A DNA stretch of 64,000 bases from Pedobacter xixiisoli. Its GTDB lineage: Bacteria > Bacteroidota > Bacteroidia > Sphingobacteriales > Sphingobacteriaceae. Where the stretch lies: positions 124,001 through 188,000 of the forward strand of contig NZ_OCMT01000004.1 in the NCBI RefSeq assembly GCF_900215335.1, written 5' to 3'. Each line of letters begins with the position of its first letter. Position 1 is the first letter of the stretch. The translations under genes and the position numbers were made by a program. Positions 1 through 64,000 of this stretch are shown piece by piece. The notes below the pieces were generated by a model. That model saw only the letters and a program-made list of their open reading frames with translations. It was not told the origin of the DNA and ran no database searches.

Positions 1-72
1 GAAGATATGAATATAGCACAGGTATTTTACAAAGGCAGTGAAATTAAACTCAATAAAGCAGCATCAATTTAA
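1..72 (+). CDS. 3' end of an unidentified gene (partial)
   Basis: Frame 1 is open from the window edge to a TAA at 70-72 and encodes about 23 residues ending in KLNKAASI. It is probably the carboxyl end of a protein whose body lies outside the window. The fragment is too short to name. It does not look like the C-terminus of elongation factor Ts, which often precedes pyrH. The stop lies 25 bases before the pyrH start, with a separate promoter box between them. Confidence 0.45.
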
Positions 73-83
73 AAAAAACTTGA

Positions 84-91
84 TAATTTTG
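84..91 (+). promoter_or_regulatory. -7 promoter box of pyrH
   Basis: TAATTTTG matches the Bacteroidota -7 consensus TAnnTTTG. Only six bases separate it from the ATG at 98, so transcription would start at or beside the start codon and give a leaderless or near-leaderless mRNA. Confidence 0.5.
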
Positions 92-97
92 CCTTTT

Positions 98-805
98 ATG
101 AAGTACAAACGTATCCTCCTCAAACTGAGCGGCGAATCCCTAATGGGAGAAAAACAATATGGCATTGACAATGAAAGAGTTAAACAGTATGCCGAAGATA
201 TTAAAGCCGTTCACGACCAAGGTCTGGAAATTGCAATTGTAATAGGCGGAGGAAACATTTTTAGAGGCTTGAGTGCTGAAAAATCTGGAATGGACAGGGC
301 ACAAGCTGATTACATGGGCATGCTAGCAACAGTAATCAACAGCATGGCCTTGCAAGATGCTTTAGAGAAAGTAGGTTTAAAAACACGTTTGCTTTCTGCC
401 ATCAAAATGGAGCAAATTTGTGAGCCATTTGTAAGAAGAAGAGCTGTACGCCACTTAGAAAAAGGACGTGTCGTTATTTTTGGCGCAGGAACTGGAAATC
501 CTTATTTCACTACCGACTCTGCAGCAGCGCTACGAGCAATAGAAATTAATGCCGATGTGGTGCTAAAAGGAACTCGTGTAGATGGTATTTATACTGCAGA
601 CCCGGAGAAAGATCCTACAGCAACTAAGTACCAAACTTTATCGTTTAAAGAAGTTTATGCCAAAGACCTTAATGTAATGGACATGACAGCCTTTACGCTT
701 TGTGAGGAAAACCACTTGCCAATTATTGTATTCGATATGAACAAAGCTGGAAACTTCATGAAAATTGCCCAAGGTGAAGAAATTGGAACTTTGGTTAAAG
801 GTTAA
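98..805 (+). CDS. pyrH: UMP kinase (uridylate kinase)
   Basis: Phosphorylates UMP to UDP with ATP in pyrimidine nucleotide synthesis; a cytosolic hexamer of the amino-acid-kinase fold. The 235-residue product begins [17 protein letters not shown], with the phosphate-binding lysine and glycines, followed by the GGGNIFRG loop and a DMNKAGN motif near the C-terminus, all typical of bacterial PyrH. The reading frame stays open 20 codons further upstream. I chose the ATG at 98 because family homology begins there and the promoter box at 84-91 lies inside the upstream extension. frr follows 45 bases later with its own promoter box; the pyrH-frr pairing is widely conserved. Confidence 0.95.
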
Positions 806-823
806 TTTCTGAGCATTATTTTA

Positions 824-831
824 TATTTTTG
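824..831 (+). promoter_or_regulatory. -7 promoter box of frr
   Basis: TATTTTTG matches TAnnTTTG and lies 19 bases before the frr ATG, predicting a leader of roughly 14 bases. It lets frr be transcribed separately from pyrH. Confidence 0.5.
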
Positions 832-850
832 TACAAAATCACACAGAACA

Positions 851-1414
851 ATGAATGACCTCATAAAGAAACAGTTAACAGAAGCGCAAGCCACAATGGA
901 TAAAGCCATTGCACATTGCGAATCAGAATTAACAAAAATTAGAGCAGGAAAAGCTTCTGCTGGAATGTTAGATGGAATTATGGTGGACTACTATGGCAAT
1001 GCAACGCCATTAGCACAAGTAGGAGCTATCAATACACCAGATGCCCGTACTTTGATTATCCAACCATGGGAAAAAAATATGTTAGTTCCTATCGAAAGAG
1101 CAATTATGGAAGCTAACATTGGTATCAATCCACAAAACGATGGTTCTATTATTCGTTTGGTTGTACCACCTTTAACAGAAGAGCGTAGACGGGAATTAGT
1201 AAAAAAGGTAAAGGAAGAAGCTGAGAGGGGTCGTATTACTGTTCGTAACATCCGTAAAGATGCTAACGAAAAAATCAAGAAGCTAAAAGCGGAAAGTGTA
1301 TCTGATGATGAAATCAAAACAGGTGAAGCAGAAGTTCAAAAAATTACTGATGCTTATATCATTAAAGTGGATAAGCACGCAGAATTAAAAGAAAAAGATA
1401 TCATGACGGTTTAA
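851..1414 (+). CDS. frr: Ribosome recycling factor
   Basis: Splits post-termination ribosomes together with EF-G so the subunits can be reused. The 187-residue product has the normal RRF length (about 185) and its hallmark segments: the KIRAGKAS region near residue 30, the domain II strands around DYYGNATPL, and the long C-terminal helix with RRRELVKKVKEEAERG and RNIRKDANEKIK. It follows pyrH, as in many bacteria, and is closed by a strong hairpin at 1450-1482. Confidence 0.96.
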   Translation: MNDLIKKQLTEAQATMDKAIAHCESELTKIRAGKASAGMLDGIMVDYYGNATPLAQVGAINTPDARTLIIQPWEKNMLVPIERAIMEANIGINPQNDGSIIRLVVPPLTEERRRELVKKVKEEAERGRITVRNIRKDANEKIKKLKAESVSDDEIKTGEAEVQKITDAYIIKVDKHAELKEKDIMTV

Positions 1415-1449
1415 GCTTTTGCTTTAACAATATCGTTAAATTGTAATAT

Positions 1450-1490
1450 AAAAGGGAATGTGGTTATGCTACATTCCCTTTTTATATTTT
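1450..1490 (+). terminator. Intrinsic terminator after frr
   Basis: A perfect 12-bp stem (AAAAGGGAATGT at 1450-1461, ACATTCCCTTTT at 1471-1482) with a 9-base loop runs into a T-rich tract. The T tract overlaps the -7 box of the next gene. Confidence 0.8.
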
Positions 1491-1492
1491 TG
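1485..1492 (+). promoter_or_regulatory. -7 promoter box of the ABC exporter
   Basis: TATTTTTG lies 22 bases before the ATG at 1515 and is embedded in the T tract of the frr terminator. Confidence 0.5.
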
Positions 1493-1514
1493 CATTCCAA
1501 ATCACAAAACAAAA

Positions 1515-3254
1515 ATGAATTTATTACTCGAGTATCTAAAAACACACAAGTGGGTGGTGGTGCTTGCCTTATTTTTAGCCGCAATAAATATTGGTTTCTC
1601 CTTAATGGACCCTTATTTTACTGGGCAAATCGTAGATCGATTTATTGAAAAGAAAGACATCCTTAACCGTTCAGAATATATTTGGGGAGTACTTGGACTA
1701 GTTGGCTTAGCTATTGGAGCTGCCATGGTTTCGAGAATTGCCAAAAACTTCCAAGATTATTTCACTAACATCATTGTACAAAAAGTTGGTGCCAAAATGT
1801 ATGCCGATGGATTAAAGCACTCTTTAGAGTTGCCTTACCAAGTATTTGAAGACCAGCGAAGCGGCGAAACTTTGGGTATTTTACAAAAGGTGAGGGTAGA
1901 CTGTGAAAAGTTCATCACTTCCTTTATCAGCATTCTATTTGTAAGCTTAATCGGAATGGTTTTCGTTATCGTTTACTCACTGTCTGTAAGCTATAAAGTA
2001 ACGTTAGTTTATGTAGCTTCTATTCCAATCATCGCTTTCATTAGCTGGTTCCTCAGTAGAAAAATCAAAACGATACAAAAATCAATTGTAGCTGAAACTA
2101 CTTCTTTAGCTGGCTCTACCACAGAATCGCTGAGAAACATTGAGTTGGTTAAAAGCTTAGGTTTAGCGAATCAAGAAATTGAAAGATTAAATAAAACTAC
2201 GTACAAAATTTTAGGTCTAGAATTACGTAAGGTAAAATATGTACGTAGCATGAGCTTTGTACAAGGCACTACGGTTAACTTAGTTAGAAGTATAATGATT
2301 GTGGTATTGCTAATACTCATTTTTGAAGACACGATATCCGCAGGACAATACTTCTCCTTCTTATTCTATTCGTTCTTTTTGTTTGGACCGCTGCAGGAGC
2401 TCGGTAATGTGATTTTAACTTGGAGAGAAGCGGAAGTATCATTGGGCAGATTTAAATCTATCTTAAGCACACCTATTGATAAAAAGCCGGAAAATCCTAA
2501 GCCTTTAAGCAAGATCGAACAACTGACTTTTAACGATATCAGCTTTAAACATCTTACTGGTAAAACAAATGCCCTAAATCATATCAACTTTAGTGTAAAC
2601 AAAGGCGAAACTATTGCTTTTGTTGGTCCCTCAGGCTCCGGAAAAACTACCTTAGTAAAATTATTGGTGGGGCTTTATCAACCTGTAGAAGGTGATGTTT
2701 TTTACAACAACATTTCTGGCAAAGAAATTAACCTAGACCTATTGAGAGAAAAAATTGGTTTTGTAACTCAAGATACACAACTATTCTCTGGTACAATTAG
2801 AGAAAATCTGCAGTTCGTAAAACCAAGCGCAACAGATGAAGAGTGCTTGAAAGTACTTCGTCAGGCGGCATGCCATACCTTGCTAGCTAGAGCCGACAAA
2901 GGTTTGGATAGCGTGATTGGCGAAGGTGGTGTTAAAGTTTCTGGAGGAGAAAAACAACGCTTATCTATCGCTAGAGCTTTGCTACGCAATCCAGATATTT
3001 TGGTATTTGATGAAGCTACTTCTTCGTTAGATTCTATTACAGAGGAAGAAATTACAGCAACAATTAAGGATGTTTCTAAGTTGAGTGAGCAAATTACCAT
3101 TTTAATTGCCCATCGTTTATCGACTATCCGCCATGCAGATCGAATTTTCGTATTAGAAAAAGGCAAAATTATAGAGCAAGGTAGACATGAAGACCTAGTA
3201 GAAGAAAAAGGCCTTTACTACGCTATGTGGAGGCAGCAGGTTGGAGAAAGATAA
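1515..3254 (+). CDS. ABC exporter, fused membrane and ATPase domains (MsbA-like)
   Basis: A half-transporter of 579 residues expected to homodimerise in the inner membrane and export a lipid or drug-like substrate using ATP. Residues about 10-300 form the six-helix ABC transmembrane domain. The ATPase domain has Walker A (GPSGSGKTT), the Q loop (GFVTQDTQ), the signature VSGGEKQR, Walker B (LVFDEATSSLD) and the H loop (AHRLST). The start at 1515 (MNLLLEYLKTHKW) fits the promoter box at 1485-1492; the 19-codon upstream extension would begin inside the terminator hairpin. The order pyrH-frr-exporter does not reveal the substrate. A lipid flippase role like MsbA is possible but not shown. Confidence 0.88.
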   Translation: MNLLLEYLKTHKWVVVLALFLAAINIGFSLMDPYFTGQIVDRFIEKKDILNRSEYIWGVLGLVGLAIGAAMVSRIAKNFQDYFTNIIVQKVGAKMYADGLKHSLELPYQVFEDQRSGETLGILQKVRVDCEKFITSFISILFVSLIGMVFVIVYSLSVSYKVTLVYVASIPIIAFISWFLSRKIKTIQKSIVAETTSLAGSTTESLRNIELVKSLGLANQEIERLNKTTYKILGLELRKVKYVRSMSFVQGTTVNLVRSIMIVVLLILIFEDTISAGQYFSFLFYSFFLFGPLQELGNVILTWREAEVSLGRFKSILSTPIDKKPENPKPLSKIEQLTFNDISFKHLTGKTNALNHINFSVNKGETIAFVGPSGSGKTTLVKLLVGLYQPVEGDVFYNNISGKEINLDLLREKIGFVTQDTQLFSGTIRENLQFVKPSATDEECLKVLRQAACHTLLARADKGLDSVIGEGGVKVSGGEKQRLSIARALLRNPDILVFDEATSSLDSITEEEITATIKDVSKLSEQITILIAHRLSTIRHADRIFVLEKGKIIEQGRHEDLVEEKGLYYAMWRQQVGER

Positions 3255-3259
3255 TTTGT

Positions 3260-3298
3260 AAAAAAAGCGTCCAGATTTTAAAATCGGACGCTTTTTTT
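3260..3298. terminator. Bidirectional terminator between the ABC exporter and rmlA
   Basis: A GCGTCC/GGACGC stem with an inner GATTTTAAAATC palindrome is flanked by an A run on the left and a T run on the right, so it can stop transcription from both converging genes. Confidence 0.8.
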
Positions 3299-3318
3299 AT
3301 GATAATAGCTATTGATGA

Positions 3319-4179
3319 TTATTTCAAAATCTTTAATAGATATTCGCCGTAACCACTTTTTACTAATGGCTTAGCTATTTCTTTTAATTGCTCCGCGGTA
3401 ATGTACCCCATTCTGTAAGCTATCTCTTCGATACATCCGATTTTCAGACCTTGTCTTTCTTCAATGATTTGAACGAATTGGCCGGCCTGCATTAAAGAAG
3501 CAAAAGTTCCCGTATCTAGCCAAGCTGTACCCCTACTTAAAACACCTACTTTTAATTTTCCACTTTCTAAATAAACCTTATTTACATCAGTAATTTCGTA
3601 CTCGCCACGAGGTGATGGTTTGATATTTTTTGCGATTTCTACCACATCATTATCATAGAAATATAAACCAGGAACGGCATAATCAGATTTTGGTTGTGCT
3701 GGTTTTTCTTCAATAGATATTGCATTATTATCTTTATCGAACTCAACCACACCATATCTTTCCGGATCTGATACTTGATAAGCAAAAACGACCCCTCCAT
3801 GTGGATTAGAACTGTTTTGCAGCAATTTAGCCATGCCATCTCCATGAAAGATATTATCACCCAAAACCAAAGCAACTTTATCTTTACCGATAAATTCTTC
3901 ACCAATTACAAAAGCTTGCGCTAAACCGTTTGGTTCTGGCTGTACAGCATAACTGAATTTACAACCCAATGTGCTGCCATCGCCCAACAACTTTTCAAAG
4001 TTTGGCAAATCATGAGGTGTAGAAATAATCAAAATCTCACTAATCCCTGCCAACATTAGCGTTGACAACGGATAATAAATCATTGGCTTATCGTAAACAG
4101 GCATCATTTGCTTGCTGGTTGCCAAGGTTAATGGATGCAATCTTGTGCCGCTTCCGCCAGCTAATATTATTCCTTTCAT
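3319..4179 (-). CDS. rmlA: Glucose-1-phosphate thymidylyltransferase
   Basis: Makes dTDP-glucose from dTTP and glucose-1-phosphate, the first step of dTDP-rhamnose synthesis. The 286 residues match the normal length. The N-terminus [18 protein letters not shown] carries the nucleotidyltransferase signature, followed by [25 protein letters not shown] and the EITDVN segment near residue 195, all characteristic of the short RmlA type. It is the last gene of rmlB-rmlD-rmlA, 10 bases after rmlD, and ends against a bidirectional terminator. Confidence 0.95.
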
Positions 4180-4189
4180 ACAGAGAGAT

Positions 4190-5053
4190 TTAGTTTATTG
4201 ATTTTAAAGCATCGATACAAACCTTCAGGCTATCTAACCAATAAGGAACTTGAATGTTGTAATCTACTTTAATTTTAGTTTTATCCATCACTGAAAAGTG
4301 TGGTCGTTTTGCTTTTGTAGGGTAAGCACTTGTAGGGATTGGATTTACTTTCACATCCGTTCCGCTATAATCAAAAATAGCCTTTGCAAAATCATACCAT
4401 GAAGTTACACCTTCGTTACTGAAATGGTAAATACCGTATTTCTTTTCAGGATTTTGAATGATATCAAAAATAGCATTTGCCAAGTCGATAGCATATGTTG
4501 GCGTACCTACTTGATCAGCAATGATGTTCAACTCATCACGATCGGCACCTAGTTTCAACATTGTTTTAACAAAGTTATTAGCAAACTCAGAATATAACCA
4601 ACTGGTACGTAAAATAACATGTTGATCTAGCTCTTCAACAACAGCTAGTTCTCCATCCAACTTTGTAACGCCATATACATTGATTGGCTCAGCGATATCA
4701 TCTTCTTTTAGCAGCTTAACTTCGCTACCTTCAAATACAAAATCTGTAGAAACATGAACTAATGTTGCCTGATGTTGCTTACATAATTTAGCCAGATTTC
4801 TAGCTCCAGTCTCATTTACAGCCTTTGCAATATCCGCTTCGTCTTCAGCTTTATCAACTGCTGTATAGGCTGCACAATTAATGACGTAAGCAGGTCTTTC
4901 TTGATTAAACAACATTGAAAGGTCTTCTACATTCAGAATGTTTGCAGCGCCTTCTTCTGGAAAAACAACATCTGCAATGCCTCTTTGCGCAACAATTTTT
5001 TTAATGCATTGCCCTAGCTGACCGCCAGCACCTATTACCAGTACCTTTGCCAT
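4190..5053 (-). CDS. rmlD: dTDP-4-dehydrorhamnose reductase
   Basis: Reduces dTDP-4-keto-rhamnose to dTDP-L-rhamnose with NAD(P)H. The 287-residue protein has the Rossmann glycine motif GAGGQLGQ at the N-terminus, the YxxxK catalytic pair in YGVTKLDGE, and the family segments STDFVFEG and RTSWLYSEF. It directly follows rmlB with no gap (rmlB stop at 5054) and precedes rmlA, so the three are almost certainly one operon. The 3,5-epimerase RmlC, whose product this enzyme reduces, is not encoded in the window. Confidence 0.93.
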
Positions 5054-6106
5054 CTATTTATGATTATATTGTTTTTCGTAATATGACTGATAATTACCTG
5101 AAGTCACGTTATTTAACCATTCTTCGTTAGACAAATACCATTCTACCGTTTTCTCTAAACCTTCTTCAAATTGTAAACTCGGTACCCAATCTAATCTTTC
5201 TTGAAGTTTAGTAGAATCGATGGCGTAACGTAAATCGTGACCAGCTCTATCGGTTACAAAAGTAATCAGCTTTGCAGATTCGCCCGCTTCACGCCCTAAT
5301 TTTTGGTCCATTATTTTACACAACAAGTGGATTAAGTCGATGTTTTTCCACTCGTTATGCCCGCCAATATTATAAGTTTCGCCAGTTTTAGCTTGATGAA
5401 AAATTACATCAATAGCTCTTGCGTGATCTTCTACCCAAAGCCAATCTCTCACATTTTCGCCTTTGCCATAAACGGGCACAGGTTTATTATTTTTAATGTT
5501 ATTGATTGCTAATGGAATCAACTTCTCAGGAAAGTGATGCGAGCCATAATTGTTAGAACAATTAGAAATTACACAATCCAGTCCGTAAGTATCATGGTAA
5601 GCTCGTACAAAATGGTCTGAACTTGCTTTAGAAGCAGAATAAGGACTGTGTGGATCGTAAGCGGTAGTTTCCGTAAACATTCCCTCTTCTCCCAAAGCTC
5701 CGTACACTTCATCAGTACTTACATGATAAAATCTCTTCTTATCGTAATCACCTTTCCAATACTCTCTAACGGCATTCAAAAGATTTACCGTACCAATTAC
5801 ATTCGTCATTACAAACGCAGTTGGGTCGGCAATTGACCGGTCTACATGGCTTTCTGCCGCCAAATGGATAACTGCATCAAAGTTCTCATCTTTAAATAAA
5901 TCATTGATAGCAGCAGCATCAGTAATATTTATTTTAACAAAGCTGTAATTTGGCCTATCCTCGATATCTTTTAGATTAGCTAAATTTCCCGCATAGGTTA
6001 ATGCATCAAGATTTACAATTTGATAGTTTGGATAGTTATTTACAAACCTGCGTACAACGTGTGAGCCAATAAAACCTGCTCCACCTGTGATTAATATTTT
6101 TTTCAA
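5054..6106 (-). CDS. rmlB: dTDP-glucose 4,6-dehydratase
   Basis: Converts dTDP-glucose to dTDP-4-keto-6-deoxyglucose with tightly bound NAD+. The 350 residues carry GGAGFIGSHVVRRF (NAD binding), HLAAESHVDRSI, STDEVYG and YSASKASSDH (YxxxK), all RmlB hallmarks. Homology starts exactly at the first codon, which is TTG rather than ATG (6106-6104), and there is no usable in-frame ATG before it. A good -7 box lies 23 bases upstream. This is the first gene of the rhamnose operon. Confidence 0.94.
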   Translation of the reverse strand: MKKILITGGAGFIGSHVVRRFVNNYPNYQIVNLDALTYAGNLANLKDIEDRPNYSFVKINITDAAAINDLFKDENFDAVIHLAAESHVDRSIADPTAFVMTNVIGTVNLLNAVREYWKGDYDKKRFYHVSTDEVYGALGEEGMFTETTAYDPHSPYSASKASSDHFVRAYHDTYGLDCVISNCSNNYGSHHFPEKLIPLAINNIKNNKPVPVYGKGENVRDWLWVEDHARAIDVIFHQAKTGETYNIGGHNEWKNIDLIHLLCKIMDQKLGREAGESAKLITFVTDRAGHDLRYAIDSTKLQERLDWVPSLQFEEGLEKTVEWYLSNEEWLNNVTSGNYQSYYEKQYNHK

Positions 6107-6129
6107 AGCAATATTTCTAATATCAACTA

Positions 6130-6137
6130 CAAAAATA
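6130..6137 (-). promoter_or_regulatory. -7 promoter box of the rml operon
   Basis: On the minus strand this reads TATTTTTG, a match to TAnnTTTG, 23 bases before the TTG start of rmlB. It supports that unusual start codon. Confidence 0.5.
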
Positions 6138-6189
6138 TAATAATGTATTTAGTAACAAAGACATTAATACTGAAAGTGATAAATGTAAA

Positions 6190-6756
6190 TTACGATTCTG
6201 CAGAAACTACTTCCTCTAATTCAGCATACCATTCAGCACCATATTTTCTAGTCAATGGGTCTTTTAAAAATTTATAAACTGGCACTTTAAGTTCTCTACC
6301 AAAAGAACAAGCATCTTTACAGATATGCCATCTATCGTAATTCAAGACTTCGAATTCTGGATATTGGGTAATTCTAATTGGATATAAGTGGCAAGAGATA
6401 GGTTTTTTCCAATCTACGATTCCTTCTTCATAAGCCTTTTCGATAGCGCATTTGGTAATGCCGTTTTCGAAAGTGACATAAGCACATTCTTTATTTCCAT
6501 CTACGCAGGGTGTCGTTAAATCGCCATCTAAATCCAGTACAGAAGTCCCATATTCTTCGATTGCCTCAATACCCTTGGGCGCTAATAAATGCTTTATCTT
6601 AGGATAAATTTCTTCTAAAATAGCTTTTTCTGATTGCTCAAGAGGCGCACCTGAATCTCCCTCCACACAACAAATCCCCTTACACTTACTTAAGTTACAT
6701 ACGAAATCTTCATTAATTAGATCCTCATGCACTAAGGTACTTTGAACTTCTATCAT
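6190..6756 (-). CDS. DUF3109 family cysteine-rich protein
   Basis: A 188-residue soluble protein whose conserved cysteines suggest a metal or iron-sulfur site: the CKGICC group near residue 24, PCVDGNKEC in the middle, KC, SCHLYP and ICKDAC. This pattern is that of the DUF3109 family of Bacteroidota, which is related to the YkgJ zinc/iron-chelating proteins. The biochemical role is unknown. It sits alone between the rml operon and a DUF3108 gene, with a 136-base upstream region full of short inverted repeats. Confidence 0.75.
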   Translation of the reverse strand: MIEVQSTLVHEDLINEDFVCNLSKCKGICCVEGDSGAPLEQSEKAILEEIYPKIKHLLAPKGIEAIEEYGTSVLDLDGDLTTPCVDGNKECAYVTFENGITKCAIEKAYEEGIVDWKKPISCHLYPIRITQYPEFEVLNYDRWHICKDACSFGRELKVPVYKFLKDPLTRKYGAEWYAELEEVVSAES

Positions 6757-6761
6757 TTTAA

Positions 6762-6875
6762 CGGTTAATTGTTTAAACTTTGTAATTGGTTAACTGTTAC
6801 TTGATCCAAAATAATTAGCTAACAGTTGTGCTTAATCATTTTGCTCTACAGTTAAGCGATTAAAACAATTAACCG
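6762..6875. repeat. Nested inverted repeats upstream of the DUF3109 gene
   Basis: CGGTTAATTGTTT at 6762-6774 pairs perfectly with AAACAATTAACCG at 6863-6875. Between them lies a second, inner palindromic pair built on AACTGTTA and TAACAGTT. The whole stretch is made of variants of GGTTAA. It covers the promoter region of the DUF3109 gene. Confidence 0.6.
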
Positions 6876-6892
6876 ATTAACCAAATCAAAAA

Positions 6893-7666
6893 TTAACCTT
6901 TGCCTATGGGATATTTTAACCCTTCTGCGGACTTTATTTCTAACGTTACAGAACCAACTAAAATTTCAACCTGCGCCTTTACTGGAACACGGTTGCCATC
7001 ATCGGTGATCCAAAGGTACAACTTACTATCCTTTTTAAAAATACGCCCAGGTTTTATAGACGGACTAAATTTAAGGCAATTAATGCTCCCTAGCTTAGTC
7101 TTAATAGTTTCCTTACCTATGTACTGAATCTCTAAAGCTGAAATCTCGTCGCTAAGAAAATAGTTTAGCTTGAAGGTATCATTAATCTTAATCTTGGTCA
7201 TATCTAAGCTACGAGCAAAATAATAAGCCGATACGAGATCGAAAGTTTGTGTAGTTGGCGTAGTAAAAGTTCCTTTATTAGCTACTACTTTTTTCCCATC
7301 TTGATAAAACCTAGCCTTGTCTTGTCTACGATATTTAGCTTCTCTTACATCTTCTTGATAGAAATAAGGAGTTAGTTCCGTTTTATCGATATAGGAATCA
7401 TAATGATCTCTAATTTTATAGAACACATCAAAAGTACCAGAAGTACGAGCATCTACCACCAGCTTGAAAGTAGGTTTCCCGTCAAACTTCATATCCGTAG
7501 CTTCTACTTTTATAGTTGCTTCTGCGGCCGTTATAAAACCATACTTTAATTTGTATGTTAGCTGTTCTCCTTCTTTAAAAGCTGCCTCTTTCTTTATAGG
7601 AAGTTCTTGAGCAAACCCAAACTTGCAGATTGCAATAAAAAAAAACATTAACATTAATCTTCTCAT
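6893..7666 (-). CDS. DUF3108 family exported protein
   Basis: A 257-residue protein with a signal peptide (MRRLMLMFFFIAICKFGFAQ), so it is periplasmic or surface exposed. The body has the DUF3108 pattern: EGEQLTYKLKYGFITAAEA at the start of the mature domain, an RDHYDSYID segment and a lipoprotein-localisation-like beta-barrel/sandwich layout. Function is unknown. The start at 7666 was chosen because it yields a clean signal peptide; the open frame extends 21 codons upstream without a sensible protein start. Confidence 0.75.
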   Translation of the reverse strand: MRRLMLMFFFIAICKFGFAQELPIKKEAAFKEGEQLTYKLKYGFITAAEATIKVEATDMKFDGKPTFKLVVDARTSGTFDVFYKIRDHYDSYIDKTELTPYFYQEDVREAKYRRQDKARFYQDGKKVVANKGTFTTPTTQTFDLVSAYYFARSLDMTKIKINDTFKLNYFLSDEISALEIQYIGKETIKTKLGSINCLKFSPSIKPGRIFKKDSKLYLWITDDGNRVPVKAQVEILVGSVTLEIKSAEGLKYPIGKG

Positions 7667-7770
7667 AACCACATTAAAACAAAAAGCAATCCAATTTTTA
7701 GAGATACTGGTAGTATGAGCTGTTAACATTTGTTAAATTTTAAACCTTTTGGTTATTAAATGTAGTGTAA

Positions 7771-8286
7771 TTAGTCCTTTCTCTTGTAAATTGGAACGGT
7801 AGAACAAGGTTCTCCGTACATGATACTTTTCACTACAGGGGTAAGCAATGCCGTAATTTCTACATAAGCAGAAACTGGAATCTGAGGATTAGCACAGCCT
7901 TTTATCACTACTCTCTGTCCAGCATAATCTTCCAAATTCACTTTTGCCAATGCTTTAGAGAATAGTTGAGTATCCAATAAATCTAAATCACCAAACACAA
8001 TTTCGTTTGCATAAGGCTTCATTTTATTGGCTAGCAACATATAAGCCCAAGTAGGAACAATTGCATCAGCAGTGCAGGTAATCGCTACATTTTTTCCTTG
8101 ATATTGTTGCCAGTCGTGTTCCTTTACAAACTCACGAAAATCTTTTTCCCTCAACATCAATCCGTGAAACAGATTGTCTTTTATATCATACAGCACACGT
8201 TCTCCATTTTCTAGATGGTCTTCTAGGTTAAAGGTGATTAGCCCGCTGGCAGCAACTTTATTTACGATGTTTTCTTGAATATCCAT
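7771..8286 (-). CDS. DUF2480 family protein
   Basis: A 171-residue cytosolic protein starting MDIQENIVNKVAASGLI, with the family segments DIKDNLFHGLMLREKDFRE and IKGCANPQIPVSAYVEI. DUF2480 proteins are restricted to Bacteroidota and have no known activity. On its coding strand a TGACTTTG stretch (one mismatch to TAnnTTTG) ends four bases before the ATG, so this may be another very short leader gene. It follows the terminator of the ppiD-like gene. Confidence 0.75.
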   Translation of the reverse strand: MDIQENIVNKVAASGLITFNLEDHLENGERVLYDIKDNLFHGLMLREKDFREFVKEHDWQQYQGKNVAITCTADAIVPTWAYMLLANKMKPYANEIVFGDLDLLDTQLFSKALAKVNLEDYAGQRVVIKGCANPQIPVSAYVEITALLTPVVKSIMYGEPCSTVPIYKRKD

Positions 8287-8350
8287 TTTGCAAAGTCAAA
8301 AGTGTAAAGTCAAAAGTTAAGAGCTAAGCCCAAACCGATTTCCTTAAAAT

Positions 8351-8381
8351 AAAAAACCGTCCTGATATAAAATCGGGACGG
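8351..8381 (-). terminator. Terminator after the ppiD-like gene
   Basis: The stem CCGTCCTGAT (8357-8366) / ATCGGGACGG (8372-8381), with one T-G wobble, is followed on the minus strand by a run of Ts (8356-8351). Confidence 0.8.
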
Positions 8382-8403
8382 CTACAAAATTAAGTAAATA
8401 AGA

Positions 8404-10503
8404 TTAATAGAATTTCACTCTATTGTCTTTTATATCGCTTTTCTCTTGCAATGCTTGGAAAGCACTACCTAGAGCACGTTGGCTAATGTTCATTAGCATA
8501 CTTTCTTTTTGTTTAAATGTATTTGCTAAAGGAGCTGGATTTGTAAATCCTTCTACAACGAATACATATACACCTCTATCGCCAGTAATCGCTTTAGATA
8601 ATTTACCAGCCTGAGAACCAAATACAGAACCTACCACTTTATTTTCTTGTGATAAACCTGGAATGATTGGGTTAGCAAATACCATATTTTGAACTGGAAC
8701 GGCCGTTTTACCTACCTTAGAGGCTACAGCATCGATACTTGAAGCGCCTGATAATGCTTTATCAAATTTCTCAGTTAACATTTTAGCTTTCTTAGCATTT
8801 AAAACTTGAGGCTCGATTTGTTTTTTCACATCTTCTAAAGATAACTGACCTTTAGGTTTAATGCTAGTTACTTGAGCAACTACGTAAGCATTATCCATGT
8901 TATAAACCTGAGCTAAAACTTCTCCCTTATCTGCATCGTAAGCGTCTCTAATCAACTGACGAGGATTATCTAAACCTGGAGCATATCCTTGAGTTGCAGT
9001 AATTCTATCAGCTAAACCAACAGTATATCCTTGTTTTTTAGCTAAAGTACTAAAGCTATCAGATTTAACTTCTGCCAAGAAAGCTGTTGCTTTTTTGTAA
9101 GCGATATCTCTAGTTTTTTGACTAGGAGCTAAAGTTTTCTCGATATAAGCCAACTTAACTACTTTAGAAGAACCTACTTGTTTTTCGATTTTGATAACGT
9201 GGATACCAAATTGAGATTTTACCACTTTGATATCACCAGCACGGCCATCAAAAGCTGCATTCTCAAACTCAGGAACCATTGCACCACGTGCAAATGTACC
9301 TAAATCACCACCTTGATCTTTAGAACCATCAACGCTATATTTTTTAGCTAATTCAGCGAAGTTACTTCCGCCTTGCGCTAATTTTTTCAATGAATCTGCT
9401 AGTTTAAGTCCTTTATCATCTCCACCAACTTGAGCTGGATTGATTAATATATGGCTAGCTTTTACCGAATCAGGAGAGAAACGGCTATCGATTACTTTAA
9501 CTAATTTGTAAGAGTTACCCGAAAATTTAGGTCCGTAGAAACTGCCAGCTGAATAGTTGAAGATTACTGAATCTACCGCTGGGTCTAATTTACCTTTAGA
9601 AAGGTAAGTGTAAGGGACTTTAACGTCAGAGTTATTAGCCGCAAATAATGAATCATTAGGTGTTGTTTTGAAATCAGCGGCTAATTTTTCTACTTGAGTT
9701 TTTACTAATGCACTATCAGCTGCAGTTGGCTGAATGCTGAAAGATACATATTGCAAATCTCTTGATTCTTGAGGATTGTCGAAACGTTTCTTGTTTTCTT
9801 CGTAATACTCTTTGTAGTCTGCATCTGTCAATTTAACGTTAGCATCTAAAATAGAGCTGTAATCAAGGTTTACATATTTGAAGTTTACCAATTTGTTACG
9901 GTTTACGTACTCGTCGTTAGCTTCTAAGCTAGAAACGTAAACAGAATTGCTGATTAACTTGGTATATTTTTGTTGCAAAGCTTGTTTTTCGATTTCACTT
10001 TCCAACATTAACCATTGTTGAGCCAATTGGGGGTTTTGGTTTCTTGATTTCAAAGAAGTGATTACTGCTGTTCTATCGAACTCACCAGTTTGAGGATTAC
10101 CAAAATATTGTGTAATTAATGGGCTTGGAGTTTTACCTTGAATTAAATCAAAAAGCTCATCTGCAGAAACAGTTAAACCAACACGATCAAATTCTTTACC
10201 TAAAACTACCGTAGCAATTTCCGACTGCCATGCTTGGTCAACTGCCATAGCTTGCATCTGTGGATTCATTACGCCACCATATTGTTGCTTGAATTGAGCA
10301 GAAGTTTGTTCTACTTTTGTATTAAACTGCTCGTATTTAATAGCTTCACCGTCAATAGAACCTACCTCGGTTCTTGAACTTGCACCAAATATTGCAGTAC
10401 CTTGTTGCAATAGCGGTTCTAAAACAAATAACGCCAATACTACTGCGATACCTCCTACCAAGAAATAGCCCATTTTGGTACGCATGAAAGTCATTAAACC
10501 CAT
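8404..10503 (-). CDS. ppiD: PpiD/SurA-like peptidyl-prolyl isomerase, membrane anchored
   Basis: A periplasmic folding factor tethered to the inner membrane. The 699 residues comprise a short cytosolic start, one membrane helix (about residues 12-30, YFLVGGIAVVLALFVLEPLL), a SurA-N-like chaperone region, and a parvulin domain around residues 345-440 recognisable from KASHILINP, the FAELAKKYSVD segment and FGIHVIKIEK. A second, degenerate parvulin-like segment follows. The architecture is that of PpiD. It lies downstream of coaX, an outer membrane protein gene and lptC, consistent with a role in outer membrane protein biogenesis. A terminator follows. Confidence 0.88.
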   Translation of the reverse strand: MGLMTFMRTKMGYFLVGGIAVVLALFVLEPLLQQGTAIFGASSRTEVGSIDGEAIKYEQFNTKVEQTSAQFKQQYGGVMNPQMQAMAVDQAWQSEIATVVLGKEFDRVGLTVSADELFDLIQGKTPSPLITQYFGNPQTGEFDRTAVITSLKSRNQNPQLAQQWLMLESEIEKQALQQKYTKLISNSVYVSSLEANDEYVNRNKLVNFKYVNLDYSSILDANVKLTDADYKEYYEENKKRFDNPQESRDLQYVSFSIQPTAADSALVKTQVEKLAADFKTTPNDSLFAANNSDVKVPYTYLSKGKLDPAVDSVIFNYSAGSFYGPKFSGNSYKLVKVIDSRFSPDSVKASHILINPAQVGGDDKGLKLADSLKKLAQGGSNFAELAKKYSVDGSKDQGGDLGTFARGAMVPEFENAAFDGRAGDIKVVKSQFGIHVIKIEKQVGSSKVVKLAYIEKTLAPSQKTRDIAYKKATAFLAEVKSDSFSTLAKKQGYTVGLADRITATQGYAPGLDNPRQLIRDAYDADKGEVLAQVYNMDNAYVVAQVTSIKPKGQLSLEDVKKQIEPQVLNAKKAKMLTEKFDKALSGASSIDAVASKVGKTAVPVQNMVFANPIIPGLSQENKVVGSVFGSQAGKLSKAITGDRGVYVFVVEGFTNPAPLANTFKQKESMLMNISQRALGSAFQALQEKSDIKDNRVKFY

Positions 10504-10632
10504 ATTATTCTTATATTTAATTTTATTTTAAGAGGGCGCAAGATACAAATTTGAAACAAAATAGAAAATATTAAATTTCAATTGTTTTTTGAGTTGAAAA
10601 CTAGGGAGATAGAGTACTCAAATATGGAGTAA

Positions 10633-11202
10633 TTACGGGAGTTTTCCATTTTCAACATTAGCCGTTCCAGATGGCATGGTAATGCTGTAAGTACTGAAAT
10701 CTTGGGGTGCCGAGAAACTTGTACCATTGAGAACATTGCCATCTTTTGTAGTTACTACTCCAGAGGGAGAATTATACATCTTTGTATTTTCATTCCAAGT
10801 TAACTCTTCGGTAGTAAAAGTCATATTATCGGTTACTACCACAACATTCTTTTTGAAGATGGTAATTCTTTCCGTTTCTTTATTAATGGCGTAATCCGAG
10901 GTAATTGTTCCTTTGTTCTTCAGGAATTCATCTAAAAAATAGATTTTCACCCCTTTAGGCATCTCCATGTATATTGCGCCAGTAGAAGGTGTAACTTTAT
11001 CTAAAATAGGTGCATAACCTTTTGCTTTCACTTTGGCCGAATCGCTATAAATTACCTCTGCTCCATAAGTACGGTCTTTCGTTAACGTCACTTTATTAGC
11101 AGAAATAGCTGGTACTTTTTTCAAATCATCCTCACCACAAGAAGAAAGTAAAAAGCAAAAAATGAAAAGTAAACAGTAAAAAGCCCAAGTTTGGATAGAC
11201 AT
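10633..11202 (-). CDS. lptC: LptC-like lipopolysaccharide export protein (lipoprotein form)
   Basis: LptC links the LptBFG transporter to the periplasmic LPS bridge. The 189-residue product has a lipoprotein signal (hydrophobic run ending LLSSC, followed by GEDDLKK) and then the beta-jellyroll pattern of the LptC/OstA fold, including ERITIFKKNVVVV and LTWNENTKMYNS. Bacteroidota LptC is often a lipoprotein rather than a bitopic membrane protein. The start at 11202 (MSIQTWAFY) gives the proper signal; the frame is open 21 codons upstream. It lies 93 bases after an outer membrane protein gene. Confidence 0.8.
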   Translation of the reverse strand: MSIQTWAFYCLLFIFCFLLSSCGEDDLKKVPAISANKVTLTKDRTYGAEVIYSDSAKVKAKGYAPILDKVTPSTGAIYMEMPKGVKIYFLDEFLKNKGTITSDYAINKETERITIFKKNVVVVTDNMTFTTEELTWNENTKMYNSPSGVVTTKDGNVLNGTSFSAPQDFSTYSITMPSGTANVENGKLP

Positions 11203-11295
11203 AGTATAACGATGTAGATACACCGACCATCTACTATTAACCAACAAGCATTGAACTTTAACCATTATCTACAATTAAGCAATCGAACAATGGGT

Positions 11296-12603
11296 TTAGT
11301 CAAACCTAAATCTTTGGAACCATTTATCGTTTAACATGAAACCTAAATGGAAGTTAACATAGCTTTCTTGGATTAAACCATTACTTGTTTTACCTCTTCT
11401 TCCAATTTCGGCAGAAACGTTCATTTTGTAGAACGATGACCTAGCATAAGAAGATAACGGCAAGCCTAAACCCACAGTTACGCCCATTTGCTTGATGTCT
11501 TCATTGTTCATTTGGACATACGTTTTATCGTACGTTAAACCTAAACGATAATCTACTCTCTTGAAATAACCGTTAATTGCAGTAATATCTGGAGTGAACT
11601 GACCGCCAACCGATACACCATAAGCATCTTGAAGATTTTGGTTTACATTATCGATAGACATTTTAGACCATTTACCCATGCGGTAATCTGCTCCTATTAA
11701 CCACTTATTTTCTTTTTGTAAAGTAAAACCTACACTATGCATTAAAGGAAGTTTCATATTGGTTTTGCCGTTCTCAATAAAATCTAAAGTATCTAAAGCA
11801 GAAAGTGCATTACCTTGTGAATCTTTGGTATAGATTGTTGTGTATTGGCTTCTTTCCGAATTTAGCTTAGCGCTAGAAGAACCTGAGTAGCCTACCACCA
11901 AAGTAGTTTTATTACCTAAACGGAAATCGTATTGTGCACCATAAGTGTAGTTAAAGCCATATATGCTGTTCTTAACCTGGTCGCGAGAATTTAGAGCCCC
12001 AAGATCAGAAACTTCTGTAGAACGACTTTGGATTAAATTACCAAAAAGGTATTCGGCATTGGCTCCAACTCTAAAATGGTCTCCAAACTGAATGCCGTAG
12101 CCAATATAAGCTTTAGATAAACCGCCTTCACCATTGTAAAGGTAGTCTACTGTTTTAGCACTGGTGCCACTACCTATGCTCACTGTATTTTTAAAATCGT
12201 AGCCCAATTCTGAGTAAGGTAAAATACCGACACTAAGTGCAGACTTTTGTGTAACAGGAAATGCCATTGCAACATGGCTTAACGAGGCGTTGAAGCTATT
12301 TTCGCTTAAGTTACTGGTTTTTAACTCTGTTCTACTCCCAGACATACCAATATCTAACGTAGTTAAATATATACCTGCGTAAGAAGCCGGGTTTTGCATG
12401 TTGATGTTATTGATACCACTAGACCTGTAAACTCCAGTTGCAATACCGCCCATACCTCTTTGTTGTGGCAACACCGAGCCTCTAAGGTTACCTAAACCAA
12501 ACTTAGAATATGGAGATTGTACAGTTGTTTGCGCATAACTGCCTAACGAAAGTGCTAGCAAAGAAAGCGTTGCAACATATACACACTTAATTTTATTGTT
12601 CAT
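11296..12603 (-). CDS. Outer membrane beta-barrel protein (FadL/OmpP1-like)
   Basis: The 435-residue protein has a signal peptide ending LGSYAQ and then PYSKFGLGNL, QRGMGGIATG and many alternating amphipathic strands, ending in the aromatic-rich KWFQRFRFD, as expected for a beta-barrel recognised by BAM. It resembles the OMPP1/FadL-type porins of Bacteroidota; substrate unknown. The ATG at 12603 begins one base after the coaX stop codon, so the genes are probably translated from one mRNA. A seven-codon longer start would lie inside coaX. Confidence 0.72.
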   Translation of the reverse strand: MNNKIKCVYVATLSLLALSLGSYAQTTVQSPYSKFGLGNLRGSVLPQQRGMGGIATGVYRSSGINNINMQNPASYAGIYLTTLDIGMSGSRTELKTSNLSENSFNASLSHVAMAFPVTQKSALSVGILPYSELGYDFKNTVSIGSGTSAKTVDYLYNGEGGLSKAYIGYGIQFGDHFRVGANAEYLFGNLIQSRSTEVSDLGALNSRDQVKNSIYGFNYTYGAQYDFRLGNKTTLVVGYSGSSSAKLNSERSQYTTIYTKDSQGNALSALDTLDFIENGKTNMKLPLMHSVGFTLQKENKWLIGADYRMGKWSKMSIDNVNQNLQDAYGVSVGGQFTPDITAINGYFKRVDYRLGLTYDKTYVQMNNEDIKQMGVTVGLGLPLSSYARSSFYKMNVSAEIGRRGKTSNGLIQESYVNFHLGFMLNDKWFQRFRFD

Positions 12604-12604
12604 T

Positions 12605-13342
12605 TTATAATGTAATAACTTCATTCAAGCCTTTTAAAACCAAATATGGTTCGTGAGTAATCTGGGCGGCAAATATGCTATTTTTTAATTGCTTAGTCAA
12701 AAAAAGCGAGTCTCCTCCTGTTAATACTACTTTTAAATTTTTATTTCGTTTATGCTCTAAAGCAATAAATCCTTCTATTTCGTTGAGTGCGCCCTGTAAA
12801 ACGCCCCTTTTAATCGCATTCTGTGTACTGGTTCCTTCGTCAATTACTTCTTGAGTGTTATCCCAATTTACCAGCGGCAAGCGACCCGTGTAATGGTTCA
12901 AAGCCTTAAAACGCATATTCAAACCTAAACTTATACTTCCGCCAAAGTATTCGTCTTTTGCAGTGAGCACATCGTAGGTAATACAGGTGCCGGCATCAAT
13001 CATCAAAGTATTATCACCTTGATATAAGCAATGTGCTGCAATTACCTTTGCCCATCTATCTAAACCCAACGTTTTAGGGCTTTCATAATGGTTTTTAATT
13101 CCTCCAGTTATCTCGGTGCTAAAACGAGTATAACTAGTGTGCGTTTTTAACAATCTTTCTAAGTTTTCTGTCTGATTACTCACGCTAGAAACCGTCGAAC
13201 TTCCTATCTGATATTCGGTGATTAGTTTTAAGAGATGATCCTCTTCAACCCTTTCAAGCTGCTGGAAATAAATGAGTTTTTTTTGCTCAAAGATTGCAAG
13301 TTTACTAAAGGTATTGCCAATATCTATGACCAGATTATGCAT
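12605..13342 (-). CDS. coaX: Type III pantothenate kinase
   Basis: First committed step of coenzyme A synthesis (pantothenate to 4'-phosphopantothenate). The 245 residues show the ASKHA-fold motifs of CoaX: DIGNTFSKLAIF with the catalytic aspartate at the N-terminus, GLDRWAKVIAA, the IDAGTCITYD phosphate motif and GGSISLGLNMRF. It heads a minus-strand run with the outer membrane protein and lptC genes, an order often seen in Bacteroidota. Confidence 0.93.
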   Translation of the reverse strand: MHNLVIDIGNTFSKLAIFEQKKLIYFQQLERVEEDHLLKLITEYQIGSSTVSSVSNQTENLERLLKTHTSYTRFSTEITGGIKNHYESPKTLGLDRWAKVIAAHCLYQGDNTLMIDAGTCITYDVLTAKDEYFGGSISLGLNMRFKALNHYTGRLPLVNWDNTQEVIDEGTSTQNAIKRGVLQGALNEIEGFIALEHKRNKNLKVVLTGGDSLFLTKQLKNSIFAAQITHEPYLVLKGLNEVITL

Positions 13343-13557
13343 TAAATATCTACGTTACCAAACAACAAATTACGAATAGGAAGAAACATCAATATCAGTT
13401 TCATGCCACAAAGCTATTAATCTTTGACAAGTTTCGAGGTATCAATTTGTTAAAAAAGGTTAAAGGAAGATGTTTAGTTTACAATATTAGCCACAGATGC
13501 ACAGATTTATCTTTGTTATATCAACCAAGTGAACATTTACATCTGCGTTAAAAACCA

Positions 13558-14535
13558 CTATACAAAAAGAAAGTACTGGATGCAGATTACCAAAATAGCA
13601 AATAAGGTTTCATAAAACCAGCGTTTTTTGGCGTTAGAGAAATAGTAAGACAATAGCACTGCCCCTGGCGGTACGCAAAGTAGAAAATGGGCTACTGTAA
13701 CTCCTCGCTTGGTGTAGAAACTGAAGATACTTACCAAAAACATAAAAAAAAGCATCTGAAAAGCTTTACGAGTACTGATAAAACTTCGGAAAAAGTTCTC
13801 TCTCAATTGTATGGCTGCCATAATCATGATGAGTCCCACCGGTATGAGAACGAGGTAATCGTTATAGTTAATTTGCAGATTACTTGGGAATTTGTTGGTA
13901 AGTGGCTGCCAAATGTCGATGAAACGATCGATGTTATCGTTCCAATAATAAAACACGGCGACAAACATGAAAATGGTTAAAAACCCGATTAATCCAGACA
14001 CCCATTCACGCCAACTAAATGCTCTGTACATCAATAAGCTAAGCCATAACATGATCAGCATAAGTATGAACGGAAAATAAATCAAAGTACCGATGGCGAT
14101 AATCATCCCCACATCAAACATGGTGCTCATGGCACTTCCGGTTTTCGAGAGCTTTAAAAACTTATCAATGATTATGATAATTAAGAAGTTGCAGATTAGA
14201 GCTGGACTGAGCACCAAAAACTGAAGGAACAAGCTTGTGCCTGTAATAAACAAAAGCGCCGGCAAATAGCTTGGCTTAGCCAACAAACCATGGTTATTTA
14301 CAATTCTATTGAAGATGAGCGCCTGTACCATGGTAATTACCGCAGCAAAAAAAACATTTGCCTCAGAAGAAAGTGCATCTTTTGGGATATTGATGAACAG
14401 TTTGGTGTAAGGTTCTAAAATCTCGAAGCTTAATTCTGCGGGCAGATTTAAAAAGATAGCAATCCGCATGAAGATGAGGTACGCCACCAACAGCAATAAA
14501 TTAAGCGGATGTAAACTTCTAAACTGATTAATCAT
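13558..14535 (-). CDS. Polytopic membrane protein (DUF6427-like)
   Basis: A 325-residue, very hydrophobic protein with about eight or nine predicted membrane helices, starting MINQFRSLHPLNLLLLVAY and containing the loop SWREWVSGLIGFLTIF. It resembles the DUF6427 family of Bacteroidota, whose function is unknown. No catalytic motif is visible. It lies among envelope genes, 215 bases upstream of coaX in transcription order, and no promoter box stands out. Confidence 0.6.
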   Translation of the reverse strand: MINQFRSLHPLNLLLLVAYLIFMRIAIFLNLPAELSFEILEPYTKLFINIPKDALSSEANVFFAAVITMVQALIFNRIVNNHGLLAKPSYLPALLFITGTSLFLQFLVLSPALICNFLIIIIIDKFLKLSKTGSAMSTMFDVGMIIAIGTLIYFPFILMLIMLWLSLLMYRAFSWREWVSGLIGFLTIFMFVAVFYYWNDNIDRFIDIWQPLTNKFPSNLQINYNDYLVLIPVGLIMIMAAIQLRENFFRSFISTRKAFQMLFFMFLVSIFSFYTKRGVTVAHFLLCVPPGAVLLSYYFSNAKKRWFYETLFAILVICIQYFLFV

Positions 14536-14617
14536 TTTAAGTAAAAAGTGAAAGGTGAAAAGTGAAAGGGGTTTTCCCTGAACTTTTTAACCTAAACTTG
14601 CCACAAAGAAAAGAAAT

Positions 14618-15604
14618 TTATCTGGCAAAAGTATTCACCGTATGCGCAATAATTGCAGCGGTTTCATCTGGAAAATCGAACTGGTGTTCTTGCGGCTTCG
14701 CTACAAAATCTTTTAAAATAGGCACCCAATTATGGTTACTACCCCAAATTACTGGCAAGCCGAATTGTTTTAGTGCATAGGCGTTGCATTGCTGCTCGTA
14801 CTGAAAACGCATTGGCGCAACCAACAACTTTTTACCTAAATGTAGCGCCTCTGCTGGTCCTTCAAAGCCACCGCCAGTGAAAACACCTTCGCAGCTTGCC
14901 ATACTTTGGTTAAACTTTTCGTTGTTAATTGGCTCCACAAATACATTCGCATCTGCATAAGCTACCTTGGTATGTTTAGAAAAAACCTCCCAACGTACCT
15001 GCGGAATCTGCTTCAACACATTTACCAAATCTTTATCATCAATTGCTGGAAGGTAAACTGTATAATGCCCCAGATTAGTTGGCGCCAAAGTCCTGATTTC
15101 ACTCCTAATAACCGGCTTATAAATGAAATCATCGTATCTATCGAAATGGAAACCAATGTGATGCGTAGTAGGAGCATATCTGCTCAATATCAGTTTACCC
15201 CAGTCTACCGTTTTAGGACGAGGAACTTTTTTTGATTTAAAGGAAGCCTGATGGCTTAACGATACACTTTCTATGCCTTGCAGACGACATGCCCAGGCAG
15301 AAATAGGCTCGAAATCGTTCAAAATAAGATTATAATCTTTTAATGGAATTGCCTTCATGTCTCTCCGAAATTGCGGAAGATTCATGTTTTTCCATGTTTT
15401 GTAATGATCTACGCCACCTTTTTTACCGAAAACAAAGCTGAAGCCATGAAAGTTATATTTGATTTCTTGAGCCAGTTTTACATCTACCTGTGTACCTGAA
15501 ATCAGTAAATCTACCTCGCCATGTTGTTGTAAAAGCGGAACTATTTCTCTTGCTCTGCTCACATGTCCGTTGCCTGTTCCTTGTATGGCGTAAAGTATCT
15601 TCAT
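14618..15604 (-). CDS. GT-B glycosyltransferase-like protein (MJ1255/TIGR00661 type)
   Basis: The 328-residue protein starts MKILYAIQGTGNGHVSRA, the glycine-rich loop of MurG/GT28-like enzymes, and has a C-terminal nucleotide-sugar site around VFTGGGFEGPAEALHLGKK followed by PMRFQYEQQCNA. This is the pattern of the MJ1255/VC2487 group, whose acceptor is unknown. It is transcribed 116 bases after an LpxH-like phosphoesterase gene, suggesting a linked role in glycolipid or envelope sugar metabolism, an inference from position only. Confidence 0.72.
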   Translation of the reverse strand: MKILYAIQGTGNGHVSRAREIVPLLQQHGEVDLLISGTQVDVKLAQEIKYNFHGFSFVFGKKGGVDHYKTWKNMNLPQFRRDMKAIPLKDYNLILNDFEPISAWACRLQGIESVSLSHQASFKSKKVPRPKTVDWGKLILSRYAPTTHHIGFHFDRYDDFIYKPVIRSEIRTLAPTNLGHYTVYLPAIDDKDLVNVLKQIPQVRWEVFSKHTKVAYADANVFVEPINNEKFNQSMASCEGVFTGGGFEGPAEALHLGKKLLVAPMRFQYEQQCNAYALKQFGLPVIWGSNHNWVPILKDFVAKPQEHQFDFPDETAAIIAHTVNTFAR

Positions 15605-15720
15605 TCGGCTTCTAATATCTAGAATTTTCAGGATTATTTATAGTTTTAATTGATTTGAACCTATCATGAATTATATTTTCTTCAGTTTTATTGTGAAAAA
15701 AAACATGATGAATTTACAGT

Positions 15721-16572
15721 CTAGGCAATTTCTAGTTTAATTTTCTGCAATAAAATATTCACATCCAATTTTCCGTGTAAATCTTCACCGTCAGAAAGTT
15801 CTCCTTGTTCTACTTCATCTTTTACGAAGTTTTTTGCTTCGTATTTAAATATCTCCCAATTGCCTTCATTATATTCTAAGGATGTTAAGTTTTCGACCCA
15901 ATCTCCACTATTTAAATACATCACTTCGCCTTCGCTTGCCAAAACATTTCTCTTTTCTGGCTGATGAATATGCCCACAAACCACATATTGATAACCATTT
16001 TCTATCGCCAATTCCGCAGCAGTTTCTTCAAAACTATTGATAAACTTTACGGCATCCTTAAACTTTGCCTTGATTTTTTTAGAGAAACTCATTTTCTCCC
16101 TACCAAACAATTTCAAACACCAGTTCACTATACTGTTTAGCAAAATTAAGCTGTCGTAACCAATGGCACCCAACTTTGCCAACCATTTCGAATGCTGCAT
16201 GGTGACATCGAAAATATCGCCATGAAAAAACCATGCCTTTTTACCGTCAAGCTCTAAAATAAGTTTGTTTTGTAAGTGGAATGAACCTAAATGCATATCC
16301 GCAAACTTGCGCAAAAGCTCGTCGTGGTTTCCAGTGAGATAATACACATTCACGCCTTCTACCACAAACTTCATCAGCTTTCGCAAAATTTTCATGTGCG
16401 TTTCTGGCCAATAACGCTTGCTAAATTGCCAAATATCAATAATATCGCCATTCAGGATTAACGTTTTTGGCTTAATACTTTTCAGGTATTTTAACAGTTC
16501 CTTGGCATGGCAGCCATAAGTGCCCAAATGCACATCAGAAATCACAACGATTTCTACATTCCTCTTCTCCAT
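15721..16572 (-). CDS. LpxH-like UDP-2,3-diacylglucosamine diphosphatase / metallophosphoesterase
   Basis: The 283-residue calcineurin-like phosphoesterase has all metal-ligand blocks: SDVHLG (D and H), NGDIIDIW, TGNHDELL, FFHGDIFD and CGHIHQPE. The spacing and the W-rich middle fit the LpxH group, which hydrolyses UDP-2,3-diacylglucosamine to lipid X in lipid A synthesis. Bacteroidota carry several such paralogues, so the substrate is not certain. It lies upstream of a GT-B glycosyltransferase gene on the same strand. Confidence 0.75.
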   Translation of the reverse strand: MEKRNVEIVVISDVHLGTYGCHAKELLKYLKSIKPKTLILNGDIIDIWQFSKRYWPETHMKILRKLMKFVVEGVNVYYLTGNHDELLRKFADMHLGSFHLQNKLILELDGKKAWFFHGDIFDVTMQHSKWLAKLGAIGYDSLILLNSIVNWCLKLFGREKMSFSKKIKAKFKDAVKFINSFEETAAELAIENGYQYVVCGHIHQPEKRNVLASEGEVMYLNSGDWVENLTSLEYNEGNWEIFKYEAKNFVKDEVEQGELSDGEDLHGKLDVNILLQKIKLEIA

Positions 16573-16641
16573 AAGCTATTTTTAGAGACAAAAAAGACAG
16601 GCCTTCCTAGTAGAAAGCTCCAATTTTTGTAGTCGGTTTTA

Positions 16642-16734
16642 TTAATCTTCTTCTTCGCCAACGGTTAATTCGTAAGGACTAAAGAAAAATGCTACAAAAA
16701 CAATTAAGCAGACAATCAAAAACAGTTCAAGCAT
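16642..16734 (-). CDS. Putative 30-residue membrane microprotein
   Basis: A short frame encodes a hydrophobic helix (LELFLIVCLIVFVAFFF) followed by SPYELTVGEEED, i.e. one membrane span with an acidic tail. An in-frame ATG nine bases earlier (16743) is an alternative start. A GATTTTTG box, one mismatch from TAnnTTTG, lies about 20 bases upstream of the first ATG. The clear amphipathic layout and an otherwise empty intergenic region favour a real gene, but nothing is known of it and it could be chance. Confidence 0.4.
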   Translation of the reverse strand: MLELFLIVCLIVFVAFFFSPYELTVGEEED

Positions 16735-16983
16735 ATGATGCATATATTATCTAATGCAAAAATCTCCAACGCTAATTAACTGATTGTTAAGGCATCGTTA
16801 TTTTTTATTTGACTTTTTCACAAACCTCATCGGTTTACTTTGAATCATGCTTATTAAAGTTTCGAGGATTTTTATCAAAATGGAAAGTATTAGTATACAA
16901 TAGAGTTTATGATTTAGCATACGTACACGAAAACCTTGCTCAAACCAACAAAAATGCTTATCCTTGAACTTCAACCGAACCAA

Positions 16984-18054
16984 ATGAGCCAGTTTTCTTC
17001 TTCTCCAGTTCTTAAAACCAAAACACATTTTGAAATTTTAGATGGCTTGCGGGGCATTGCGGCTCTTGGCGTAGTTATATTTCATTTTATCGAAATGTAC
17101 ACACCACATCCAGATGATTTGATAGCTCACGCTTATTTGGCTGTAGATTTTTTCTTCTGTTTATCAGGATTTGTAGTTGCTTATGCTTACGATGATAGGT
17201 TACCACAGATGGGATTGAAGACGTTTTTTAAACAAAGGTTAATTAGACTGCATCCATTGGTGGTTTTAGGCACTATATTAGGAGTACTGGGATTTATCTT
17301 CGACCCATTTGGCGACCAGTGGGAAGCTTACAGTGGTTGGAAGATGGTAATGCTATTTTTTGCTTCTATTTTAATGATTCCCTATCCTATTATCGCAGAA
17401 AGAGCTTTCAACAACTTCGGTTTGAATGCTCCAGCTTGGACACTCTTTTGGGAGTATGTGGCGAACATTGTATACGCACTGATTTTGCAACGCCTTAAAA
17501 GAACTTGGTTGTTGTTACTAGCAATACTCGCTGCTGTAGTTCTTTTTTACGTGGCAAAATCTTCTGGAAATACAAGCGGAGGCTGGTCGAAAGATAACTT
17601 TTGGCATGGCGGTGCTAGGGTAGCTTTCTCGTTTTTAGCAGGTATGTGCATCTTCCGTTATCAAGGTATTATCAAGAACAAACTTGGCTTTCCGCTATTA
17701 GCACTTTTGCTGGCTTTAGCATTCTTTGTGCCGTACAATGACAGCTGGAACTGGATTAGCGAACCTTTAATCATCGTGATTTACTTTCCGTTTTTGGTTG
17801 CTCTGGGAGCAGGAGCTACTTTAAATCCAGCACAGCAGGGTATTTGTAGATTTTCTGGCCAAATGTCTTATCCACTGTACATCACCCACTATTTTGCGTT
17901 ATGGGCTTTCGGAAATTATTACGCACAGGAACAACCGAGCCATCAGACACTTTTTTGGGTTATTCCATCAGTGATTGCTGTACAGCTTTTTATTGCTTAT
18001 TTAGCTATGAAATTTTACGATTTACCTATCAGAAAATGGCTATCACCAAAGTAG
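16984..18054 (+). CDS. Membrane acyltransferase, acyltransferase-3 (OafA) family
   Basis: A 356-residue integral membrane enzyme expected to transfer acyl groups to surface sugars. It contains the family signature LDGLRGIAALGVVIFHF with its key histidine, the DFFFCLSGFV segment, and about ten membrane helices to the end. The start at 16984 (MSQFSSSPVLKTK) is preferred because TATCCTTG, a one-mismatch -7 box, ends 17 bases upstream; an ATG at 16954 lies before that box. The gene converges on the DUF4834 gene with only ten bases between the stops. Confidence 0.82.
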   Translation: MSQFSSSPVLKTKTHFEILDGLRGIAALGVVIFHFIEMYTPHPDDLIAHAYLAVDFFFCLSGFVVAYAYDDRLPQMGLKTFFKQRLIRLHPLVVLGTILGVLGFIFDPFGDQWEAYSGWKMVMLFFASILMIPYPIIAERAFNNFGLNAPAWTLFWEYVANIVYALILQRLKRTWLLLLAILAAVVLFYVAKSSGNTSGGWSKDNFWHGGARVAFSFLAGMCIFRYQGIIKNKLGFPLLALLLALAFFVPYNDSWNWISEPLIIVIYFPFLVALGAGATLNPAQQGICRFSGQMSYPLYITHYFALWAFGNYYAQEQPSHQTLFWVIPSVIAVQLFIAYLAMKFYDLPIRKWLSPK

Positions 18055-18064
18055 GTCAAAAAAA

Positions 18065-18313
18065 CTATTTTACTTCTTCGTAATCTACAAAGTCTCCCAA
18101 GTTATCAGAGTTGCCTTTTCTTTTTTCTTTCTTAGGCATATGGTCAATAGAGATTGTACCTTCTGGTCTAGATGGACGTTGTTGTTGGCCAGTGGCCTGT
18201 TGTTGCATTTTGCTAAAGGCATTTTTAACTACCATAGGAAATATTATCCTAAGTAGTAATCTAATTACCCATAAAACAATGATTGCTATTATTAAAAACT
18301 TAATTATACCCAT
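18065..18313 (-). CDS. DUF4834-like small membrane protein
   Basis: An 82-residue protein with one N-terminal membrane helix (IIKFLIIAIIVLWVIRLLLR), a Q/R-rich linker and the conserved tail NLGDFVDYEEVK. The tail and layout fit the DUF4834 family of Bacteroidota, of unknown function. It has its own -7 box 16 bases upstream. Confidence 0.7.
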   Translation of the reverse strand: MGIIKFLIIAIIVLWVIRLLLRIIFPMVVKNAFSKMQQQATGQQQRPSRPEGTISIDHMPKKEKRKGNSDNLGDFVDYEEVK

Positions 18314-18329
18314 TTTTATACTGTTATTA

Positions 18330-18337
18330 CAAATATA
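18330..18337 (-). promoter_or_regulatory. -7 promoter box of the DUF4834-like gene
   Basis: The minus strand reads TATATTTG, an exact match to TAnnTTTG, 16 bases before the ATG at 18313. Confidence 0.55.
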
Positions 18338-18407
18338 GACTTTGCGTTAAGCTTTTTGTTTCAATTAACGATTTTCATTGCAATTTCATTACAATTCTAT
18401 TTAACGT

Positions 18408-18884
18408 CTATTTATTTGTTACAATATTAAGGTAAGGGATATCTATTTGATCATTGGAGCGATTCAATGCTATAATCTCCTTGATCCACTTTGCAGACGC
18501 GAGAAATTCGTTTGGATAGCTTATCTTTTCATTTTCTACAAAAACTGAATATTTTCGATAATTTTTGTTCACCTTGAATCTTTTAAAAAGTTTAGCAAGT
18601 GAAATTAGTTTAACATTCTTTTTGAGTGTAACCAGAATTACACCGTTGGCACCACGATAGCCATAGATTGCAGTCGATGATGCATCTTTTAAAATTTCAA
18701 TTTTCTCAATGTCGTTTGGATTCATCAAGGCCATAAAGGCTTTACTGTCGGCAAGCGGTATTCCATTAACGACCATTAGCGGCTCATTAGGTATTGGCGT
18801 ACCTACCGAAATTAGTCGATGGGGATTTTGAGCAAAAACAAACGTACTCGAGACTAAAAGGAAGAACAAAAGAAATAATCGCAT
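18408..18884 (-). CDS. Stand-alone TonB-receptor-plug-like protein
   Basis: The 158-residue product has a signal peptide (ending TFVFAQ) and then a segment closely resembling the plug domain of SusC-type receptors: PLMVVNGIPL, DIEKIEILKDASSTAIYG and RGANGVILVTLKK. The SusC protein at 25787-28834 has the equivalent ILKDASSAAIFGVKGANGVV. No beta-barrel follows; after the plug there are about 60 residues of charged sequence ending at a stop. It is either a genuine plug-only periplasmic protein or a decayed receptor. Neighbouring DNA contains no barrel remnant. Confidence 0.7.
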   Translation of the reverse strand: MRLFLLFFLLVSSTFVFAQNPHRLISVGTPIPNEPLMVVNGIPLADSKAFMALMNPNDIEKIEILKDASSTAIYGYRGANGVILVTLKKNVKLISLAKLFKRFKVNKNYRKYSVFVENEKISYPNEFLASAKWIKEIIALNRSNDQIDIPYLNIVTNK

Positions 18885-18935
18885 CTATCTAATTTTTAAA
18901 TAAGGATGAAACTATATCGCTTTTTCCATAATTTA

Positions 18936-19136
18936 TTAACCTTCTGCTACAATTTCGCAAACTCTACCTATCTGCCCATCGTCTAAACGTACTTTTATAC
19001 CTCTAGAATGGAAAGCTGAAGAGGTTAACAATTTTTCTACCACACCATAAGTTACGTTTCCGCTTCTTTGGTCTTTTTTAAGAATGATGCCCACTTCTAA
19101 ACCTGGGTAAATTTCGTTTCTATTTTGTCCTTGCAT
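18936..19136 (-). CDS. YwbE family protein
   Basis: A 66-residue protein starting MQGQNRNEIYPGLEVGIILK and containing KDQRSGNVTYGVVEKLLT and GIKVRLDDGQIGRV, the characteristic segments of the YwbE (DUF2196) family, a small KOW-like beta-barrel. Function is unknown. It lies 100 bases downstream of uvrB on the same strand. Confidence 0.85.
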   Translation of the reverse strand: MQGQNRNEIYPGLEVGIILKKDQRSGNVTYGVVEKLLTSSAFHSRGIKVRLDDGQIGRVCEIVAEG

Positions 19137-19236
19137 TAATTGGGTTGTTGGTTGTTTTGTTTTTTAGTTCATTGGGTTGGTTAATTAGGCTAGGCGACAA
19201 GCCAAAACGTATAACGTATAACCTAAAACTTATTAC

Positions 19237-21276
19237 CTACTTCCCAAACCTTTCTTCAAATACTTTTTCTAGAGCAAACATTTCATCACGTAAGCGGGCA
19301 GCCAACAAGAAGTCCATTTCTTTAGCAGCTTTTTGCATTTCCTTACGAGATTTATCTAATGCTTTTTGCAATTCTGGCTTGGTCATGTATTGCACTACAG
19401 GGTCTGCCGCAATGCTCACTTCGTCTACTTCTACGTAAGCTTTTGCTCTCTCTTTTTGCTTTTCAGAAACTTCTAAAACAGAAGTTTGCTCCATGATTTC
19501 CTCTCTGGTTTTGCCTACTGTTTTTGGCGTAATCCCATGTTCTAAGTTATAGGCAATTTGTTTTTCTCTACGCCTGTTGGTTTCGCTAATGGTACGCTCC
19601 ATCGAATCGGTAATGTCATCGGCATACATAATTACACGCCCCCTATCATTACGGGCTGCACGACCAATGGTTTGAATCAACGCTCTATCCGAGCGTAAGA
19701 AACCTTCCTTATCTGCATCTAAAATAGCTACGAAACTTACTTCTGGTAAATCTAATCCCTCACGCAGCAAGTTAATTCCGATTAACACATCAAATTCGCC
19801 TAAGCGTAAACCACGTAAAATCTCTACACGCTCTAATGTTTTCACTTCCGAGTGGATGTAACGACATTTGATGTTCAATCTGTCCATGTATTTGGTCAAC
19901 TCTTCGGCCATGCGTTTGGTTAAGGTAGTTACCAAAACTCTATCACCTTGCTTAATGGTTTTATCAATCTCGTCCAACAAATCATCCACTTGGTTTATCG
20001 CAGGGCGGATTTCAATTAAAGGATCTAGCAAACCCGTTGGTCTAATTACCTGTTCTATAACCACCCCGTCTGATTTCTGCAATTCATAATCTGCTGGAGT
20101 AGCACTTACATAAATAGTTTGCGGTGCTAAACTTTCAAACTCTTCAAAATTTAAAGGTCTATTATCCAGCGCCGATGGCAAGCGGAAACCGTATTCTACC
20201 AATGATAGCTTACGAGACCTATCGCCGCCGTACATTGCCCTAATTTGAGGCACAGTTACGTGACTTTCGTCAATCACCATCAGGTAATCATCTGGGAAAT
20301 AATCTAACAAACAGAAGGGACGCATTCCTGGTGTACGACCATCGAAGAAACGAGAGTAATTCTCAATTCCAGAGCAGTAGCCCAATTCTTTCATCATTTC
20401 AATATCGAAGTTTACACGTTCTTCTAAACGCTTGGCTTCTAAATTCAATCCATCGCCTAAAAGCTGATTTTTGCGAACTTCCAATTCTTCTTGTATGCCC
20501 CAAATAGATTGATTAAATCTATCTTTTGGAGTTACGAAAAGATTAGCTGGATAAATGGAAATGTCTTCTAGTTTTTCTATAGTTTTCCCCGTTATTGGGT
20601 CAATGGCCGTTAATTCTTCAATGTCATCCCCAAAAAAGGAAATGCGATAAGCGTGATCCATGTAGGCTGGGTAAATATCAACCGTGTCTCCTTTTACTCG
20701 GAATGTACCTCGTTTAAAGTCATTGATGGTACGGGCATATAAAATTTCCACTAAATGGTGCAAAAAAGCATTTCTACTTACCCTAGTTCCAACACCAAAA
20801 CGATAGACAGACTTCGAGAAATCTTCGGGGTTACCCATACCGTAGATGCAAGAAATAGAAGAAACAATAATGACATCTCTACGCCCAGAAATTAAAGAAG
20901 AGGTAGAACGCAAACGTAACTTCTCTATCTCTTCATTGATCTGTAAATCTTTCTCAATGTAAGTATTGGTAGTAGGCATATAAGCCTCTGGCTGATAATA
21001 ATCGTAGTAGGAAACGAAGTAGTTGACCGCATTTTCGGGAAAAAACTGCTTCATCTCGCCATACAACTGCGCTGCCAAAGTTTTGTTGTGACTAAGGATG
21101 AGCGTTGGCTTTTGGGTTTGCTCAATTACATTGGCAATGGTAAATGTTTTACCCGAACCTGTTACCCCTAATAAGGTTTGATAATGTTCGGCTGCATTTA
21201 CACCTTCTACCAACTGTTTTATTGCTCCTGGCTGGTCTCCAGTGGGTTTATAATCAGAGATGAGTTTGAACTTCAT
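19237..21276 (-). CDS. uvrB: Excinuclease ABC subunit B
   Basis: UvrB is the damage-verification helicase of nucleotide excision repair. The 679 residues are full length: Walker A GVTGSGKTFTIAN near residue 40, the beta-hairpin region YYQPEAYMP, helicase motifs DESHVTVP, SATPADYE and IQTIGRAARN, and the C-terminal UvrC-binding UVR coiled coil (LQKALDKSRKEMQKAAKEMD). The ATG at 21276 lies only five bases after a perfect -7 box, so the mRNA is probably leaderless. Confidence 0.97.
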   Translation of the reverse strand: MKFKLISDYKPTGDQPGAIKQLVEGVNAAEHYQTLLGVTGSGKTFTIANVIEQTQKPTLILSHNKTLAAQLYGEMKQFFPENAVNYFVSYYDYYQPEAYMPTTNTYIEKDLQINEEIEKLRLRSTSSLISGRRDVIIVSSISCIYGMGNPEDFSKSVYRFGVGTRVSRNAFLHHLVEILYARTINDFKRGTFRVKGDTVDIYPAYMDHAYRISFFGDDIEELTAIDPITGKTIEKLEDISIYPANLFVTPKDRFNQSIWGIQEELEVRKNQLLGDGLNLEAKRLEERVNFDIEMMKELGYCSGIENYSRFFDGRTPGMRPFCLLDYFPDDYLMVIDESHVTVPQIRAMYGGDRSRKLSLVEYGFRLPSALDNRPLNFEEFESLAPQTIYVSATPADYELQKSDGVVIEQVIRPTGLLDPLIEIRPAINQVDDLLDEIDKTIKQGDRVLVTTLTKRMAEELTKYMDRLNIKCRYIHSEVKTLERVEILRGLRLGEFDVLIGINLLREGLDLPEVSFVAILDADKEGFLRSDRALIQTIGRAARNDRGRVIMYADDITDSMERTISETNRRREKQIAYNLEHGITPKTVGKTREEIMEQTSVLEVSEKQKERAKAYVEVDEVSIAADPVVQYMTKPELQKALDKSRKEMQKAAKEMDFLLAARLRDEMFALEKVFEERFGK

Positions 21277-21281
21277 TACTA

Positions 21282-21289
21282 CAAAGATA
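21282..21289 (-). promoter_or_regulatory. -7 promoter box of uvrB
   Basis: The minus strand reads TATCTTTG (exact TAnnTTTG), followed by five bases and then the uvrB ATG. Confidence 0.55.
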
Positions 21290-21422
21290 CGGTTTAGGGA
21301 TTAACCAAAATCGCATGCCAGAAGTTTTTATTTTCCTTCATTTATCTTATAAAAACCTATTTGCTAAGGCGAGAATTATTATAAACCCAGCATTATTTGC
21401 TGATGATTCTTCTGCCCCGTAC

Positions 21423-21513
21423 AGACGCGATATTTTGTGTCTCTTATGCATTTGACTACTCTTAATAGGGAACGCAAGATTGCACCGCTTTTAGGATACG
21501 CAAGATTTTGCGT
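21423..21513. repeat. Two related small hairpins between uvrB and the GH16 gene
   Basis: AGACGCGA/TTGTGTCT (21423-21442, with G-T wobbles) and ACGCAA/TTGCGT (21498-21513) are variants of one palindromic motif of the type GACGCAAnnnnTTGCGTC. The 320-base gap holds these, the terminator at 21535-21557 and no credible gene. They look like remnants of a dispersed palindromic repeat. Confidence 0.5.
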
Positions 21514-21534
21514 CTCTGCCGGTGACAAATGACA

Positions 21535-21557
21535 AAACCCCGATAAAATCGGGGTTT
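21535..21557 (-). terminator. Terminator of the polysaccharide utilisation operon
   Basis: A perfect 10-bp stem AAACCCCGAT/ATCGGGGTTT with a three-base loop lies 40 bases beyond the GH16 stop codon; on the minus strand it ends in a short T run. Confidence 0.75.
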
Positions 21558-21596
21558 CCATTCAAACAATATATGCTAAAATCAACGGATGATTCG

Positions 21597-22691
21597 TTAT
21601 TGAAAAACGCGAACATAATCCACAATATATTTTTGTGGGAAAACGGTACTTGCATTTGGAGAACCAGGCCAGTTACCACCAACGGCTAGGTTAAGCAGAA
21701 GAAAGTAAGGACGTCTAAACTCGTCTTTGTTGGCACCTGTAGTATCAAAAGTATAGAATTCTATATTGTCTAGATACCATTTGATCGAGCTGGCTGTCCA
21801 AACAATGGAGAACACGTGGAACTTATCATAGAAATCGCCAGATGGCAAAGTAGTTGATCCTCCGACATATTTGTGTCCGCCATCTTCGTAGTGTACGGTA
21901 CCATGAAGCGTGTTATCCTTTCCAGGACCACCGCCCACCATTTCCATGATGTCTATTTCGCCAGAGAACGGCCAAGGCGTAGTGCGGATATTTGCACCTA
22001 AGGCCCAAAATGCTGGCCAGATACCTTGTCCTTTTGGTAATTTTGCCCTCATTTCTATCCGACCATAAAGGAAATCCTTTTTAGCCTCTGTAGTTAATCT
22101 CGAAGAAGTATACTCTTTACCGCCAAACGATTCCTTTTTTGCAGTAATGGTTAGGTAACCGTTGTGCACCTTCGTATTTTCTTTGCGATAGTACTGTAGT
22201 TCCCAGTTACCCCAACCTTCTGTACCATTTCCTTCTTCGAAATTCCAAAATTGGGTATCTAGAGCAGATCCATTAAACTCATCTCTCCATACCAAAGTCA
22301 TACCTGGGTAGCTTTCTGGAGAAATATATCCTGCATTATCTATCACTTCATTTTTATCAACAGTAATTTGTTTGGTGATTTCTGTCGATTTATCACCTGC
22401 ATAGGCAATCACTTTTACGGTATAAGTTCCGCTTTCAGCATAAATGGTGTAAGCTTTACCATCGTTAGATCTAATGCTTTCGTTAGTTCCCTGTCCGAAT
22501 GAGAATAAGTAGCGTTCTGCGTTGTTTGCTTTCGCTACGAAATCTACTCTGCCCGAACCGTCGTCACTGATATTAGCTACCAATTCTAAACTAGTAGGAG
22601 CCGCCGCACTTGCTTCCTTTTTACAACTGATGTTTAACATCAACAAAGGCAATATCAGTAGCCAGTTTTTAAAAAATTTGTGTGTTTTCAT
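21597..22691 (-). CDS. GH16 family endo-beta-glucanase lipoprotein
   Basis: A secreted glycanase of 364 residues. The signal peptide ends in a lipobox (LMLNISC followed by KKEAS), so it is a lipoprotein, probably on the cell surface. Residues about 35-115 look like a PKD/Ig-like domain. The rest is a GH16 jelly-roll with substrate-binding RIEMRAKLPKGQGIWPAFW and the catalytic motif GEIDIMEMVGG, in which two glutamates flank the aspartate. This motif type is common in laminarinases and lichenases (beta-1,3 or mixed-linkage glucan). Last gene of the SusCD locus, 10 bases after the GH-A-like gene. Confidence 0.88.
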   Translation of the reverse strand: MKTHKFFKNWLLILPLLMLNISCKKEASAAAPTSLELVANISDDGSGRVDFVAKANNAERYLFSFGQGTNESIRSNDGKAYTIYAESGTYTVKVIAYAGDKSTEITKQITVDKNEVIDNAGYISPESYPGMTLVWRDEFNGSALDTQFWNFEEGNGTEGWGNWELQYYRKENTKVHNGYLTITAKKESFGGKEYTSSRLTTEAKKDFLYGRIEMRAKLPKGQGIWPAFWALGANIRTTPWPFSGEIDIMEMVGGGPGKDNTLHGTVHYEDGGHKYVGGSTTLPSGDFYDKFHVFSIVWTASSIKWYLDNIEFYTFDTTGANKDEFRRPYFLLLNLAVGGNWPGSPNASTVFPQKYIVDYVRVFQ

Positions 22692-22701
22692 CTTGCAGTT
22701 T

Positions 22702-24003
22702 CTATTTTACGTAAAACGGGATATTCGCCGTAGCCACTTTATTCTTACCATCAGCAACGTACACAAATAAACGATAAGCTCCCGAAGCTTTAGGCGCAGT
22801 TAAACTAATTTTTCCCTTTCCGTTATCTTTAAAATTCATCTTTACCGCTTCTGGCTTATCTTCGTGATCGCCACCTTCACCAACTTTTGTCGCTTCCAGT
22901 AATACTTCCCAACGGTAGCTTAACTGATCATTATCTGGATCAAAAGCATCTACTTCAGCATTATAAGTTGCACCAGACTTAAGATAAACGCTTTGATTCG
23001 ACCTCTTGTTATCTAAGGTAAAGCCATACAAATGTGGTGCTCTATTTTTAGGGAATGCCCCACTCCAAAGGTATTGCATCACATCGATCACTTCGCTTTC
23101 TTCGCCCTTGGCTGTAAAAAGACCATACCATGTTGGTGTTCTTTCTTGTTTTTGCCCCCATAAAAAAACATAAGAACCTAAGCAAATGTCCTTATCTTTT
23201 TCTACCGAATATTTGTATCTACTTAGGTAAACCGCAGCTTTTTCGCTACTGGTTTCTTCCACTGGTGCTTTCCATTCTGTCTCCAAACCTTCCCAGTGAC
23301 CAGTTGGTCCCCATTCGGTTACCATGTACGCACCATTCCAACCCATAGTTTTAACCCTTGCCGGCAAAACATCTAAATCGGCATAAATATTAATGGATAA
23401 GAAATCTAGGTCTTTAGCCGATGCGTTGATATGTTCAATTTCTTTTTTGTTGATTCCAGCCAGAACCGTGGTAGCTGGATGATTGGGATCAACTTCATGG
23501 ATCATCTTGGCAATATCATTTACCGCTTTCCAAACTTTAGGATTGGAATAAGACAGGTTAAGTTCGTTACCAATTCCCCAACTTAGCAAAGCTGGATGAT
23601 CCTTATACTTCATCACCTCCTCTTTCACTTTCTCGAATTGCTTTTTTACGGCATTTTCGTCATCGTAATTAAAACCGTGACGCTCTGGAGCCACCCACAA
23701 ACCCATCATTACGGTTAATCCATTTTTTTGTGCAGAATCTAGGATTTCCTTTGCTCCACTCGTTCCCCAAGTGCGTACAGAGTTTCCTCCGCTTGCCGCA
23801 ACCCGGTGAAAATACGAAGTACCGCCGGCCCCTTTAACAAAATAAGGTTTACCGCCGCGTAGCAATTCAAATCCTTTTTCAGTTTTTCTAACTTCTACTT
23901 TAATGGGCTGAAGTTTTTCGCCAACTGGCAACGTTTCTGCGGCAAATAGGTTGCTACAAATGGTTACACACATGGCAATAGCGCCATAAAATATTTTCTG
24001 CAT
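22702..24003 (-). CDS. Clan GH-A-like glycosidase with C-terminal Ig-like domain
   Basis: A 433-residue exported protein (signal MQKIFYGAIAMCV...LFAAE). It has a short TIM-barrel glycosidase with the two expected glutamates, in LLSWGIGNELN (acid/base, after N) and AYMVTEWGPTGHW (nucleophile), resembling the barrel of GH2 enzymes. Residues about 335-433 form an Ig/cadherin-like domain (DAFDPDNDQLSYRWEV). The exact GH family cannot be fixed by eye. Its place between susD and the GH16 gene indicates action on the same glucan. The start at 24003 gives the best signal peptide; an ATG five codons earlier is possible. Confidence 0.75.
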   Translation of the reverse strand: MQKIFYGAIAMCVTICSNLFAAETLPVGEKLQPIKVEVRKTEKGFELLRGGKPYFVKGAGGTSYFHRVAASGGNSVRTWGTSGAKEILDSAQKNGLTVMMGLWVAPERHGFNYDDENAVKKQFEKVKEEVMKYKDHPALLSWGIGNELNLSYSNPKVWKAVNDIAKMIHEVDPNHPATTVLAGINKKEIEHINASAKDLDFLSINIYADLDVLPARVKTMGWNGAYMVTEWGPTGHWEGLETEWKAPVEETSSEKAAVYLSRYKYSVEKDKDICLGSYVFLWGQKQERTPTWYGLFTAKGEESEVIDVMQYLWSGAFPKNRAPHLYGFTLDNKRSNQSVYLKSGATYNAEVDAFDPDNDQLSYRWEVLLEATKVGEGGDHEDKPEAVKMNFKDNGKGKISLTAPKASGAYRLFVYVADGKNKVATANIPFYVK

Positions 24004-24064
24004 ATGATTTATTGTCATCTTAAATCTTCACTTTCCCTAAAATGGAAAAGTGAAGATGATTTCA

Positions 24065-25750
24065 TTAAGGATTTGGTGTTAATTTTATATTTCTCTCTCT
24101 TTCGATTTGAGGAATTGGGAAAAGGTTATAACTTTCTTTGTATACCCTATTTTCAAGAACTACTTTGCTGTAAGTAAAAGAGCCATCTGTATTTTTGATT
24201 ACATTCATTCTGTGAACAGGTTGATTGAAATAGGTCATTCCTGTTTTCCAGCGTCTAACATCATAAACGCGATGTTCTTCGAAACAAAGTTCTACCCTAC
24301 GTTCGTTACGGATTTTTGTACGTAATGAAGTTTGGCTAAAGTTCCTCGTCAATAGAGGCAAATTGCCTCTTGAACGCACCTTGTCCAAAGCATCATAAAC
24401 AGTATCATCCGGACCGCTAAATTCGTTTCTAGCTTCGGCATAGTTTAGCAATACCTCGGCATAACGCATGTAAATCCAGTCGTTTTCACCACCTTGATAA
24501 ACCGCATCAGCAGTTAAGTATTTATCATCGATAAATTTACGTAAGCCATATCCTGTTTTTGTTCTGTCTGGGTTGGTACGGCCATTTGCATTACCATCAG
24601 GAAAAACGTTTAAATCAGCACTTTGGAAAGTTTCTACAGTAATGCCCTTAAATTGTGAACCATTCATCAGCATTGCTTTATCTAAACGGGTATCACGGTT
24701 AGCGTAAGGATTTTGGGCAACATAACCAGAGCCAGCCTCTTCTGGACGTAAACCTGTAGTTCTCATTTCGAAACAATCTACTAAATCTTGCGTAGCGTGG
24801 AAAGCTCCCCAGCCACCCCAGCCTGTTGGCGTAAAACTCATGTGTAACATGTGAGCACTTTGGTGTGTACGGTTAGGACGTCCGAATTTTTTAGCAAAGA
24901 TCACTTCTTTATTTCCAGCTTTAGTCATAAACAACTGATAGTAGTCTGGATATATATCATAAGTAGTCGGTGCCAAATTCATTACTTCTCTAGCAGCTTT
25001 TGCGGCATCATCCCATCTAGAAACAGTGTTGTTCGGATTATTTAACGCACTTGCATGGTACAATAACACTCTCGCTTTTAAAGCCAAAGCGGCACCTTTA
25101 GTCGCTCTTCCCAGTTCAGCATCTGGATAACTTGGTAGTAGTACCGCAGCAGCTTCATCACATTCTTTGATGATAAAAGCCACACACTCATCATAAGTAT
25201 TTCTAGGCACCTGTAAATCATCATTTACGTTTTGCTCAACCGTAATTAGCGGAACTCCTCCGAAAGACTTCACCAAATCAGCATAAGCAAATGCTCTTAA
25301 AAATTTAGTCTCTGCTTTTAAACGATCTCTAAGTGCGGTATTAGTAGTTGGCACACCATCTACACGGGCAATTAAAGTATTAGCCTTTCTGATCAAGGAA
25401 TAATTGACTGCCCAAAGCTGCGTACCCATCGAGAAATGAGAATTCAAATCGCCAGCCTGCACTCTGTTCATCGGTAGGTCATTATGCCCTTCGATATCAT
25501 CTGTCATCATATCTAGGTTGGCAAAACCACGAGCCCAATCTTGGTCGTAACCAAAATCGCGGCGTTCGAAACCACTTAATAAGGTGCCATAGATATCGTT
25601 AACAAACTGATTAGTGAGTGTGATATCCTGAAAAACTGCTGCATCAGAAACAAAATCTATAGGTTTAATATCCAATAAATCTTTTTTGCAGGAGAAAGTT
25701 GCTAACGTAATCACCATTACGCCAACCAACCATTTATATCTTTTAATCAT
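24065..25750 (-). CDS. SusD/RagB family glycan-binding lipoprotein
   Basis: The surface lipoprotein that sits as a lid on the SusC transporter and binds oligosaccharides. The 561-residue product has a lipobox (TLATFSC followed by KKDLLDIKP), TPR-like helices with GATKGAALALKARVLLY-type motifs, and the characteristic end RNERRVELCFEEHRVYDVRRW...LFPIPQ. It directly follows susC (15-base spacing), the canonical order. The start at 25750 gives a standard lipoprotein signal; the frame extends seven codons further. Confidence 0.93.
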   Translation of the reverse strand: MIKRYKWLVGVMVITLATFSCKKDLLDIKPIDFVSDAAVFQDITLTNQFVNDIYGTLLSGFERRDFGYDQDWARGFANLDMMTDDIEGHNDLPMNRVQAGDLNSHFSMGTQLWAVNYSLIRKANTLIARVDGVPTTNTALRDRLKAETKFLRAFAYADLVKSFGGVPLITVEQNVNDDLQVPRNTYDECVAFIIKECDEAAAVLLPSYPDAELGRATKGAALALKARVLLYHASALNNPNNTVSRWDDAAKAAREVMNLAPTTYDIYPDYYQLFMTKAGNKEVIFAKKFGRPNRTHQSAHMLHMSFTPTGWGGWGAFHATQDLVDCFEMRTTGLRPEEAGSGYVAQNPYANRDTRLDKAMLMNGSQFKGITVETFQSADLNVFPDGNANGRTNPDRTKTGYGLRKFIDDKYLTADAVYQGGENDWIYMRYAEVLLNYAEARNEFSGPDDTVYDALDKVRSRGNLPLLTRNFSQTSLRTKIRNERRVELCFEEHRVYDVRRWKTGMTYFNQPVHRMNVIKNTDGSFTYSKVVLENRVYKESYNLFPIPQIERERNIKLTPNP

Positions 25751-25786
25751 CTTTTTTCTTTTAATATTCATTTCAACGATTGGTTA

Positions 25787-28700
25787 TTAGAACTGTACAT
25801 TAACCCCAAAAGTGTAGGTCTTTTGTTGAGGATAGTATCTACCGATACCATTTGTATTTTCTGGATCTAGGTTAATCAAATCGGTAATCGTGAATAAGTT
25901 TTGACCTTGAGCATAGAATCTCACGTTATTAGCGCCAATTTTCGACAACAACCTGTGTTTAAGCGTGTATGCAAACTCCACATTCTTTAATCGTATGTAG
26001 CTAGAATTTTGCACCCAGAAACTGCTGTTTAAATAGTTGTTACCATTAGTATTTAAAGTTAAACGAGGCAATGGCGCATCTGGGCGAGCTGGTGTCCATC
26101 GATCTAACCACTCTGCGTTTACACGGCCCCCGTTATGGAAAGCCCAAGCTGCATTTTGCGTAAACAATTGTTGAGACTGTGCTGCTCCCTGCAATAAGAA
26201 ATTCAATTCGAAACCTTTATAATTAACACCTCCGTTGATACCATAAAGAATTTGCGGTAATGAACCGTTTCCTAAGTAAGTGATATCATCATCGTTGATA
26301 ATTCCATCGCCATTAATGTCTTGATATTTGATATCACCAGGGCCTGTAGATGATAAATATGCAGTATGTTTTGGTGAAGCGGCATAATCTGCTGCATCTC
26401 TAAAAATACCTATCGCTTTGTATCCATAAATCCCGCCATTTGGTCTACCCGTAATACGTCTGTAATCTGGAATGTTTGATGCTTCTGCAGCCTCAACAAT
26501 TTTGTTTTTAGCGTAAGTAAAGTTACCTCCAATAAAGTAAGAGAAGTTGCTTGACAATTGCTTGTTGTGGTTTAAAATCAACTCCAAACCTTGGTTATCT
26601 ACTATACCGAAGTTCTCAGCAGGTAAAGCGGCACCAAAACTCAATGGAACTGATAAAGCTCTAGTAGCTAAGATGTCTTTTCTTCTTTCTTTGAAAACGG
26701 TAACATCTACACTTAATTGGTTTTTGAATAATTTAGCCTCGATACCTGCATCCATTTTAATGGAAGTTTCCCAAGTTAAATTTTCGTTAGCAATTGCTCC
26801 AGGTGTTAAACCAGTTACAAAATTTCCACCAAATGGATAAACGTTAGGGACTAAGTTATAACGGTTATAGTAGCCAAAACGGCTAGGGATACGGTCACTT
26901 CCTAATGTTCCGTAAGAAGCTTTCAACTTCAAGAAATCAACAAATTTCAAATCTTGCATGAAGCTCTCTTTAGTTAACAACCAACCTGCAGAAAACGCTG
27001 GGAAATAACCCACTCTTTCTTTCGGCGCAAAGTTTTCAGACTCATCTCTTCTTAAACTTGCTTGGAAAAGGTATTTACCATCAAAATCATAGTTGATACG
27101 GAATGCCGCACTTCTTAATGCCGTTTTGTCTTCGCCGTCGCTTAATACTTCATTTAAAGCTGGGCCGAAGTTTAAAATTTGCAAGGCAGAGCTCTCGTAA
27201 GAGTTTCTAGCTCCATAAATTCCAGTACCTTGATTTTGTTTCTGCAAAACTAAGGCTAGTGCAGAAATGCCGTGCTTACCGAATCTTCTGTCGTAATTGA
27301 TATGACCTTGTAACTCGGTACTTTGTCCTTCGCCGTATCCTTTAGATAGTGATGATTTTGATTGTGCGTTGATGGTGTAGGTCCCATCGTTATTTCTTGC
27401 ATACAAAGGCACCCATTGATTCCAAGTTTTGTTATAGTTGAAATTTTTATCGAATGCTAAAACTCCTTTAATAGACAAACCTTCTACACCTGGAATCTGC
27501 TGTACAACCTGAAAATTACTCATAAAGAAATTCGCATTATTCCTGTTGTAACCGCTTTCTTCGCTAATTAAAGCTAAAGGATTTGGATAAACGCCTGGCG
27601 CTGCCAACAATCCATTAGAGAACCTAGCTGGTTGCACTGGCGGATTACGCATGGTATGTTCAAAGATGTTATCCACACTTGCTGGAGGAGATTGTTTGTT
27701 TTCAATCCTACCAGATAAATCGATCGAGATTTTTGTAGTAGAAGTAGCTTGAATATCGACGTTACTTCTCACGTTATATCTGTTATAGTTCAAAGATTTA
27801 TATAAACCATCTTCATTTAAATAACCAAAAGAGGTAAAGTATTTGATTTTCTCGCTACCTCCTGATAAAGAGAGATTGTGTTGTTTTCTCGGCGCTGTTC
27901 CGCCCAATACTAAATCCATCCAATCTGTGTTAGGGTCTGCATCAGGATTTGAACCATTTCTGAAAGATTCCAAACGTTCCAAAGAAAACTCTGGTGTTGC
28001 CAAAGGATTATCGTTTAATTTAGCTTCATTATACAAAGTAGCGTACTCGTAAGAACCTAAGGCGTTTGGCAATCTAGTTACTTTAGAGAAACCGTAGTTA
28101 AAAGAATAATTTGCACTGATCTGGCCAGCTTTACCACGTTTGGTAGTTACTAAGACAACACCGTTTGCACCTTTCACACCGAAAATTGCAGCAGACGAAG
28201 CGTCTTTCAAGATACTTACACTTTCAATCTCGTTCGGATCCATTTGGCCGAAATCACGCCCAGAACGTACCACTCCATCAATTACGAATAGCGGTTCCAT
28301 GCTGCCACCTCCAAAAGTAGAATTACCCCTGATGAAGATTTGCGTACCGTCAGCGCCTGGCTCTCCTGAAGGTTGTTTGGTAATTACCCCTGGCGTACGA
28401 CCAGCTAGGGCGTTACTCAAATCACCAACGGGCGTTTGTACCAATTGCTTGTTATTTACAGTAGCCACCGAACCTGTTACATTGCTTCTTTTTTGAGTAC
28501 CGAAACCTACTACAACAACGTCGTTTAAGGTATTGGCGGCATCATCCATTACAATATTAACCGTTTCCGATTTGGTAACGATAATTTCCTGGGTAGTCAT
28601 CCCGATAAACGAGAATACCAATGTAGTACCCGCTTTAGGCACTGTGATAGAATATTTACCATCTGTTGTGGTAGAAACACCTGTTGTTGTTCCCTTAACA

Positions 28701-28834
28701 ATTACCGAAACACCCGGAATTTCCTGTCCTGTTTTGTCCTTAATTACTCCAGAAACCGTGAGGCTCTGGGCAAATGCCTCTGGCAAGGCAATCGAACAAA
28801 TCAGTAATACGATCAATAGTCGAATTCTTTTCAT
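25787..28834 (-). CDS. SusC/RagA family TonB-linked outer membrane transporter
   Basis: Imports oligosaccharides across the outer membrane using TonB energy. The 1015-residue protein has a signal peptide (ending PEAFAQ), a carboxypeptidase-regulatory-like domain (about 25-105; VSGVIKDKTGQEIPGVSVIV), a plug domain (about 110-235) and a 22-strand barrel ending KTYTFGVNVQF. It precedes susD and follows a PKD lipoprotein gene. The substrate, by its GH16 partner, is probably a beta-glucan. Confidence 0.95.
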   Translation of the reverse strand: MKRIRLLIVLLICSIALPEAFAQSLTVSGVIKDKTGQEIPGVSVIVKGTTTGVSTTTDGKYSITVPKAGTTLVFSFIGMTTQEIIVTKSETVNIVMDDAANTLNDVVVVGFGTQKRSNVTGSVATVNNKQLVQTPVGDLSNALAGRTPGVITKQPSGEPGADGTQIFIRGNSTFGGGSMEPLFVIDGVVRSGRDFGQMDPNEIESVSILKDASSAAIFGVKGANGVVLVTTKRGKAGQISANYSFNYGFSKVTRLPNALGSYEYATLYNEAKLNDNPLATPEFSLERLESFRNGSNPDADPNTDWMDLVLGGTAPRKQHNLSLSGGSEKIKYFTSFGYLNEDGLYKSLNYNRYNVRSNVDIQATSTTKISIDLSGRIENKQSPPASVDNIFEHTMRNPPVQPARFSNGLLAAPGVYPNPLALISEESGYNRNNANFFMSNFQVVQQIPGVEGLSIKGVLAFDKNFNYNKTWNQWVPLYARNNDGTYTINAQSKSSLSKGYGEGQSTELQGHINYDRRFGKHGISALALVLQKQNQGTGIYGARNSYESSALQILNFGPALNEVLSDGEDKTALRSAAFRINYDFDGKYLFQASLRRDESENFAPKERVGYFPAFSAGWLLTKESFMQDLKFVDFLKLKASYGTLGSDRIPSRFGYYNRYNLVPNVYPFGGNFVTGLTPGAIANENLTWETSIKMDAGIEAKLFKNQLSVDVTVFKERRKDILATRALSVPLSFGAALPAENFGIVDNQGLELILNHNKQLSSNFSYFIGGNFTYAKNKIVEAAEASNIPDYRRITGRPNGGIYGYKAIGIFRDAADYAASPKHTAYLSSTGPGDIKYQDINGDGIINDDDITYLGNGSLPQILYGINGGVNYKGFELNFLLQGAAQSQQLFTQNAAWAFHNGGRVNAEWLDRWTPARPDAPLPRLTLNTNGNNYLNSSFWVQNSSYIRLKNVEFAYTLKHRLLSKIGANNVRFYAQGQNLFTITDLINLDPENTNGIGRYYPQQKTYTFGVNVQF

Positions 28835-28870
28835 ATTTATATTTGGCTTTAATTAACTAATAATAGGTAC

Positions 28871-29686
28871 TTACTTTTTAACGAAACGCATTTGGTGTAC
28901 TACGGCACCTACTTTTCCAGAACGCAGAACCATTTCGCTTGCAGTAATAGAAATGATACGGTAATTATTTGACGACGGATCGGTAATTCCGATAAATCTA
29001 TCAGGAGCGTTGCCAGGAATAGTAATAGTTGCAATGCCGGCTCCTTCTACAGTTTTACTGAAAGTGAAAGCAGACTCATAAGATCTATCACTTCCGCAAT
29101 TTCCACCGTGTAAAGTTTGACCGTTTGCTCTGTAAGTTAATTTAAATGCATTATTCGTAAAGGTGAAAGTATAATCATCATCTACCTGACAATTTACCAA
29201 CGCCCCTCCTCCGTAATACTCTCCTGGGTTGTTCTCTGTACCCACAATAATTGGGGCCGCCGAAGCTGCATCTAATTTCCAAGTGTGCGCAGTTAATAGC
29301 TTGTAAGTCGCATCATTAAGGGTAGGTGTAAAATCATCTTGCTCAACTATCACAGGCTGTGTAGCAATATCGTAACCGCCTTCGCCATGCGCATACAATT
29401 TCACATTGTAAGTTCCTTTAGTGATGAAGTAAGCTTCGATAGAAGAACCTCCAGACTTCAAACCTTCGTTTAATCCGAAATCCCATTGGTAACGATAAGC
29501 TCCCTGAGAGGTGCTTTCTAAAAGATAGGTGTTTTGCTTTCCTGCTACTTTGGATACCTTAAAAGATGCCTTCGCAGAAGTTCCTAGTTTACTGGCATAA
29601 TCTTCTTCTTTACAACCAAAGTTGAACAAAGTAATTAATGCCAAAAATAAAAGACAATGATGCCTTACAAAAGACTTGCAGTTCAT
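28871..29686 (-). CDS. PKD-domain surface lipoprotein, first gene of the utilisation locus
   Basis: A 271-residue lipoprotein (FNFGC followed by KEEDYASK). Residues about 35-110 make a PKD-like domain (YRYQWDFGLNEG, GTYNVKLYAHGEGGYD), similar to the one at the start of the GH16 protein. Residues about 125-271 form a second beta-rich domain (TAHTWKLDAASAAPII, FTFTNNAFKLTY) without recognisable catalytic residues. It may be a surface glycan-binding protein, the role SusE/F or SGBP proteins play. Its position before susC is unusual. A TACATTCG box (one mismatch to TAnnTTTG) lies 27 bases upstream. Confidence 0.65.
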   Translation of the reverse strand: MNCKSFVRHHCLLFLALITLFNFGCKEEDYASKLGTSAKASFKVSKVAGKQNTYLLESTSQGAYRYQWDFGLNEGLKSGGSSIEAYFITKGTYNVKLYAHGEGGYDIATQPVIVEQDDFTPTLNDATYKLLTAHTWKLDAASAAPIIVGTENNPGEYYGGGALVNCQVDDDYTFTFTNNAFKLTYRANGQTLHGGNCGSDRSYESAFTFSKTVEGAGIATITIPGNAPDRFIGITDPSSNNYRIISITASEMVLRSGKVGAVVHQMRFVKK

Positions 29687-29737
29687 ATGATTTTAATATT
29701 TGGTTATTGTTATCGAATGTAAAATTATGTTGAACCG

Positions 29738-29822
29738 CTACATACATCCAAATTTCCAGCCCCTACAAAACTACATCAAAACCGCTTAAAACGTAACTAG
29801 AGCATAGTTTATAACTACATCA
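29738..29822. promoter_or_regulatory. Candidate operator: three CTACAT direct repeats
   Basis: In the divergent region between the utilisation locus and its regulator, CTACAT occurs three times in the same orientation, at 29738, 29771 and 29815. The second and third share the 10-mer AACTACATCA. The spacings of 33 and 44 bases are both multiples of 11, which would place the sites on one face of the helix. They are candidate binding sites for the HTH domain of the adjacent regulator. Confidence 0.4.
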
Positions 29823-29861
29823 TTGTAAGAAACGAAGTTTTTGTCTACTTTTATTTTGTTA

Positions 29862-32738
29862 ATGAAACACCAAATATTTTCCTTACTCCTATTTTCGATA
29901 AGCTTCTTGGGTTTTGCTCAAAATCCAATAGGTATGCCCGATATTGTAAATTATGAGAACACAACTTATAGTGCTGGAACTCATAACTGGGATATTCAAC
30001 AAGACCGCAATGGCGTGATGTACTTTGCTAATGATGAAGGCGTACTTACTTTTGATGGTAGCAGATGGAAAGTATACCCTCTTCCAAACAAAACTATTGT
30101 AAGGTCTATCAAAATTGGTAACGACAATAAAATCTATGCTGGTGGTCAAGGCGATTTCGGATTTTTCTCTCCAAACGAAAATGGAAAGCTAATTTTCACA
30201 AGCCTGAAGGAAAAAATACCAAGCCAATATCGCTCTTTTGCAGATATATGGAATGTACATAGTTTAGGGGGTGCCATATTTTTTCGAGCGGAAAACAACA
30301 TCTTTAAATGGCAAAACGATAAAATCACTGTTTTACAAACAAAAACAAAGTGGCTTTATATGGGAATGGCCAACAATACCATTATTGCTCACGAGAAAGA
30401 CAAAGGTTTATTAAAGCTTTCCGGTAATAGCTGGTTGCCGCTTTTAACAGGCTCCGTTCCTTACGATTTTATGGTGAGTTCCATCTCTCAATTTGGAAAA
30501 GACACCATTCTTGTAAGTTCATTTGCGCATGGGCTGCATACAATACAAGGTGGTCAAATAACGCCTGTAAAAGCCGCTGGAAACATTTTAAACATCAGCA
30601 ATGCCCGTAGAATAGATCATAATTCCATAGCTATAGCCACACTCTACAATGGCTGTTATTTAATGGATAATAACGGAAAACTAATTTACCATCTTTCTAA
30701 AAGCTCTGGATTACAAAACAACGCCATTATTGGTCTCTTCAAAGATAATAGTAATAACATCTGGCTTGGACTAGCAGACGGCATCAGTTTTATTGCCAAT
30801 AATAACGCGATCAAACATATCAATCCGGCGATATTTGACAACGCAGCTGGTCATACCTCCATGATTTACAACAATAAGCTGTTTGTTGGTTTGTCGAATG
30901 GCTTTTACAGTCTTCCTTTAGTTGGGGAAAAAGATATCAGTGCTACGCAGAACAATTTCGCTACCGTACCCAACGCCAACGGACAGGCTTGGGGAATGAA
31001 CATCGTTAACGGAAAATTATTGTTGGGGAGGCATGAAGGGGCTTTTGAACTCACAGAAAAAGGAGCCCAGCCTGTATCTACAGCTCAAGGTTATTGGAAC
31101 TTTTCAAGTTACCATCAACCAAATGCTAGTTCTCCAACAGTTTTAGCTGGCAACTATAATGGAATTTCTATTTTAAACTACGCGAATAATCAGTTCAATG
31201 TAGTTGGAACTATTAATAATTTTACCGAATCTGCCAGATTTGTCGTCGCCGATAACAAGAACAACGTTTGGGTTTCCCATCCTTATAAAGGTGTGTATAA
31301 AATTGCCTTAACAGGTATGCGCACCAAAAGCGTAACACTTTATACCGATAAAAAAGGCTTGCCTTCAACTTTTAACAACCACATTTATCAAGTTAAAAAC
31401 AGAATTGTAGTTGGTACCGAAAAGGGCGTTTACGAATATAATACGACTAAAGACCGCTTCGAAATTTCGAGTTATTTTGAACCTATTTTCGAAAAAAAAT
31501 ATGTGAGATACCTTAAGGAAGATGCGCAGGGCAATATCTGGTTTATTGAAGAAAAGAAACTTGGGGTGGCACGATACAATGGCAAAACCTACAAGTTGCT
31601 TTACATTCCAGAGCTGAATGGTAAAACTTTAGGTGGCTTTGAACACATCAACTGTGTGGACAAAAACAATGTATTTATAGGTGCACAAAAAGGGTTTTAT
31701 CATCTCAACTACGAAAAATATTTGGCTAATGATGGTAAACAGCAAGTGCGCATCAGTTTGGTTAAGGCTTTTGGAAAATCAGATATTGGATTATTTGGCG
31801 GTTACTTTGGCAATGTAAATGAAAATGCGGAACAGAAGGAAATCCCTAAAATTAAGCACGGCTGGAATTCTTTTCACTTCGAATATTCATCGACGGTAAA
31901 CCGAAACAAGGAAAACACTTTTTACAGTTGTTACCTAAAAGGATTTGATGAAAAGTGGTCGGCATTAGACAAGAAAACCGAAAAAGACTACACCAACTTG
32001 CCAGCAGGTCACTACACCTTTATGGTAAAAACTCAGGATAACCTAGGGAACGAATCGCCTGTGGCCACCTACGAGTTTACTATTTTACCACCTTGGTACC
32101 AAAGCATTGTGGCTTATTTGGTGTACGGATTAATCTTTTTAGGCATTATTTACCTAGTGTACAAAAGGCAGCAAAGAAAAATCACGAACCAACGTATTGC
32201 TTTCCAAAGAGAGCAAGAGCATACCAAATACATGCACCAGTTGGAGATGGATAAGTCTGAAAAGGAAATTATCAAGCTTAAAAATGAAAAGTTGGAGTTA
32301 GAAATTGATACCAAAAACTCGGAACTGGCTTCTAACACCATGCACTTGGTACAAAAGGCAGATATGATGTTGAAGATTAAAAACGAGCTTTTCAAACTTA
32401 AAAACGAGCTGAAGGATGATTCTCAAACTGCCGACTTTAACAAAATCATTAGGTTGCTAAGCGCCGAAGAAAAATCCGACGAAAGTTGGGAGCAATTCTC
32501 TGTCCACTTCGACAAAGTTCACGTAGATTTTATTAAGCATTTGAAAGATAAATTCCCATCAATAACCAGTAACGAGCTGCGTTTATCAGCTTACCTCAAG
32601 ATGAACCTTTCTACCAAGGAAATAGCAACGCTGATGAAAATATCGCCAAGAGGGGTAGAAATTGGCAGGTATAGATTAAGAAAAAAATTGAATATTCCGA
32701 GTGCTGTGAATTTGTTCGAGTTTTTTAATGCGGTGTAA
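29862..32738 (+). CDS. Membrane-spanning ligand sensor with LuxR-type HTH (two-component-like regulator in one protein)
   Basis: The 958-residue protein joins a periplasmic sensor to a cytosolic DNA-binding domain. Order: signal peptide (ending FLGFAQ); a Reg_prop-like beta-propeller to about residue 650 (repeated NNIWLGLADGISF, NVWVSHPYKGVYK); a triple-tyrosine (Y_Y_Y) domain with FDEKWSALDKK and YTFMVKTQDN; one membrane helix (YLVYGLIFLGIIYLVY); a coiled coil; and a C-terminal HTH (RLSAYLKMNLSTKEIATLMK). There is no histidine kinase or receiver domain. It is divergent from the SusCD locus and is its likely activator. The start at 29862 (ATG) is preferred over the TTG at 29841. Confidence 0.85.
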   Translation: MKHQIFSLLLFSISFLGFAQNPIGMPDIVNYENTTYSAGTHNWDIQQDRNGVMYFANDEGVLTFDGSRWKVYPLPNKTIVRSIKIGNDNKIYAGGQGDFGFFSPNENGKLIFTSLKEKIPSQYRSFADIWNVHSLGGAIFFRAENNIFKWQNDKITVLQTKTKWLYMGMANNTIIAHEKDKGLLKLSGNSWLPLLTGSVPYDFMVSSISQFGKDTILVSSFAHGLHTIQGGQITPVKAAGNILNISNARRIDHNSIAIATLYNGCYLMDNNGKLIYHLSKSSGLQNNAIIGLFKDNSNNIWLGLADGISFIANNNAIKHINPAIFDNAAGHTSMIYNNKLFVGLSNGFYSLPLVGEKDISATQNNFATVPNANGQAWGMNIVNGKLLLGRHEGAFELTEKGAQPVSTAQGYWNFSSYHQPNASSPTVLAGNYNGISILNYANNQFNVVGTINNFTESARFVVADNKNNVWVSHPYKGVYKIALTGMRTKSVTLYTDKKGLPSTFNNHIYQVKNRIVVGTEKGVYEYNTTKDRFEISSYFEPIFEKKYVRYLKEDAQGNIWFIEEKKLGVARYNGKTYKLLYIPELNGKTLGGFEHINCVDKNNVFIGAQKGFYHLNYEKYLANDGKQQVRISLVKAFGKSDIGLFGGYFGNVNENAEQKEIPKIKHGWNSFHFEYSSTVNRNKENTFYSCYLKGFDEKWSALDKKTEKDYTNLPAGHYTFMVKTQDNLGNESPVATYEFTILPPWYQSIVAYLVYGLIFLGIIYLVYKRQQRKITNQRIAFQREQEHTKYMHQLEMDKSEKEIIKLKNEKLELEIDTKNSELASNTMHLVQKADMMLKIKNELFKLKNELKDDSQTADFNKIIRLLSAEEKSDESWEQFSVHFDKVHVDFIKHLKDKFPSITSNELRLSAYLKMNLSTKEIATLMKISPRGVEIGRYRLRKKLNIPSAVNLFEFFNAV

Positions 32739-32812
32739 ATAGAATTAGAAAATCATTAGAATTTTCGCAAACCTTTTCATTTTAAAGTGCTTAATTCATT
32801 AACTTAGTGAAT

Positions 32813-34126
32813 ATGCAACTGCTCGTTTTTAGTCCTCAGGTTACCCCTCGTATCAAATACATCTTCAACTTTGTTTTTAGAGAGGTATTACGTTGTGATT
32901 TCGATTTCACCAGCGTTGCCAACCAGTTTAAGGAATACGCAGGCCCCAAGTTTAGTTATGCAGAAAATTCGCTGGGTAGCGAGCTATTCTTTAAAGCTCA
33001 CGGCCTATTGAGCAAAAACAACATCGAAAAACAAGATATCGCTTTCACTGATTTCGGAACTGAAAGAGTTCCTTTTGCGGTTGAAAGCAGCGTGTTACCT
33101 TTCGATATTTTTGCAGCTTCTTTTTATTTCATCAGCAGATATGAAGAGTACTTACCTTACACCGCGGATGAGCATTTAAGGTTTCCGGCAGAAGCGAGCC
33201 TACAGTATGAGCTTGGCTTGCTAAAAACTCCCGTTATCGACCAATGGAGTATTATTTTAAAAAACTTATTGCACAGCAAATTACCCAATCTCCATTTTGG
33301 CAGTAGGAAATTTGAGTTTATCCCTACTATTGATATCGACAGGGCTTACCATTTCAAATCTAGCGGCATAATTAAAAACACAGCCCGTTTAATTAGGGCA
33401 ATAGCCAAAGCCGATACCGAGCGATTAAGTAACATCATCAACACTGGTTTAGGCAAGAGGAAGGACCCTTTCGATACCTATGCTTTTTTGCATCAGATAC
33501 ATGAAAAGTATGGCTTAACTCCTATTTTCTTTTTCTTGCTTTCGCACAAAGGCGATACAGCACACGATGTGAACATCCACCCTAACGACGAATTGCTAAA
33601 AACGCTAATTAGGGATACCGAGAAGATCGCTAAAATTGGTATACATCCATCTTACGCATCCAATAACAATACAATTAAGCTAAGGGAAGAAAAAGCGCTA
33701 CTTGATACTTTGCTAGATAAAAACATTGATATTTCGAGACAACACTATCTTAAGCTGCATTTACCTAAAACTTACCTTCAGTTAATTAAAGCAGGAATTA
33801 ACCACGATTACACGATGGGTTATGCTTCGCAGGTTGGTTTTAGAGCAGGAACTTGTACGCCATTTTTTTGGTACGATTTACAGCTCGAAAAACAATCACA
33901 CTTAAAAGTACACCCTTTTGCTGTAATGGATGCCACTTTACTCAAATACCTAAAATTACAGCCCAATCAAGCTACAATGCTCATTAACGAACTCGTTGAA
34001 AGTGTAAAAATGGTTGATGGCACATTTCACAGCTTATGGCATAACGAGAGTATTTCGGAAACTGGGAATTGGAAAGGCTGGAAAGAGGTTTATGAACAAA
34101 TGATGGCACTTTCGATTTTCAGTTAA
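32813..34126 (+). CDS. Polysaccharide deacetylase-like protein
   Basis: The 437-residue protein resembles the large Bacteroidota group annotated as polysaccharide deacetylase family, with an N-terminal domain of unknown function (about 1-110, DUF7033-like) and a NodB-like barrel: PTIDIDRAYHFK holds the DID metal motif, KIGIHPSYASNN the histidine motif, and MGYASQVGFRAGTCTPFFWY the substrate loop with arginine, followed by SLWHNES. Relatives lie in surface-polysaccharide clusters. The start at ATG 32813 is preferred over the GTG two codons earlier. No promoter box stands out. Confidence 0.65.
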   Translation: MQLLVFSPQVTPRIKYIFNFVFREVLRCDFDFTSVANQFKEYAGPKFSYAENSLGSELFFKAHGLLSKNNIEKQDIAFTDFGTERVPFAVESSVLPFDIFAASFYFISRYEEYLPYTADEHLRFPAEASLQYELGLLKTPVIDQWSIILKNLLHSKLPNLHFGSRKFEFIPTIDIDRAYHFKSSGIIKNTARLIRAIAKADTERLSNIINTGLGKRKDPFDTYAFLHQIHEKYGLTPIFFFLLSHKGDTAHDVNIHPNDELLKTLIRDTEKIAKIGIHPSYASNNNTIKLREEKALLDTLLDKNIDISRQHYLKLHLPKTYLQLIKAGINHDYTMGYASQVGFRAGTCTPFFWYDLQLEKQSHLKVHPFAVMDATLLKYLKLQPNQATMLINELVESVKMVDGTFHSLWHNESISETGNWKGWKEVYEQMMALSIFS

Positions 34127-34191
34127 CAGTTTTCATTAGGCAATGGGCAATGCTCCAACTTTATAAGAATCATAATTCGTAAATTTATAAG

Positions 34192-34836
34192 ATGATATAC
34201 GACCTAAGCAAAAACAACTCTATTGCCCGAACTTTTATTGCCGAAATAAGAGACGAGCAAATTCAGAAAGATGCTATGCGTTTCCGCAAGAACATGGAAC
34301 GTATAGGGGCTTTTTTCGCTTATGAGATTAGCAAAACTTTAAAATACAAAGAAATTGAAACGCAAACGCCGCTCGGTATTGCAACCAGTTCTGTTTTGGA
34401 ACAACAACCCGTTTTAGCTACCATTTTAAGAGCAGGTTTACCCATGCACCAAGGTTTGTTAAGTGTTTTCGACCAAGCGGAATCTGCTTTTATTACTGCT
34501 TACCGCAAAGCAAAAAAGAACGGAGACTTCGTGATACAAATGGAACATATCTCTGCTCCAGATTTGGAAGGAAAGACAGTTATTTTAGCAGACCCGATGT
34601 TGGCGACAGGTTTAAGTATTGTACTTTGTGCAAAGGAACTCATTAATACTTATAAAATCGAAAAACTTCATATTGTATCGGCAATTGCCAGTGCAGAAGG
34701 CGTTGCACATGTAAGGGCAAACCTCCCAAAAGCAGATTTATGGTTAGGTGCTATTGATGCCGAAATGACCAGCAAAAGTTACATTGTGCCTGGCTTAGGA
34801 GACGCTGGCGATTTGGCTTACGGAGTAAAACAATAA
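34192..34836 (+). CDS. upp: Uracil phosphoribosyltransferase
   Basis: Salvages uracil to UMP with PRPP. The 214-residue protein contains ATILRAGLPMHQGLLSVF and the PRPP loop VILADPMLATGLSI, followed by the uracil-binding end YIVPGLGDAGDLAYG; all key Upp features are present. A low-molecular-weight phosphatase gene starts nine bases after its stop and is probably co-transcribed. Confidence 0.95.
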   Translation: MIYDLSKNNSIARTFIAEIRDEQIQKDAMRFRKNMERIGAFFAYEISKTLKYKEIETQTPLGIATSSVLEQQPVLATILRAGLPMHQGLLSVFDQAESAFITAYRKAKKNGDFVIQMEHISAPDLEGKTVILADPMLATGLSIVLCAKELINTYKIEKLHIVSAIASAEGVAHVRANLPKADLWLGAIDAEMTSKSYIVPGLGDAGDLAYGVKQ

Positions 34837-34845
34837 TTGGTTTAA

Positions 34846-35163
34846 ATGAATATACTTTTCGTTTGCAGTAGAAATGAATGGCGAAGCCCTACGGCGGAAA
34901 CTATTTATAAGAACCATGAGTTTATTTTTGCAAAATCTGCTGGGACATCTCCATCTGCTAGAATAAAAATTAACCAAAAACATATTGACTGGGCAGAATT
35001 GATTTTTGTAATGGAGAAAAAACATCGTCAACTCCTCGAACAAAGATTTGATCATAACTTGGATAGGCAAAAAATCATCGTTTTAAATATTCCAGATGAA
35101 TATCAGTACATGGATGAGGAACTGATAGAAGAACTTCAGACCAAAGTAGCTCCTTATTTATAA
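34846..35163 (+). CDS. Small low-molecular-weight protein tyrosine phosphatase-like protein
   Basis: The 105-residue protein starts MNILFVCSRNEWRSPTAE, giving the CX5R(S/T) phosphate-binding loop with C7 and R13. The C-terminal NIPDEYQYMDEE supplies a candidate general-acid aspartate. It is shorter than classical LMW phosphatases (about 150 residues) but belongs to a known short group. The tight spacing with upp suggests one mRNA; no functional link is evident. Confidence 0.8.
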   Translation: MNILFVCSRNEWRSPTAETIYKNHEFIFAKSAGTSPSARIKINQKHIDWAELIFVMEKKHRQLLEQRFDHNLDRQKIIVLNIPDEYQYMDEELIEELQTKVAPYL

Positions 35164-35167
35164 TTCT

Positions 35168-35175
35168 TACCTTTG
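35168..35175 (+). promoter_or_regulatory. -7 promoter box of the HAD nucleotidase gene
   Basis: TACCTTTG is an exact TAnnTTTG match, 18 bases before the ATG at 35194. It supports that start over the upstream extension. Confidence 0.55.
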
Positions 35176-35193
35176 CATTTCAAATTTCGATGC

Positions 35194-35883
35194 ATGATTA
35201 AACACATTTTCTTCGACCTCGACCATACCATTTGGGATTTTGACCGTAATGCCCACGAAACTTTAATGGAGCTTTACGAAGTTCATCAACTTAAGGAACT
35301 GGGCTTAACTTCTGCGGAGAATTTCATAGCAACCTATACCGTTAACAATCATCAGCTTTGGGCGCAATATCATGTGGGAAAAATTACAAAAGAAGCTTTG
35401 CGACAAGAGCGTTTCCGTAAAACTTTTCTTGATTTAGGATTACAGCCAGAAGTAATTCCAGCTAATTTCGAATCAGATTACGTTGCTATGGGCCCAACAA
35501 AAACAAACCTATTTGATGGTGCAGAAAAAGTGTTGGCCTACTTACAAACTAAATATCACCTACATATCATTTCCAATGGTTTTAAAGAAGCTGTAGTTAC
35601 AAAAATGACAGTTTCTAATCTAAACCCTTACTTTAAAAACGTAGTAATTTCTGAGGATGTTGGCGTAAACAAACCCGACAAAGCCATTTTCGAATATGCG
35701 CTAAATTTGGCACAAGCTCAAAAACAGGAGAGCATTATGATCGGAGATAGCTTAGAAGCCGACATTTATGGCGCACAAAATTTTGGGATGAGGGCTATTT
35801 TCTTTAATCCACTGAAAGCCAACAAGCCCGATGATGTGAATGAACAAATCCATCATTTAGAAGAATTACTAAATCATTTTTAG
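35194..35883 (+). CDS. YjjG-type HAD pyrimidine nucleotidase
   Basis: A 229-residue HAD-superfamily phosphatase that probably dephosphorylates (non-canonical) nucleoside monophosphates. Motif I is FFDLDHTIWDF (two catalytic aspartates), motif II HIISNGFK, motif III the lysine in VNKPDKAIF, and motif IV MIGDSLEADIYGA. The helical cap between residues about 15 and 80 fits the YjjG/TIGR02254 group. It follows the phosphatase gene by 30 bases but has its own promoter box. Confidence 0.85.
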   Translation: MIKHIFFDLDHTIWDFDRNAHETLMELYEVHQLKELGLTSAENFIATYTVNNHQLWAQYHVGKITKEALRQERFRKTFLDLGLQPEVIPANFESDYVAMGPTKTNLFDGAEKVLAYLQTKYHLHIISNGFKEAVVTKMTVSNLNPYFKNVVISEDVGVNKPDKAIFEYALNLAQAQKQESIMIGDSLEADIYGAQNFGMRAIFFNPLKANKPDDVNEQIHHLEELLNHF

Positions 35884-35927
35884 TAGATTTTTAAACGATT
35901 TTACTGATATAGACGTTACATTCGTCT

Positions 35928-36443
35928 ATGAACATCGAAAAGATATATCAATCTGTTTTGAAAACGGCAGAGGCTTATAGACAAAAACTAGAAGGCTTTG
36001 ACTCAGAAAATTTCCAAACAGAACCGCCAATTGGAGGTTGGAGTTATAGCGAGGTATATGCTCACATTTTCGATTCGAGCTTGCTTTCTTTAATGGCTTT
36101 AAATAACTGTATTAACGGGGAGGGGAAAGTAAAGCCCACTGCGTTTGTAGTAAAAGTGATTTTGTTTTTTGGCTCACTTCCGCCTGGAAGAAAATACAAA
36201 GCTCCTTCAAAAATTGCAGTTAGAGTTAAGAAAATCAGCATCGCAGCGGCGCAACAGTTCATTACAGATTTTGAGTTACAGTTAGCACAAACTTATCCGA
36301 AAATGAAAGATGCAGACCCGAGGATGAAGGTAAAACATCCTGTAATTGGTTACCTAAATACCGAGCAGTGGCTACGTTTTATCGAAATTCACCTCAATCA
36401 TCACTACAAACAATTAAAACGTATCGAAAATAGTTTTAAGTAG
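35928..36443 (+). CDS. DinB family protein
   Basis: A 171-residue four-helix-bundle protein of the DinB/YfiT superfamily, which includes metal-dependent thiol transferases. Putative metal histidines are in YAHIFDSS (first), and in EIHLNHHYKQL near the C-terminus. The PPIGGWSYSEVYAH segment is typical of the group. The substrate is unknown. Confidence 0.75.
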   Translation: MNIEKIYQSVLKTAEAYRQKLEGFDSENFQTEPPIGGWSYSEVYAHIFDSSLLSLMALNNCINGEGKVKPTAFVVKVILFFGSLPPGRKYKAPSKIAVRVKKISIAAAQQFITDFELQLAQTYPKMKDADPRMKVKHPVIGYLNTEQWLRFIEIHLNHHYKQLKRIENSFK

Positions 36444-36483
36444 TAGCGCAAAATTATACCGATATTGCCAAAAATAATTGATT

Positions 36484-36888
36484 ATGAAAAGACTTGTTTA
36501 CGCACTTGCGATCATTAGCTTATCTGCCTGTAACAGCAAAAGCACCAATACTGAAACAACTCAAACTCCAGCACCGAATCAATTGCCTGCTGCACAAACT
36601 GTTCCTGTGGCAACTACCGAACAACAAAGTAATTCTAGTGCCTTATTAAATAACCCAGCACATGGACAACCAGGACATGATTGTGCGGTACCGGTAGGCG
36701 CACCACTAAAACAAAATGTCAGCAGTCCGCGGCCAGCAACTACTCCTATAGTAACCACTCCGAGCGCATCGCAACATACAACACAACAACCTGTAGCACA
36801 GCAACCTTCAAGCGGTCAAAAATTAAATCCGGCTCACGGACAACCTGGGCATAAATGCGAAATTCCAGTTGGAGCGCCATTAACTTAA
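36484..36888 (+). CDS. Lipoprotein with two HGQPGHxC repeats
   Basis: A 134-residue protein with a lipobox signal (AIISLSAC, then NSKSTN). The mature part is low-complexity T/P/Q linker punctuated by two near-identical blocks, NPAHGQPGHDCAVPVGAPL and NPAHGQPGHKCEIPVGAPL, the second at the C-terminus. Each block offers two histidines and one cysteine, suggesting metal or haem binding, although no binding has been shown for this motif to my knowledge. I do not recognise a named function. The start at ATG 36484 gives the proper lipoprotein signal. Confidence 0.65.
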   Translation: MKRLVYALAIISLSACNSKSTNTETTQTPAPNQLPAAQTVPVATTEQQSNSSALLNNPAHGQPGHDCAVPVGAPLKQNVSSPRPATTPIVTTPSASQHTTQQPVAQQPSSGQKLNPAHGQPGHKCEIPVGAPLT

Positions 36889-36914
36889 CAAATCTCGATT
36901 ACTCCCCTATATAA

Positions 36915-38246
36915 ATGAAGCTACCTCATATTAAAGGTTTTGACCAAGATGCCCTGCAAAAGTATTTTAAGAATACTGGCTGGTTAATACTTGCTCGAGT
37001 AGGTAGTTTACTTATCAAAGTTTTAGTAGGTTTTGCCATCGCCAACTATCTTGGAAGAGATCAAAATGGCTTGCTAAACTATCCTCAAGCTTTTGTAGCT
37101 TTTTTTATTGCTGCAGCTGCTTTAGGTTTAGATGGCTTTACCACACGAGAATTATTGAAACATCCTGAGAAGAAAAATGAACTTTTAGGGACATCGTTTA
37201 GGTTAAAGCTAATCGGCGGATTAACAGCAATGCCGTTAATTTATATTGGATACCTTATCAATCAGCATTTTTTTACTGCCACACAAACGCCATTACATTA
37301 TATCTTAATAATTGGATTAAGCGGTGTTACACAGGCTTTCTACATTACCGATAGCTATTTCCAAGCAACTGTACAAGCTAAATACGTAACCTTTACGCAA
37401 GTATTTGGAAACATCTTTTCGGCGGCTATCAAATTGCTGCTCATATTAACGCATGCAGAGTTATTCTGGTTTATTTGGGCTATTTTTTTTGACACGGTTA
37501 TTTTGGCATTTGGATATCTTTATTTCTATCAAAAAAAAGTAGGAGGCTTATCTAATTGGAAATATGATAAAAATGTTGCTAAACACCTACTCTCCAACTC
37601 TTGGCCTTTAGCTTTCTCGGCTATTTTGGTTTCATTATACATGAAAATAGACCAGCTAATGGTAGATAGTTTTCTTGGCTCAGGACAATTGGGCGTTTAT
37701 TCTACGGTTGTGCAATTAAGTGAAAGCTGGTACTTTATTCCTGTAGCCATTGTCACATCCGTGTTTCCAGCAATTATGAATGCCAAAAGGGATGATCCAG
37801 CTAGATATCAAAAAAGGTTGCAAAACATGTACGATTTAATGGTATGGATGAGTTTAAGCATTGCCATTATCACTACATTTATATCGCCATTGGCTTACAG
37901 GATAATTTATAAGGAGGAATTTTGGAGCGGTGCCCACGTACTTTCAGTACATATTTGGGCGGGTATTTTTGTTTTTTTAGGTTCTGCTAGCGGTCAGTAT
38001 CTTATTGCAGAGGGTTACACAAAAATTTCTTTAATGAGAACTGCAGTTGGCGCAATAGTAAATATTGCGTTAAACATTTATCTAATACCAAAATATGGTA
38101 TCATGGGCGCTGCCGTTGCAACTTTAGCAGCCTATTTTGTAGCCACCTTCCTCATTATTCTCATTCCAAAAACGCATAAACAAGGATTGATGATGTTAAA
38201 ATCATTATTTTTGGTCACAGTATTTCAAAAAATCATTAAACGTTGA
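36915..38246 (+). CDS. Polysaccharide flippase (Wzx/MATE-like)
   Basis: A 443-residue membrane protein with about 12-14 helices that probably flips lipid-linked oligosaccharides across the inner membrane. It has the N-terminal pattern GWLILARVGSLLIKVLVGF, the NYLGRDQNGLLNYPQA loop, and the polysaccharide-synthesis C-terminal half (GIMGAAVATLAAYFVA). The stop codon overlaps the start of the next gene, so the two are translationally coupled. It heads a run of surface-glycan genes. Confidence 0.85.
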   Translation: MKLPHIKGFDQDALQKYFKNTGWLILARVGSLLIKVLVGFAIANYLGRDQNGLLNYPQAFVAFFIAAAALGLDGFTTRELLKHPEKKNELLGTSFRLKLIGGLTAMPLIYIGYLINQHFFTATQTPLHYILIIGLSGVTQAFYITDSYFQATVQAKYVTFTQVFGNIFSAAIKLLLILTHAELFWFIWAIFFDTVILAFGYLYFYQKKVGGLSNWKYDKNVAKHLLSNSWPLAFSAILVSLYMKIDQLMVDSFLGSGQLGVYSTVVQLSESWYFIPVAIVTSVFPAIMNAKRDDPARYQKRLQNMYDLMVWMSLSIAIITTFISPLAYRIIYKEEFWSGAHVLSVHIWAGIFVFLGSASGQYLIAEGYTKISLMRTAVGAIVNIALNIYLIPKYGIMGAAVATLAAYFVATFLIILIPKTHKQGLMMLKSLFLVTVFQKIIKR

Positions 38247-38890
38247 GCAAACTTAAAGCATTAGCAACATTGCTAGCTAAACCTAAGCGTTTGGCTGCGC
38301 TATTATCATACGGTCATAAAGGCTATTTATCTTCAATTGGTTGGTTTACCGCTTTTGATAATCACCAAGCAGTAGACGCGAACAATCAGCCCATTCCTTG
38401 GGTCACTTATTCTTTCATCGATTTTATTAAAGATAGATTACATAAAGACTTGAGCATTTTCGAGTATGGCTCAGGCAACTCAACGTTATTCTATGCAAAA
38501 AATGTTCGAAAAGTGGTTTCTGTAGAACACGATGAGGCTTGGTACAAAAAAATAGTGAACGAAAAAGCACCAAATGCTGAAATGATTTTCACTATGCTAG
38601 AAACCAATGGCGAATACAGCCAGAAAGCAAAATTGTTGAACGAAAAATTCGACGTAATTATTGTAGATGGCAGAGACAGGGTAAACTGTTGCAAACACAG
38701 CGTAGATGCTTTATCTGATAGGGGCGTATTAGTTTTAGATGATTCGGAGCGTAAACAATATGAAGAAGCTAGGGTATTTTTGAAGAACCAAGGTTTTAAA
38801 GAGCTTTTGTTTTCTGGAATTTCTCCAGGTTTATTTTATAACAAGGCTACTTCTGTTTTTTATAGAAAAGAAAATTGTCTGGATATCTAA
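38243..38890 (+). CDS. SAM-dependent methyltransferase-like protein
   Basis: A 215-residue protein with a class I methyltransferase-like core: SIFEYGSGNSTLFYAK (glycine loop), KVVSVEHDEAWYKKI (motif with acidic E), and FDVIIVDGRDRV. Methyl transfer to a sugar is a guess from its neighbours. The start codon is TTG at 38243, overlapping the flippase stop (TTGA), so translation is coupled. No in-frame ATG fits the homology start. Confidence 0.65.
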   Translation: MSKLKALATLLAKPKRLAALLSYGHKGYLSSIGWFTAFDNHQAVDANNQPIPWVTYSFIDFIKDRLHKDLSIFEYGSGNSTLFYAKNVRKVVSVEHDEAWYKKIVNEKAPNAEMIFTMLETNGEYSQKAKLLNEKFDVIIVDGRDRVNCCKHSVDALSDRGVLVLDDSERKQYEEARVFLKNQGFKELLFSGISPGLFYNKATSVFYRKENCLDI

Positions 38891-38996
38891 TTAATCGTAT
38901 TCCAAAGCCGTAAGTTTCACTAAGGAAAATTTTATCTTAAATAAAACTTATCGGTTTTACATTGTTTTTATTACGAAACAACGTTATTTTCTGACC

Positions 38997-39902
38997 ATGC
39001 AAAACCTTGCTCCGATAGCTTTATTTGTCTATAACCGTCCGCAGCATACCGAGCGTACGCTTAAATTTTTAAAACAGAATTTGCTCGCAGCCGATAGCCG
39101 TTTGTACATATTTTCAGATGGAGCAAAAACAAGTGCAGACGAAGAAAAGGTCAATGAAGTCCGAAGATTTATCAGTACGGTTGATGGCTTTAAATCTGTA
39201 AAAGTAATTGAGAGCAAAACCAATAAAGGTTTAGCCAATTCGGTTATTGAAGGTGTTACACAACTTAACCAAACTTATGGGCAAGTCATTGTTTTCGAAG
39301 ACGATTTGATTTCATCTCCTCATACCCTAACTTATTTCAACGAAGCTTTAAACCTCTATCGAGAGGAAGAAAAGGTGATGCATATTGGTGCTTACATGTA
39401 TCACTTAGAAAACTCGGAAAGTTTACCAGAAAGCTTTTTTTACAGAGCAGCGAGCAGCTGGGGTTGGGCTACTTGGCAAAGTTCATGGCAATATTTCGAG
39501 CCAAATATCGATAAGTTAATTGCACAATTTGATTCGCGAAAAATCCATGAGTTTTCTATTGAAGGAAAAATGAACTTTTGGAAACAGGTAAAGGAATTTA
39601 AGAATGGCAAAAACAACTCTTGGGCAATTCGCTGGTATGCTTCTGTTTTTCTTAAAGGCGGTTTAACGTTAAATCCTTCGCAATCTCTAGTGAACAATAT
39701 TGGTCATGACGGTACTGGTGTACATTCTGGCATTAACGACATCTACAATGTGATCATCAACCCTAAACCTATCAAACAGTTTCCGAAAGAGATTAAGGAA
39801 CATCCACAGGCTTATCTTGCTATCAGGCACTTTTTAGCACACAGAAAGGGAACCCTTTGGGCTAGAATTAAAAGATACATTAATGAGAAAATACTTCATT
39901 AA
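38997..39902 (+). CDS. Glycosyltransferase, GT-A fold (GT2-like)
   Basis: The 301 residues begin with a nucleotide-sugar domain (PIALFVYNRPQHTERTL), the metal-binding acidic motif VIVFEDDLISSP and an acceptor region with SSWGWATWQSSWQYF. It belongs to the sugar transferases that often decorate surface glycans, in the same broad group as GnT-I-like bacterial enzymes. It ends convergently with the rhomboid gene, sharing four bases. Confidence 0.75.
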   Translation: MQNLAPIALFVYNRPQHTERTLKFLKQNLLAADSRLYIFSDGAKTSADEEKVNEVRRFISTVDGFKSVKVIESKTNKGLANSVIEGVTQLNQTYGQVIVFEDDLISSPHTLTYFNEALNLYREEEKVMHIGAYMYHLENSESLPESFFYRAASSWGWATWQSSWQYFEPNIDKLIAQFDSRKIHEFSIEGKMNFWKQVKEFKNGKNNSWAIRWYASVFLKGGLTLNPSQSLVNNIGHDGTGVHSGINDIYNVIINPKPIKQFPKEIKEHPQAYLAIRHFLAHRKGTLWARIKRYINEKILH

Positions 39903-41446
39903 TTAAGCCATTGCGATTTGTACCCTAAGCTATCTCTAAATTTCGCCTGCATCTCAATAAGATTGTTAATTTTTGCTGTCACCTCATTTTTATACTGATG
40001 ACCAGACCTCACGTCTTTCAAAAGTAATTCCGCAGCTTCGAAGGTTTCTTGAGCCAATTTTGTTTTCAAGTTTTTTTCCAAAGTATTTTGCTTATTAAGT
40101 CTCAACATAGCCATTTTCTTAGTCACTTGTAAGTTGGCCTTGCTCGGTTTAATCCCATGCTCAAGAACAAACTGCTCTTTATCTGCTTTGGAGTAACTTG
40201 TCTTTAACCCTAAAACCTCATTGAAATTTCCAATATTATTATCAAATTCCGATTTCAGCTTTGCAAATTCTTCATGTTGATAAACAGGTGTTAACGCAAA
40301 AATTGCATAATTAAATACGCCAAAAAGAAACAAAATGTTGGCGTATTTTAAAGTTGATGATACCTTCTTCAAACCCCATTGATGGTCGAAAATGAGTAAA
40401 TATGTAATGACAAATCCCGAAACCAAACCTCCCAAATGGCAAGCATTATCAACCATTGGTGTAATGCTACCATTAACCAACATCAGTGCTAAAACAAAAC
40501 CAGTACTTACTAACAAAGCTTTGTTAGCGTTTTTTTCAAAAAACTGATTAATCAGCAAGGCCATCATCGACCCAAAAAGCCCCATAATGGCTCCAGAGGC
40601 TCCAACCGTGTAAATGTTTTCATGAAAAGCAATACTATTCAATCCGCCACAAATTCCACTTAGGATATAAACCAGCAAGAAGTTCTTCCAGCCAATTTTA
40701 TTCTCAATCATTAAACCTAAATAGACAAAAGCATACATATTGAAGAACAAATGTCTCAATGAAGCATGCATAAACTGATAAGTAATTAAACGCCAATAAT
40801 CCCCCTCTAAAACCAGTTTTCTATTAATGGAACCAATGAGATGAACATTTCGCATGGTTTCTGCCATTACCTCGGGACTTAATTTTTGAAAAGCAGCAAA
40901 AATTGGAGTAGCAATTAGCAGCAAAATCCAGCCGACAAAAAAAAGTATGTTAATAATCAGCAAGATTGGTGTAACCGTATAACCTTTTGTAGGTAATAAA
41001 AGGTTAAAAATATTCTTGATTTTATTCTTTGCTGCTAACGGCGCTTTTTCAAAATAATCATCATCTTGCAACGACACATATTTGCGGAAAGCCTTTACTT
41101 GCTCGTCCCAGTGTTCTTGTAAATGGTATTGCACATACTCAAATTCGTGGAATAGCTTTTCTAGATTAGCGTCGTTCTTTCCGTAATCGTTAAAAAGCAA
41201 CTGAATACCTACACATTCACTTTTTACCACCGCAAAATTGGCTTGTATCCGTACCGATATTTCTTCGCTATAAGATTGAAAAGAAAGTGGGGTGTAAGCA
41301 ATAATTCCAGACTCAGAAACATGGCTCAGTTTCCAGCCTAAATTTTCAATAGCTTGTCTAACAATAATTAGGTATTTATCTGCAGGAAAATCTGATAACG
41401 GGATAAATTTTTCTGTTTTAGGAGAATATCCCCAACTGATACTCAT
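39899..41446 (-). CDS. Rhomboid family intramembrane serine protease with extra soluble domains
   Basis: The 515-residue protein has a soluble N-terminal domain of about 155 residues, a six- or seven-helix rhomboid core, and a 130-residue soluble tail. The core holds the oxyanion motif LRHLFFNMYAF, the nucleophile serine in TVGASGAIMGLFG and the histidine in DNACHLGGLVSG, so the catalytic dyad is intact. Rhomboids cleave membrane-protein substrates within the bilayer. The substrate here is unknown. The N-terminal domain is not one I recognise. Confidence 0.88.
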   Translation of the reverse strand: MSISWGYSPKTEKFIPLSDFPADKYLIIVRQAIENLGWKLSHVSESGIIAYTPLSFQSYSEEISVRIQANFAVVKSECVGIQLLFNDYGKNDANLEKLFHEFEYVQYHLQEHWDEQVKAFRKYVSLQDDDYFEKAPLAAKNKIKNIFNLLLPTKGYTVTPILLIINILFFVGWILLLIATPIFAAFQKLSPEVMAETMRNVHLIGSINRKLVLEGDYWRLITYQFMHASLRHLFFNMYAFVYLGLMIENKIGWKNFLLVYILSGICGGLNSIAFHENIYTVGASGAIMGLFGSMMALLINQFFEKNANKALLVSTGFVLALMLVNGSITPMVDNACHLGGLVSGFVITYLLIFDHQWGLKKVSSTLKYANILFLFGVFNYAIFALTPVYQHEEFAKLKSEFDNNIGNFNEVLGLKTSYSKADKEQFVLEHGIKPSKANLQVTKKMAMLRLNKQNTLEKNLKTKLAQETFEAAELLLKDVRSGHQYKNEVTAKINNLIEMQAKFRDSLGYKSQWLN

Positions 41447-41473
41447 AAGGCGTTAATTAGAATAGATTTAATA

Positions 41474-41481
41474 CAAACTTA
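41474..41481 (-). promoter_or_regulatory. -7 promoter box of the rhomboid gene
   Basis: The minus strand reads TAAGTTTG (exact TAnnTTTG), 27 bases before the rhomboid ATG. It overlaps the last arm of the S41 peptidase terminator. Confidence 0.45.
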
Positions 41482-41507
41482 CGAAGTTTACAAAAACTTC
41501 GTAAGTT
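41476..41507 (-). terminator. Hairpin after the S41 peptidase gene
   Basis: AACTTACGAAGTTT (41476-41489) and AAACTTCGTAAGTT (41494-41507) form a perfect 14-bp stem with a four-base loop, 12 bases after the peptidase stop. The T run after it is weak, so it may also be a dispersed palindrome. Confidence 0.6.
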
Positions 41508-41518
41508 GTTTTACCGAA

Positions 41519-44500
41519 TTATTGCTTCAAATCTTTCATTATTTCGGCAACAGCACGCTCTAATTGAGGGTCCTTACCTATCAACCTATCTTCAAATGTA
41601 TTTTTCACGAAAATATCTGGCGCCACACCTTCCTTCTCTAAATTCTTTCCGTCCATGGTGTAGCAGCCCCAAGATGGTAGGCGGTACGAAGAACCATCAA
41701 CCAAGCCTTTTGCCGAGGTGAAGATAATCCAACGGTAAGTTTCTGTTCCGATAATTTTACCTAGTTTTAAGTGCTTAAATCCAGCGGCAGTCATCTCCGC
41801 ATCACTTAAAGATTGCTCGTTAATCAACAATACAATAGGCTTCACCGCAGGCCCAAAATTACTTTGTGGCGTTAACTTTCCACCACGGTATTTCCATTGC
41901 AAATACGGACGTTGTGATAAAAATTTCAGTACCTCATCGTGTACATTTCCGCCAGTGTTGTAACGCAAATCCAAAATAATGGCATCCTTGTTATTTTCCT
42001 GCTCTACCATATCTAACAAGAAAGTTTGCAGCTCGCCAGTGCTCATATTTTTCATGTAGGAATAAGCAATGCGATTTTTTCCCCAATCATCTACATTTTT
42101 ACGGTTATTGGCAATCCATTCATCATACAAATTCATTTTTAGCGTAGCTGATGTTTGAGGATGGATATTCACATTTATAGCTTTACCATTACGTAGAAAA
42201 GTTAAAGTCATTTCTTTATCTAAAGATGGTTTGCTGAAATAATAATCTCTATCTACCGATGGATCTATTTTTACCCCGTTTACATGAGTCAAAACATCAC
42301 CAATGGCAATTTTATCTCCCAATAAAACAGCACTACTTCTCTCCACCACTCTATCCACTTGATAAGGTTGTTCATTGTTGAAGATTATGCCCGTTTCGTT
42401 GGTAACGTAGTTCATGCTTTTACGTTCTTCAGCACCAAAGCTGTTAAAGCCCATGTGCGACGAATTCAGTTCGCCCAGCATATCATTCAATAAAATGCGC
42501 AAGTCGGCACGGTTGTTTACATAAAGTAAATAAGCCGCATAGCGAGTTTTCATTTTCTCCCAATCCACCCCGTGAAAATCGTCATCGTAGAAATTCTCGT
42601 CTAAACCCACCCAAGTTTCATAGAACATTTGGTTAAATTCTGCATTGAGGTTCTTACTGAATTTGTAGCTAAAGTCTAAAGCATCAACCTTGTTCATATC
42701 GATGTTGTACTTATTTACCACACCTCTCGACAATAGAAAATGCTTACCCGAAGCTTCTACAATTCCAAAATTCCCAGCGGCTACTTTTTCTGTTTTGTTG
42801 TTTTCTAAAGGCTCGATAACGGTTCTGTAAGTACTTGCTGGCACACCTTCATGTGTTGAAGCATAAAATACATAAGTTTTATCCCCTTTGGCCAAAACAT
42901 CAGTTAAATATTGTGTACCAAAGGCCGGACTAACCAATTCTACCCTATCCAAAATACGTTGCGTATTAATCGTAATTAACTTAGGCGCAGATTTCGTTTC
43001 AGTCTTCTTTTTTGCGGTATCTACAGATTTCTTCGCATCTTTTGCAGGTACAGTTTCCTTAGGTGCTACTGGCGGATTTTCCTTAAACAGTTCGTCAAAT
43101 TTATCTGCTCTATATGGCGTATCGTAATGGTCTAGTGCCATTCGATATACGTGTGCATCTTGCATCCCGAAAGGATAAGATGGTTTGGTGCGAGCACTGG
43201 TAAAATAAATGTATTTTCCATCTGGCGACCAAATCGGATTAGCTTCCGTTACACCTGTATTGGTTAGATTGATGGTTTGATTTGACTTGATATTATGCAC
43301 AAGAATATCTTGCTCAAAATTTCGGAAAGCGGTAAAAAGCAGATATTGGTCATTTGGCGAAAAGCTTGGTGAAGAATTTTGAATAGCCCAAAACTCGTCC
43401 TTTACCACAGTTTTACTTTGGAAAGTCTTCAAATCCATTACACGCAACTCGTTTCTGCCACTCAAATAAACCGCTTGTGTTTTGGTCTTATTAAAAGCCA
43501 TATCACGGTTGTTTGCTTTGTCTTTGGTCAGTTGTTTGGCAACAGATTTTCCATCGCCCACAATCGTAAACCAGTTTTGGTAGCCATCAACGGTTTGGTT
43601 AAAAAGAATAGTTTTATTATCTGCCAACCATTTCAGTTCCAAAGCTCGTTCAGACGCTCTTACACTGTTATTAATCTGGCGGATGAATTTCCCTTCTACG
43701 TCACTGACAAATAATTCGCCCCTAGAAATGAAAGCCATTTTCTTCCCATCGGGCGATACATCGAAGTTGGAAATATTCGCTTTTACTTCATATTCCTGTT
43801 CCTTAGTCAACACTTGGTTTCTGAAAGAACTGATGTTGATTTTTTCTGCTTTCTTGGTCGCTACATCGTACACAAACAACTGGTAGTCTTTCTCAAAAAC
43901 AATTGTATTGCCATTAGCTGCCACAAACGGGCGCTTGATTGAAGTATCGAATTTGGTTAGCGCTGTTTTTTTCCCATTGATAAAAGTATAAAGGTTATAC
44001 TCCTCATTTCCTTCATCAGATACGAAATAGATATTTCCTTTTTGGTCAATACTGGTCCAAAAATCCTTACCTAAATATTCGGTGTAACGCTTGTAAGCTT
44101 TAGTTTTCGGATTGTATGACTGAATATCTGGGTTAAAAGCACCTTTATAATGCTTACGATTGGCGAAGTTTCTACTTTCCCAAGTATCATTAAAAAACAA
44201 ACTGCCATCCGGAGCTTCGGCAATGTTGTGCGTGGTATTGAAATAGTTATCGAACAAGCGCAACGCAGTACCACCGTTAACACCTACTTTGTAACTCGAA
44301 TAGTTATTGTAGCGGCTCGAAGTGAAATAAATCGTTTTTGAATCCCAGCTCCAATTGTCTACTTCATCGGTTCCATCATTAAAAGTTAGCTGCTTAATTT
44401 CGCCTCCCGCCATAGGCATTAGATACACATCAAAATTACCATACTGATTTGATGAAAAAGCCAACCATTTGCCATCTGGAGATATTTTCGGATTGATTTC

Positions 44501-44707
44501 TTCGCCCTGCATAGCCGTAATTCTAGATGCTAAACCACCTTTTACAGGCACTTTCCAGATGTCTCCATCGTAACTAAAAACTACAGTCTGTGCATCTGGA
44601 GATAATGCTGGGTAACTAGCAAAATAGGTTTGATTTTGAGCGTTTGCAAAAAAAGGAATGGCCAAAAATGCAAAAACGAGCTTGTTAAACAGATTTTTAT
44701 TCTTCAT
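41519..44707 (-). CDS. Tricorn-like S41 family peptidase
   Basis: A large exported peptidase of 1062 residues. After a signal peptide (ending FFANAQ) come WD40/PD40-type beta-propeller repeats (for example NPKISPDGKWLAFSSNQYG, NPIWSPDGKYIYFTSAR), a K-rich linker near residue 570 (PAKDAKKSVDTAKKKTET), a core domain, a PDZ domain (about 770-860) and the S41 catalytic domain with LRYNTGGNVHDEV and NEQSLSDAEMTAAG, the serine loop. The layout matches tricorn-related peptidases that degrade peptides in the periplasm or outside. It is monocistronic. Confidence 0.9.
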   Translation of the reverse strand: MKNKNLFNKLVFAFLAIPFFANAQNQTYFASYPALSPDAQTVVFSYDGDIWKVPVKGGLASRITAMQGEEINPKISPDGKWLAFSSNQYGNFDVYLMPMAGGEIKQLTFNDGTDEVDNWSWDSKTIYFTSSRYNNYSSYKVGVNGGTALRLFDNYFNTTHNIAEAPDGSLFFNDTWESRNFANRKHYKGAFNPDIQSYNPKTKAYKRYTEYLGKDFWTSIDQKGNIYFVSDEGNEEYNLYTFINGKKTALTKFDTSIKRPFVAANGNTIVFEKDYQLFVYDVATKKAEKINISSFRNQVLTKEQEYEVKANISNFDVSPDGKKMAFISRGELFVSDVEGKFIRQINNSVRASERALELKWLADNKTILFNQTVDGYQNWFTIVGDGKSVAKQLTKDKANNRDMAFNKTKTQAVYLSGRNELRVMDLKTFQSKTVVKDEFWAIQNSSPSFSPNDQYLLFTAFRNFEQDILVHNIKSNQTINLTNTGVTEANPIWSPDGKYIYFTSARTKPSYPFGMQDAHVYRMALDHYDTPYRADKFDELFKENPPVAPKETVPAKDAKKSVDTAKKKTETKSAPKLITINTQRILDRVELVSPAFGTQYLTDVLAKGDKTYVFYASTHEGVPASTYRTVIEPLENNKTEKVAAGNFGIVEASGKHFLLSRGVVNKYNIDMNKVDALDFSYKFSKNLNAEFNQMFYETWVGLDENFYDDDFHGVDWEKMKTRYAAYLLYVNNRADLRILLNDMLGELNSSHMGFNSFGAEERKSMNYVTNETGIIFNNEQPYQVDRVVERSSAVLLGDKIAIGDVLTHVNGVKIDPSVDRDYYFSKPSLDKEMTLTFLRNGKAINVNIHPQTSATLKMNLYDEWIANNRKNVDDWGKNRIAYSYMKNMSTGELQTFLLDMVEQENNKDAIILDLRYNTGGNVHDEVLKFLSQRPYLQWKYRGGKLTPQSNFGPAVKPIVLLINEQSLSDAEMTAAGFKHLKLGKIIGTETYRWIIFTSAKGLVDGSSYRLPSWGCYTMDGKNLEKEGVAPDIFVKNTFEDRLIGKDPQLERAVAEIMKDLKQ

Positions 44708-44863
44708 TTTTAATAATAAGTTTAATTTTTTACCATTAAGTAATTAAGGTTAGTTATGCTACTTTTCCACTTGATGTTTCTTAAATTCTTAATGGTTTTA
44801 AGTTCTTTGGAATTTAATTAAGTCAATTTTAGTATCGGTTTTACAAACCTAAACATAAAAATG

Positions 44864-44871
44864 TATTTTTG
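44864..44871 (+). promoter_or_regulatory. -7 promoter box of the GT4 gene
   Basis: TATTTTTG is followed by six bases and then the TTG start at 44878. A TTG at 44869 overlaps the box and so cannot be the start on this transcript. Confidence 0.5.
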
Positions 44872-44877
44872 ATTGCT

Positions 44878-46152
44878 TTGAAAATAGTACACCTAAACAC
44901 ATACGATGGCAATGGCGGCGCTGGGCGGGCTTGCCTACGTTTAAGCGATGCACTAAATAGTATCGGCATAGATTCAAAAGTGCTGGTATATTATCAGTTT
45001 GGCAACAATCCAAACATCTATAACTTAAGTAAAAGTCCATTTGCTAAAGCCAAAGCGGTTTTCAATATCATGTCGGAGCGATATTTGGCAAAGGCTTTTT
45101 CTAAGAAGGAAGTGAAAACACCTTTCTCATTGCAGTGGTTTGGCAAAAGCGTACTCAAAAATAAGCTAGTCCAAGAAGCAGATGTGATCCATATCCATTG
45201 GATTAACCATGGTTTTTTAAGTCCGAAGTTTTTAGCAGAGTTAGATGAACTGGAAAAGCCAATTGTGTGGACTTTCCACGACAGCAATGCTTTTACTGGA
45301 GGCTGCCATGTCCGTTACAGTTGCGAGAATTTCCATCGTCAATGCGGCAATTGCCCGCTATTAAAAATGAGCGGACCTAAAGATATTTCGCATCAAACTT
45401 GGAAGCGTAAACAGAAAGCTTACTCCGAACTGAATTTTCATGTGGTTGCACCGAGTAACTGGATGGCACAATCGGTAAAGGAAAGTAGCTTATTGGGTTT
45501 ACGCCACACTTCTGTTATACCCAACACCATCGAGGTAGATGTTTTTAAACCGTACGTAAAAGCAGAAGCCAAGAAAATATTAAAGATAGCTCCCGAAAAA
45601 TTTGTGCTGATGAGTGGTTTTATGCCATCTAAAAACGACAAGCACAAGGGTACACAATATTTGATAGATGCTTTGTTTGAACTTTCTCGCCGACCAGAAA
45701 TTCCGAATGAGCAGATTGAGTTGGTTATTTTCGGGAATAAAGATGAAGAAAACGTCCCAAAATTTCCATTTAAAACTACCTTTTTGGGAACCATTAATAA
45801 AGATGAACATTTAGCCAAATGTTACGCAGCAGCGGATGCTTTTATTACGCCGTCTTTAGAAGATAATTTACCTAATACCGTAATGGAAAGCTTAGCTTGT
45901 GCAACTCCGGTGATTGCCTTTACTACAGGAGGAATTCCCGACATGGTAAAGCACCTAAAGAATGGTTATTTAGCTCGTTATAAAGATGCTTCAGATTTAG
46001 CTGATGGTATTGAGTGGTTATTTCTTCACGAACAAAAAGAGGAAGTGCAAAAAGAAGCAAGACGAACTATCTTAAATACGTTTGCTCCAACCGTAATTGC
46101 CGAGCAACATGCAGTTTTGTATTTAAAACTATTGGATGATATGCCTAAATAA
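44878..46152 (+). CDS. Glycosyltransferase family 4
   Basis: A 424-residue retaining GT-B sugar transferase. The N-terminal domain starts (fM)KIVHLNTYDGNGGAGRACL; the C-terminal domain has LMSGFMPSKNDKHKG and the nucleotide-sugar motif TPSLEDNLPNTVMESLACATPVIAF with the typical EX7E. The CHVRYSCENF/CGNC cysteine cluster is common in GT4 enzymes of capsular loci. The start codon is TTG at 44878, with no close in-frame ATG; the -7 box only six bases upstream suggests a leaderless mRNA. The neighbours suggest a surface-polysaccharide role. Confidence 0.85.
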   Translation: MKIVHLNTYDGNGGAGRACLRLSDALNSIGIDSKVLVYYQFGNNPNIYNLSKSPFAKAKAVFNIMSERYLAKAFSKKEVKTPFSLQWFGKSVLKNKLVQEADVIHIHWINHGFLSPKFLAELDELEKPIVWTFHDSNAFTGGCHVRYSCENFHRQCGNCPLLKMSGPKDISHQTWKRKQKAYSELNFHVVAPSNWMAQSVKESSLLGLRHTSVIPNTIEVDVFKPYVKAEAKKILKIAPEKFVLMSGFMPSKNDKHKGTQYLIDALFELSRRPEIPNEQIELVIFGNKDEENVPKFPFKTTFLGTINKDEHLAKCYAAADAFITPSLEDNLPNTVMESLACATPVIAFTTGGIPDMVKHLKNGYLARYKDASDLADGIEWLFLHEQKEEVQKEARRTILNTFAPTVIAEQHAVLYLKLLDDMPK

Positions 46153-46195
46153 GTTAAAAGCAGAAAGTCAAAAGTGGAAAGACCTTTCCTATTCA

Positions 46196-46315
46196 GTCAT
46201 TTCGATGAGGAGGCACGACGAAGAGAAATCTAGCTCCTTTATGCATCAATTATCTAAAATTTTTTGGCTCTAATTTCATAGTTTTAGATTTCTTCTCATT
46301 CTTCGCCGAAATGAC
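46196..46315. repeat. Inverted pair of the GTCATT...AATCT repeat, upstream of the GT2 gene
   Basis: The left arm (46196-46232) begins GTCATTTCG and ends AGAAATCTA; the right arm (46285-46315) is its imperfect reverse complement. The spacer is about 52 bases. Both arms contain the GACGAAG-like core seen around 56.7 and 57.05 kb. Confidence 0.75.
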
Positions 46316-46339
46316 GAGTAAATCTCTTAAACTTGCATT

Positions 46340-47089
46340 ATGCTTCCCAAACTATCTGTCATCACCATCGTTTACAACAACGCAAAAGATATCGAACGCA
46401 CCATGTTTTCGGTGCTTAACCAAAGCTATAAAAACATCGAGTACGTTATCATAGATGGTGCATCTACAGACGGTACTTTAGAAATCATCAAGAAATACGA
46501 AAACCGTTTAGCAAAGCTGATTTCTGAAAAAGACAAAGGCATTTACGATGCGATGAACAAAGGTTTGGCACAAGCTACCGGCGATTATGTACTGTTCATG
46601 AACTCTGGTGACGAAATTTACGAGATGGATACTGTAGAAAGGGTTTTTGCCACTGCACCCAATGCGGATATTTATTACGGCGAAACCGAAATGTACGACG
46701 AAAACTGGAATAGTCTAGGGCAACGTAGACACCAAGCACCAGAAACATTTACGTGGCGTAGCTTTAAATACGGCATGAGCATTAGCCATCAGGCGATATA
46801 CATTAGACGTAGTTTAACCGAACCTTATAATTTACAGTATAAATACAGCGCAGATATCGATTGGATTATCAAAATCGCTAAAAAAGCATCTAACATTGTG
46901 AATACCCATTTATATGTTGCCAAGTATTTAGTTGGTGGGATGAGTAAGAAAAAGCATCGCGAAAGCTTAAAGGAACGGTTTAAAATTTTCAACCATTATT
47001 ATGGTTTTATAGCCAATGTGATTAACCATATTGTAATTGCTTTTAACTTGGGTTTCTATTTCTTGAAGCATAGAAGAACCAACGACTAG
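46340..47089 (+). CDS. Glycosyltransferase family 2
   Basis: A 249-residue inverting GT-A transferase: LSVITIVYNNAKDIERTM (UDP-sugar site), EYVIIDGASTDGTLE, and the metal-binding region in VLFMNSGDEIYE, followed by the acceptor-binding middle. It resembles the WcaE/colanic-acid type that builds side chains of exopolysaccharides. The gene is bracketed on both sides by inverted copies of a dispersed repeat (46196-46315 and 47099-47207), as if it were in a repeat-defined cassette. Confidence 0.88.
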   Translation: MLPKLSVITIVYNNAKDIERTMFSVLNQSYKNIEYVIIDGASTDGTLEIIKKYENRLAKLISEKDKGIYDAMNKGLAQATGDYVLFMNSGDEIYEMDTVERVFATAPNADIYYGETEMYDENWNSLGQRRHQAPETFTWRSFKYGMSISHQAIYIRRSLTEPYNLQYKYSADIDWIIKIAKKASNIVNTHLYVAKYLVGGMSKKKHRESLKERFKIFNHYYGFIANVINHIVIAFNLGFYFLKHRRTND

Positions 47090-47098
47090 AAACTATTC

Positions 47099-47207
47099 GT
47101 CATTGGCGAGGTACAGCCTTTCCCGACTTTTCGGGGAAGCAATCTTAAAGCGAGTGTTTAAACAATCATAGTTGTAAGATTGCCTCGTCGTTCCTCCTCG
47201 CAATGAC
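47099..47207. repeat. Inverted pair of the GTCATT...AATCT repeat, downstream of the GT2 gene
   Basis: The left arm (47099-47147) starts GTCATTGGCGAGG and ends AAGCAATCTTA and contains an extra CCCGA/TCGGG stretch. The right arm (47175-47207) is the reverse complement of GTCATTGCGAGGAGGAACG followed by ACGAGGCAATCTTA. The spacer is 27 bases. Confidence 0.8.
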
Positions 47208-47286
47208 GGGACCAAAAAATTTTCCCAAAACAATCCCTCCAACAGCTTGTATTAAATAAGATTGTTTTATTAAATACATAAAGAAA

Positions 47287-47847
47287 ATGGGAAAGTTAAG
47301 CAATAAAAACATCGCCATTCTATCAGAAAATGGCTTTGAAGAATCAGAATTATTTGAACCACTAAATAGGCTAAAAGAGGAAGGAGCAAGCGTGCAAATC
47401 ATTTCCCTGAAAGAAGGTAGTATAAAAGGAATGAAAGACCACGAGTGGAGCAAAGAAATAAAGGTAGACAAAACCTTAGCACAAGTGAATGCTGATGATT
47501 TCCACGGGTTGTTATTGCCAGGCGGCGTAATTAATCCAGATGCTCTAAGAGGCGACGAAAAAGCAGTAGCATTTGTTCGAGATTTCTTTAAACAGGGCAA
47601 GCCAGTTGCAGCTATTTGTCATGGCCCACAGACATTAATTGATGCTGAAGTTGTTGAAGGCAGAACATTGACTTCATACAGTTCAATTAAAAAAGACTTG
47701 ATTAATGCTGGTGCAAACTGGGTAGACGAAGAAGTTGTGGTTGACCAAGGTTTGGTAACTAGCCGAAGCCCAGCAGACCTGCCGGCATTTAACGATAAAA
47801 TGGTGGAAGAATTTGCAGAAGGTGTGCATGAAGAGCAGCATGCTTAA
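47287..47847 (+). CDS. DJ-1/PfpI family protein
   Basis: A 186-residue type-1 glutamine-amidotransferase-fold protein of the PfpI/YhbO group (protease- or deglycase-like stress proteins; the activity of the group is debated). The nucleophile cysteine C111 is in PVAAICHGPQTLID and the glutamate partner in ENGFEESELFEP. The helix-rich ending SRSPADLPAFNDKMVEEF is typical. A palindromic repeat lies just after the gene. Confidence 0.88.
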   Translation: MGKLSNKNIAILSENGFEESELFEPLNRLKEEGASVQIISLKEGSIKGMKDHEWSKEIKVDKTLAQVNADDFHGLLLPGGVINPDALRGDEKAVAFVRDFFKQGKPVAAICHGPQTLIDAEVVEGRTLTSYSSIKKDLINAGANWVDEEVVVDQGLVTSRSPADLPAFNDKMVEEFAEGVHEEQHA

Positions 47848-47854
47848 ATAATTT

Positions 47855-47912
47855 TGTCAGCCTGAGCTTGTCGAAGGGTTTTCATAATTGCTTCGATAAA
47901 CTCAGCATGACA
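47855..47912. repeat. Palindromic repeat of the CTTCGACAAGCTCAG type
   Basis: TGTCAGCCTGAGCTTGTCGA at the left (arm 47855-47876) and CTTCGATAAACTCAGCATGA at the right (arm 47891-47912) are inverted copies with four mismatches and a 14-base loop. It fills the gap between the DJ-1/PfpI gene and the convergent kinase-like gene and may also end both transcripts. The motif resembles the widely dispersed palindromes of many bacteria. Confidence 0.7.
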
Positions 47913-47914
47913 AG

Positions 47915-48958
47915 TTATAGCTTCACCTGTCTAATGATATTCTTGAGGTTCAGTTCAATAATATCTGTCATATTCTCGCACTCCTTATAAGCAGGGTCTT
48001 TATAATATTCTGCCATACTTCGTTTCAGTTTCTGAATATTTTCATCTGTAGTAAGTTCTTCTTTTCTAGAAACATCTCTTAAATCAGTTAATCGATGGCG
48101 CTCACTGCGTACCCTATGTACGATAGATGAAAGTTCTTCTTGTTTATATTGCTGAACCGTTTTCTCCGTGAGATGCTCCATGCACAACTTTACCAATTGA
48201 AAGTTCTCTTTGAAAAACTGGGGCATGTAAACTTTGATGTTTCCTTCATAGAATTGCTGGTCAAAATCTATAGCACGGATACGGAATTGAATGTCATCAA
48301 AATCGGGAGTGATTTGTACTACAAAATTATAGGAACGCATATCGCCAAGTAAAGTCACTAAACAACGTTCATTAAATTTCACAAACTCCTTTGCAATACG
48401 GGTTGGGTTAAAATCATCCTGATGGATTTTCCCTTTGTTGAATACATCACCAGGTAAACCCACAATATGTTCTTCAATCATGGTGTCTTCATCTACCAAA
48501 TAATTGACTTGGTTTGGCGATAAAATCTCTTCCAATTCCAATCCATAAATCCTAGATGAATCTGCTTTTTTCACATAGAAATAATCGTAAACATCGTTTA
48601 AACGGTTTACAATTCTTATCCTAAAAGGATGTGTATTTCCAAAAGTACAATAGTCAATTCTATCGATGTATTTGTGCTCTACAATACGCAAATTACCCGA
48701 TGCTTTAAGTTTGGCGTAAATAATTTTTAAGCCATTATGTAGTTCCTCAATTTGACCTTGTGCATAAATCGGGCTTTCCCAAAGCGTATCTTTTCCGTCT
48801 TTATCCATAATTGGAAAACTTTCGGTAAAGGCTTTCAGGTCTTCGTATTTAATAGGTAACCGAGCATCACGTTGATAGGTACGTAAATATTTATGTAAGT
48901 TTTCGCTTACTGGAAATATTGGTTTCTTACGGGAAATTTTTACGTCTTTGAGTTCCAT
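47915..48958 (-). CDS. Uncharacterised protein with protein-kinase/APH-like catalytic motifs
   Basis: I do not recognise a named family for this 347-residue protein. What can be seen is a series of motifs in the order of the protein-kinase-like fold: FYVKK (K130/K131, possible ATP-binding lysine), IEEHIVG (162-167, hinge-like), LGDMRSYN (205-211, with the D-x4-N spacing of the APH catalytic loop) and AIDFDQQF (231-233, DFG-like metal motif). The C-terminal third is charged and helical. It begins eight bases after the stop of a Fic-family gene, so both are probably on one mRNA. Kinase function is an inference from motifs only. Confidence 0.5.
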   Translation of the reverse strand: MELKDVKISRKKPIFPVSENLHKYLRTYQRDARLPIKYEDLKAFTESFPIMDKDGKDTLWESPIYAQGQIEELHNGLKIIYAKLKASGNLRIVEHKYIDRIDYCTFGNTHPFRIRIVNRLNDVYDYFYVKKADSSRIYGLELEEILSPNQVNYLVDEDTMIEEHIVGLPGDVFNKGKIHQDDFNPTRIAKEFVKFNERCLVTLLGDMRSYNFVVQITPDFDDIQFRIRAIDFDQQFYEGNIKVYMPQFFKENFQLVKLCMEHLTEKTVQQYKQEELSSIVHRVRSERHRLTDLRDVSRKEELTTDENIQKLKRSMAEYYKDPAYKECENMTDIIELNLKNIIRQVKL

Positions 48959-48966
48959 GGAATGAA

Positions 48967-50094
48967 TTAATCGTTTTTGAACAAGGTTAAATAATCATTA
49001 AAGACATACAATTTGTTACGCATCGCACCAGACACCTCCATTAGTATTTCCAAGCGCTCTAAATCACTTATTAATTTATATGCTGTAACGTTAGATTTTT
49101 GTATTATTCCTTCTATTTTTGACACATCTACAATTGGTTGTGTATATAAATATTCTATTACTTTTTTTGCATCGACACTACGAGTACCCAAACTTTTAAT
49201 CTTTACCTCCAAGTTCTTCTGCAATTGCATAATTCCATCAAAAGTTGTTACTCCCTTTTTTGCTGTTTCTATTACTCCTGTTAAAAAAAACTTTAACCAT
49301 TGATTTAAATCATGATTAACCCTTACCCTCATCAAGTTATCGTAATATAATAATCTATTTCGTTCGAAAAAGTCGGATAGATATAATATAGGTTGTTTCA
49401 AAATTCCTCTCGCAACCAAATAAAGTGTAATTAGCAACCTACCAACCCTACCATTACCATCTAAAAATGGATGTATCGTTTCAAATTGATAATGTATAAT
49501 TGCTATTTTTAGTAAATCTGGCAACGGATTAAGCTCGTCATTTGCAAATTTTTCCAAATCAGACATCAGTTCCGGAATATTGGAATGTATTGGCGGAATA
49601 AAAGTAGCATCATTTAAAGTAGCGCCTCCAATCCAGTTTTGACTCGTTCTATATTCGCCTGGAAGTTTATGTTTGCCCCTTACTCCATTAAGCAATATTT
49701 TATGTGTTTCTCTTATCAACCGCGATGAAAATGGCAAACTATGCAGCAATCTCACTGCTTCATTCATCGCAGAAATATAATTCTGCACCTCCTCCCAATC
49801 ATCTCTTTTCTCTTGGGTAACTTCCTCCTTACTAAGAAAGGCCTCCTCCATATTTGTTTGTGTTCCTTCAATTTTTGAAGATTGCGTCGCTTCTTTAGCG
49901 ATATGCATTCTAATAAACAAGTCTATGTTTACATACTCTGAATACATATCTAATCTCCCCAACTGCCTGTCTGCATTACTAAGCAATTGAATAATCTCCA
50001 TATCGTTAAGCTGCCACTCCTTATTTATTTTAGAGGGTTCAAAACTCTTATAATAGCCCTGATTAATTTTAATTCCTGATTGGTAATTATTCAT
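48967..50094 (-). CDS. Fic family protein (class II, with wHTH)
   Basis: Fic enzymes transfer AMP (or related groups) from nucleotides to target proteins. The 375-residue protein has a Fic_N-like N-terminus with the inhibitory motif SSKIEG (S72...E76-G77; (S/T)xxxE(G/N)), the catalytic loop HPFLDGNGRVGR at 208-219 with histidine and all phosphate-binding residues intact, and a C-terminal winged helix (SNVTAYKLISDLERL). The start at ATG 50094 is preferred over the TTG two codons before. Three tandem palindromic repeats lie directly upstream, and a kinase-like gene directly downstream. Confidence 0.9.
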   Translation of the reverse strand: MNNYQSGIKINQGYYKSFEPSKINKEWQLNDMEIIQLLSNADRQLGRLDMYSEYVNIDLFIRMHIAKEATQSSKIEGTQTNMEEAFLSKEEVTQEKRDDWEEVQNYISAMNEAVRLLHSLPFSSRLIRETHKILLNGVRGKHKLPGEYRTSQNWIGGATLNDATFIPPIHSNIPELMSDLEKFANDELNPLPDLLKIAIIHYQFETIHPFLDGNGRVGRLLITLYLVARGILKQPILYLSDFFERNRLLYYDNLMRVRVNHDLNQWLKFFLTGVIETAKKGVTTFDGIMQLQKNLEVKIKSLGTRSVDAKKVIEYLYTQPIVDVSKIEGIIQKSNVTAYKLISDLERLEILMEVSGAMRNKLYVFNDYLTLFKND

Positions 50095-50124
50095 ATTCAA
50101 TAATCTCTTAACTAAAGATAGTCC

Positions 50125-50214
50125 TTATTTAAGAAAAAACATAAAAACTTAAATAAAGAAAACACTATTTAAGAAAAAAACATAAAAACTTAAATAACAG
50201 AAACTTTATTTAAG
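50125..50214. repeat. Three tandem 40-41 bp palindromic repeats before the fic gene
   Basis: TATTTAAG recurs at 50126, 50166 and 50207 (spacing 40 and 41). In the first two units it is followed, after 14-15 bases of A-rich sequence containing CATAAAAA, by CTTAAATA, making an inverted repeat; the first unit has 9-bp perfect arms (50125-50133 / 50148-50156). The third unit is truncated, with a possible partner at 50240. The array lies 31 to 120 bases before the fic ATG, the position expected for an operator. Confidence 0.75.
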
Positions 50215-50223
50215 AAAAACTTT

Positions 50224-50257
50224 AAAAAAAAGCCCCATGCTTAAATAAAACATGAGG
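50224..50257 (-). terminator. Terminator of the ompW-like gene
   Basis: On the minus strand CCTCATG and CATGGGG pair (one G-T), with an 11-base loop, and are followed by eight Ts. It separates ompW from the fic control region. Confidence 0.75.
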
Positions 50258-50279
50258 ACTATATTTGGTTTTGAAAAGA

Positions 50280-50915
50280 TTACAGTTTGATACCGATACC
50301 GAAGCTGCACAGCCAAGGATCTATTTTGGTATCAGCAACTACAGTAGCGCCACCTGCCACGCTAGGAACGGTAGTTACTGTTGCATCGGTGCTTAACCAA
50401 AGTTTCTTCACATCGAAGTTCAAAAACAACTTTTTAGTGATATCGAAATCTACACCTAATTGCGCTGCCGGCGCAAACGCATTTTTGTAAGAGGTTTCGG
50501 CAATGGCTGGCCCGTTTTTAACGCCATAGAAAATGGTATAATTAACTCCGGCGCCAACATAAGGCTGCACTTGCTTACTTACTGGCATGTGATATGCAAA
50601 AGTTAAAGTTGGAGGTAACAGCCATACTTTTCCTAGATCTACGTTTCCTAATGCAGTATTTATGGCATTTACTTCGTGCCTAGTTGTACCTAATATTAAA
50701 TTGGCAGAAAAGTTTTTAGCCAAGAAATAGGTAAAATCCAACTCGGGAATAACCGTATTGGAAATATCCACATTGCCCTTGATTACGCTAATGTCTGCAC
50801 TTTCTTGTGGAATTACTGCCGTAGCACGTAAACGCATTCTAAAGTCACCTTTTTGTTGTGCAAAACCGTTAATTGATAGTCCTGCGAATAGGAGGAAGGT
50901 TAATATTTTTCTCAT
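50280..50915 (-). CDS. OmpW family outer membrane protein
   Basis: A 211-residue eight-stranded beta-barrel. It has a signal peptide (ending INGFAQQ), the OmpW start GDFRMRLRATAVIPQES, KVWLLPPTLTFAYHMP and PYVGAGVNYTIFYG, and ends SFGIGIKL with the terminal hydrophobic residue. OmpW porins pass small hydrophobic compounds; the ligand here is unknown. It has its own terminator just after the stop. Confidence 0.88.
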   Translation of the reverse strand: MRKILTFLLFAGLSINGFAQQKGDFRMRLRATAVIPQESADISVIKGNVDISNTVIPELDFTYFLAKNFSANLILGTTRHEVNAINTALGNVDLGKVWLLPPTLTFAYHMPVSKQVQPYVGAGVNYTIFYGVKNGPAIAETSYKNAFAPAAQLGVDFDITKKLFLNFDVKKLWLSTDATVTTVPSVAGGATVVADTKIDPWLCSFGIGIKL

Positions 50916-51360
50916 TTTGATGTATTATTTTGTTGAGACAATATTAACAGGTGTAGCCGATGTAATTAATGAGGAACTACAGTTGTTTTAGTGATTTTGG
51001 TTACTCACTTTTTTTGATTTGCGAATATTTCAAACCTTAGTATTTAATCTTACCGCAAAGAAAGTAAAGAGTTTCGCAAAGAACGCAAAGGCTTTTTTAG
51101 TGACATTAGCTTTGACAAACTTCTATAAGTGTGTTAGAAGTTTGTCAAAGCCGGCTAGGAGTACAGGTTTGGATTATCAAAACCCTATTGAAGTGCTAAT
51201 ACTTTTTGGTAGCGGAAAACCTCATAGGTTTAATAGGCATGATGCAAGTAAACCTTGAGGTTTGTGTATGGGCATCAAAAAGATTATAACGAAAAGCTCC
51301 CGACTATATCGGGACAGGTGGACTTTCGTAACCTAAGCACTACTGACCTTGCTTTTCTAA
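50916..51360. repeat. Gene-free stretch rich in mixed repeats
   Basis: About 450 bases without a credible gene. It holds a CGCAAAGAACGCAAAG-type stretch (about 51074-51091), a perfect 17-bp inverted repeat with a nine-base loop (GCTTTGACAAACTTCTA at 51109-51125, TAGAAGTTTGTCAAAGC at 51135-51151), two small palindromes of the AAACCT...AGGTTT kind (51217-51231, 51250-51263), and a TCCCGA/TCGGGA hairpin near 51297-51313. It looks like an accumulation site for unrelated dispersed repeats. Confidence 0.65.
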
Positions 51361-51392
51361 AACAAAAAATCCCGCTCTTTGCAGAACGGGAC
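51361..51392 (-). terminator. Terminator of pdhB
   Basis: CCCGTTCT/AGAGCGGG on the minus strand (51390-51371) makes an eight-bp stem with one wobble, followed by ATTTTTTGTT. It lies 27 bases after the pdhB stop. Confidence 0.75.
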
Positions 51393-51416
51393 TTTGTATT
51401 TAATAGCTTAAAATTC

Positions 51417-52403
51417 TTATTTAGTAACGTACATTACTTCTTTTACCGCTTTAACAACCTTTTCTGCATTTGGTAAACTTGCCGCAATTAAAGTTGGTGC
51501 GTATGGAAGTGGCACATCTTGACAAGTAACACGCAAAATTGGTGCATCTAAGTGATCGAATGCATTTTTTTGTACGTTAAAAGTAATTTCAGAAGAAATT
51601 GAAGCCAATGGCCAAGCTTCTTCGACAATTACCAAACGGTTAGTTTTCTTCACAGAGTTGATGATAGTTGCATAGTCGATTGGACGTACCGTACGTAAAT
51701 CGATAACTTCTGCATTGATACCGTCTTTTGCTAATTCTTCGGCAGCCGGATTTACTACACGGGTTAACATTTTACCGAAAGTTACGATGGTTACATCTGT
51801 ACCTTCTTTTACCACGTTAGCTTTACCGATTTCTAAGTAATACTCTTCTGCAGGCACATCACCTTTATCGCCATACATAACCTCAGACTCCATGAAAATT
51901 ACTGGATCTGGATCTAAGATGGCTTGTTTTAATAAACCTTTAGCATCGTAAGGTGTAGCTGGGATAACCACTTTTAAACCTGGACAGTTTGCGTACCAGT
52001 TTTCGAAGTTTTGTGAGTGCTGTGCACCTAATTGACCTGCGTTACCAGTTGGGCCACGGAAAACGATTGGCACTGAAAACTGACCACCGCTCATTGACAA
52101 CATTTTTGCTGCAGAGTTGATGATTTGGTCGATAGCTACCAACGAAAAGTTGAAAGTCATGAACTCGATGATTGGTTTTAAACCATTCATTGCAGCTCCA
52201 ATTCCAATACCTGCAAAACCTAGCTCGGCAATCGGCGTGTCTATGATACGTTTATCGCTAAACTCATCTAACATACCTTGACTTACTTTATAGGCACCAT
52301 TATACTGCGCAACTTCCTCGCCCATCATGAAAACGTTCTCGTCTTTGCGCATTTCTTCGCTCAATGCTTCGCGTAATGCTTCTCTGAATTGGATTTCTCT
52401 CAT
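51417..52403 (-). CDS. pdhB: Pyruvate dehydrogenase E1 component, beta subunit
   Basis: Forms with the alpha subunit the thiamine-diphosphate E1 of the pyruvate dehydrogenase complex. The 328-residue protein carries MREIQFREALREALSEEM, the GEEVAQYNGAYKVSQGM region (glutamate acting on ThDP), DTPIAELGFAGIGIGAAM, and the transketolase C-terminal VIDLRTVRPIDYATI and VEEAWPLASISSEI. Length is normal. pdhA is not next to it. The start at ATG 52403 fits both homology and the -7 box 24 bases upstream; the ORF extends nine codons further. Confidence 0.92.
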   Translation of the reverse strand: MREIQFREALREALSEEMRKDENVFMMGEEVAQYNGAYKVSQGMLDEFSDKRIIDTPIAELGFAGIGIGAAMNGLKPIIEFMTFNFSLVAIDQIINSAAKMLSMSGGQFSVPIVFRGPTGNAGQLGAQHSQNFENWYANCPGLKVVIPATPYDAKGLLKQAILDPDPVIFMESEVMYGDKGDVPAEEYYLEIGKANVVKEGTDVTIVTFGKMLTRVVNPAAEELAKDGINAEVIDLRTVRPIDYATIINSVKKTNRLVIVEEAWPLASISSEITFNVQKNAFDHLDAPILRVTCQDVPLPYAPTLIAASLPNAEKVVKAVKEVMYVTK

Positions 52404-52427
52404 TGTTTTGTTGAAAATTAACGAAGG

Positions 52428-52435
52428 CAAATATA
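52428..52435 (-). promoter_or_regulatory. -7 promoter box of pdhB
   Basis: The minus strand reads TATATTTG (exact TAnnTTTG), 24 bases before the ATG at 52403. Confidence 0.55.
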
Positions 52436-52556
52436 ATATTTAGTTTATTGCTATGCAAAGGTTTAAAAAGCTCATAATTGTAATATTATAATTGCTTCGT
52501 AAGCAGTAGAAAATGTGTTAAAACGTTTGATTTGCCAAATGAAAATCTGAAAAGGT

Positions 52557-52913
52557 TTATTTTTCTCCAGAAATATCTTCGCCAAAATGGATGATGTTGC
52601 CATTATTATCTAAAATAGAGAACTGGCGCATGCCCCAAGGCATGTTTTTCAGTAGTCCGTTGGGATGAACAACCCCGTGCTGCCTATACAACGCAAATAG
52701 CGCATCTACTTCAGTTACTCTCACATAACAACCTGTAGCTTTTGGAACTTCTTCATCTGTAGTTGGCCATAAATGTATTTCAATCTCATCCTTACTAAAA
52801 ATGAGATAGCCATCCCAATTGTTATGAAAGGTAAAACCTAACTTTTCGGTGTAAAACTTGATGGTTTCATCGGCGTTTAGTGAAGCGAGAATTGGCACTG
52901 CGGCTTTTAGCAT
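52557..52913 (-). CDS. VOC (glyoxalase/bleomycin-resistance) family protein
   Basis: A 118-residue beta-alpha-beta-beta-beta protein: AAVPILASLNADETIKFY, LGFTFHNNWDGYLIFSK and WGMRQFSILDNNGNIIHF are the conserved strand segments of the VOC fold. The candidate ligands are H92-like residues near IIHFGED. It resembles bleomycin-binding proteins, but the substrate is unknown. It starts four bases after a GNAT gene, so both are co-transcribed. Confidence 0.82.
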   Translation of the reverse strand: MLKAAVPILASLNADETIKFYTEKLGFTFHNNWDGYLIFSKDEIEIHLWPTTDEEVPKATGCYVRVTEVDALFALYRQHGVVHPNGLLKNMPWGMRQFSILDNNGNIIHFGEDISGEK

Positions 52914-52917
52914 GGCA

Positions 52918-53469
52918 TTATTGTTTATTTTTGATGTAATATTCAGAGTCTATTTCTTCTTCTTGAAAAGTCATTTCCTTTTCCACTAATCTATCAAATT
53001 GGTAATGATTTCTTAGTAGGATTTTCCTAGAATTATCATTTCTTGGGTCTATTTTAGCTTCGATGATTTCTAAGTTGATTTGTTCGAAACCGAATTTTTC
53101 TACTTCTAAAATAGCTTCTGGCACATATCCTTTCCCCCAATAATCTGGATGGAGCATATAACCTATTTCGGCTTTGCATTGTTCTGGATAGAAATTGACA
53201 TAGCCAATCATCCCAAAGATTTGTAATGGGTCCTCGATATTTGAAATAGCCCAATTGATAGACTTGCCTTCAGTGATTCCGCTAGTTAACACTTCTATCA
53301 TAGCCGACGCATCTTCTACTGTTTTTGACCGAGGTCTTGGGATGTAGCGCATCGCTTCTTCGTTTCCTCTAATTTTCATGAGCGATTCAGCATCTGCTGG
53401 CAGCACTTGTCTTAACAACAACCGTTCGGTTTTTAATTCAGGAAATGGATTAAAATTGAGGTTTAACAT
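52918..53469 (-). CDS. GNAT acetyltransferase (RimJ/RimL-like)
   Basis: A 183-residue acetyltransferase of the GNAT fold: TERLLLRQVLPADAESL at the start, the acetyl-CoA loop in GYMLHPDYWGKGYVPEAI (Q/R-x-x-G-x-G/A type, here WGKGY) and KIDPRNDNSRKILLRN. This pattern fits RimJ/RimL-like N-acetyltransferases. The substrate is unknown. First gene of the GNAT-VOC pair. Confidence 0.85.
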   Translation of the reverse strand: MLNLNFNPFPELKTERLLLRQVLPADAESLMKIRGNEEAMRYIPRPRSKTVEDASAMIEVLTSGITEGKSINWAISNIEDPLQIFGMIGYVNFYPEQCKAEIGYMLHPDYWGKGYVPEAILEVEKFGFEQINLEIIEAKIDPRNDNSRKILLRNHYQFDRLVEKEMTFQEEEIDSEYYIKNKQ

Positions 53470-53592
53470 GGGTTGAATTTACAGTTTTTTAGTTGATGAA
53501 CTTCTACTTGGCTTTAGCTAATTAAGTTAAATCAGAATTAAAAGTAGGCACTAATTAATAATAAAATTCATAATTCCATTTCGCTCCTAAGC

Positions 53593-53668
53593 CGTCATTT
53601 CGACGATAGGAGAAATCTAACAGGTTACACTTTCTTTTTGCGAGATTTCTCCTATCGTCGAAATGACG
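53593..53668. repeat. Perfect 26-bp inverted repeat of the GTCATT...AATCT family
   Basis: Left arm 53593-53618 and right arm 53643-53668 are exact reverse complements (starting CGTCATTTCGACG, ending GGAGAAATCT) with a 24-base spacer. It is the cleanest copy of the family; the spacer holds no gene. It lies in the 262-base gap between addB and the GNAT gene. Confidence 0.9.
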
Positions 53669-53731
53669 AGAGTTTAATAAACACAGAAAAAAATAAATTA
53701 GATTTCCGCTTCGTCATCGGCTTTAGCCAAA

Positions 53732-56572
53732 TCAAACCCCAAACAAAGTCTTATAAATAGAGTAACTATAATTATCTGGTACTTGACTAGCCCTAAAAGG
53801 AACGTTAACATCAAACAATTCTGCAATTTTAGCCTGTAGCTCTTCTAGAAAAATAGGTTTCACCTCCTCCAAATAAACATCAGACAACACCAATTTCCTC
53901 GAATTAAAATGCACCTTACCATCAGCCATAGTTTTTACGATAAAAAGATTAGGCTCTACGCCAGCTCTGCCCGATTGCCTTTCATAAGCATAAGTATAAA
54001 TTAAGGTTTGTATCAAAGCCTTGTTGATGCTTTTTCCATTGGTATCAAAAAGCTTTTCGATGGCAGAAAAAGTCAATTTATCGCCGCCTGTTTTATAATC
54101 TACAATACGGACCACACCATTTCTTTCATCTACCCTATCAATAAAACCAAACAGTTTAACCTGTTCTTTTTTTCCGTTCAGCTCAAATTCTAATTCCGTG
54201 CTAATTTTTTCCTCCAAACTTAAGATGGTAAACGGTGCATCGGCCTCATCTCTGTTTAAAATGATTCCTGCATAAGCTTCTACAATAGCCAAAATCACTT
54301 TCTGCATACCAGAATACTCCAACGTGCTTTCTTCTTTGTTAGTCATCACAAGGTTGAATGCTTTTGCAACCATTTGTTTTATACCTTTTCTTTTGAGTTT
54401 GATGACTTCTGGAGTGACCTCTTTATTGATTTCATTTTCGTAGAAATACTCCATCACCTTGTGCAAAATTGAACCAATCTGGTTAGCTTCAATCACGGCA
54501 GTTACTTCTTCCGGCTCCTTAATTTCCGCAATGTAACGGAAGAAAAAATCTATTGGATTAGAAATGTACATCGTTAACGCCGAGGGCGATAGCACCTTTT
54601 CTCCGCTCAAGTATCGCTTTAAGGCCTTTTGGATATTTTCGTCGTTTTTATCAATCTCGATAGCTTGCTGAGGTGCTGTGCTAACTGGCAAGTTTAATGC
54701 ACTATAATTGAATTTGAAGTTACTTTCATACTCTAGCTGTTTCAAAATCCTGCTCACTTCGCCAGTGTTACTTTCATCAGTCAAACTATTATAGACAAAA
54801 TTGATATTCTTTGCTCTTTGCAATAGACGATAAACCATATAAGAAGAAATTGCATCCAAATTCTCTAGTACTGGCAAGCCATAAGCTCTACGAATACCAT
54901 CTGGAATGAAGCTATTTCCAATGGAAGTTTTAGGGATAATCCCTTCGTTAAAGCCTAAAAATACGATATTATCAAAGTTGAGGTTACGACTTTCTAACAA
55001 ACCCATCATCTGTACACCTTTCAACGGGTCTCCACTTAAGGGCACCGAAACAACTTGCAATGATTTTTGAATGAGTTGTACCACAAAGTGAAATTCTTCA
55101 TCCTGCACAAAATCTTTTAGGGTGTCATTCAAACGGGTTAACTCCTCAATTGTCTTTACAAATAAATCTGCATCAATCTTTTTTAATGATTTTTGAGAAG
55201 ATAAACGCGTTAACAAAAACCTCATCACATCAAGCAGCTCGCTTACTAAACCTGAAGGTTCATCTACTTTGTGATAAAATTTCTCGAAAATGCCACCTTG
55301 CTTTTGCAGACGAGCTAAATCGACGTTTACCACATTATCCTTCAATAACGCTTCTTGAATATTTGATTTCAGTTTGGCACTTAACCCTGTGAGCGGGTGC
55401 GTTACAAAAGCTTCGAGGGTTTGGTAAGTTACTTTGTCATTTTCTTTGAGCTCCAACTGGGTTGTCAACCATAAATCGGCCAAGCCAAAAACGGTAGAAC
55501 TTGCCAAAGCAAAACCCATGGTCACATTCAAATCTATCTCATCATTGAGAGTTTGCAAAGCAGGCATCAACAAACTTTCATCGGCTAAGATAATGGCAGT
55601 TGTACCAATTTCTTCATCAACATCTTCGTTAATTTCAACTACCTGATTTAAGATTTTAGCCTGCGCACTTTGACCTTGAACTTTGTAAACATTTACCAAA
55701 TGTTGTTCCGAACTAAAAGTATGGTTATGTGTTTCAAAAACATTTTTCAATCCAAGCTGATGTAAGTTTTTACGCAAGAACAAACCTGCTTCCTGCAGCT
55801 CATCTTCTACATAATAAGCATCCGTATCAAAATAAAATAGAGCCTTGTCCGCTTCTTGCAGTCGTGTAAAGACCTTCGCTTCAGCACGAGTCAGCGCATT
55901 AAATCCAACGAAAATAATCTTCCCTTTTTCAAAAGATTTGATAAAATCTAGAGCAGTTAAATCTGTGCCTGCCAATTGACGATAGACTCGTCCATTGGTG
56001 ATATAATTTTGCGCTTTCAACTCTTCGTGAAAACGATGATATAGCTTTGGCATTCTGCGCCACATTTTAATAAAAAGCTCTTGCTGCTTTTTATGTTTCC
56101 CTTCGCTGTACGATTGCCAAAATTGTGCTAAAAATTCATATTGTTCTTTAGACAAATAATCGAATTCTAGGTTGATTTCAGCGACTTCTTCCATCTCCTG
56201 ATACAGCTTATCTGCATCTACCAAATCGTTGTCTATTTGCGCAAAATCGCTCAGCATAATTTTAGCCAAGGGAAAAAACTGACTACTTTTCATTGGCAAT
56301 AAACCTTCGTCCGCCAAAAGCTGATTATATACTTTCAATAGCGTGAAAAACTGCAAATAGAAATCAGCATTTTTTTCTTGTACACTGCCTGAAAAAAATT
56401 GCTGTATGGTGTAAATAGACGGACTAAAAAATGGCTTTTGAATAATATCTGCCAAATATTTTCGCAAATAAGTAGCAGGCCTATTGTTATTGAAAACGAT
56501 AGCACAGTATTGTAAATCATCGCCAAACTTGGCAACTAAATCTTGAGCAACTTCTTTTAAAAATGGGGTCAT
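53732..56572 (-). CDS. addB: AddB-like nuclease/helicase subunit (PD-(D/E)XK family)
   Basis: The second subunit of an AddAB-type double-strand break repair nuclease. The 946-residue protein has an inactive-helicase-like N-terminal two thirds (TIQQFFSGSV, GFNALTRAEAKVF, VFLGFNEGIIPKTSIGNSF) and a C-terminal nuclease domain (ALTMYISNPIDFFFRYI; then LFGFIDRVDERNGVVRIVDY followed by KTGG, the D-x-x-DYK active site). AddA lies upstream, separated by 509 bases that hold a GIY-YIG element. The Fe-S cysteines of Firmicute AddB are not obvious. Confidence 0.8.
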   Translation of the reverse strand: MTPFLKEVAQDLVAKFGDDLQYCAIVFNNNRPATYLRKYLADIIQKPFFSPSIYTIQQFFSGSVQEKNADFYLQFFTLLKVYNQLLADEGLLPMKSSQFFPLAKIMLSDFAQIDNDLVDADKLYQEMEEVAEINLEFDYLSKEQYEFLAQFWQSYSEGKHKKQQELFIKMWRRMPKLYHRFHEELKAQNYITNGRVYRQLAGTDLTALDFIKSFEKGKIIFVGFNALTRAEAKVFTRLQEADKALFYFDTDAYYVEDELQEAGLFLRKNLHQLGLKNVFETHNHTFSSEQHLVNVYKVQGQSAQAKILNQVVEINEDVDEEIGTTAIILADESLLMPALQTLNDEIDLNVTMGFALASSTVFGLADLWLTTQLELKENDKVTYQTLEAFVTHPLTGLSAKLKSNIQEALLKDNVVNVDLARLQKQGGIFEKFYHKVDEPSGLVSELLDVMRFLLTRLSSQKSLKKIDADLFVKTIEELTRLNDTLKDFVQDEEFHFVVQLIQKSLQVVSVPLSGDPLKGVQMMGLLESRNLNFDNIVFLGFNEGIIPKTSIGNSFIPDGIRRAYGLPVLENLDAISSYMVYRLLQRAKNINFVYNSLTDESNTGEVSRILKQLEYESNFKFNYSALNLPVSTAPQQAIEIDKNDENIQKALKRYLSGEKVLSPSALTMYISNPIDFFFRYIAEIKEPEEVTAVIEANQIGSILHKVMEYFYENEINKEVTPEVIKLKRKGIKQMVAKAFNLVMTNKEESTLEYSGMQKVILAIVEAYAGIILNRDEADAPFTILSLEEKISTELEFELNGKKEQVKLFGFIDRVDERNGVVRIVDYKTGGDKLTFSAIEKLFDTNGKSINKALIQTLIYTYAYERQSGRAGVEPNLFIVKTMADGKVHFNSRKLVLSDVYLEEVKPIFLEELQAKIAELFDVNVPFRASQVPDNYSYSIYKTLFGV

Positions 56573-56585
56573 TTTAATTTACGTA

Positions 56586-56680
56586 TTTGCGAGTACAACG
56601 CAGTAAAGCGAAGTGGACTCTTTTTCTTTAACTCAACTGTAGTTTATTAAAGACCGCTTCATTTGTCACAGCGACGATAA
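56586..56680. repeat. Degenerate second inverted pair beside the GIY-YIG unit
   Basis: TTTGCGAGTACAACG...AAGTGGACT on the left and a reverse-complement-like AGACCGCTTC...CACAGCGACG on the right are weak relatives of the 56687/57048 arms. The match is imperfect. Confidence 0.4.
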
Positions 56681-56686
56681 TAGGAA

Positions 56687-57074
56687 CGTCTTTGCGAGGA
56701 GGAACGACGAAGCAATCTCTTTTTAATTAAATATTAATCTCATCAAACAAATCTTTCCATTCAGGATTTAAACTCTTTATCAATTTAATTTTAGAGAGCC
56801 TACTTGCTCCCTTAATTCTCTTTTCTTCAGCGATAGCATCTTCAATTGTTGGATAAAAACAATAGTAAACCAATTTATCACAATTAAATTTCGCTGTAAA
56901 TCCCAACGAATACTCTTTATTTTTGTGTTGCAAAATTCTAGATAGAATATCTGACGTTACACCAGTGTAAAGTACGGTATTCAATTTATTTGTTATTATA
57001 TAAACCAATCCACCTCTCTCCATATTTTCAAATCAGCCTTTTGCTTAGAGACTGCTTCGTACCTCGCAGTGACG
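56687..57074. mobile_element. GIY-YIG gene framed by inverted repeats (candidate element)
   Basis: The left arm (56687-56719; CGTCTTTGCGAGGAGGAACG then ACGAAGCAATCTC) and the right arm (57048-57074; on the minus strand CGTCACTGCGAGG then TACGAAGCAGTCTC) are inverted copies, differing by six deleted bases and a few substitutions. Exactly between them lies the 297-base GIY-YIG gene. The unit, 388 bases, occupies nearly all of the addA-addB gap and ends eight bases before the addA stop. The three gene-free pairs at 46.2, 47.1 and 53.6 kb have the same outer and inner ends. Mobility is an inference. Confidence 0.5.
56727..57023 (-). CDS. GIY-YIG family endonuclease-like protein
   Basis: A 98-residue single-domain GIY-YIG protein of the YhbQ/COG2827 type. 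Motifs in order: GLVYIITNK and VLYTGVTSDI (the GIY and YIG equivalents), SRILQHK (catalytic arginine), EEKRIKG (glutamate metal ligand) and NPEWKDLFDEI, the typical ending. The catalytic residues appear intact. The gene lies between inverted repeats and interrupts the addA-addB pair, so it probably moved in as part of a repeat unit. Such proteins are numerous in Bacteroidota; the natural substrate is unknown. Confidence 0.88.
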   Translation of the reverse strand: MERGGLVYIITNKLNTVLYTGVTSDILSRILQHKNKEYSLGFTAKFNCDKLVYYCFYPTIEDAIAEEKRIKGASRLSKIKLIKSLNPEWKDLFDEINI

Positions 57075-57081
57075 ACCTTGA

Positions 57082-60000
57082 TTAAACCTCCCTTAGTTCT
57101 TGCTTAACGGCATAGAACAGATAGCTTTTCACTTTACCAAAACCCATCTGTGTTAGCAAATCCTTATAGTTTAAAATCTGCTCGATGTGTTGGTCCGTTT
57201 GTTCTAAAGTAAATTTGTAGTCGATAATGGTTACGCCATCTGCATGCACCACAATCCTATCAGGGCGATGCAATTTTCCGTCTGCATCGATGATATTCTT
57301 CTCAATAATATTTTCTGTGGATTGTGCTAAAATTGCTTTCAATTCTGGATGGTTGAGCACTTCCATCACACCGTCTCTCAATCCATCAAATTCATCCTTA
57401 GCAATTACACCTGAGAGCAGCATTTCGTTCAAGCAATCTTCCACTTCTTGGGCTGTAGTGGCATTTGCCAAAACTTCGTGTTTTATAGAACCAACCCGAC
57501 CAGACTGCTCAATGTTGAGCACATGTTGTAAATGTTTTTCTTGTGACGGAACATACAAAGCCGACAAACGATTGGTCGTTGGATATTCTTCCAATTCGAA
57601 ACCATTATTGTCTTCGGCTTTTTCAGGTTCAATTATATCTGCTATAATCTCATATCGATTGGTAGCTTCAAAGCCCTCTTCTTCACCAACATTTAACTGA
57701 TTAATTACCTGTGCTAAAGCATCGCCAACCGAAGTGATATTCGAAGCATCTTTCTTTTCCATCACCGATAGGTACAGATAATCCTTAGACCTTGTTGTGG
57801 CTACATAAAGCATATTCAAAGCATCTAAATTACTATCTAACACTTCTTTATAATAGGCTTTGGCCACACTCGAATTACTCAAATCGTCTTCAAATTTTAG
57901 CGGAATTCCACCTAGTTCTTTATACGCAGTTTCGGCAGCCGAAACCCAAAAAATAGAATTGGCTTTGGTCTTTAAATCCCAGTTACAAAAGGGCACAAAA
58001 ACCGCTCTAAAGGCCAACCCTTTTGATTTATGAATAGTAATAATTTGAACCGCATCAGCTTCGTCTGGCGAAGGCAGCGATTTCTTCACGCCATCTTCAT
58101 CCCACCAAGTCAAGAAATTGACGATACCTTTTTCGCCCATTCGAGTTGCATTGGCAACTAAATCTCTAAAAGCTAGTAAGTAAGGAATATGTTGTTTCAA
58201 ACCTGCAATACCATAAGCTTCTATCAGGTTTTCTACCAATTCTATCAATGGTAATTGCATCCAGTTTTGCCAATTTTCGCATAGCGATTTCGGAAGTAGT
58301 GCGGACAAATCGGTCAAAGATTTCCCTGTTAAGCCCAAATAAGCCGTTGGCGATATCTCTCTAGCATGCAAACGATGATAGAGCGAAATGCAATTTGCTT
58401 TGTAAAGTGCTGTTTGTTTGTCTATTCCTACCAAAATTTTAAGCGTATTGATAATCAAATCAATTGCATTATTATTTGCTATCATTAAAGCTTCGCCAGA
58501 TAAAACTGGGATATTTTGCTCCATTAAACGCGTTACACAAAGCATTGCCTCGAAGTTAGAGCGAACCAAAATGGCTATATCTTTAGCTTGATAAGCTTTC
58601 TCCGTTTGTAGCACTTTGATTTCGTCAATCACATCTTGAAGAGCGATTTCCCTATAAACTGTTTCTGTAAAACGTTCTTCCGCTCGTTCTTCACCTACAT
58701 CAGCTTTGCCAAAACGCTTAACTTTGATGGTACCACCTGATTTAGTAAATGGCGATAAATTCTGTTTCGCTTTTCCGTAAACCGAAGTTACAATATCGCT
58801 GTAGCCATTTTCATCCCACCATTCCAGTAATTCATCTGATTTTTCGGTAACGTTGGTGTTCAACTGGTTTTGCACTACCAAAGGCAGCGCTTGGTACAGA
58901 TAATTATTAAAAGTGATGATATTTTCGGTGCTTCGGTAATTTTCTTCTAGATTCTCATCCAGCACATTATGCTCGCCAATTTCGTGTTTGGCCTGTTGAT
59001 GCAAGATATTCCAATCGCCGTTGCGCCAGCGGTAAATAGATTGCTTGGTATCACCAACAATTAAATTATCGATGTGTTTTTGACTTGGCGAAGCAATGGC
59101 GTTGGATAAAATGGACCGAAAACTTTTCCATTGGTTAACGGAAGTATCCTGAAACTCGTCGAACAAGAAGTTACGGTACTTGCTACCCACTTTCTCCCAA
59201 ATAAAGGACGGATTATCTCCAGCGTCATCGGTAATTCCAGTAATTAATTTTTGTGCATCACTGATAAGCAAATTGTCGTTTTCGTTACGATAGTCGCTCA
59301 ATAAAACAGCCACCTCTTGCATTAAACGCAAATAATAAAGGTTTTTGTTAAAAGCGATGGATAAGCTGTAAGTTGCTAAATTTTGCTCGTGATAAGTCTT
59401 GATATTGCCCAATTGAGCATTCAATTCGCCATAAAAAGCTGGCAGATCAATGCCTTTTTGAAACCATTCATCCGGTTCATCAATGAGTTTAAATACCGCA
59501 TCTAACTTGGAAAAATCTCCATCCGAAATATTGCGAACTTTTAATAATCCATTTCTAGATTTTCCTTTCAGTTGCTCTACTAAAATGCCGTGATTTTCGA
59601 AAACTTGCCATGCTGATGAACCCAACTCTTTCAATCTATTTTGAAATTGATTGATTTCTGCTTTAGTAACACTGATGTAGTTTTTAAAAAGTTCATCCAA
59701 ACTCGACAAACCCAATGCATTAATTGCAGTTTCAAAAACCTCGTAACTATCTTTAAAAACCTCGCTAATTAAGTTAACGAGCTCAGATTTATAATTCCAA
59801 CTTTTGTTCTCTCCAATGCGTTCTAAAGCCAAATCAATAATCCATTGTAATAATTGTTGGTTATGATTTAAACTTTCATCTAGCTTCTGCACCAACTCAT
59901 CTTTCACCTTGTCGTAGTTCATCTCCAAGGTGTAATCTGCATTTAAACCAAGTTCAAAAGCAAATCCACGAATTACTTTTTGTACAAAGCCATCAATGGT

Positions 60001-60336
60001 ACTCACCGCAAAGCGACTATAATCATGCAGAATTTTACGATAAACTTTGTCGGCTTTAAGCTTTAAGCTCTCTGCACTAAGCTCAGGATGTGCAGCCAAA
60101 ACAATCACTCGATAATCCTCAATTTTCTTCGAAGCATCGCCCATGGCAAAACCTTTGAGTACTTCGAGAATACGGGTTTTCATTTCTTCAGTAGCCTTGT
60201 TGGTAAAGGTTACCGCTAAAATTTCCCGATATTTATTATCGCCACTAAAAAGTAGAGTAAGGTAATGTGCCGCCAAGCTGAAGGTTTTCCCAGAGCCCGC
60301 CGATGCTTGTAGTATTTTGAGTGGTTTTACAGCCAT
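57082..60336 (-). CDS. addA: AddA-like UvrD/RecB helicase-nuclease
   Basis: The motor subunit of an AddAB-type recombination complex. The 1084-residue protein has Walker A in ILQASAGSGKTFSLAAHY, the AVTFTNKATEEMK motif, LFDEFQDTSVNQW (Walker B), VGDTKQSIYRWRNGDW, VQIITIHKSKGLAFRAVF and LYVATTRSKDYLYL, i.e. a complete SF1A helicase, and a C-terminal RecB-like nuclease (LHRPDRIVVHADGVTIIDYK). addB is next on the same strand, but the pair is split by the GIY-YIG unit. Confidence 0.88.
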   Translation of the reverse strand: MAVKPLKILQASAGSGKTFSLAAHYLTLLFSGDNKYREILAVTFTNKATEEMKTRILEVLKGFAMGDASKKIEDYRVIVLAAHPELSAESLKLKADKVYRKILHDYSRFAVSTIDGFVQKVIRGFAFELGLNADYTLEMNYDKVKDELVQKLDESLNHNQQLLQWIIDLALERIGENKSWNYKSELVNLISEVFKDSYEVFETAINALGLSSLDELFKNYISVTKAEINQFQNRLKELGSSAWQVFENHGILVEQLKGKSRNGLLKVRNISDGDFSKLDAVFKLIDEPDEWFQKGIDLPAFYGELNAQLGNIKTYHEQNLATYSLSIAFNKNLYYLRLMQEVAVLLSDYRNENDNLLISDAQKLITGITDDAGDNPSFIWEKVGSKYRNFLFDEFQDTSVNQWKSFRSILSNAIASPSQKHIDNLIVGDTKQSIYRWRNGDWNILHQQAKHEIGEHNVLDENLEENYRSTENIITFNNYLYQALPLVVQNQLNTNVTEKSDELLEWWDENGYSDIVTSVYGKAKQNLSPFTKSGGTIKVKRFGKADVGEERAEERFTETVYREIALQDVIDEIKVLQTEKAYQAKDIAILVRSNFEAMLCVTRLMEQNIPVLSGEALMIANNNAIDLIINTLKILVGIDKQTALYKANCISLYHRLHAREISPTAYLGLTGKSLTDLSALLPKSLCENWQNWMQLPLIELVENLIEAYGIAGLKQHIPYLLAFRDLVANATRMGEKGIVNFLTWWDEDGVKKSLPSPDEADAVQIITIHKSKGLAFRAVFVPFCNWDLKTKANSIFWVSAAETAYKELGGIPLKFEDDLSNSSVAKAYYKEVLDSNLDALNMLYVATTRSKDYLYLSVMEKKDASNITSVGDALAQVINQLNVGEEEGFEATNRYEIIADIIEPEKAEDNNGFELEEYPTTNRLSALYVPSQEKHLQHVLNIEQSGRVGSIKHEVLANATTAQEVEDCLNEMLLSGVIAKDEFDGLRDGVMEVLNHPELKAILAQSTENIIEKNIIDADGKLHRPDRIVVHADGVTIIDYKFTLEQTDQHIEQILNYKDLLTQMGFGKVKSYLFYAVKQELREV

Positions 60337-60372
60337 GAAGTGAAGTTAACCAAACTCCATCAATCAACAAAT

Positions 60373-60843
60373 TTATTGAAACGCTTTAGGCTGGTCTTCT
60401 TTGCACCATTCTGCCCAAGAAGTTGGTGTTTCGTACAAGCGAATAGCCTGCAAAATAAAACCATCATGTTCAAAAGCAGTCTGTAATTTAAACTTCATAT
60501 CGAGCAATAAATTTTCGCAAGTGGGCTGGAAAGCAACGAAGTGCACCTTCTCAGAAATGGCATAACAACTTGCTCGTAAAGACGCAGGAACAGCTTCGTT
60601 AAGCACCAAAGCATGGTCATATTTATCGATGATTTTTTCGGTGACGATTTTTTTGAGCTGGCCAAAATCTATCAACATACCACATTTTACATTTTGAGGA
60701 TCTTGGTTAGCATAACCCGAAACCGTAACCTGCAAGCGATAGGTATGTCCGTGGATGTTTTTGCAAGGCCCATCATAATTAAAAAGCGCATGCGCCATGT
60801 CGAAAGTAAATTCTTTTGTAACTCGTATCATCTGATTTTGCAT
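60373..60843 (-). CDS. queD: 6-carboxytetrahydropterin synthase (QueD)
   Basis: Converts dihydroneopterin triphosphate to 6-carboxytetrahydropterin in the queuosine/7-deazaguanine pathway. The 156-residue protein has the zinc ligands in FDMAHALFNY and CKNIHGHTYRL, including the catalytic cysteine in CxxxHGH that marks QueD rather than mammalian PTPS, the DHALVLNE segment, and the YETPTSWAEW glutamate. It lies between addA and tcdA on the same strand. Confidence 0.9.
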   Translation of the reverse strand: MQNQMIRVTKEFTFDMAHALFNYDGPCKNIHGHTYRLQVTVSGYANQDPQNVKCGMLIDFGQLKKIVTEKIIDKYDHALVLNEAVPASLRASCYAISEKVHFVAFQPTCENLLLDMKFKLQTAFEHDGFILQAIRLYETPTSWAEWCKEDQPKAFQ

Positions 60844-60920
60844 AGCGCCAAATTAGCTCAAGCAAAGCCGAAGAAAAATGAGCCACATCAGATATAAAAG
60901 TTACTTCAAACAAATAAGTT

Positions 60921-61724
60921 TTAGGATTTCTTTTCGCCTTTTTGTTGCGCCTTTGCAATTGCTTTTTTATTGATACGCTCTGGACGTTTTTCGATATCCA
61001 CTTTATAGCCCAACAAATCTCTGATCACTACCGATGCACAAACGCCACCAAAAGCAGCGGGCAAATAAGACACAGTACCGTAAGCCGACCTTTTAAAATT
61101 GCTCCCATCAGTCATAATCAATGAATCTTTCATTATTTCTTCGATAGAAAACACAGCTTTGATGGTACTTGCATTGCCTAATTTCTTCAAACGCTTACGT
61201 ACATATTGTGCAAAAACACATTGATAGGTATCGGGCAAGTAAGTAGTGCGAATTTTGGTTGGATCCATTTTTCCACCAGCGCCCATAGAACTCACTATAG
61301 GTAAATTGAACTGCAAAGCTGTAGAAAGCAAAGTAACTTTCGGCGTAATGCTATCGATGCAATCCATCACGTAGTCGAATTTGGCGGTCAAAATTTCTCT
61401 ACACCTTTCGGGAGTTAGAAAGTCTTCTACTACGTGTAGCTTTAGTTCTGGATTAATGGCCAGCAAACGTTCCTTCATTATTTCAGCTTTGCTAACCCCG
61501 TGATTAGTTGCTAAAGCGGGTAATTGTCGGTTCCTGTTACTTGGATCTACCACATCTCCGTCTACAATGGTCATTTCGCCAACACCACTTCTGCAAATAA
61601 ACTCTGCGGCAAAAGAGCCAACACCTCCCAAACCAATTACCAATACATGTTTTTGTTGCAACAGTTTAATTCCTTCGTTGCCCACCAATAACGCCGAACG
61701 CGATAACCAAGCTAAATCAGACAT
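60921..61724 (-). CDS. tcdA: tRNA threonylcarbamoyladenosine dehydratase
   Basis: TcdA (CsdL) catalyses ATP-dependent cyclisation of t6A to ct6A on tRNAs. The 267-residue E1-like protein has VIGLGGVGSFAAEFICRSGV (ATP loop), IVDGDVVDPSNRNRQLPA, the DCIDSITPKVTLL segment and VFSIEEIM. It lacks the zinc-binding CXXC pairs of MoeB, in line with TcdA. The next gene upstream in transcription is tatD-like, downstream queD. Confidence 0.9.
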   Translation of the reverse strand: MSDLAWLSRSALLVGNEGIKLLQQKHVLVIGLGGVGSFAAEFICRSGVGEMTIVDGDVVDPSNRNRQLPALATNHGVSKAEIMKERLLAINPELKLHVVEDFLTPERCREILTAKFDYVMDCIDSITPKVTLLSTALQFNLPIVSSMGAGGKMDPTKIRTTYLPDTYQCVFAQYVRKRLKKLGNASTIKAVFSIEEIMKDSLIMTDGSNFKRSAYGTVSYLPAAFGGVCASVVIRDLLGYKVDIEKRPERINKKAIAKAQQKGEKKS

Positions 61725-61801
61725 CTACTTAAGTAAAAAGTTAAAAATAAAAAGTTAAAAGATAGGATGGCGCACACCCAAACAACCAACAAACCAAACA
61801 A

Positions 61802-62458
61802 CTATAAACCAATTTTCTTCCAATTCGCAAAAATAATATCTTTCAGTTCATCCAATGATATTTTTTTTATTTCGGCCACTTTGGTATAAATTTCTTTAAT
61901 ATCAACCACAGCTTCATCTGTTTCTAGAAAGAATGGATGTTTTGTCTTTTCTATAGCAAAAGCTACTTCTTCAGATTTTAAAACCGCAGCGCCAAACGAC
62001 AAATAAAAACCTTGATTAATCAGTTGCTCTGCCATTTCATGCTTTTTATTAAAGCCGTGTATAATCATTGGAACGCTAGGTTGTAAACGTTTTTTCAACG
62101 CAATCAATTCATCGAAAGCTTTTACACAGTGCAGAATTAATGGCTTTTGCAGTTCTTCTGCCAAGGTAACTTGATCTTCCAGTATTTGCAGCTGGCTTTC
62201 CATTGTTTCGCCTTTCAACTTATCCAAGCCACACTCGCCGATCAGCTTTACATTTTTTTGCCGAGCCAAAACGCTTAAATATTTCATGTTTTTAGGCAAT
62301 TCCTCCAATTTCCCATACCAAGGATGAATACCAATAGAAATAGGTTTGGTCTTAGGCATGGCCAAAAAAGTGCTTTCGGTTAAAGAAAGACTTTGGATGG
62401 CAACCACTGCTCGTTCTTGTTTGGCTTGATGGGTATGGATATCTAGAAACATGCTCAT
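61802..62458 (-). CDS. TatD family hydrolase
   Basis: A 218-residue metal-dependent hydrolase of the TatD DNase group. The start MSMFLDIHTHQAKQ has the HxH metal motif (H8, H10); ECGLD, LHCVKAFDEL and ETDEAVVDI are the other ligand-bearing motifs. It is shorter than TatD (about 260) and belongs to the compact group common in Bacteroidota. A -7 box ends six bases before its ATG, so the mRNA may be leaderless. It is divergent from the thioredoxin gene. Confidence 0.85.
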   Translation of the reverse strand: MSMFLDIHTHQAKQERAVVAIQSLSLTESTFLAMPKTKPISIGIHPWYGKLEELPKNMKYLSVLARQKNVKLIGECGLDKLKGETMESQLQILEDQVTLAEELQKPLILHCVKAFDELIALKKRLQPSVPMIIHGFNKKHEMAEQLINQGFYLSFGAAVLKSEEVAFAIEKTKHPFFLETDEAVVDIKEIYTKVAEIKKISLDELKDIIFANWKKIGL

Positions 62459-62464
62459 TTACTG

Positions 62465-62472
62465 CAAAGATA
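62465..62472 (-). promoter_or_regulatory. -7 promoter box of the TatD-like gene
   Basis: The minus strand reads TATCTTTG (exact TAnnTTTG), then six bases, then the ATG at 62458. Confidence 0.55.
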
Positions 62473-62531
62473 AACAAATGAACATTGCAAAAATTTACTC
62501 TACAAAAACAGTAGTCTATTCTTGAAAGGTG

Positions 62532-62539
62532 TATATTTG
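62532..62539 (+). promoter_or_regulatory. -7 promoter box of the thioredoxin-like gene
   Basis: TATATTTG (exact TAnnTTTG), 28 bases before the ATG at 62568. Confidence 0.55.
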
Positions 62540-62567
62540 TAGCACTTATTATTTATCTTAATTTAAA

Positions 62568-63080
62568 ATGATGAAGAGATTTCTGTTTCTTTTGATAGCC
62601 ATGAGCATTGGTGTGGCAGGTTTTTCGCAAACTCAACCACAAAAAAATGAGAGTGCTGGCGTTAAAATTTATAATCCTACGGCAAATGCCCAAGCAGATA
62701 TTGATGCTGCAGCAGCGAAAGCCAAAAAAGAAAACAAACATGTTTTTGTACAAGTTGGTGGCAATTGGTGCGTTTGGTGTATCCGTTTTCATAATCTGGT
62801 AGAAGAAACTCCTGAATTGAAAAACTATCTAAACAGCAACTTTGAAACTGTCTTGGTAAATTACAGTCCAGAAAACAAAAACGAAGCGGTATTAAAGAAG
62901 CTTAAAAATCCAGGTCGCTTTGGATTTCCTGTATTCTTGATCCTAGATGGAAATGGCGAAGTGATACATATACAAAACTCAGGGTATTTGGAAGAGGGAA
63001 AGGGTCACAGTGCGAAGTTAATTACAGATTTTTTAAAGAATTGGACCTACAAAGCGGTAAATCCAAGTTTGGCAAAATAA
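62568..63080 (+). CDS. Exported thioredoxin-like protein
   Basis: A 170-residue protein with a signal peptide (ending VAGFSQ) and a thioredoxin fold: KHVFVQVGGNWCVWCIRF holds the CVWC redox pair (C68, C71), and FGFPVFLILDGNG has the cis-proline. It is a likely periplasmic thiol-disulfide oxidoreductase or lone DsbD-type partner; the substrate is unknown. A second ATG immediately after the first (62571) is also usable. A terminator follows. Confidence 0.85.
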   Translation: MMKRFLFLLIAMSIGVAGFSQTQPQKNESAGVKIYNPTANAQADIDAAAAKAKKENKHVFVQVGGNWCVWCIRFHNLVEETPELKNYLNSNFETVLVNYSPENKNEAVLKKLKNPGRFGFPVFLILDGNGEVIHIQNSGYLEEGKGHSAKLITDFLKNWTYKAVNPSLAK

Positions 63081-63083
63081 AAA

Positions 63084-63112
63084 AAGTCCCGAAAGATTAT
63101 TTCGGGACTTTA
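63084..63112. terminator. Bidirectional terminator between the thioredoxin and GH3 genes
   Basis: A perfect 12-bp stem AAAGTCCCGAAA (63084-63095) / TTTCGGGACTTT (63101-63112) with a five-base loop, flanked by A and T runs, serves both converging genes. Confidence 0.85.
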
Positions 63113-63128
63113 CTTTTATAAGTCTATT

Positions 63129-64000
63129 CTATAATCCGTCTCCGTATTTGAAGATATCATTTACAGAAACTGGCAATTTACCCGTCGGCAATAGTTTCTT
63201 AGTAAAAACCGAAGCCGCTGCTTTTTGCATAAAATCTTCTTTCTGATAAGCCACTACGATAGATCTCGCCATCTCAATTCCTGGTAGGTTTGCCAAGTTG
63301 TAAGGATTAGCAAAGAAAGCCACCATCGCATTTCTAGCGGACAAAGTGGTAATCAAATCTTTCGCATCTTTACCCAACGGAATGTTATTTCCAGGACGAG
63401 TTCTAGTATCTACAATAGCTAATACAATTTGGTCATCATCTTTGATTTGTTTGATGATGTTAGCAACCGTAGCTGCGTTCGCACTTCTATCTACGTTAAA
63501 AGCAATAGAGTTTTTGTAAGTACCTACAATTTCATTTTGGAAAGTTGTCGCTTGCGCAGTTCCAACATTGATGATTAACGTTCTTTTCTTAGGTGTTAAG
63601 CTCGAAATTCCATCACGACTCTTTAGCAAAGTCATACTGGCATCAGCTAATTGTTGCACCAAGGCCTGGCTTTCTGGTCGATTAATATCTTCTACAACAT
63701 TATTTTCGTCGATCACTGGCTTTACATTTAAACCAGCCCAATACTTAGCAGTTAGCACTTTTTTCACACTTTCATCAATGCGTTCCATGCTGATACGCTG
63801 GTCTTTTATCGCCTCTTTAATTTTTTTAACCGCTTGTTTAGTATCGTGAGCCAATTCTAAAATATCATTTCCAGCAATGATTCCCATTACTTCCGCTTCG
63901 CCATCTTTATAGAATTTGGTCACCCCTTTCATATCCATCGCATCAGAAATAATTAAGCCTTTAAAGCCTAATTCATTTTTCAGCAAATCGGTAACAATTG
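63129..64000 (-). CDS. GH3 family beta-N-acetylhexosaminidase-like protein (partial, 5' part outside the window)
   Basis: The frame is open through the right edge of the window, so only the C-terminal 290 residues are seen; residues before LLKNELGFKGLIISDAMDMK continue as IVTD, the normal sequence at the catalytic loop of GH3 enzymes (SDAMDM with the nucleophile aspartate). It then shows the HD-like helix end and the second alpha/beta domain (VFTKKLLPTGKLPVSV). NagZ-type beta-N-acetylglucosaminidases have this signature; large Bacteroidota versions fuse further domains upstream. The apparent TTG start at 63986 is not real. Confidence 0.85.
   Translation of the reverse strand, partial: IVTDLLKNELGFKGLIISDAMDMKGVTKFYKDGEAEVMGIIAGNDILELAHDTKQAVKKIKEAIKDQRISMERIDESVKKVLTAKYWAGLNVKPVIDENNVVEDINRPESQALVQQLADASMTLLKSRDGISSLTPKKRTLIINVGTAQATTFQNEIVGTYKNSIAFNVDRSANAATVANIIKQIKDDDQIVLAIVDTRTRPGNNIPLGKDAKDLITTLSARNAMVAFFANPYNLANLPGIEMARSIVVAYQKEDFMQKAAASVFTKKLLPTGKLPVSVNDIFKYGDGL

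Follow-up and report, generated by a model that had tools for sequence, protein, structure and literature searches.

Several described systems resemble in part the locus reported here. In the RAYT/REPtron/REPIN systems one enzyme gene is framed by paired REPs and many further dimers stand free of any gene, and RAYT enzyme genes are mostly inherited vertically. Ssn, reportedly presented in Nature Communications in 2025, is said to stand for widespread GIY-YIG nucleases acting on single-stranded DNA, which they cut at a repeated sequence that occurs in hundreds of copies in Neisseria, and many homologues reportedly have cognate sequences of their own. GIY-YIG homing endonucleases of the I-TevI type offer the catalytic domain and the flavor of a selfish element. 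The CGTC-tagged REP superfamily was defined by Di Nocera et al. in 2013 as repeats with a CGTC or TGTC outer tag, a palindromic stem usually opening with AT and a short tail, found in many copies and as head-to-head dimers in Bacteroidetes, alpha-Proteobacteria and Neisseriae, with Novosphingobium aromaticivorans and Sinorhizobium meliloti among the species named (PMC3733652). In the part of that account on which we draw, CGTC units are not described as flanking any transposase, and the dispersal enzyme is left open (PMC3733652).

The repeats described below share with the CGTC REPs the outer CGTC/TGTC tag, the palindromic stem, the head-to-head dimers and the many copies, and differ from the 2013 account in that a GIY-YIG family here appears to fill the place of the dispersal enzyme. 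As in the RAYT systems, one enzyme gene is framed by a repeat pair and many dimers are gene-free; the enzyme is GIY-YIG and not a HUH tyrosine transposase, and the tag is CGTC and not GTAG, which makes the system an analogue of RAYT rather than a member. With Ssn, as reported, the system has in common a small stand-alone GIY-YIG enzyme and a multi-copy cognate sequence; if Ssn is as outlined above, the gene described here is probably a relative, and the enzyme-repeat relation is probably already in print at least for Neisseria. Unlike the I-TevI type, the locus shows no intron or intein and its flanking repeats are intact, and since the protein has only 98 amino acids there is no long DNA-binding part. 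The nearest solved sequences are the small single-domain GIY-YIG proteins of UPF0213 (PDB 1zg2 and 1ywl; E values of 9.4e-5 and 0.0026), to which the sequence relation is distant.

The window, a stretch of 64,000 nucleotides of Pedobacter xixiisoli DNA (NZ_OCMT01000004.1, positions 124,001 to 188,000), had been described in an initial annotation as holding a GIY-YIG gene between inverted repeats in the 509 bp that separate addA from addB (56573-57081). This framing is confirmed as a real observation, with coordinates correct to within a base (Table 1); the unit had been said to end 8 bases from the addA stop, and we measured 7 bases from that stop to the start of the repeat.

Table 1. Features of the nuclease locus and its surroundings, in window coordinates
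Feature	Position	Strand	Remarks
GIY-YIG nuclease gene (predicted)	56727-57023	-	ORF of 98 codons, 98 aa, starts MERGGLVYIITNKLNTVLYTGVTSD...
Upstream CGTC repeat, F relative to the gene	57047-57074	-	CGTCACTGCGAGGTACGAAGCAGTCTCT
Downstream CGTC repeat, inverted, R relative to the gene	56687-56720	+	CGTCTTTGCGAGGAGGAACGACGAAGCAATCTCT
Third CGTC repeat, degenerate, addB side	56649-56676	-	Alignment score 8
Possible fourth repeat, strongly degenerate, addB side, doubtful	56582-56621	+	CGTA tag; score 7.5, weak
addA-like gene, host context	57082-60336	-	UvrD helicase domains (Pfam)
addB-like gene, host context	53732-56572	-	PDDEXK_1 (Pfam)
Gene-free inverted dimer, second CGTC repeat type	53593-53668		CGTCATTTCGACGATAGGAGAAATC; just past the addB stop; halves 53593-53617 (+) and 53644-53668 (-)

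The protein matches the GIY-YIG domain PF01541 with an E value of 6.8e-15 (55.6 bits against a cut-off of 22.6); this was its sole Pfam match, and the HUH tyrosine transposase domain PF01797 was not detected. Compared with CGTCATTGCGAGGTACGAAGCAATCTCT, the upstream repeat has 2 mismatches and the downstream repeat 2 mismatches and a 6-bp insert (alignment scores of 24 and 19.5), with 23 and 6 bases, respectively, between them and the gene. Read from the outside in, both open with CGTC, and neither carries a GTAG tag. Rfam gave no match to positions 56000-57600 at E values up to 0.1, PADLOC gave none, and tblastn gave none in phages. Because the window repeat pattern, at up to 2 mismatches, has 83 matches in its own genome and a reversed control has 0, and because of the flank controls described below, the window repeats are not due to chance.

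With patterns of different strictness, the four repeat types distinguished below gave 83, 34, 151 and 1 matches in the own genome, and head-to-head dimers were seen. Around other family genes of this genome different stems, read by eye, stand behind the same kind of tag. In the window, in relatives and in an edge profile, the copies adjoining the gene carry the CGTC/TGTC tag at their outer end, and the element edge is sharp, with 2.1-2.4 bits at the base before GTC, 0.6 bits at the next base outward in the GC and TC types and at most 0.17 beyond; the CC type (n=20), and partly the CT type (n=31), have some flanking and spacer sequence in common. Stem bases covary, as read from one pair, the remaining stem being fixed by the search pattern: the third stem pair of the CT type is G-C in 28, C-G in 27, A-T in 9 and G-T in 2 cases (64 of 66 Watson-Crick), and the TC-type pair is Watson-Crick in 123 of 129. 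One CT and one CC example had the 8-9 bp stem and 4-5 nt loop of a CGTC REP and folded far better than shuffled sequences (z about -5), and one TC example showed no expected stem and folded no better than shuffles. The upstream window copy has a 5-bp stem and a 10-nt loop, the downstream copy does not fold into the expected stem, and neither folds better than shuffles. The window copies, of the GC type, thus differ from the CGTC REP definition in their shorter stem and longer loop, and we call them CGTC-like because the 8-9 bp stem and 4-5 nt loop are lacking. Some TGTCATGCTGAGG dimers (L268, L262 and L265, read by eye) share sequence outside the tag (TTTTTATTTGCAGCAACC...), so this unit may exceed a REP dimer.

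In order to compare the framing across relatives, three intact family members of the own genome were used as search queries, and the flanks were taken from the best 80 of 576 loci, in named organisms of several phyla, and from 30 loci of the genus. Each gene was scored for a CGTC hairpin tag within 300 bp, with equal windows 1-1.9 kb away, mostly coding, as controls. Short flanks were left out, so that 108 of 115 units were scored for tags and 114 for flank matching; some loci contain two tandem units, and four pairs of loci fetched twice (L045/L096, L047/L062, L055/L061 and L057/L123) are one locus each. Tags were found on both sides of 81 of the 108 genes, on one side of 24 and on neither side of 3, and in 44 of 357 control windows. 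Repeat, gene and inverted repeat was the commonest order (41 of 108); in 16 the order was reversed, in 24 the tags had the same orientation on both sides, and in 27 at least one side had no tag. A score of at least 15 for the best inverted match between the two flanks was seen in 67 of 114 genes, compared with 94 of 600 cross-locus pairs (medians of 16.75 and 10.5). Direct matching of the flanks gave still higher scores (median 39.25, compared with 16.75 for inverted matching), apparently owing to whole dimers, which often occur to the left as well as to the right of the gene.

Since the control windows were mostly coding, sister GIY-YIG families of the same genus provided a stricter control. 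Among 20 further family members 18 had tags on both sides and two on one side. The corresponding numbers were 0 of 20 and 10 in the first sister family and one of 20 and six in the second, a group that includes L196 and L201, members of the first sister family. None of the seven RAYT-type (PF01797) genes of the own genome had a CGTC hairpin tag within 300 bp, which for this genome accords with the 2013 account. The framing also extends to an alphaproteobacterial family (genome G060, Porphyrobacter locus L125), sampled as the best match in each of 30 among 44 matching genomes, of 59: in the 29 loci scored, tags were present on both sides in 16, on one side in 10 and on neither in 3, against 25 of 116 controls, and in 17 the mirror match scored above the 95th percentile for cross-locus pairs. 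Flanks from a plasmid collection were read by eye in 10 of 30 records. By eye, the N. aromaticivorans homologue is flanked by CGTC repeats whose mirror pair is exact over the REP, the S. meliloti and Neisseria gonorrhoeae homologues also adjoin CGTC repeats, and the Rhizobium tumorigenes record shows no CGTC repeats beside the homologue. The repeats thus do flank other copies of the gene, and the initial proposal of a repeat-framed nuclease, in concept like a REP-associated transposase with a GIY-YIG enzyme, holds as a general and not a local arrangement, on the strength of the flank counts, the sister families, the alphaproteobacterial family and the matching of repeat types.

For this matching the repeats were typed by two stem bases into GC, TC, CC and CT types in a set of 128 distinct proteins (of 138), 40 of which lacked a type on at least one side because a tag was missing or the stem belonged to none of the four types. 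All 88 genes with a type assigned on either side showed the same type left and right, whereas in 5000 shuffles the number of agreeing genes averaged 29.4 and never exceeded 45; within the genus 44 of 44 agreed. On the nuclease tree the type changed 12 times against 52.9 after shuffling (123 typed rows), within the genus four times, the minimum being three, against 26.4 (50 rows), and with 20 more loci six times against 36.7 (66 typed rows). Several repeat types coexist within single genomes. Joint inheritance of a gene and its ends would give much of the type agreement, and these data speak to pairing, not to cutting.

Repeat numbers were compared with the presence of the family in 60 Pedobacter-group genomes (the genus was identified by named members). 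Pseudogenes were counted as present, a contig-edge match in G015 as absent, and repeats adjacent to the nuclease genes themselves were included. Counting the four types together, no genome among the 32 that carry the family has fewer than 22 repeats (median 172); of the 28 without it, 21 have fewer than 10 and seven have 15 to 300. Clades were read off the nuclease tree, with L166, L171 and L177 placed by identity to typed proteins. Across the 32 genomes, the median number of repeats with and without the matching clade was 56.5 and 17.5 for the GC type (one-sided p 1.3e-4), 94 and 22 for the TC type (p 0.012), 13.5 and 1.5 for the CC type (p 0.010), and 35 and 19 for the CT type, where the difference was not significant (p 0.15). 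The true pairing of clades and types ranks first of 24 assignments. This association with copy number is suggestive, because the genomes are related and a species-tree control yielded only 2 independent pairs. The presence of a fifth nuclease clade, N (NHNYFVYILTNKNKT...), goes with no repeat type in these 32 genomes; CT- or CC-type tags lie near eight of its nine members (L236-L244). Five genomes (G007, G010, G021, G025 and G052) have about 100 to 300 repeats and no family gene was found in them, for which recent loss, incomplete assembly or another enzyme are alternatives.

Residues Y8, Y19, R29, H33, E67 and N86 are invariant across all family rows covering the respective position (127 or 128 rows). 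We take these to be the catalytic-type positions of the GIY-YIG superfamily, and since they are kept the enzyme is presumably active. By analogy with RAYT, we think it probable that the nuclease and the CGTC-tagged palindromic repeats form a matched partnership, a RAYT-like pair with an unrelated enzyme. Each nuclease clade would pair with its own stem sequence, the gene being flanked by or enclosed in copies of the matching repeat, of which a genome usually has tens to hundreds more that are gene-free. We infer that the enzyme recognizes and nicks its cognate repeat, probably, as the RAYT/REPIN analogy suggests, as a hairpin on single-stranded DNA, and that the cut ends would let repeat dimers spread or recombine; the nuclease gene itself would mostly be inherited in place. 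In the window, one such nuclease-repeat unit would have entered the addA-addB junction. A wider statement may also prove true, and we put it forward tentatively: the nuclease would be an enzyme dedicated to dispersing the CGTC REP superfamily and, beside RAYT/REPIN, a second independently evolved enzyme-REP replicator, spread over many phyla, with co-evolving specificities of enzyme and hairpin and with repeats copied via nuclease-cut single strands.

Among the literature matches listed, no paper joined GIY-YIG nucleases to CGTC REPs. As far as can be told, the present data contribute a general link to the CGTC REPs as a class, the observation that the gene is framed by them, the pairing of each clade with its repeat type and the association with copy number. 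The spread of CGTC repeats, which occur in several phyla, has been an open question since their definition in 2013, and a matched enzyme makes it directly testable; the recurrence of the pairing in many bacterial groups suggests that this enzyme is the missing partner of the repeats. Should it move them, two unrelated folds would have given rise to the same lifestyle, a REP served by a single dedicated nuclease. In addition, the matched pairs amount to a panel of small predicted nucleases with different repeat partners.

It is conceivable, if unlikely, that the repeats serve instead as marks for cleavage of incoming or exposed single-stranded DNA by the nuclease, which would tune transformation or recombination, and that they are kept or spread in some other way. 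The function reportedly assigned to Ssn in Neisseria in 2025 would fit, as would the Neisseria gonorrhoeae homologue, 46.7% identical to a family member of the own genome over 91% of the query, which by eye adjoins CGTCATTCCC..GGGAAT repeats. A study of evolving Legionella describes 11 intergenic regions next to GIY-YIG genes as mutation hotspots and inferred recombination sites that lacked experimental confirmation by the authors (PMC12308824); these too are in keeping with marks, and they are also independent support for the nuclease-REP mechanism proposed above. Marks alone leave unexplained why copy number tracks the cognate clade for three types and why the repeats frame the gene. The two readings are not mutually exclusive.

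That the nuclease gene is a homing-type parasite, which would home into dimers spread by another system and use the repeats as landing sites, appears improbable. The gene often lies in a dimer spacer (the 41 of 108 above), repeats are present in 7 of the 28 genomes that lack the family while the family occurs without repeats in 0 of 32, and spacer bases adjoining the stem are conserved in the CC type and partly in the CT type, all of which would suit homing. However, the target of a homing enzyme is interrupted by the enzyme's own insertion (PMC1564403), whereas the repeats on both sides of the nuclease gene are intact, and the GC and TC types show little spacer conservation past the first bases. 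The mobility of the gene bears on the same point. Of 21 family pairs that are near-identical (at least 90%), four are tandem in one locus, and the non-tandem pairs have more than 400 bp in common on both sides in 10 cases, on one side in five and on neither in two. Near-identical genes are thus mostly in place or in tandem, which argues against homing and weakens the earlier suggestion that the gene mobilizes itself; it is the repeats that are numerous, not the gene. Among three close genomes no base-exact empty sites of repeat dimers were found: of 108 cluster comparisons, 70 had the same length, 18 a different length that was not base-exact, and 20 shared one flank only.

That the nuclease or its repeats form a module with AddAB, modulating end processing, or that the junction is a preferred site, we hold to be very improbable. 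All addA-addB gaps were measured in 58 genomes with an AddB match. The gene lies at the junction in three (the window genome, G055 and G005) and is therefore not at the same site in all relatives; in the other 55 it is missing there, 38 genomes have gaps of 20 bp or less, and most family copies sit elsewhere. In favor of such a module or site are the presence of the gene in G055 and also in G005, where AddB is only about 60% identical, and the gene-free repeats read by eye at the junction in G022, G054 and G044 (a remnant is seen in G017). A comparison of this junction among relatives, as the initial annotation had proposed, thus turned up sites with and without the gene and gave no support to a role with AddAB.

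The G055 gap measures 946 bp and has gene fragments in tandem, its AddB being 88% identical to that of the window, and a repeat-repeat junction there is similar, by eye, to the degenerate third copy of the window. The G005 gap, of 2232 bp, has tandem repeats, and near 61388-61645 of contig C12 (L234/L314) it holds a gene of the window type, the repeat variant CACTGC..GCAGTC again lying right after the stop of addA. Since G055 is near by AddB and G005 is not, the insertion may be old and later lost in places, may have been transferred or may have recurred. In the gaps of G055 (L206) and G005 (L314), full and internally deleted nuclease copies alternate, by eye, with repeat pairs in tandem, and these arrays resemble autonomous and deleted forms of one element. 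The same junction holds a different ORF region of about 1.1 kb in L215, L219, L224 and L229 and a broken one of 505 bp in L228, which we presume to be reminiscent of DUF1016/YhcG-type nucleases, and one more relative has a further ORF region there.

Coincidence, by which the repeats, abundant in the surveyed genomes, crowd intergenic DNA and hence also adjoin the nuclease gene, we regard as already refuted, because the sister GIY-YIG genes of the same genus lack the framing, the types match in 88 of 88 genes, and the types agree with the nuclease tree.

A different small GIY-YIG type in the own genome was seen, by eye, directly behind tRNA genes (L002, L003 and L007). In at least L002 and L003 the 3' part of the tRNA and the terminator recur behind it, as if it had inserted at the tRNA end with a duplication.
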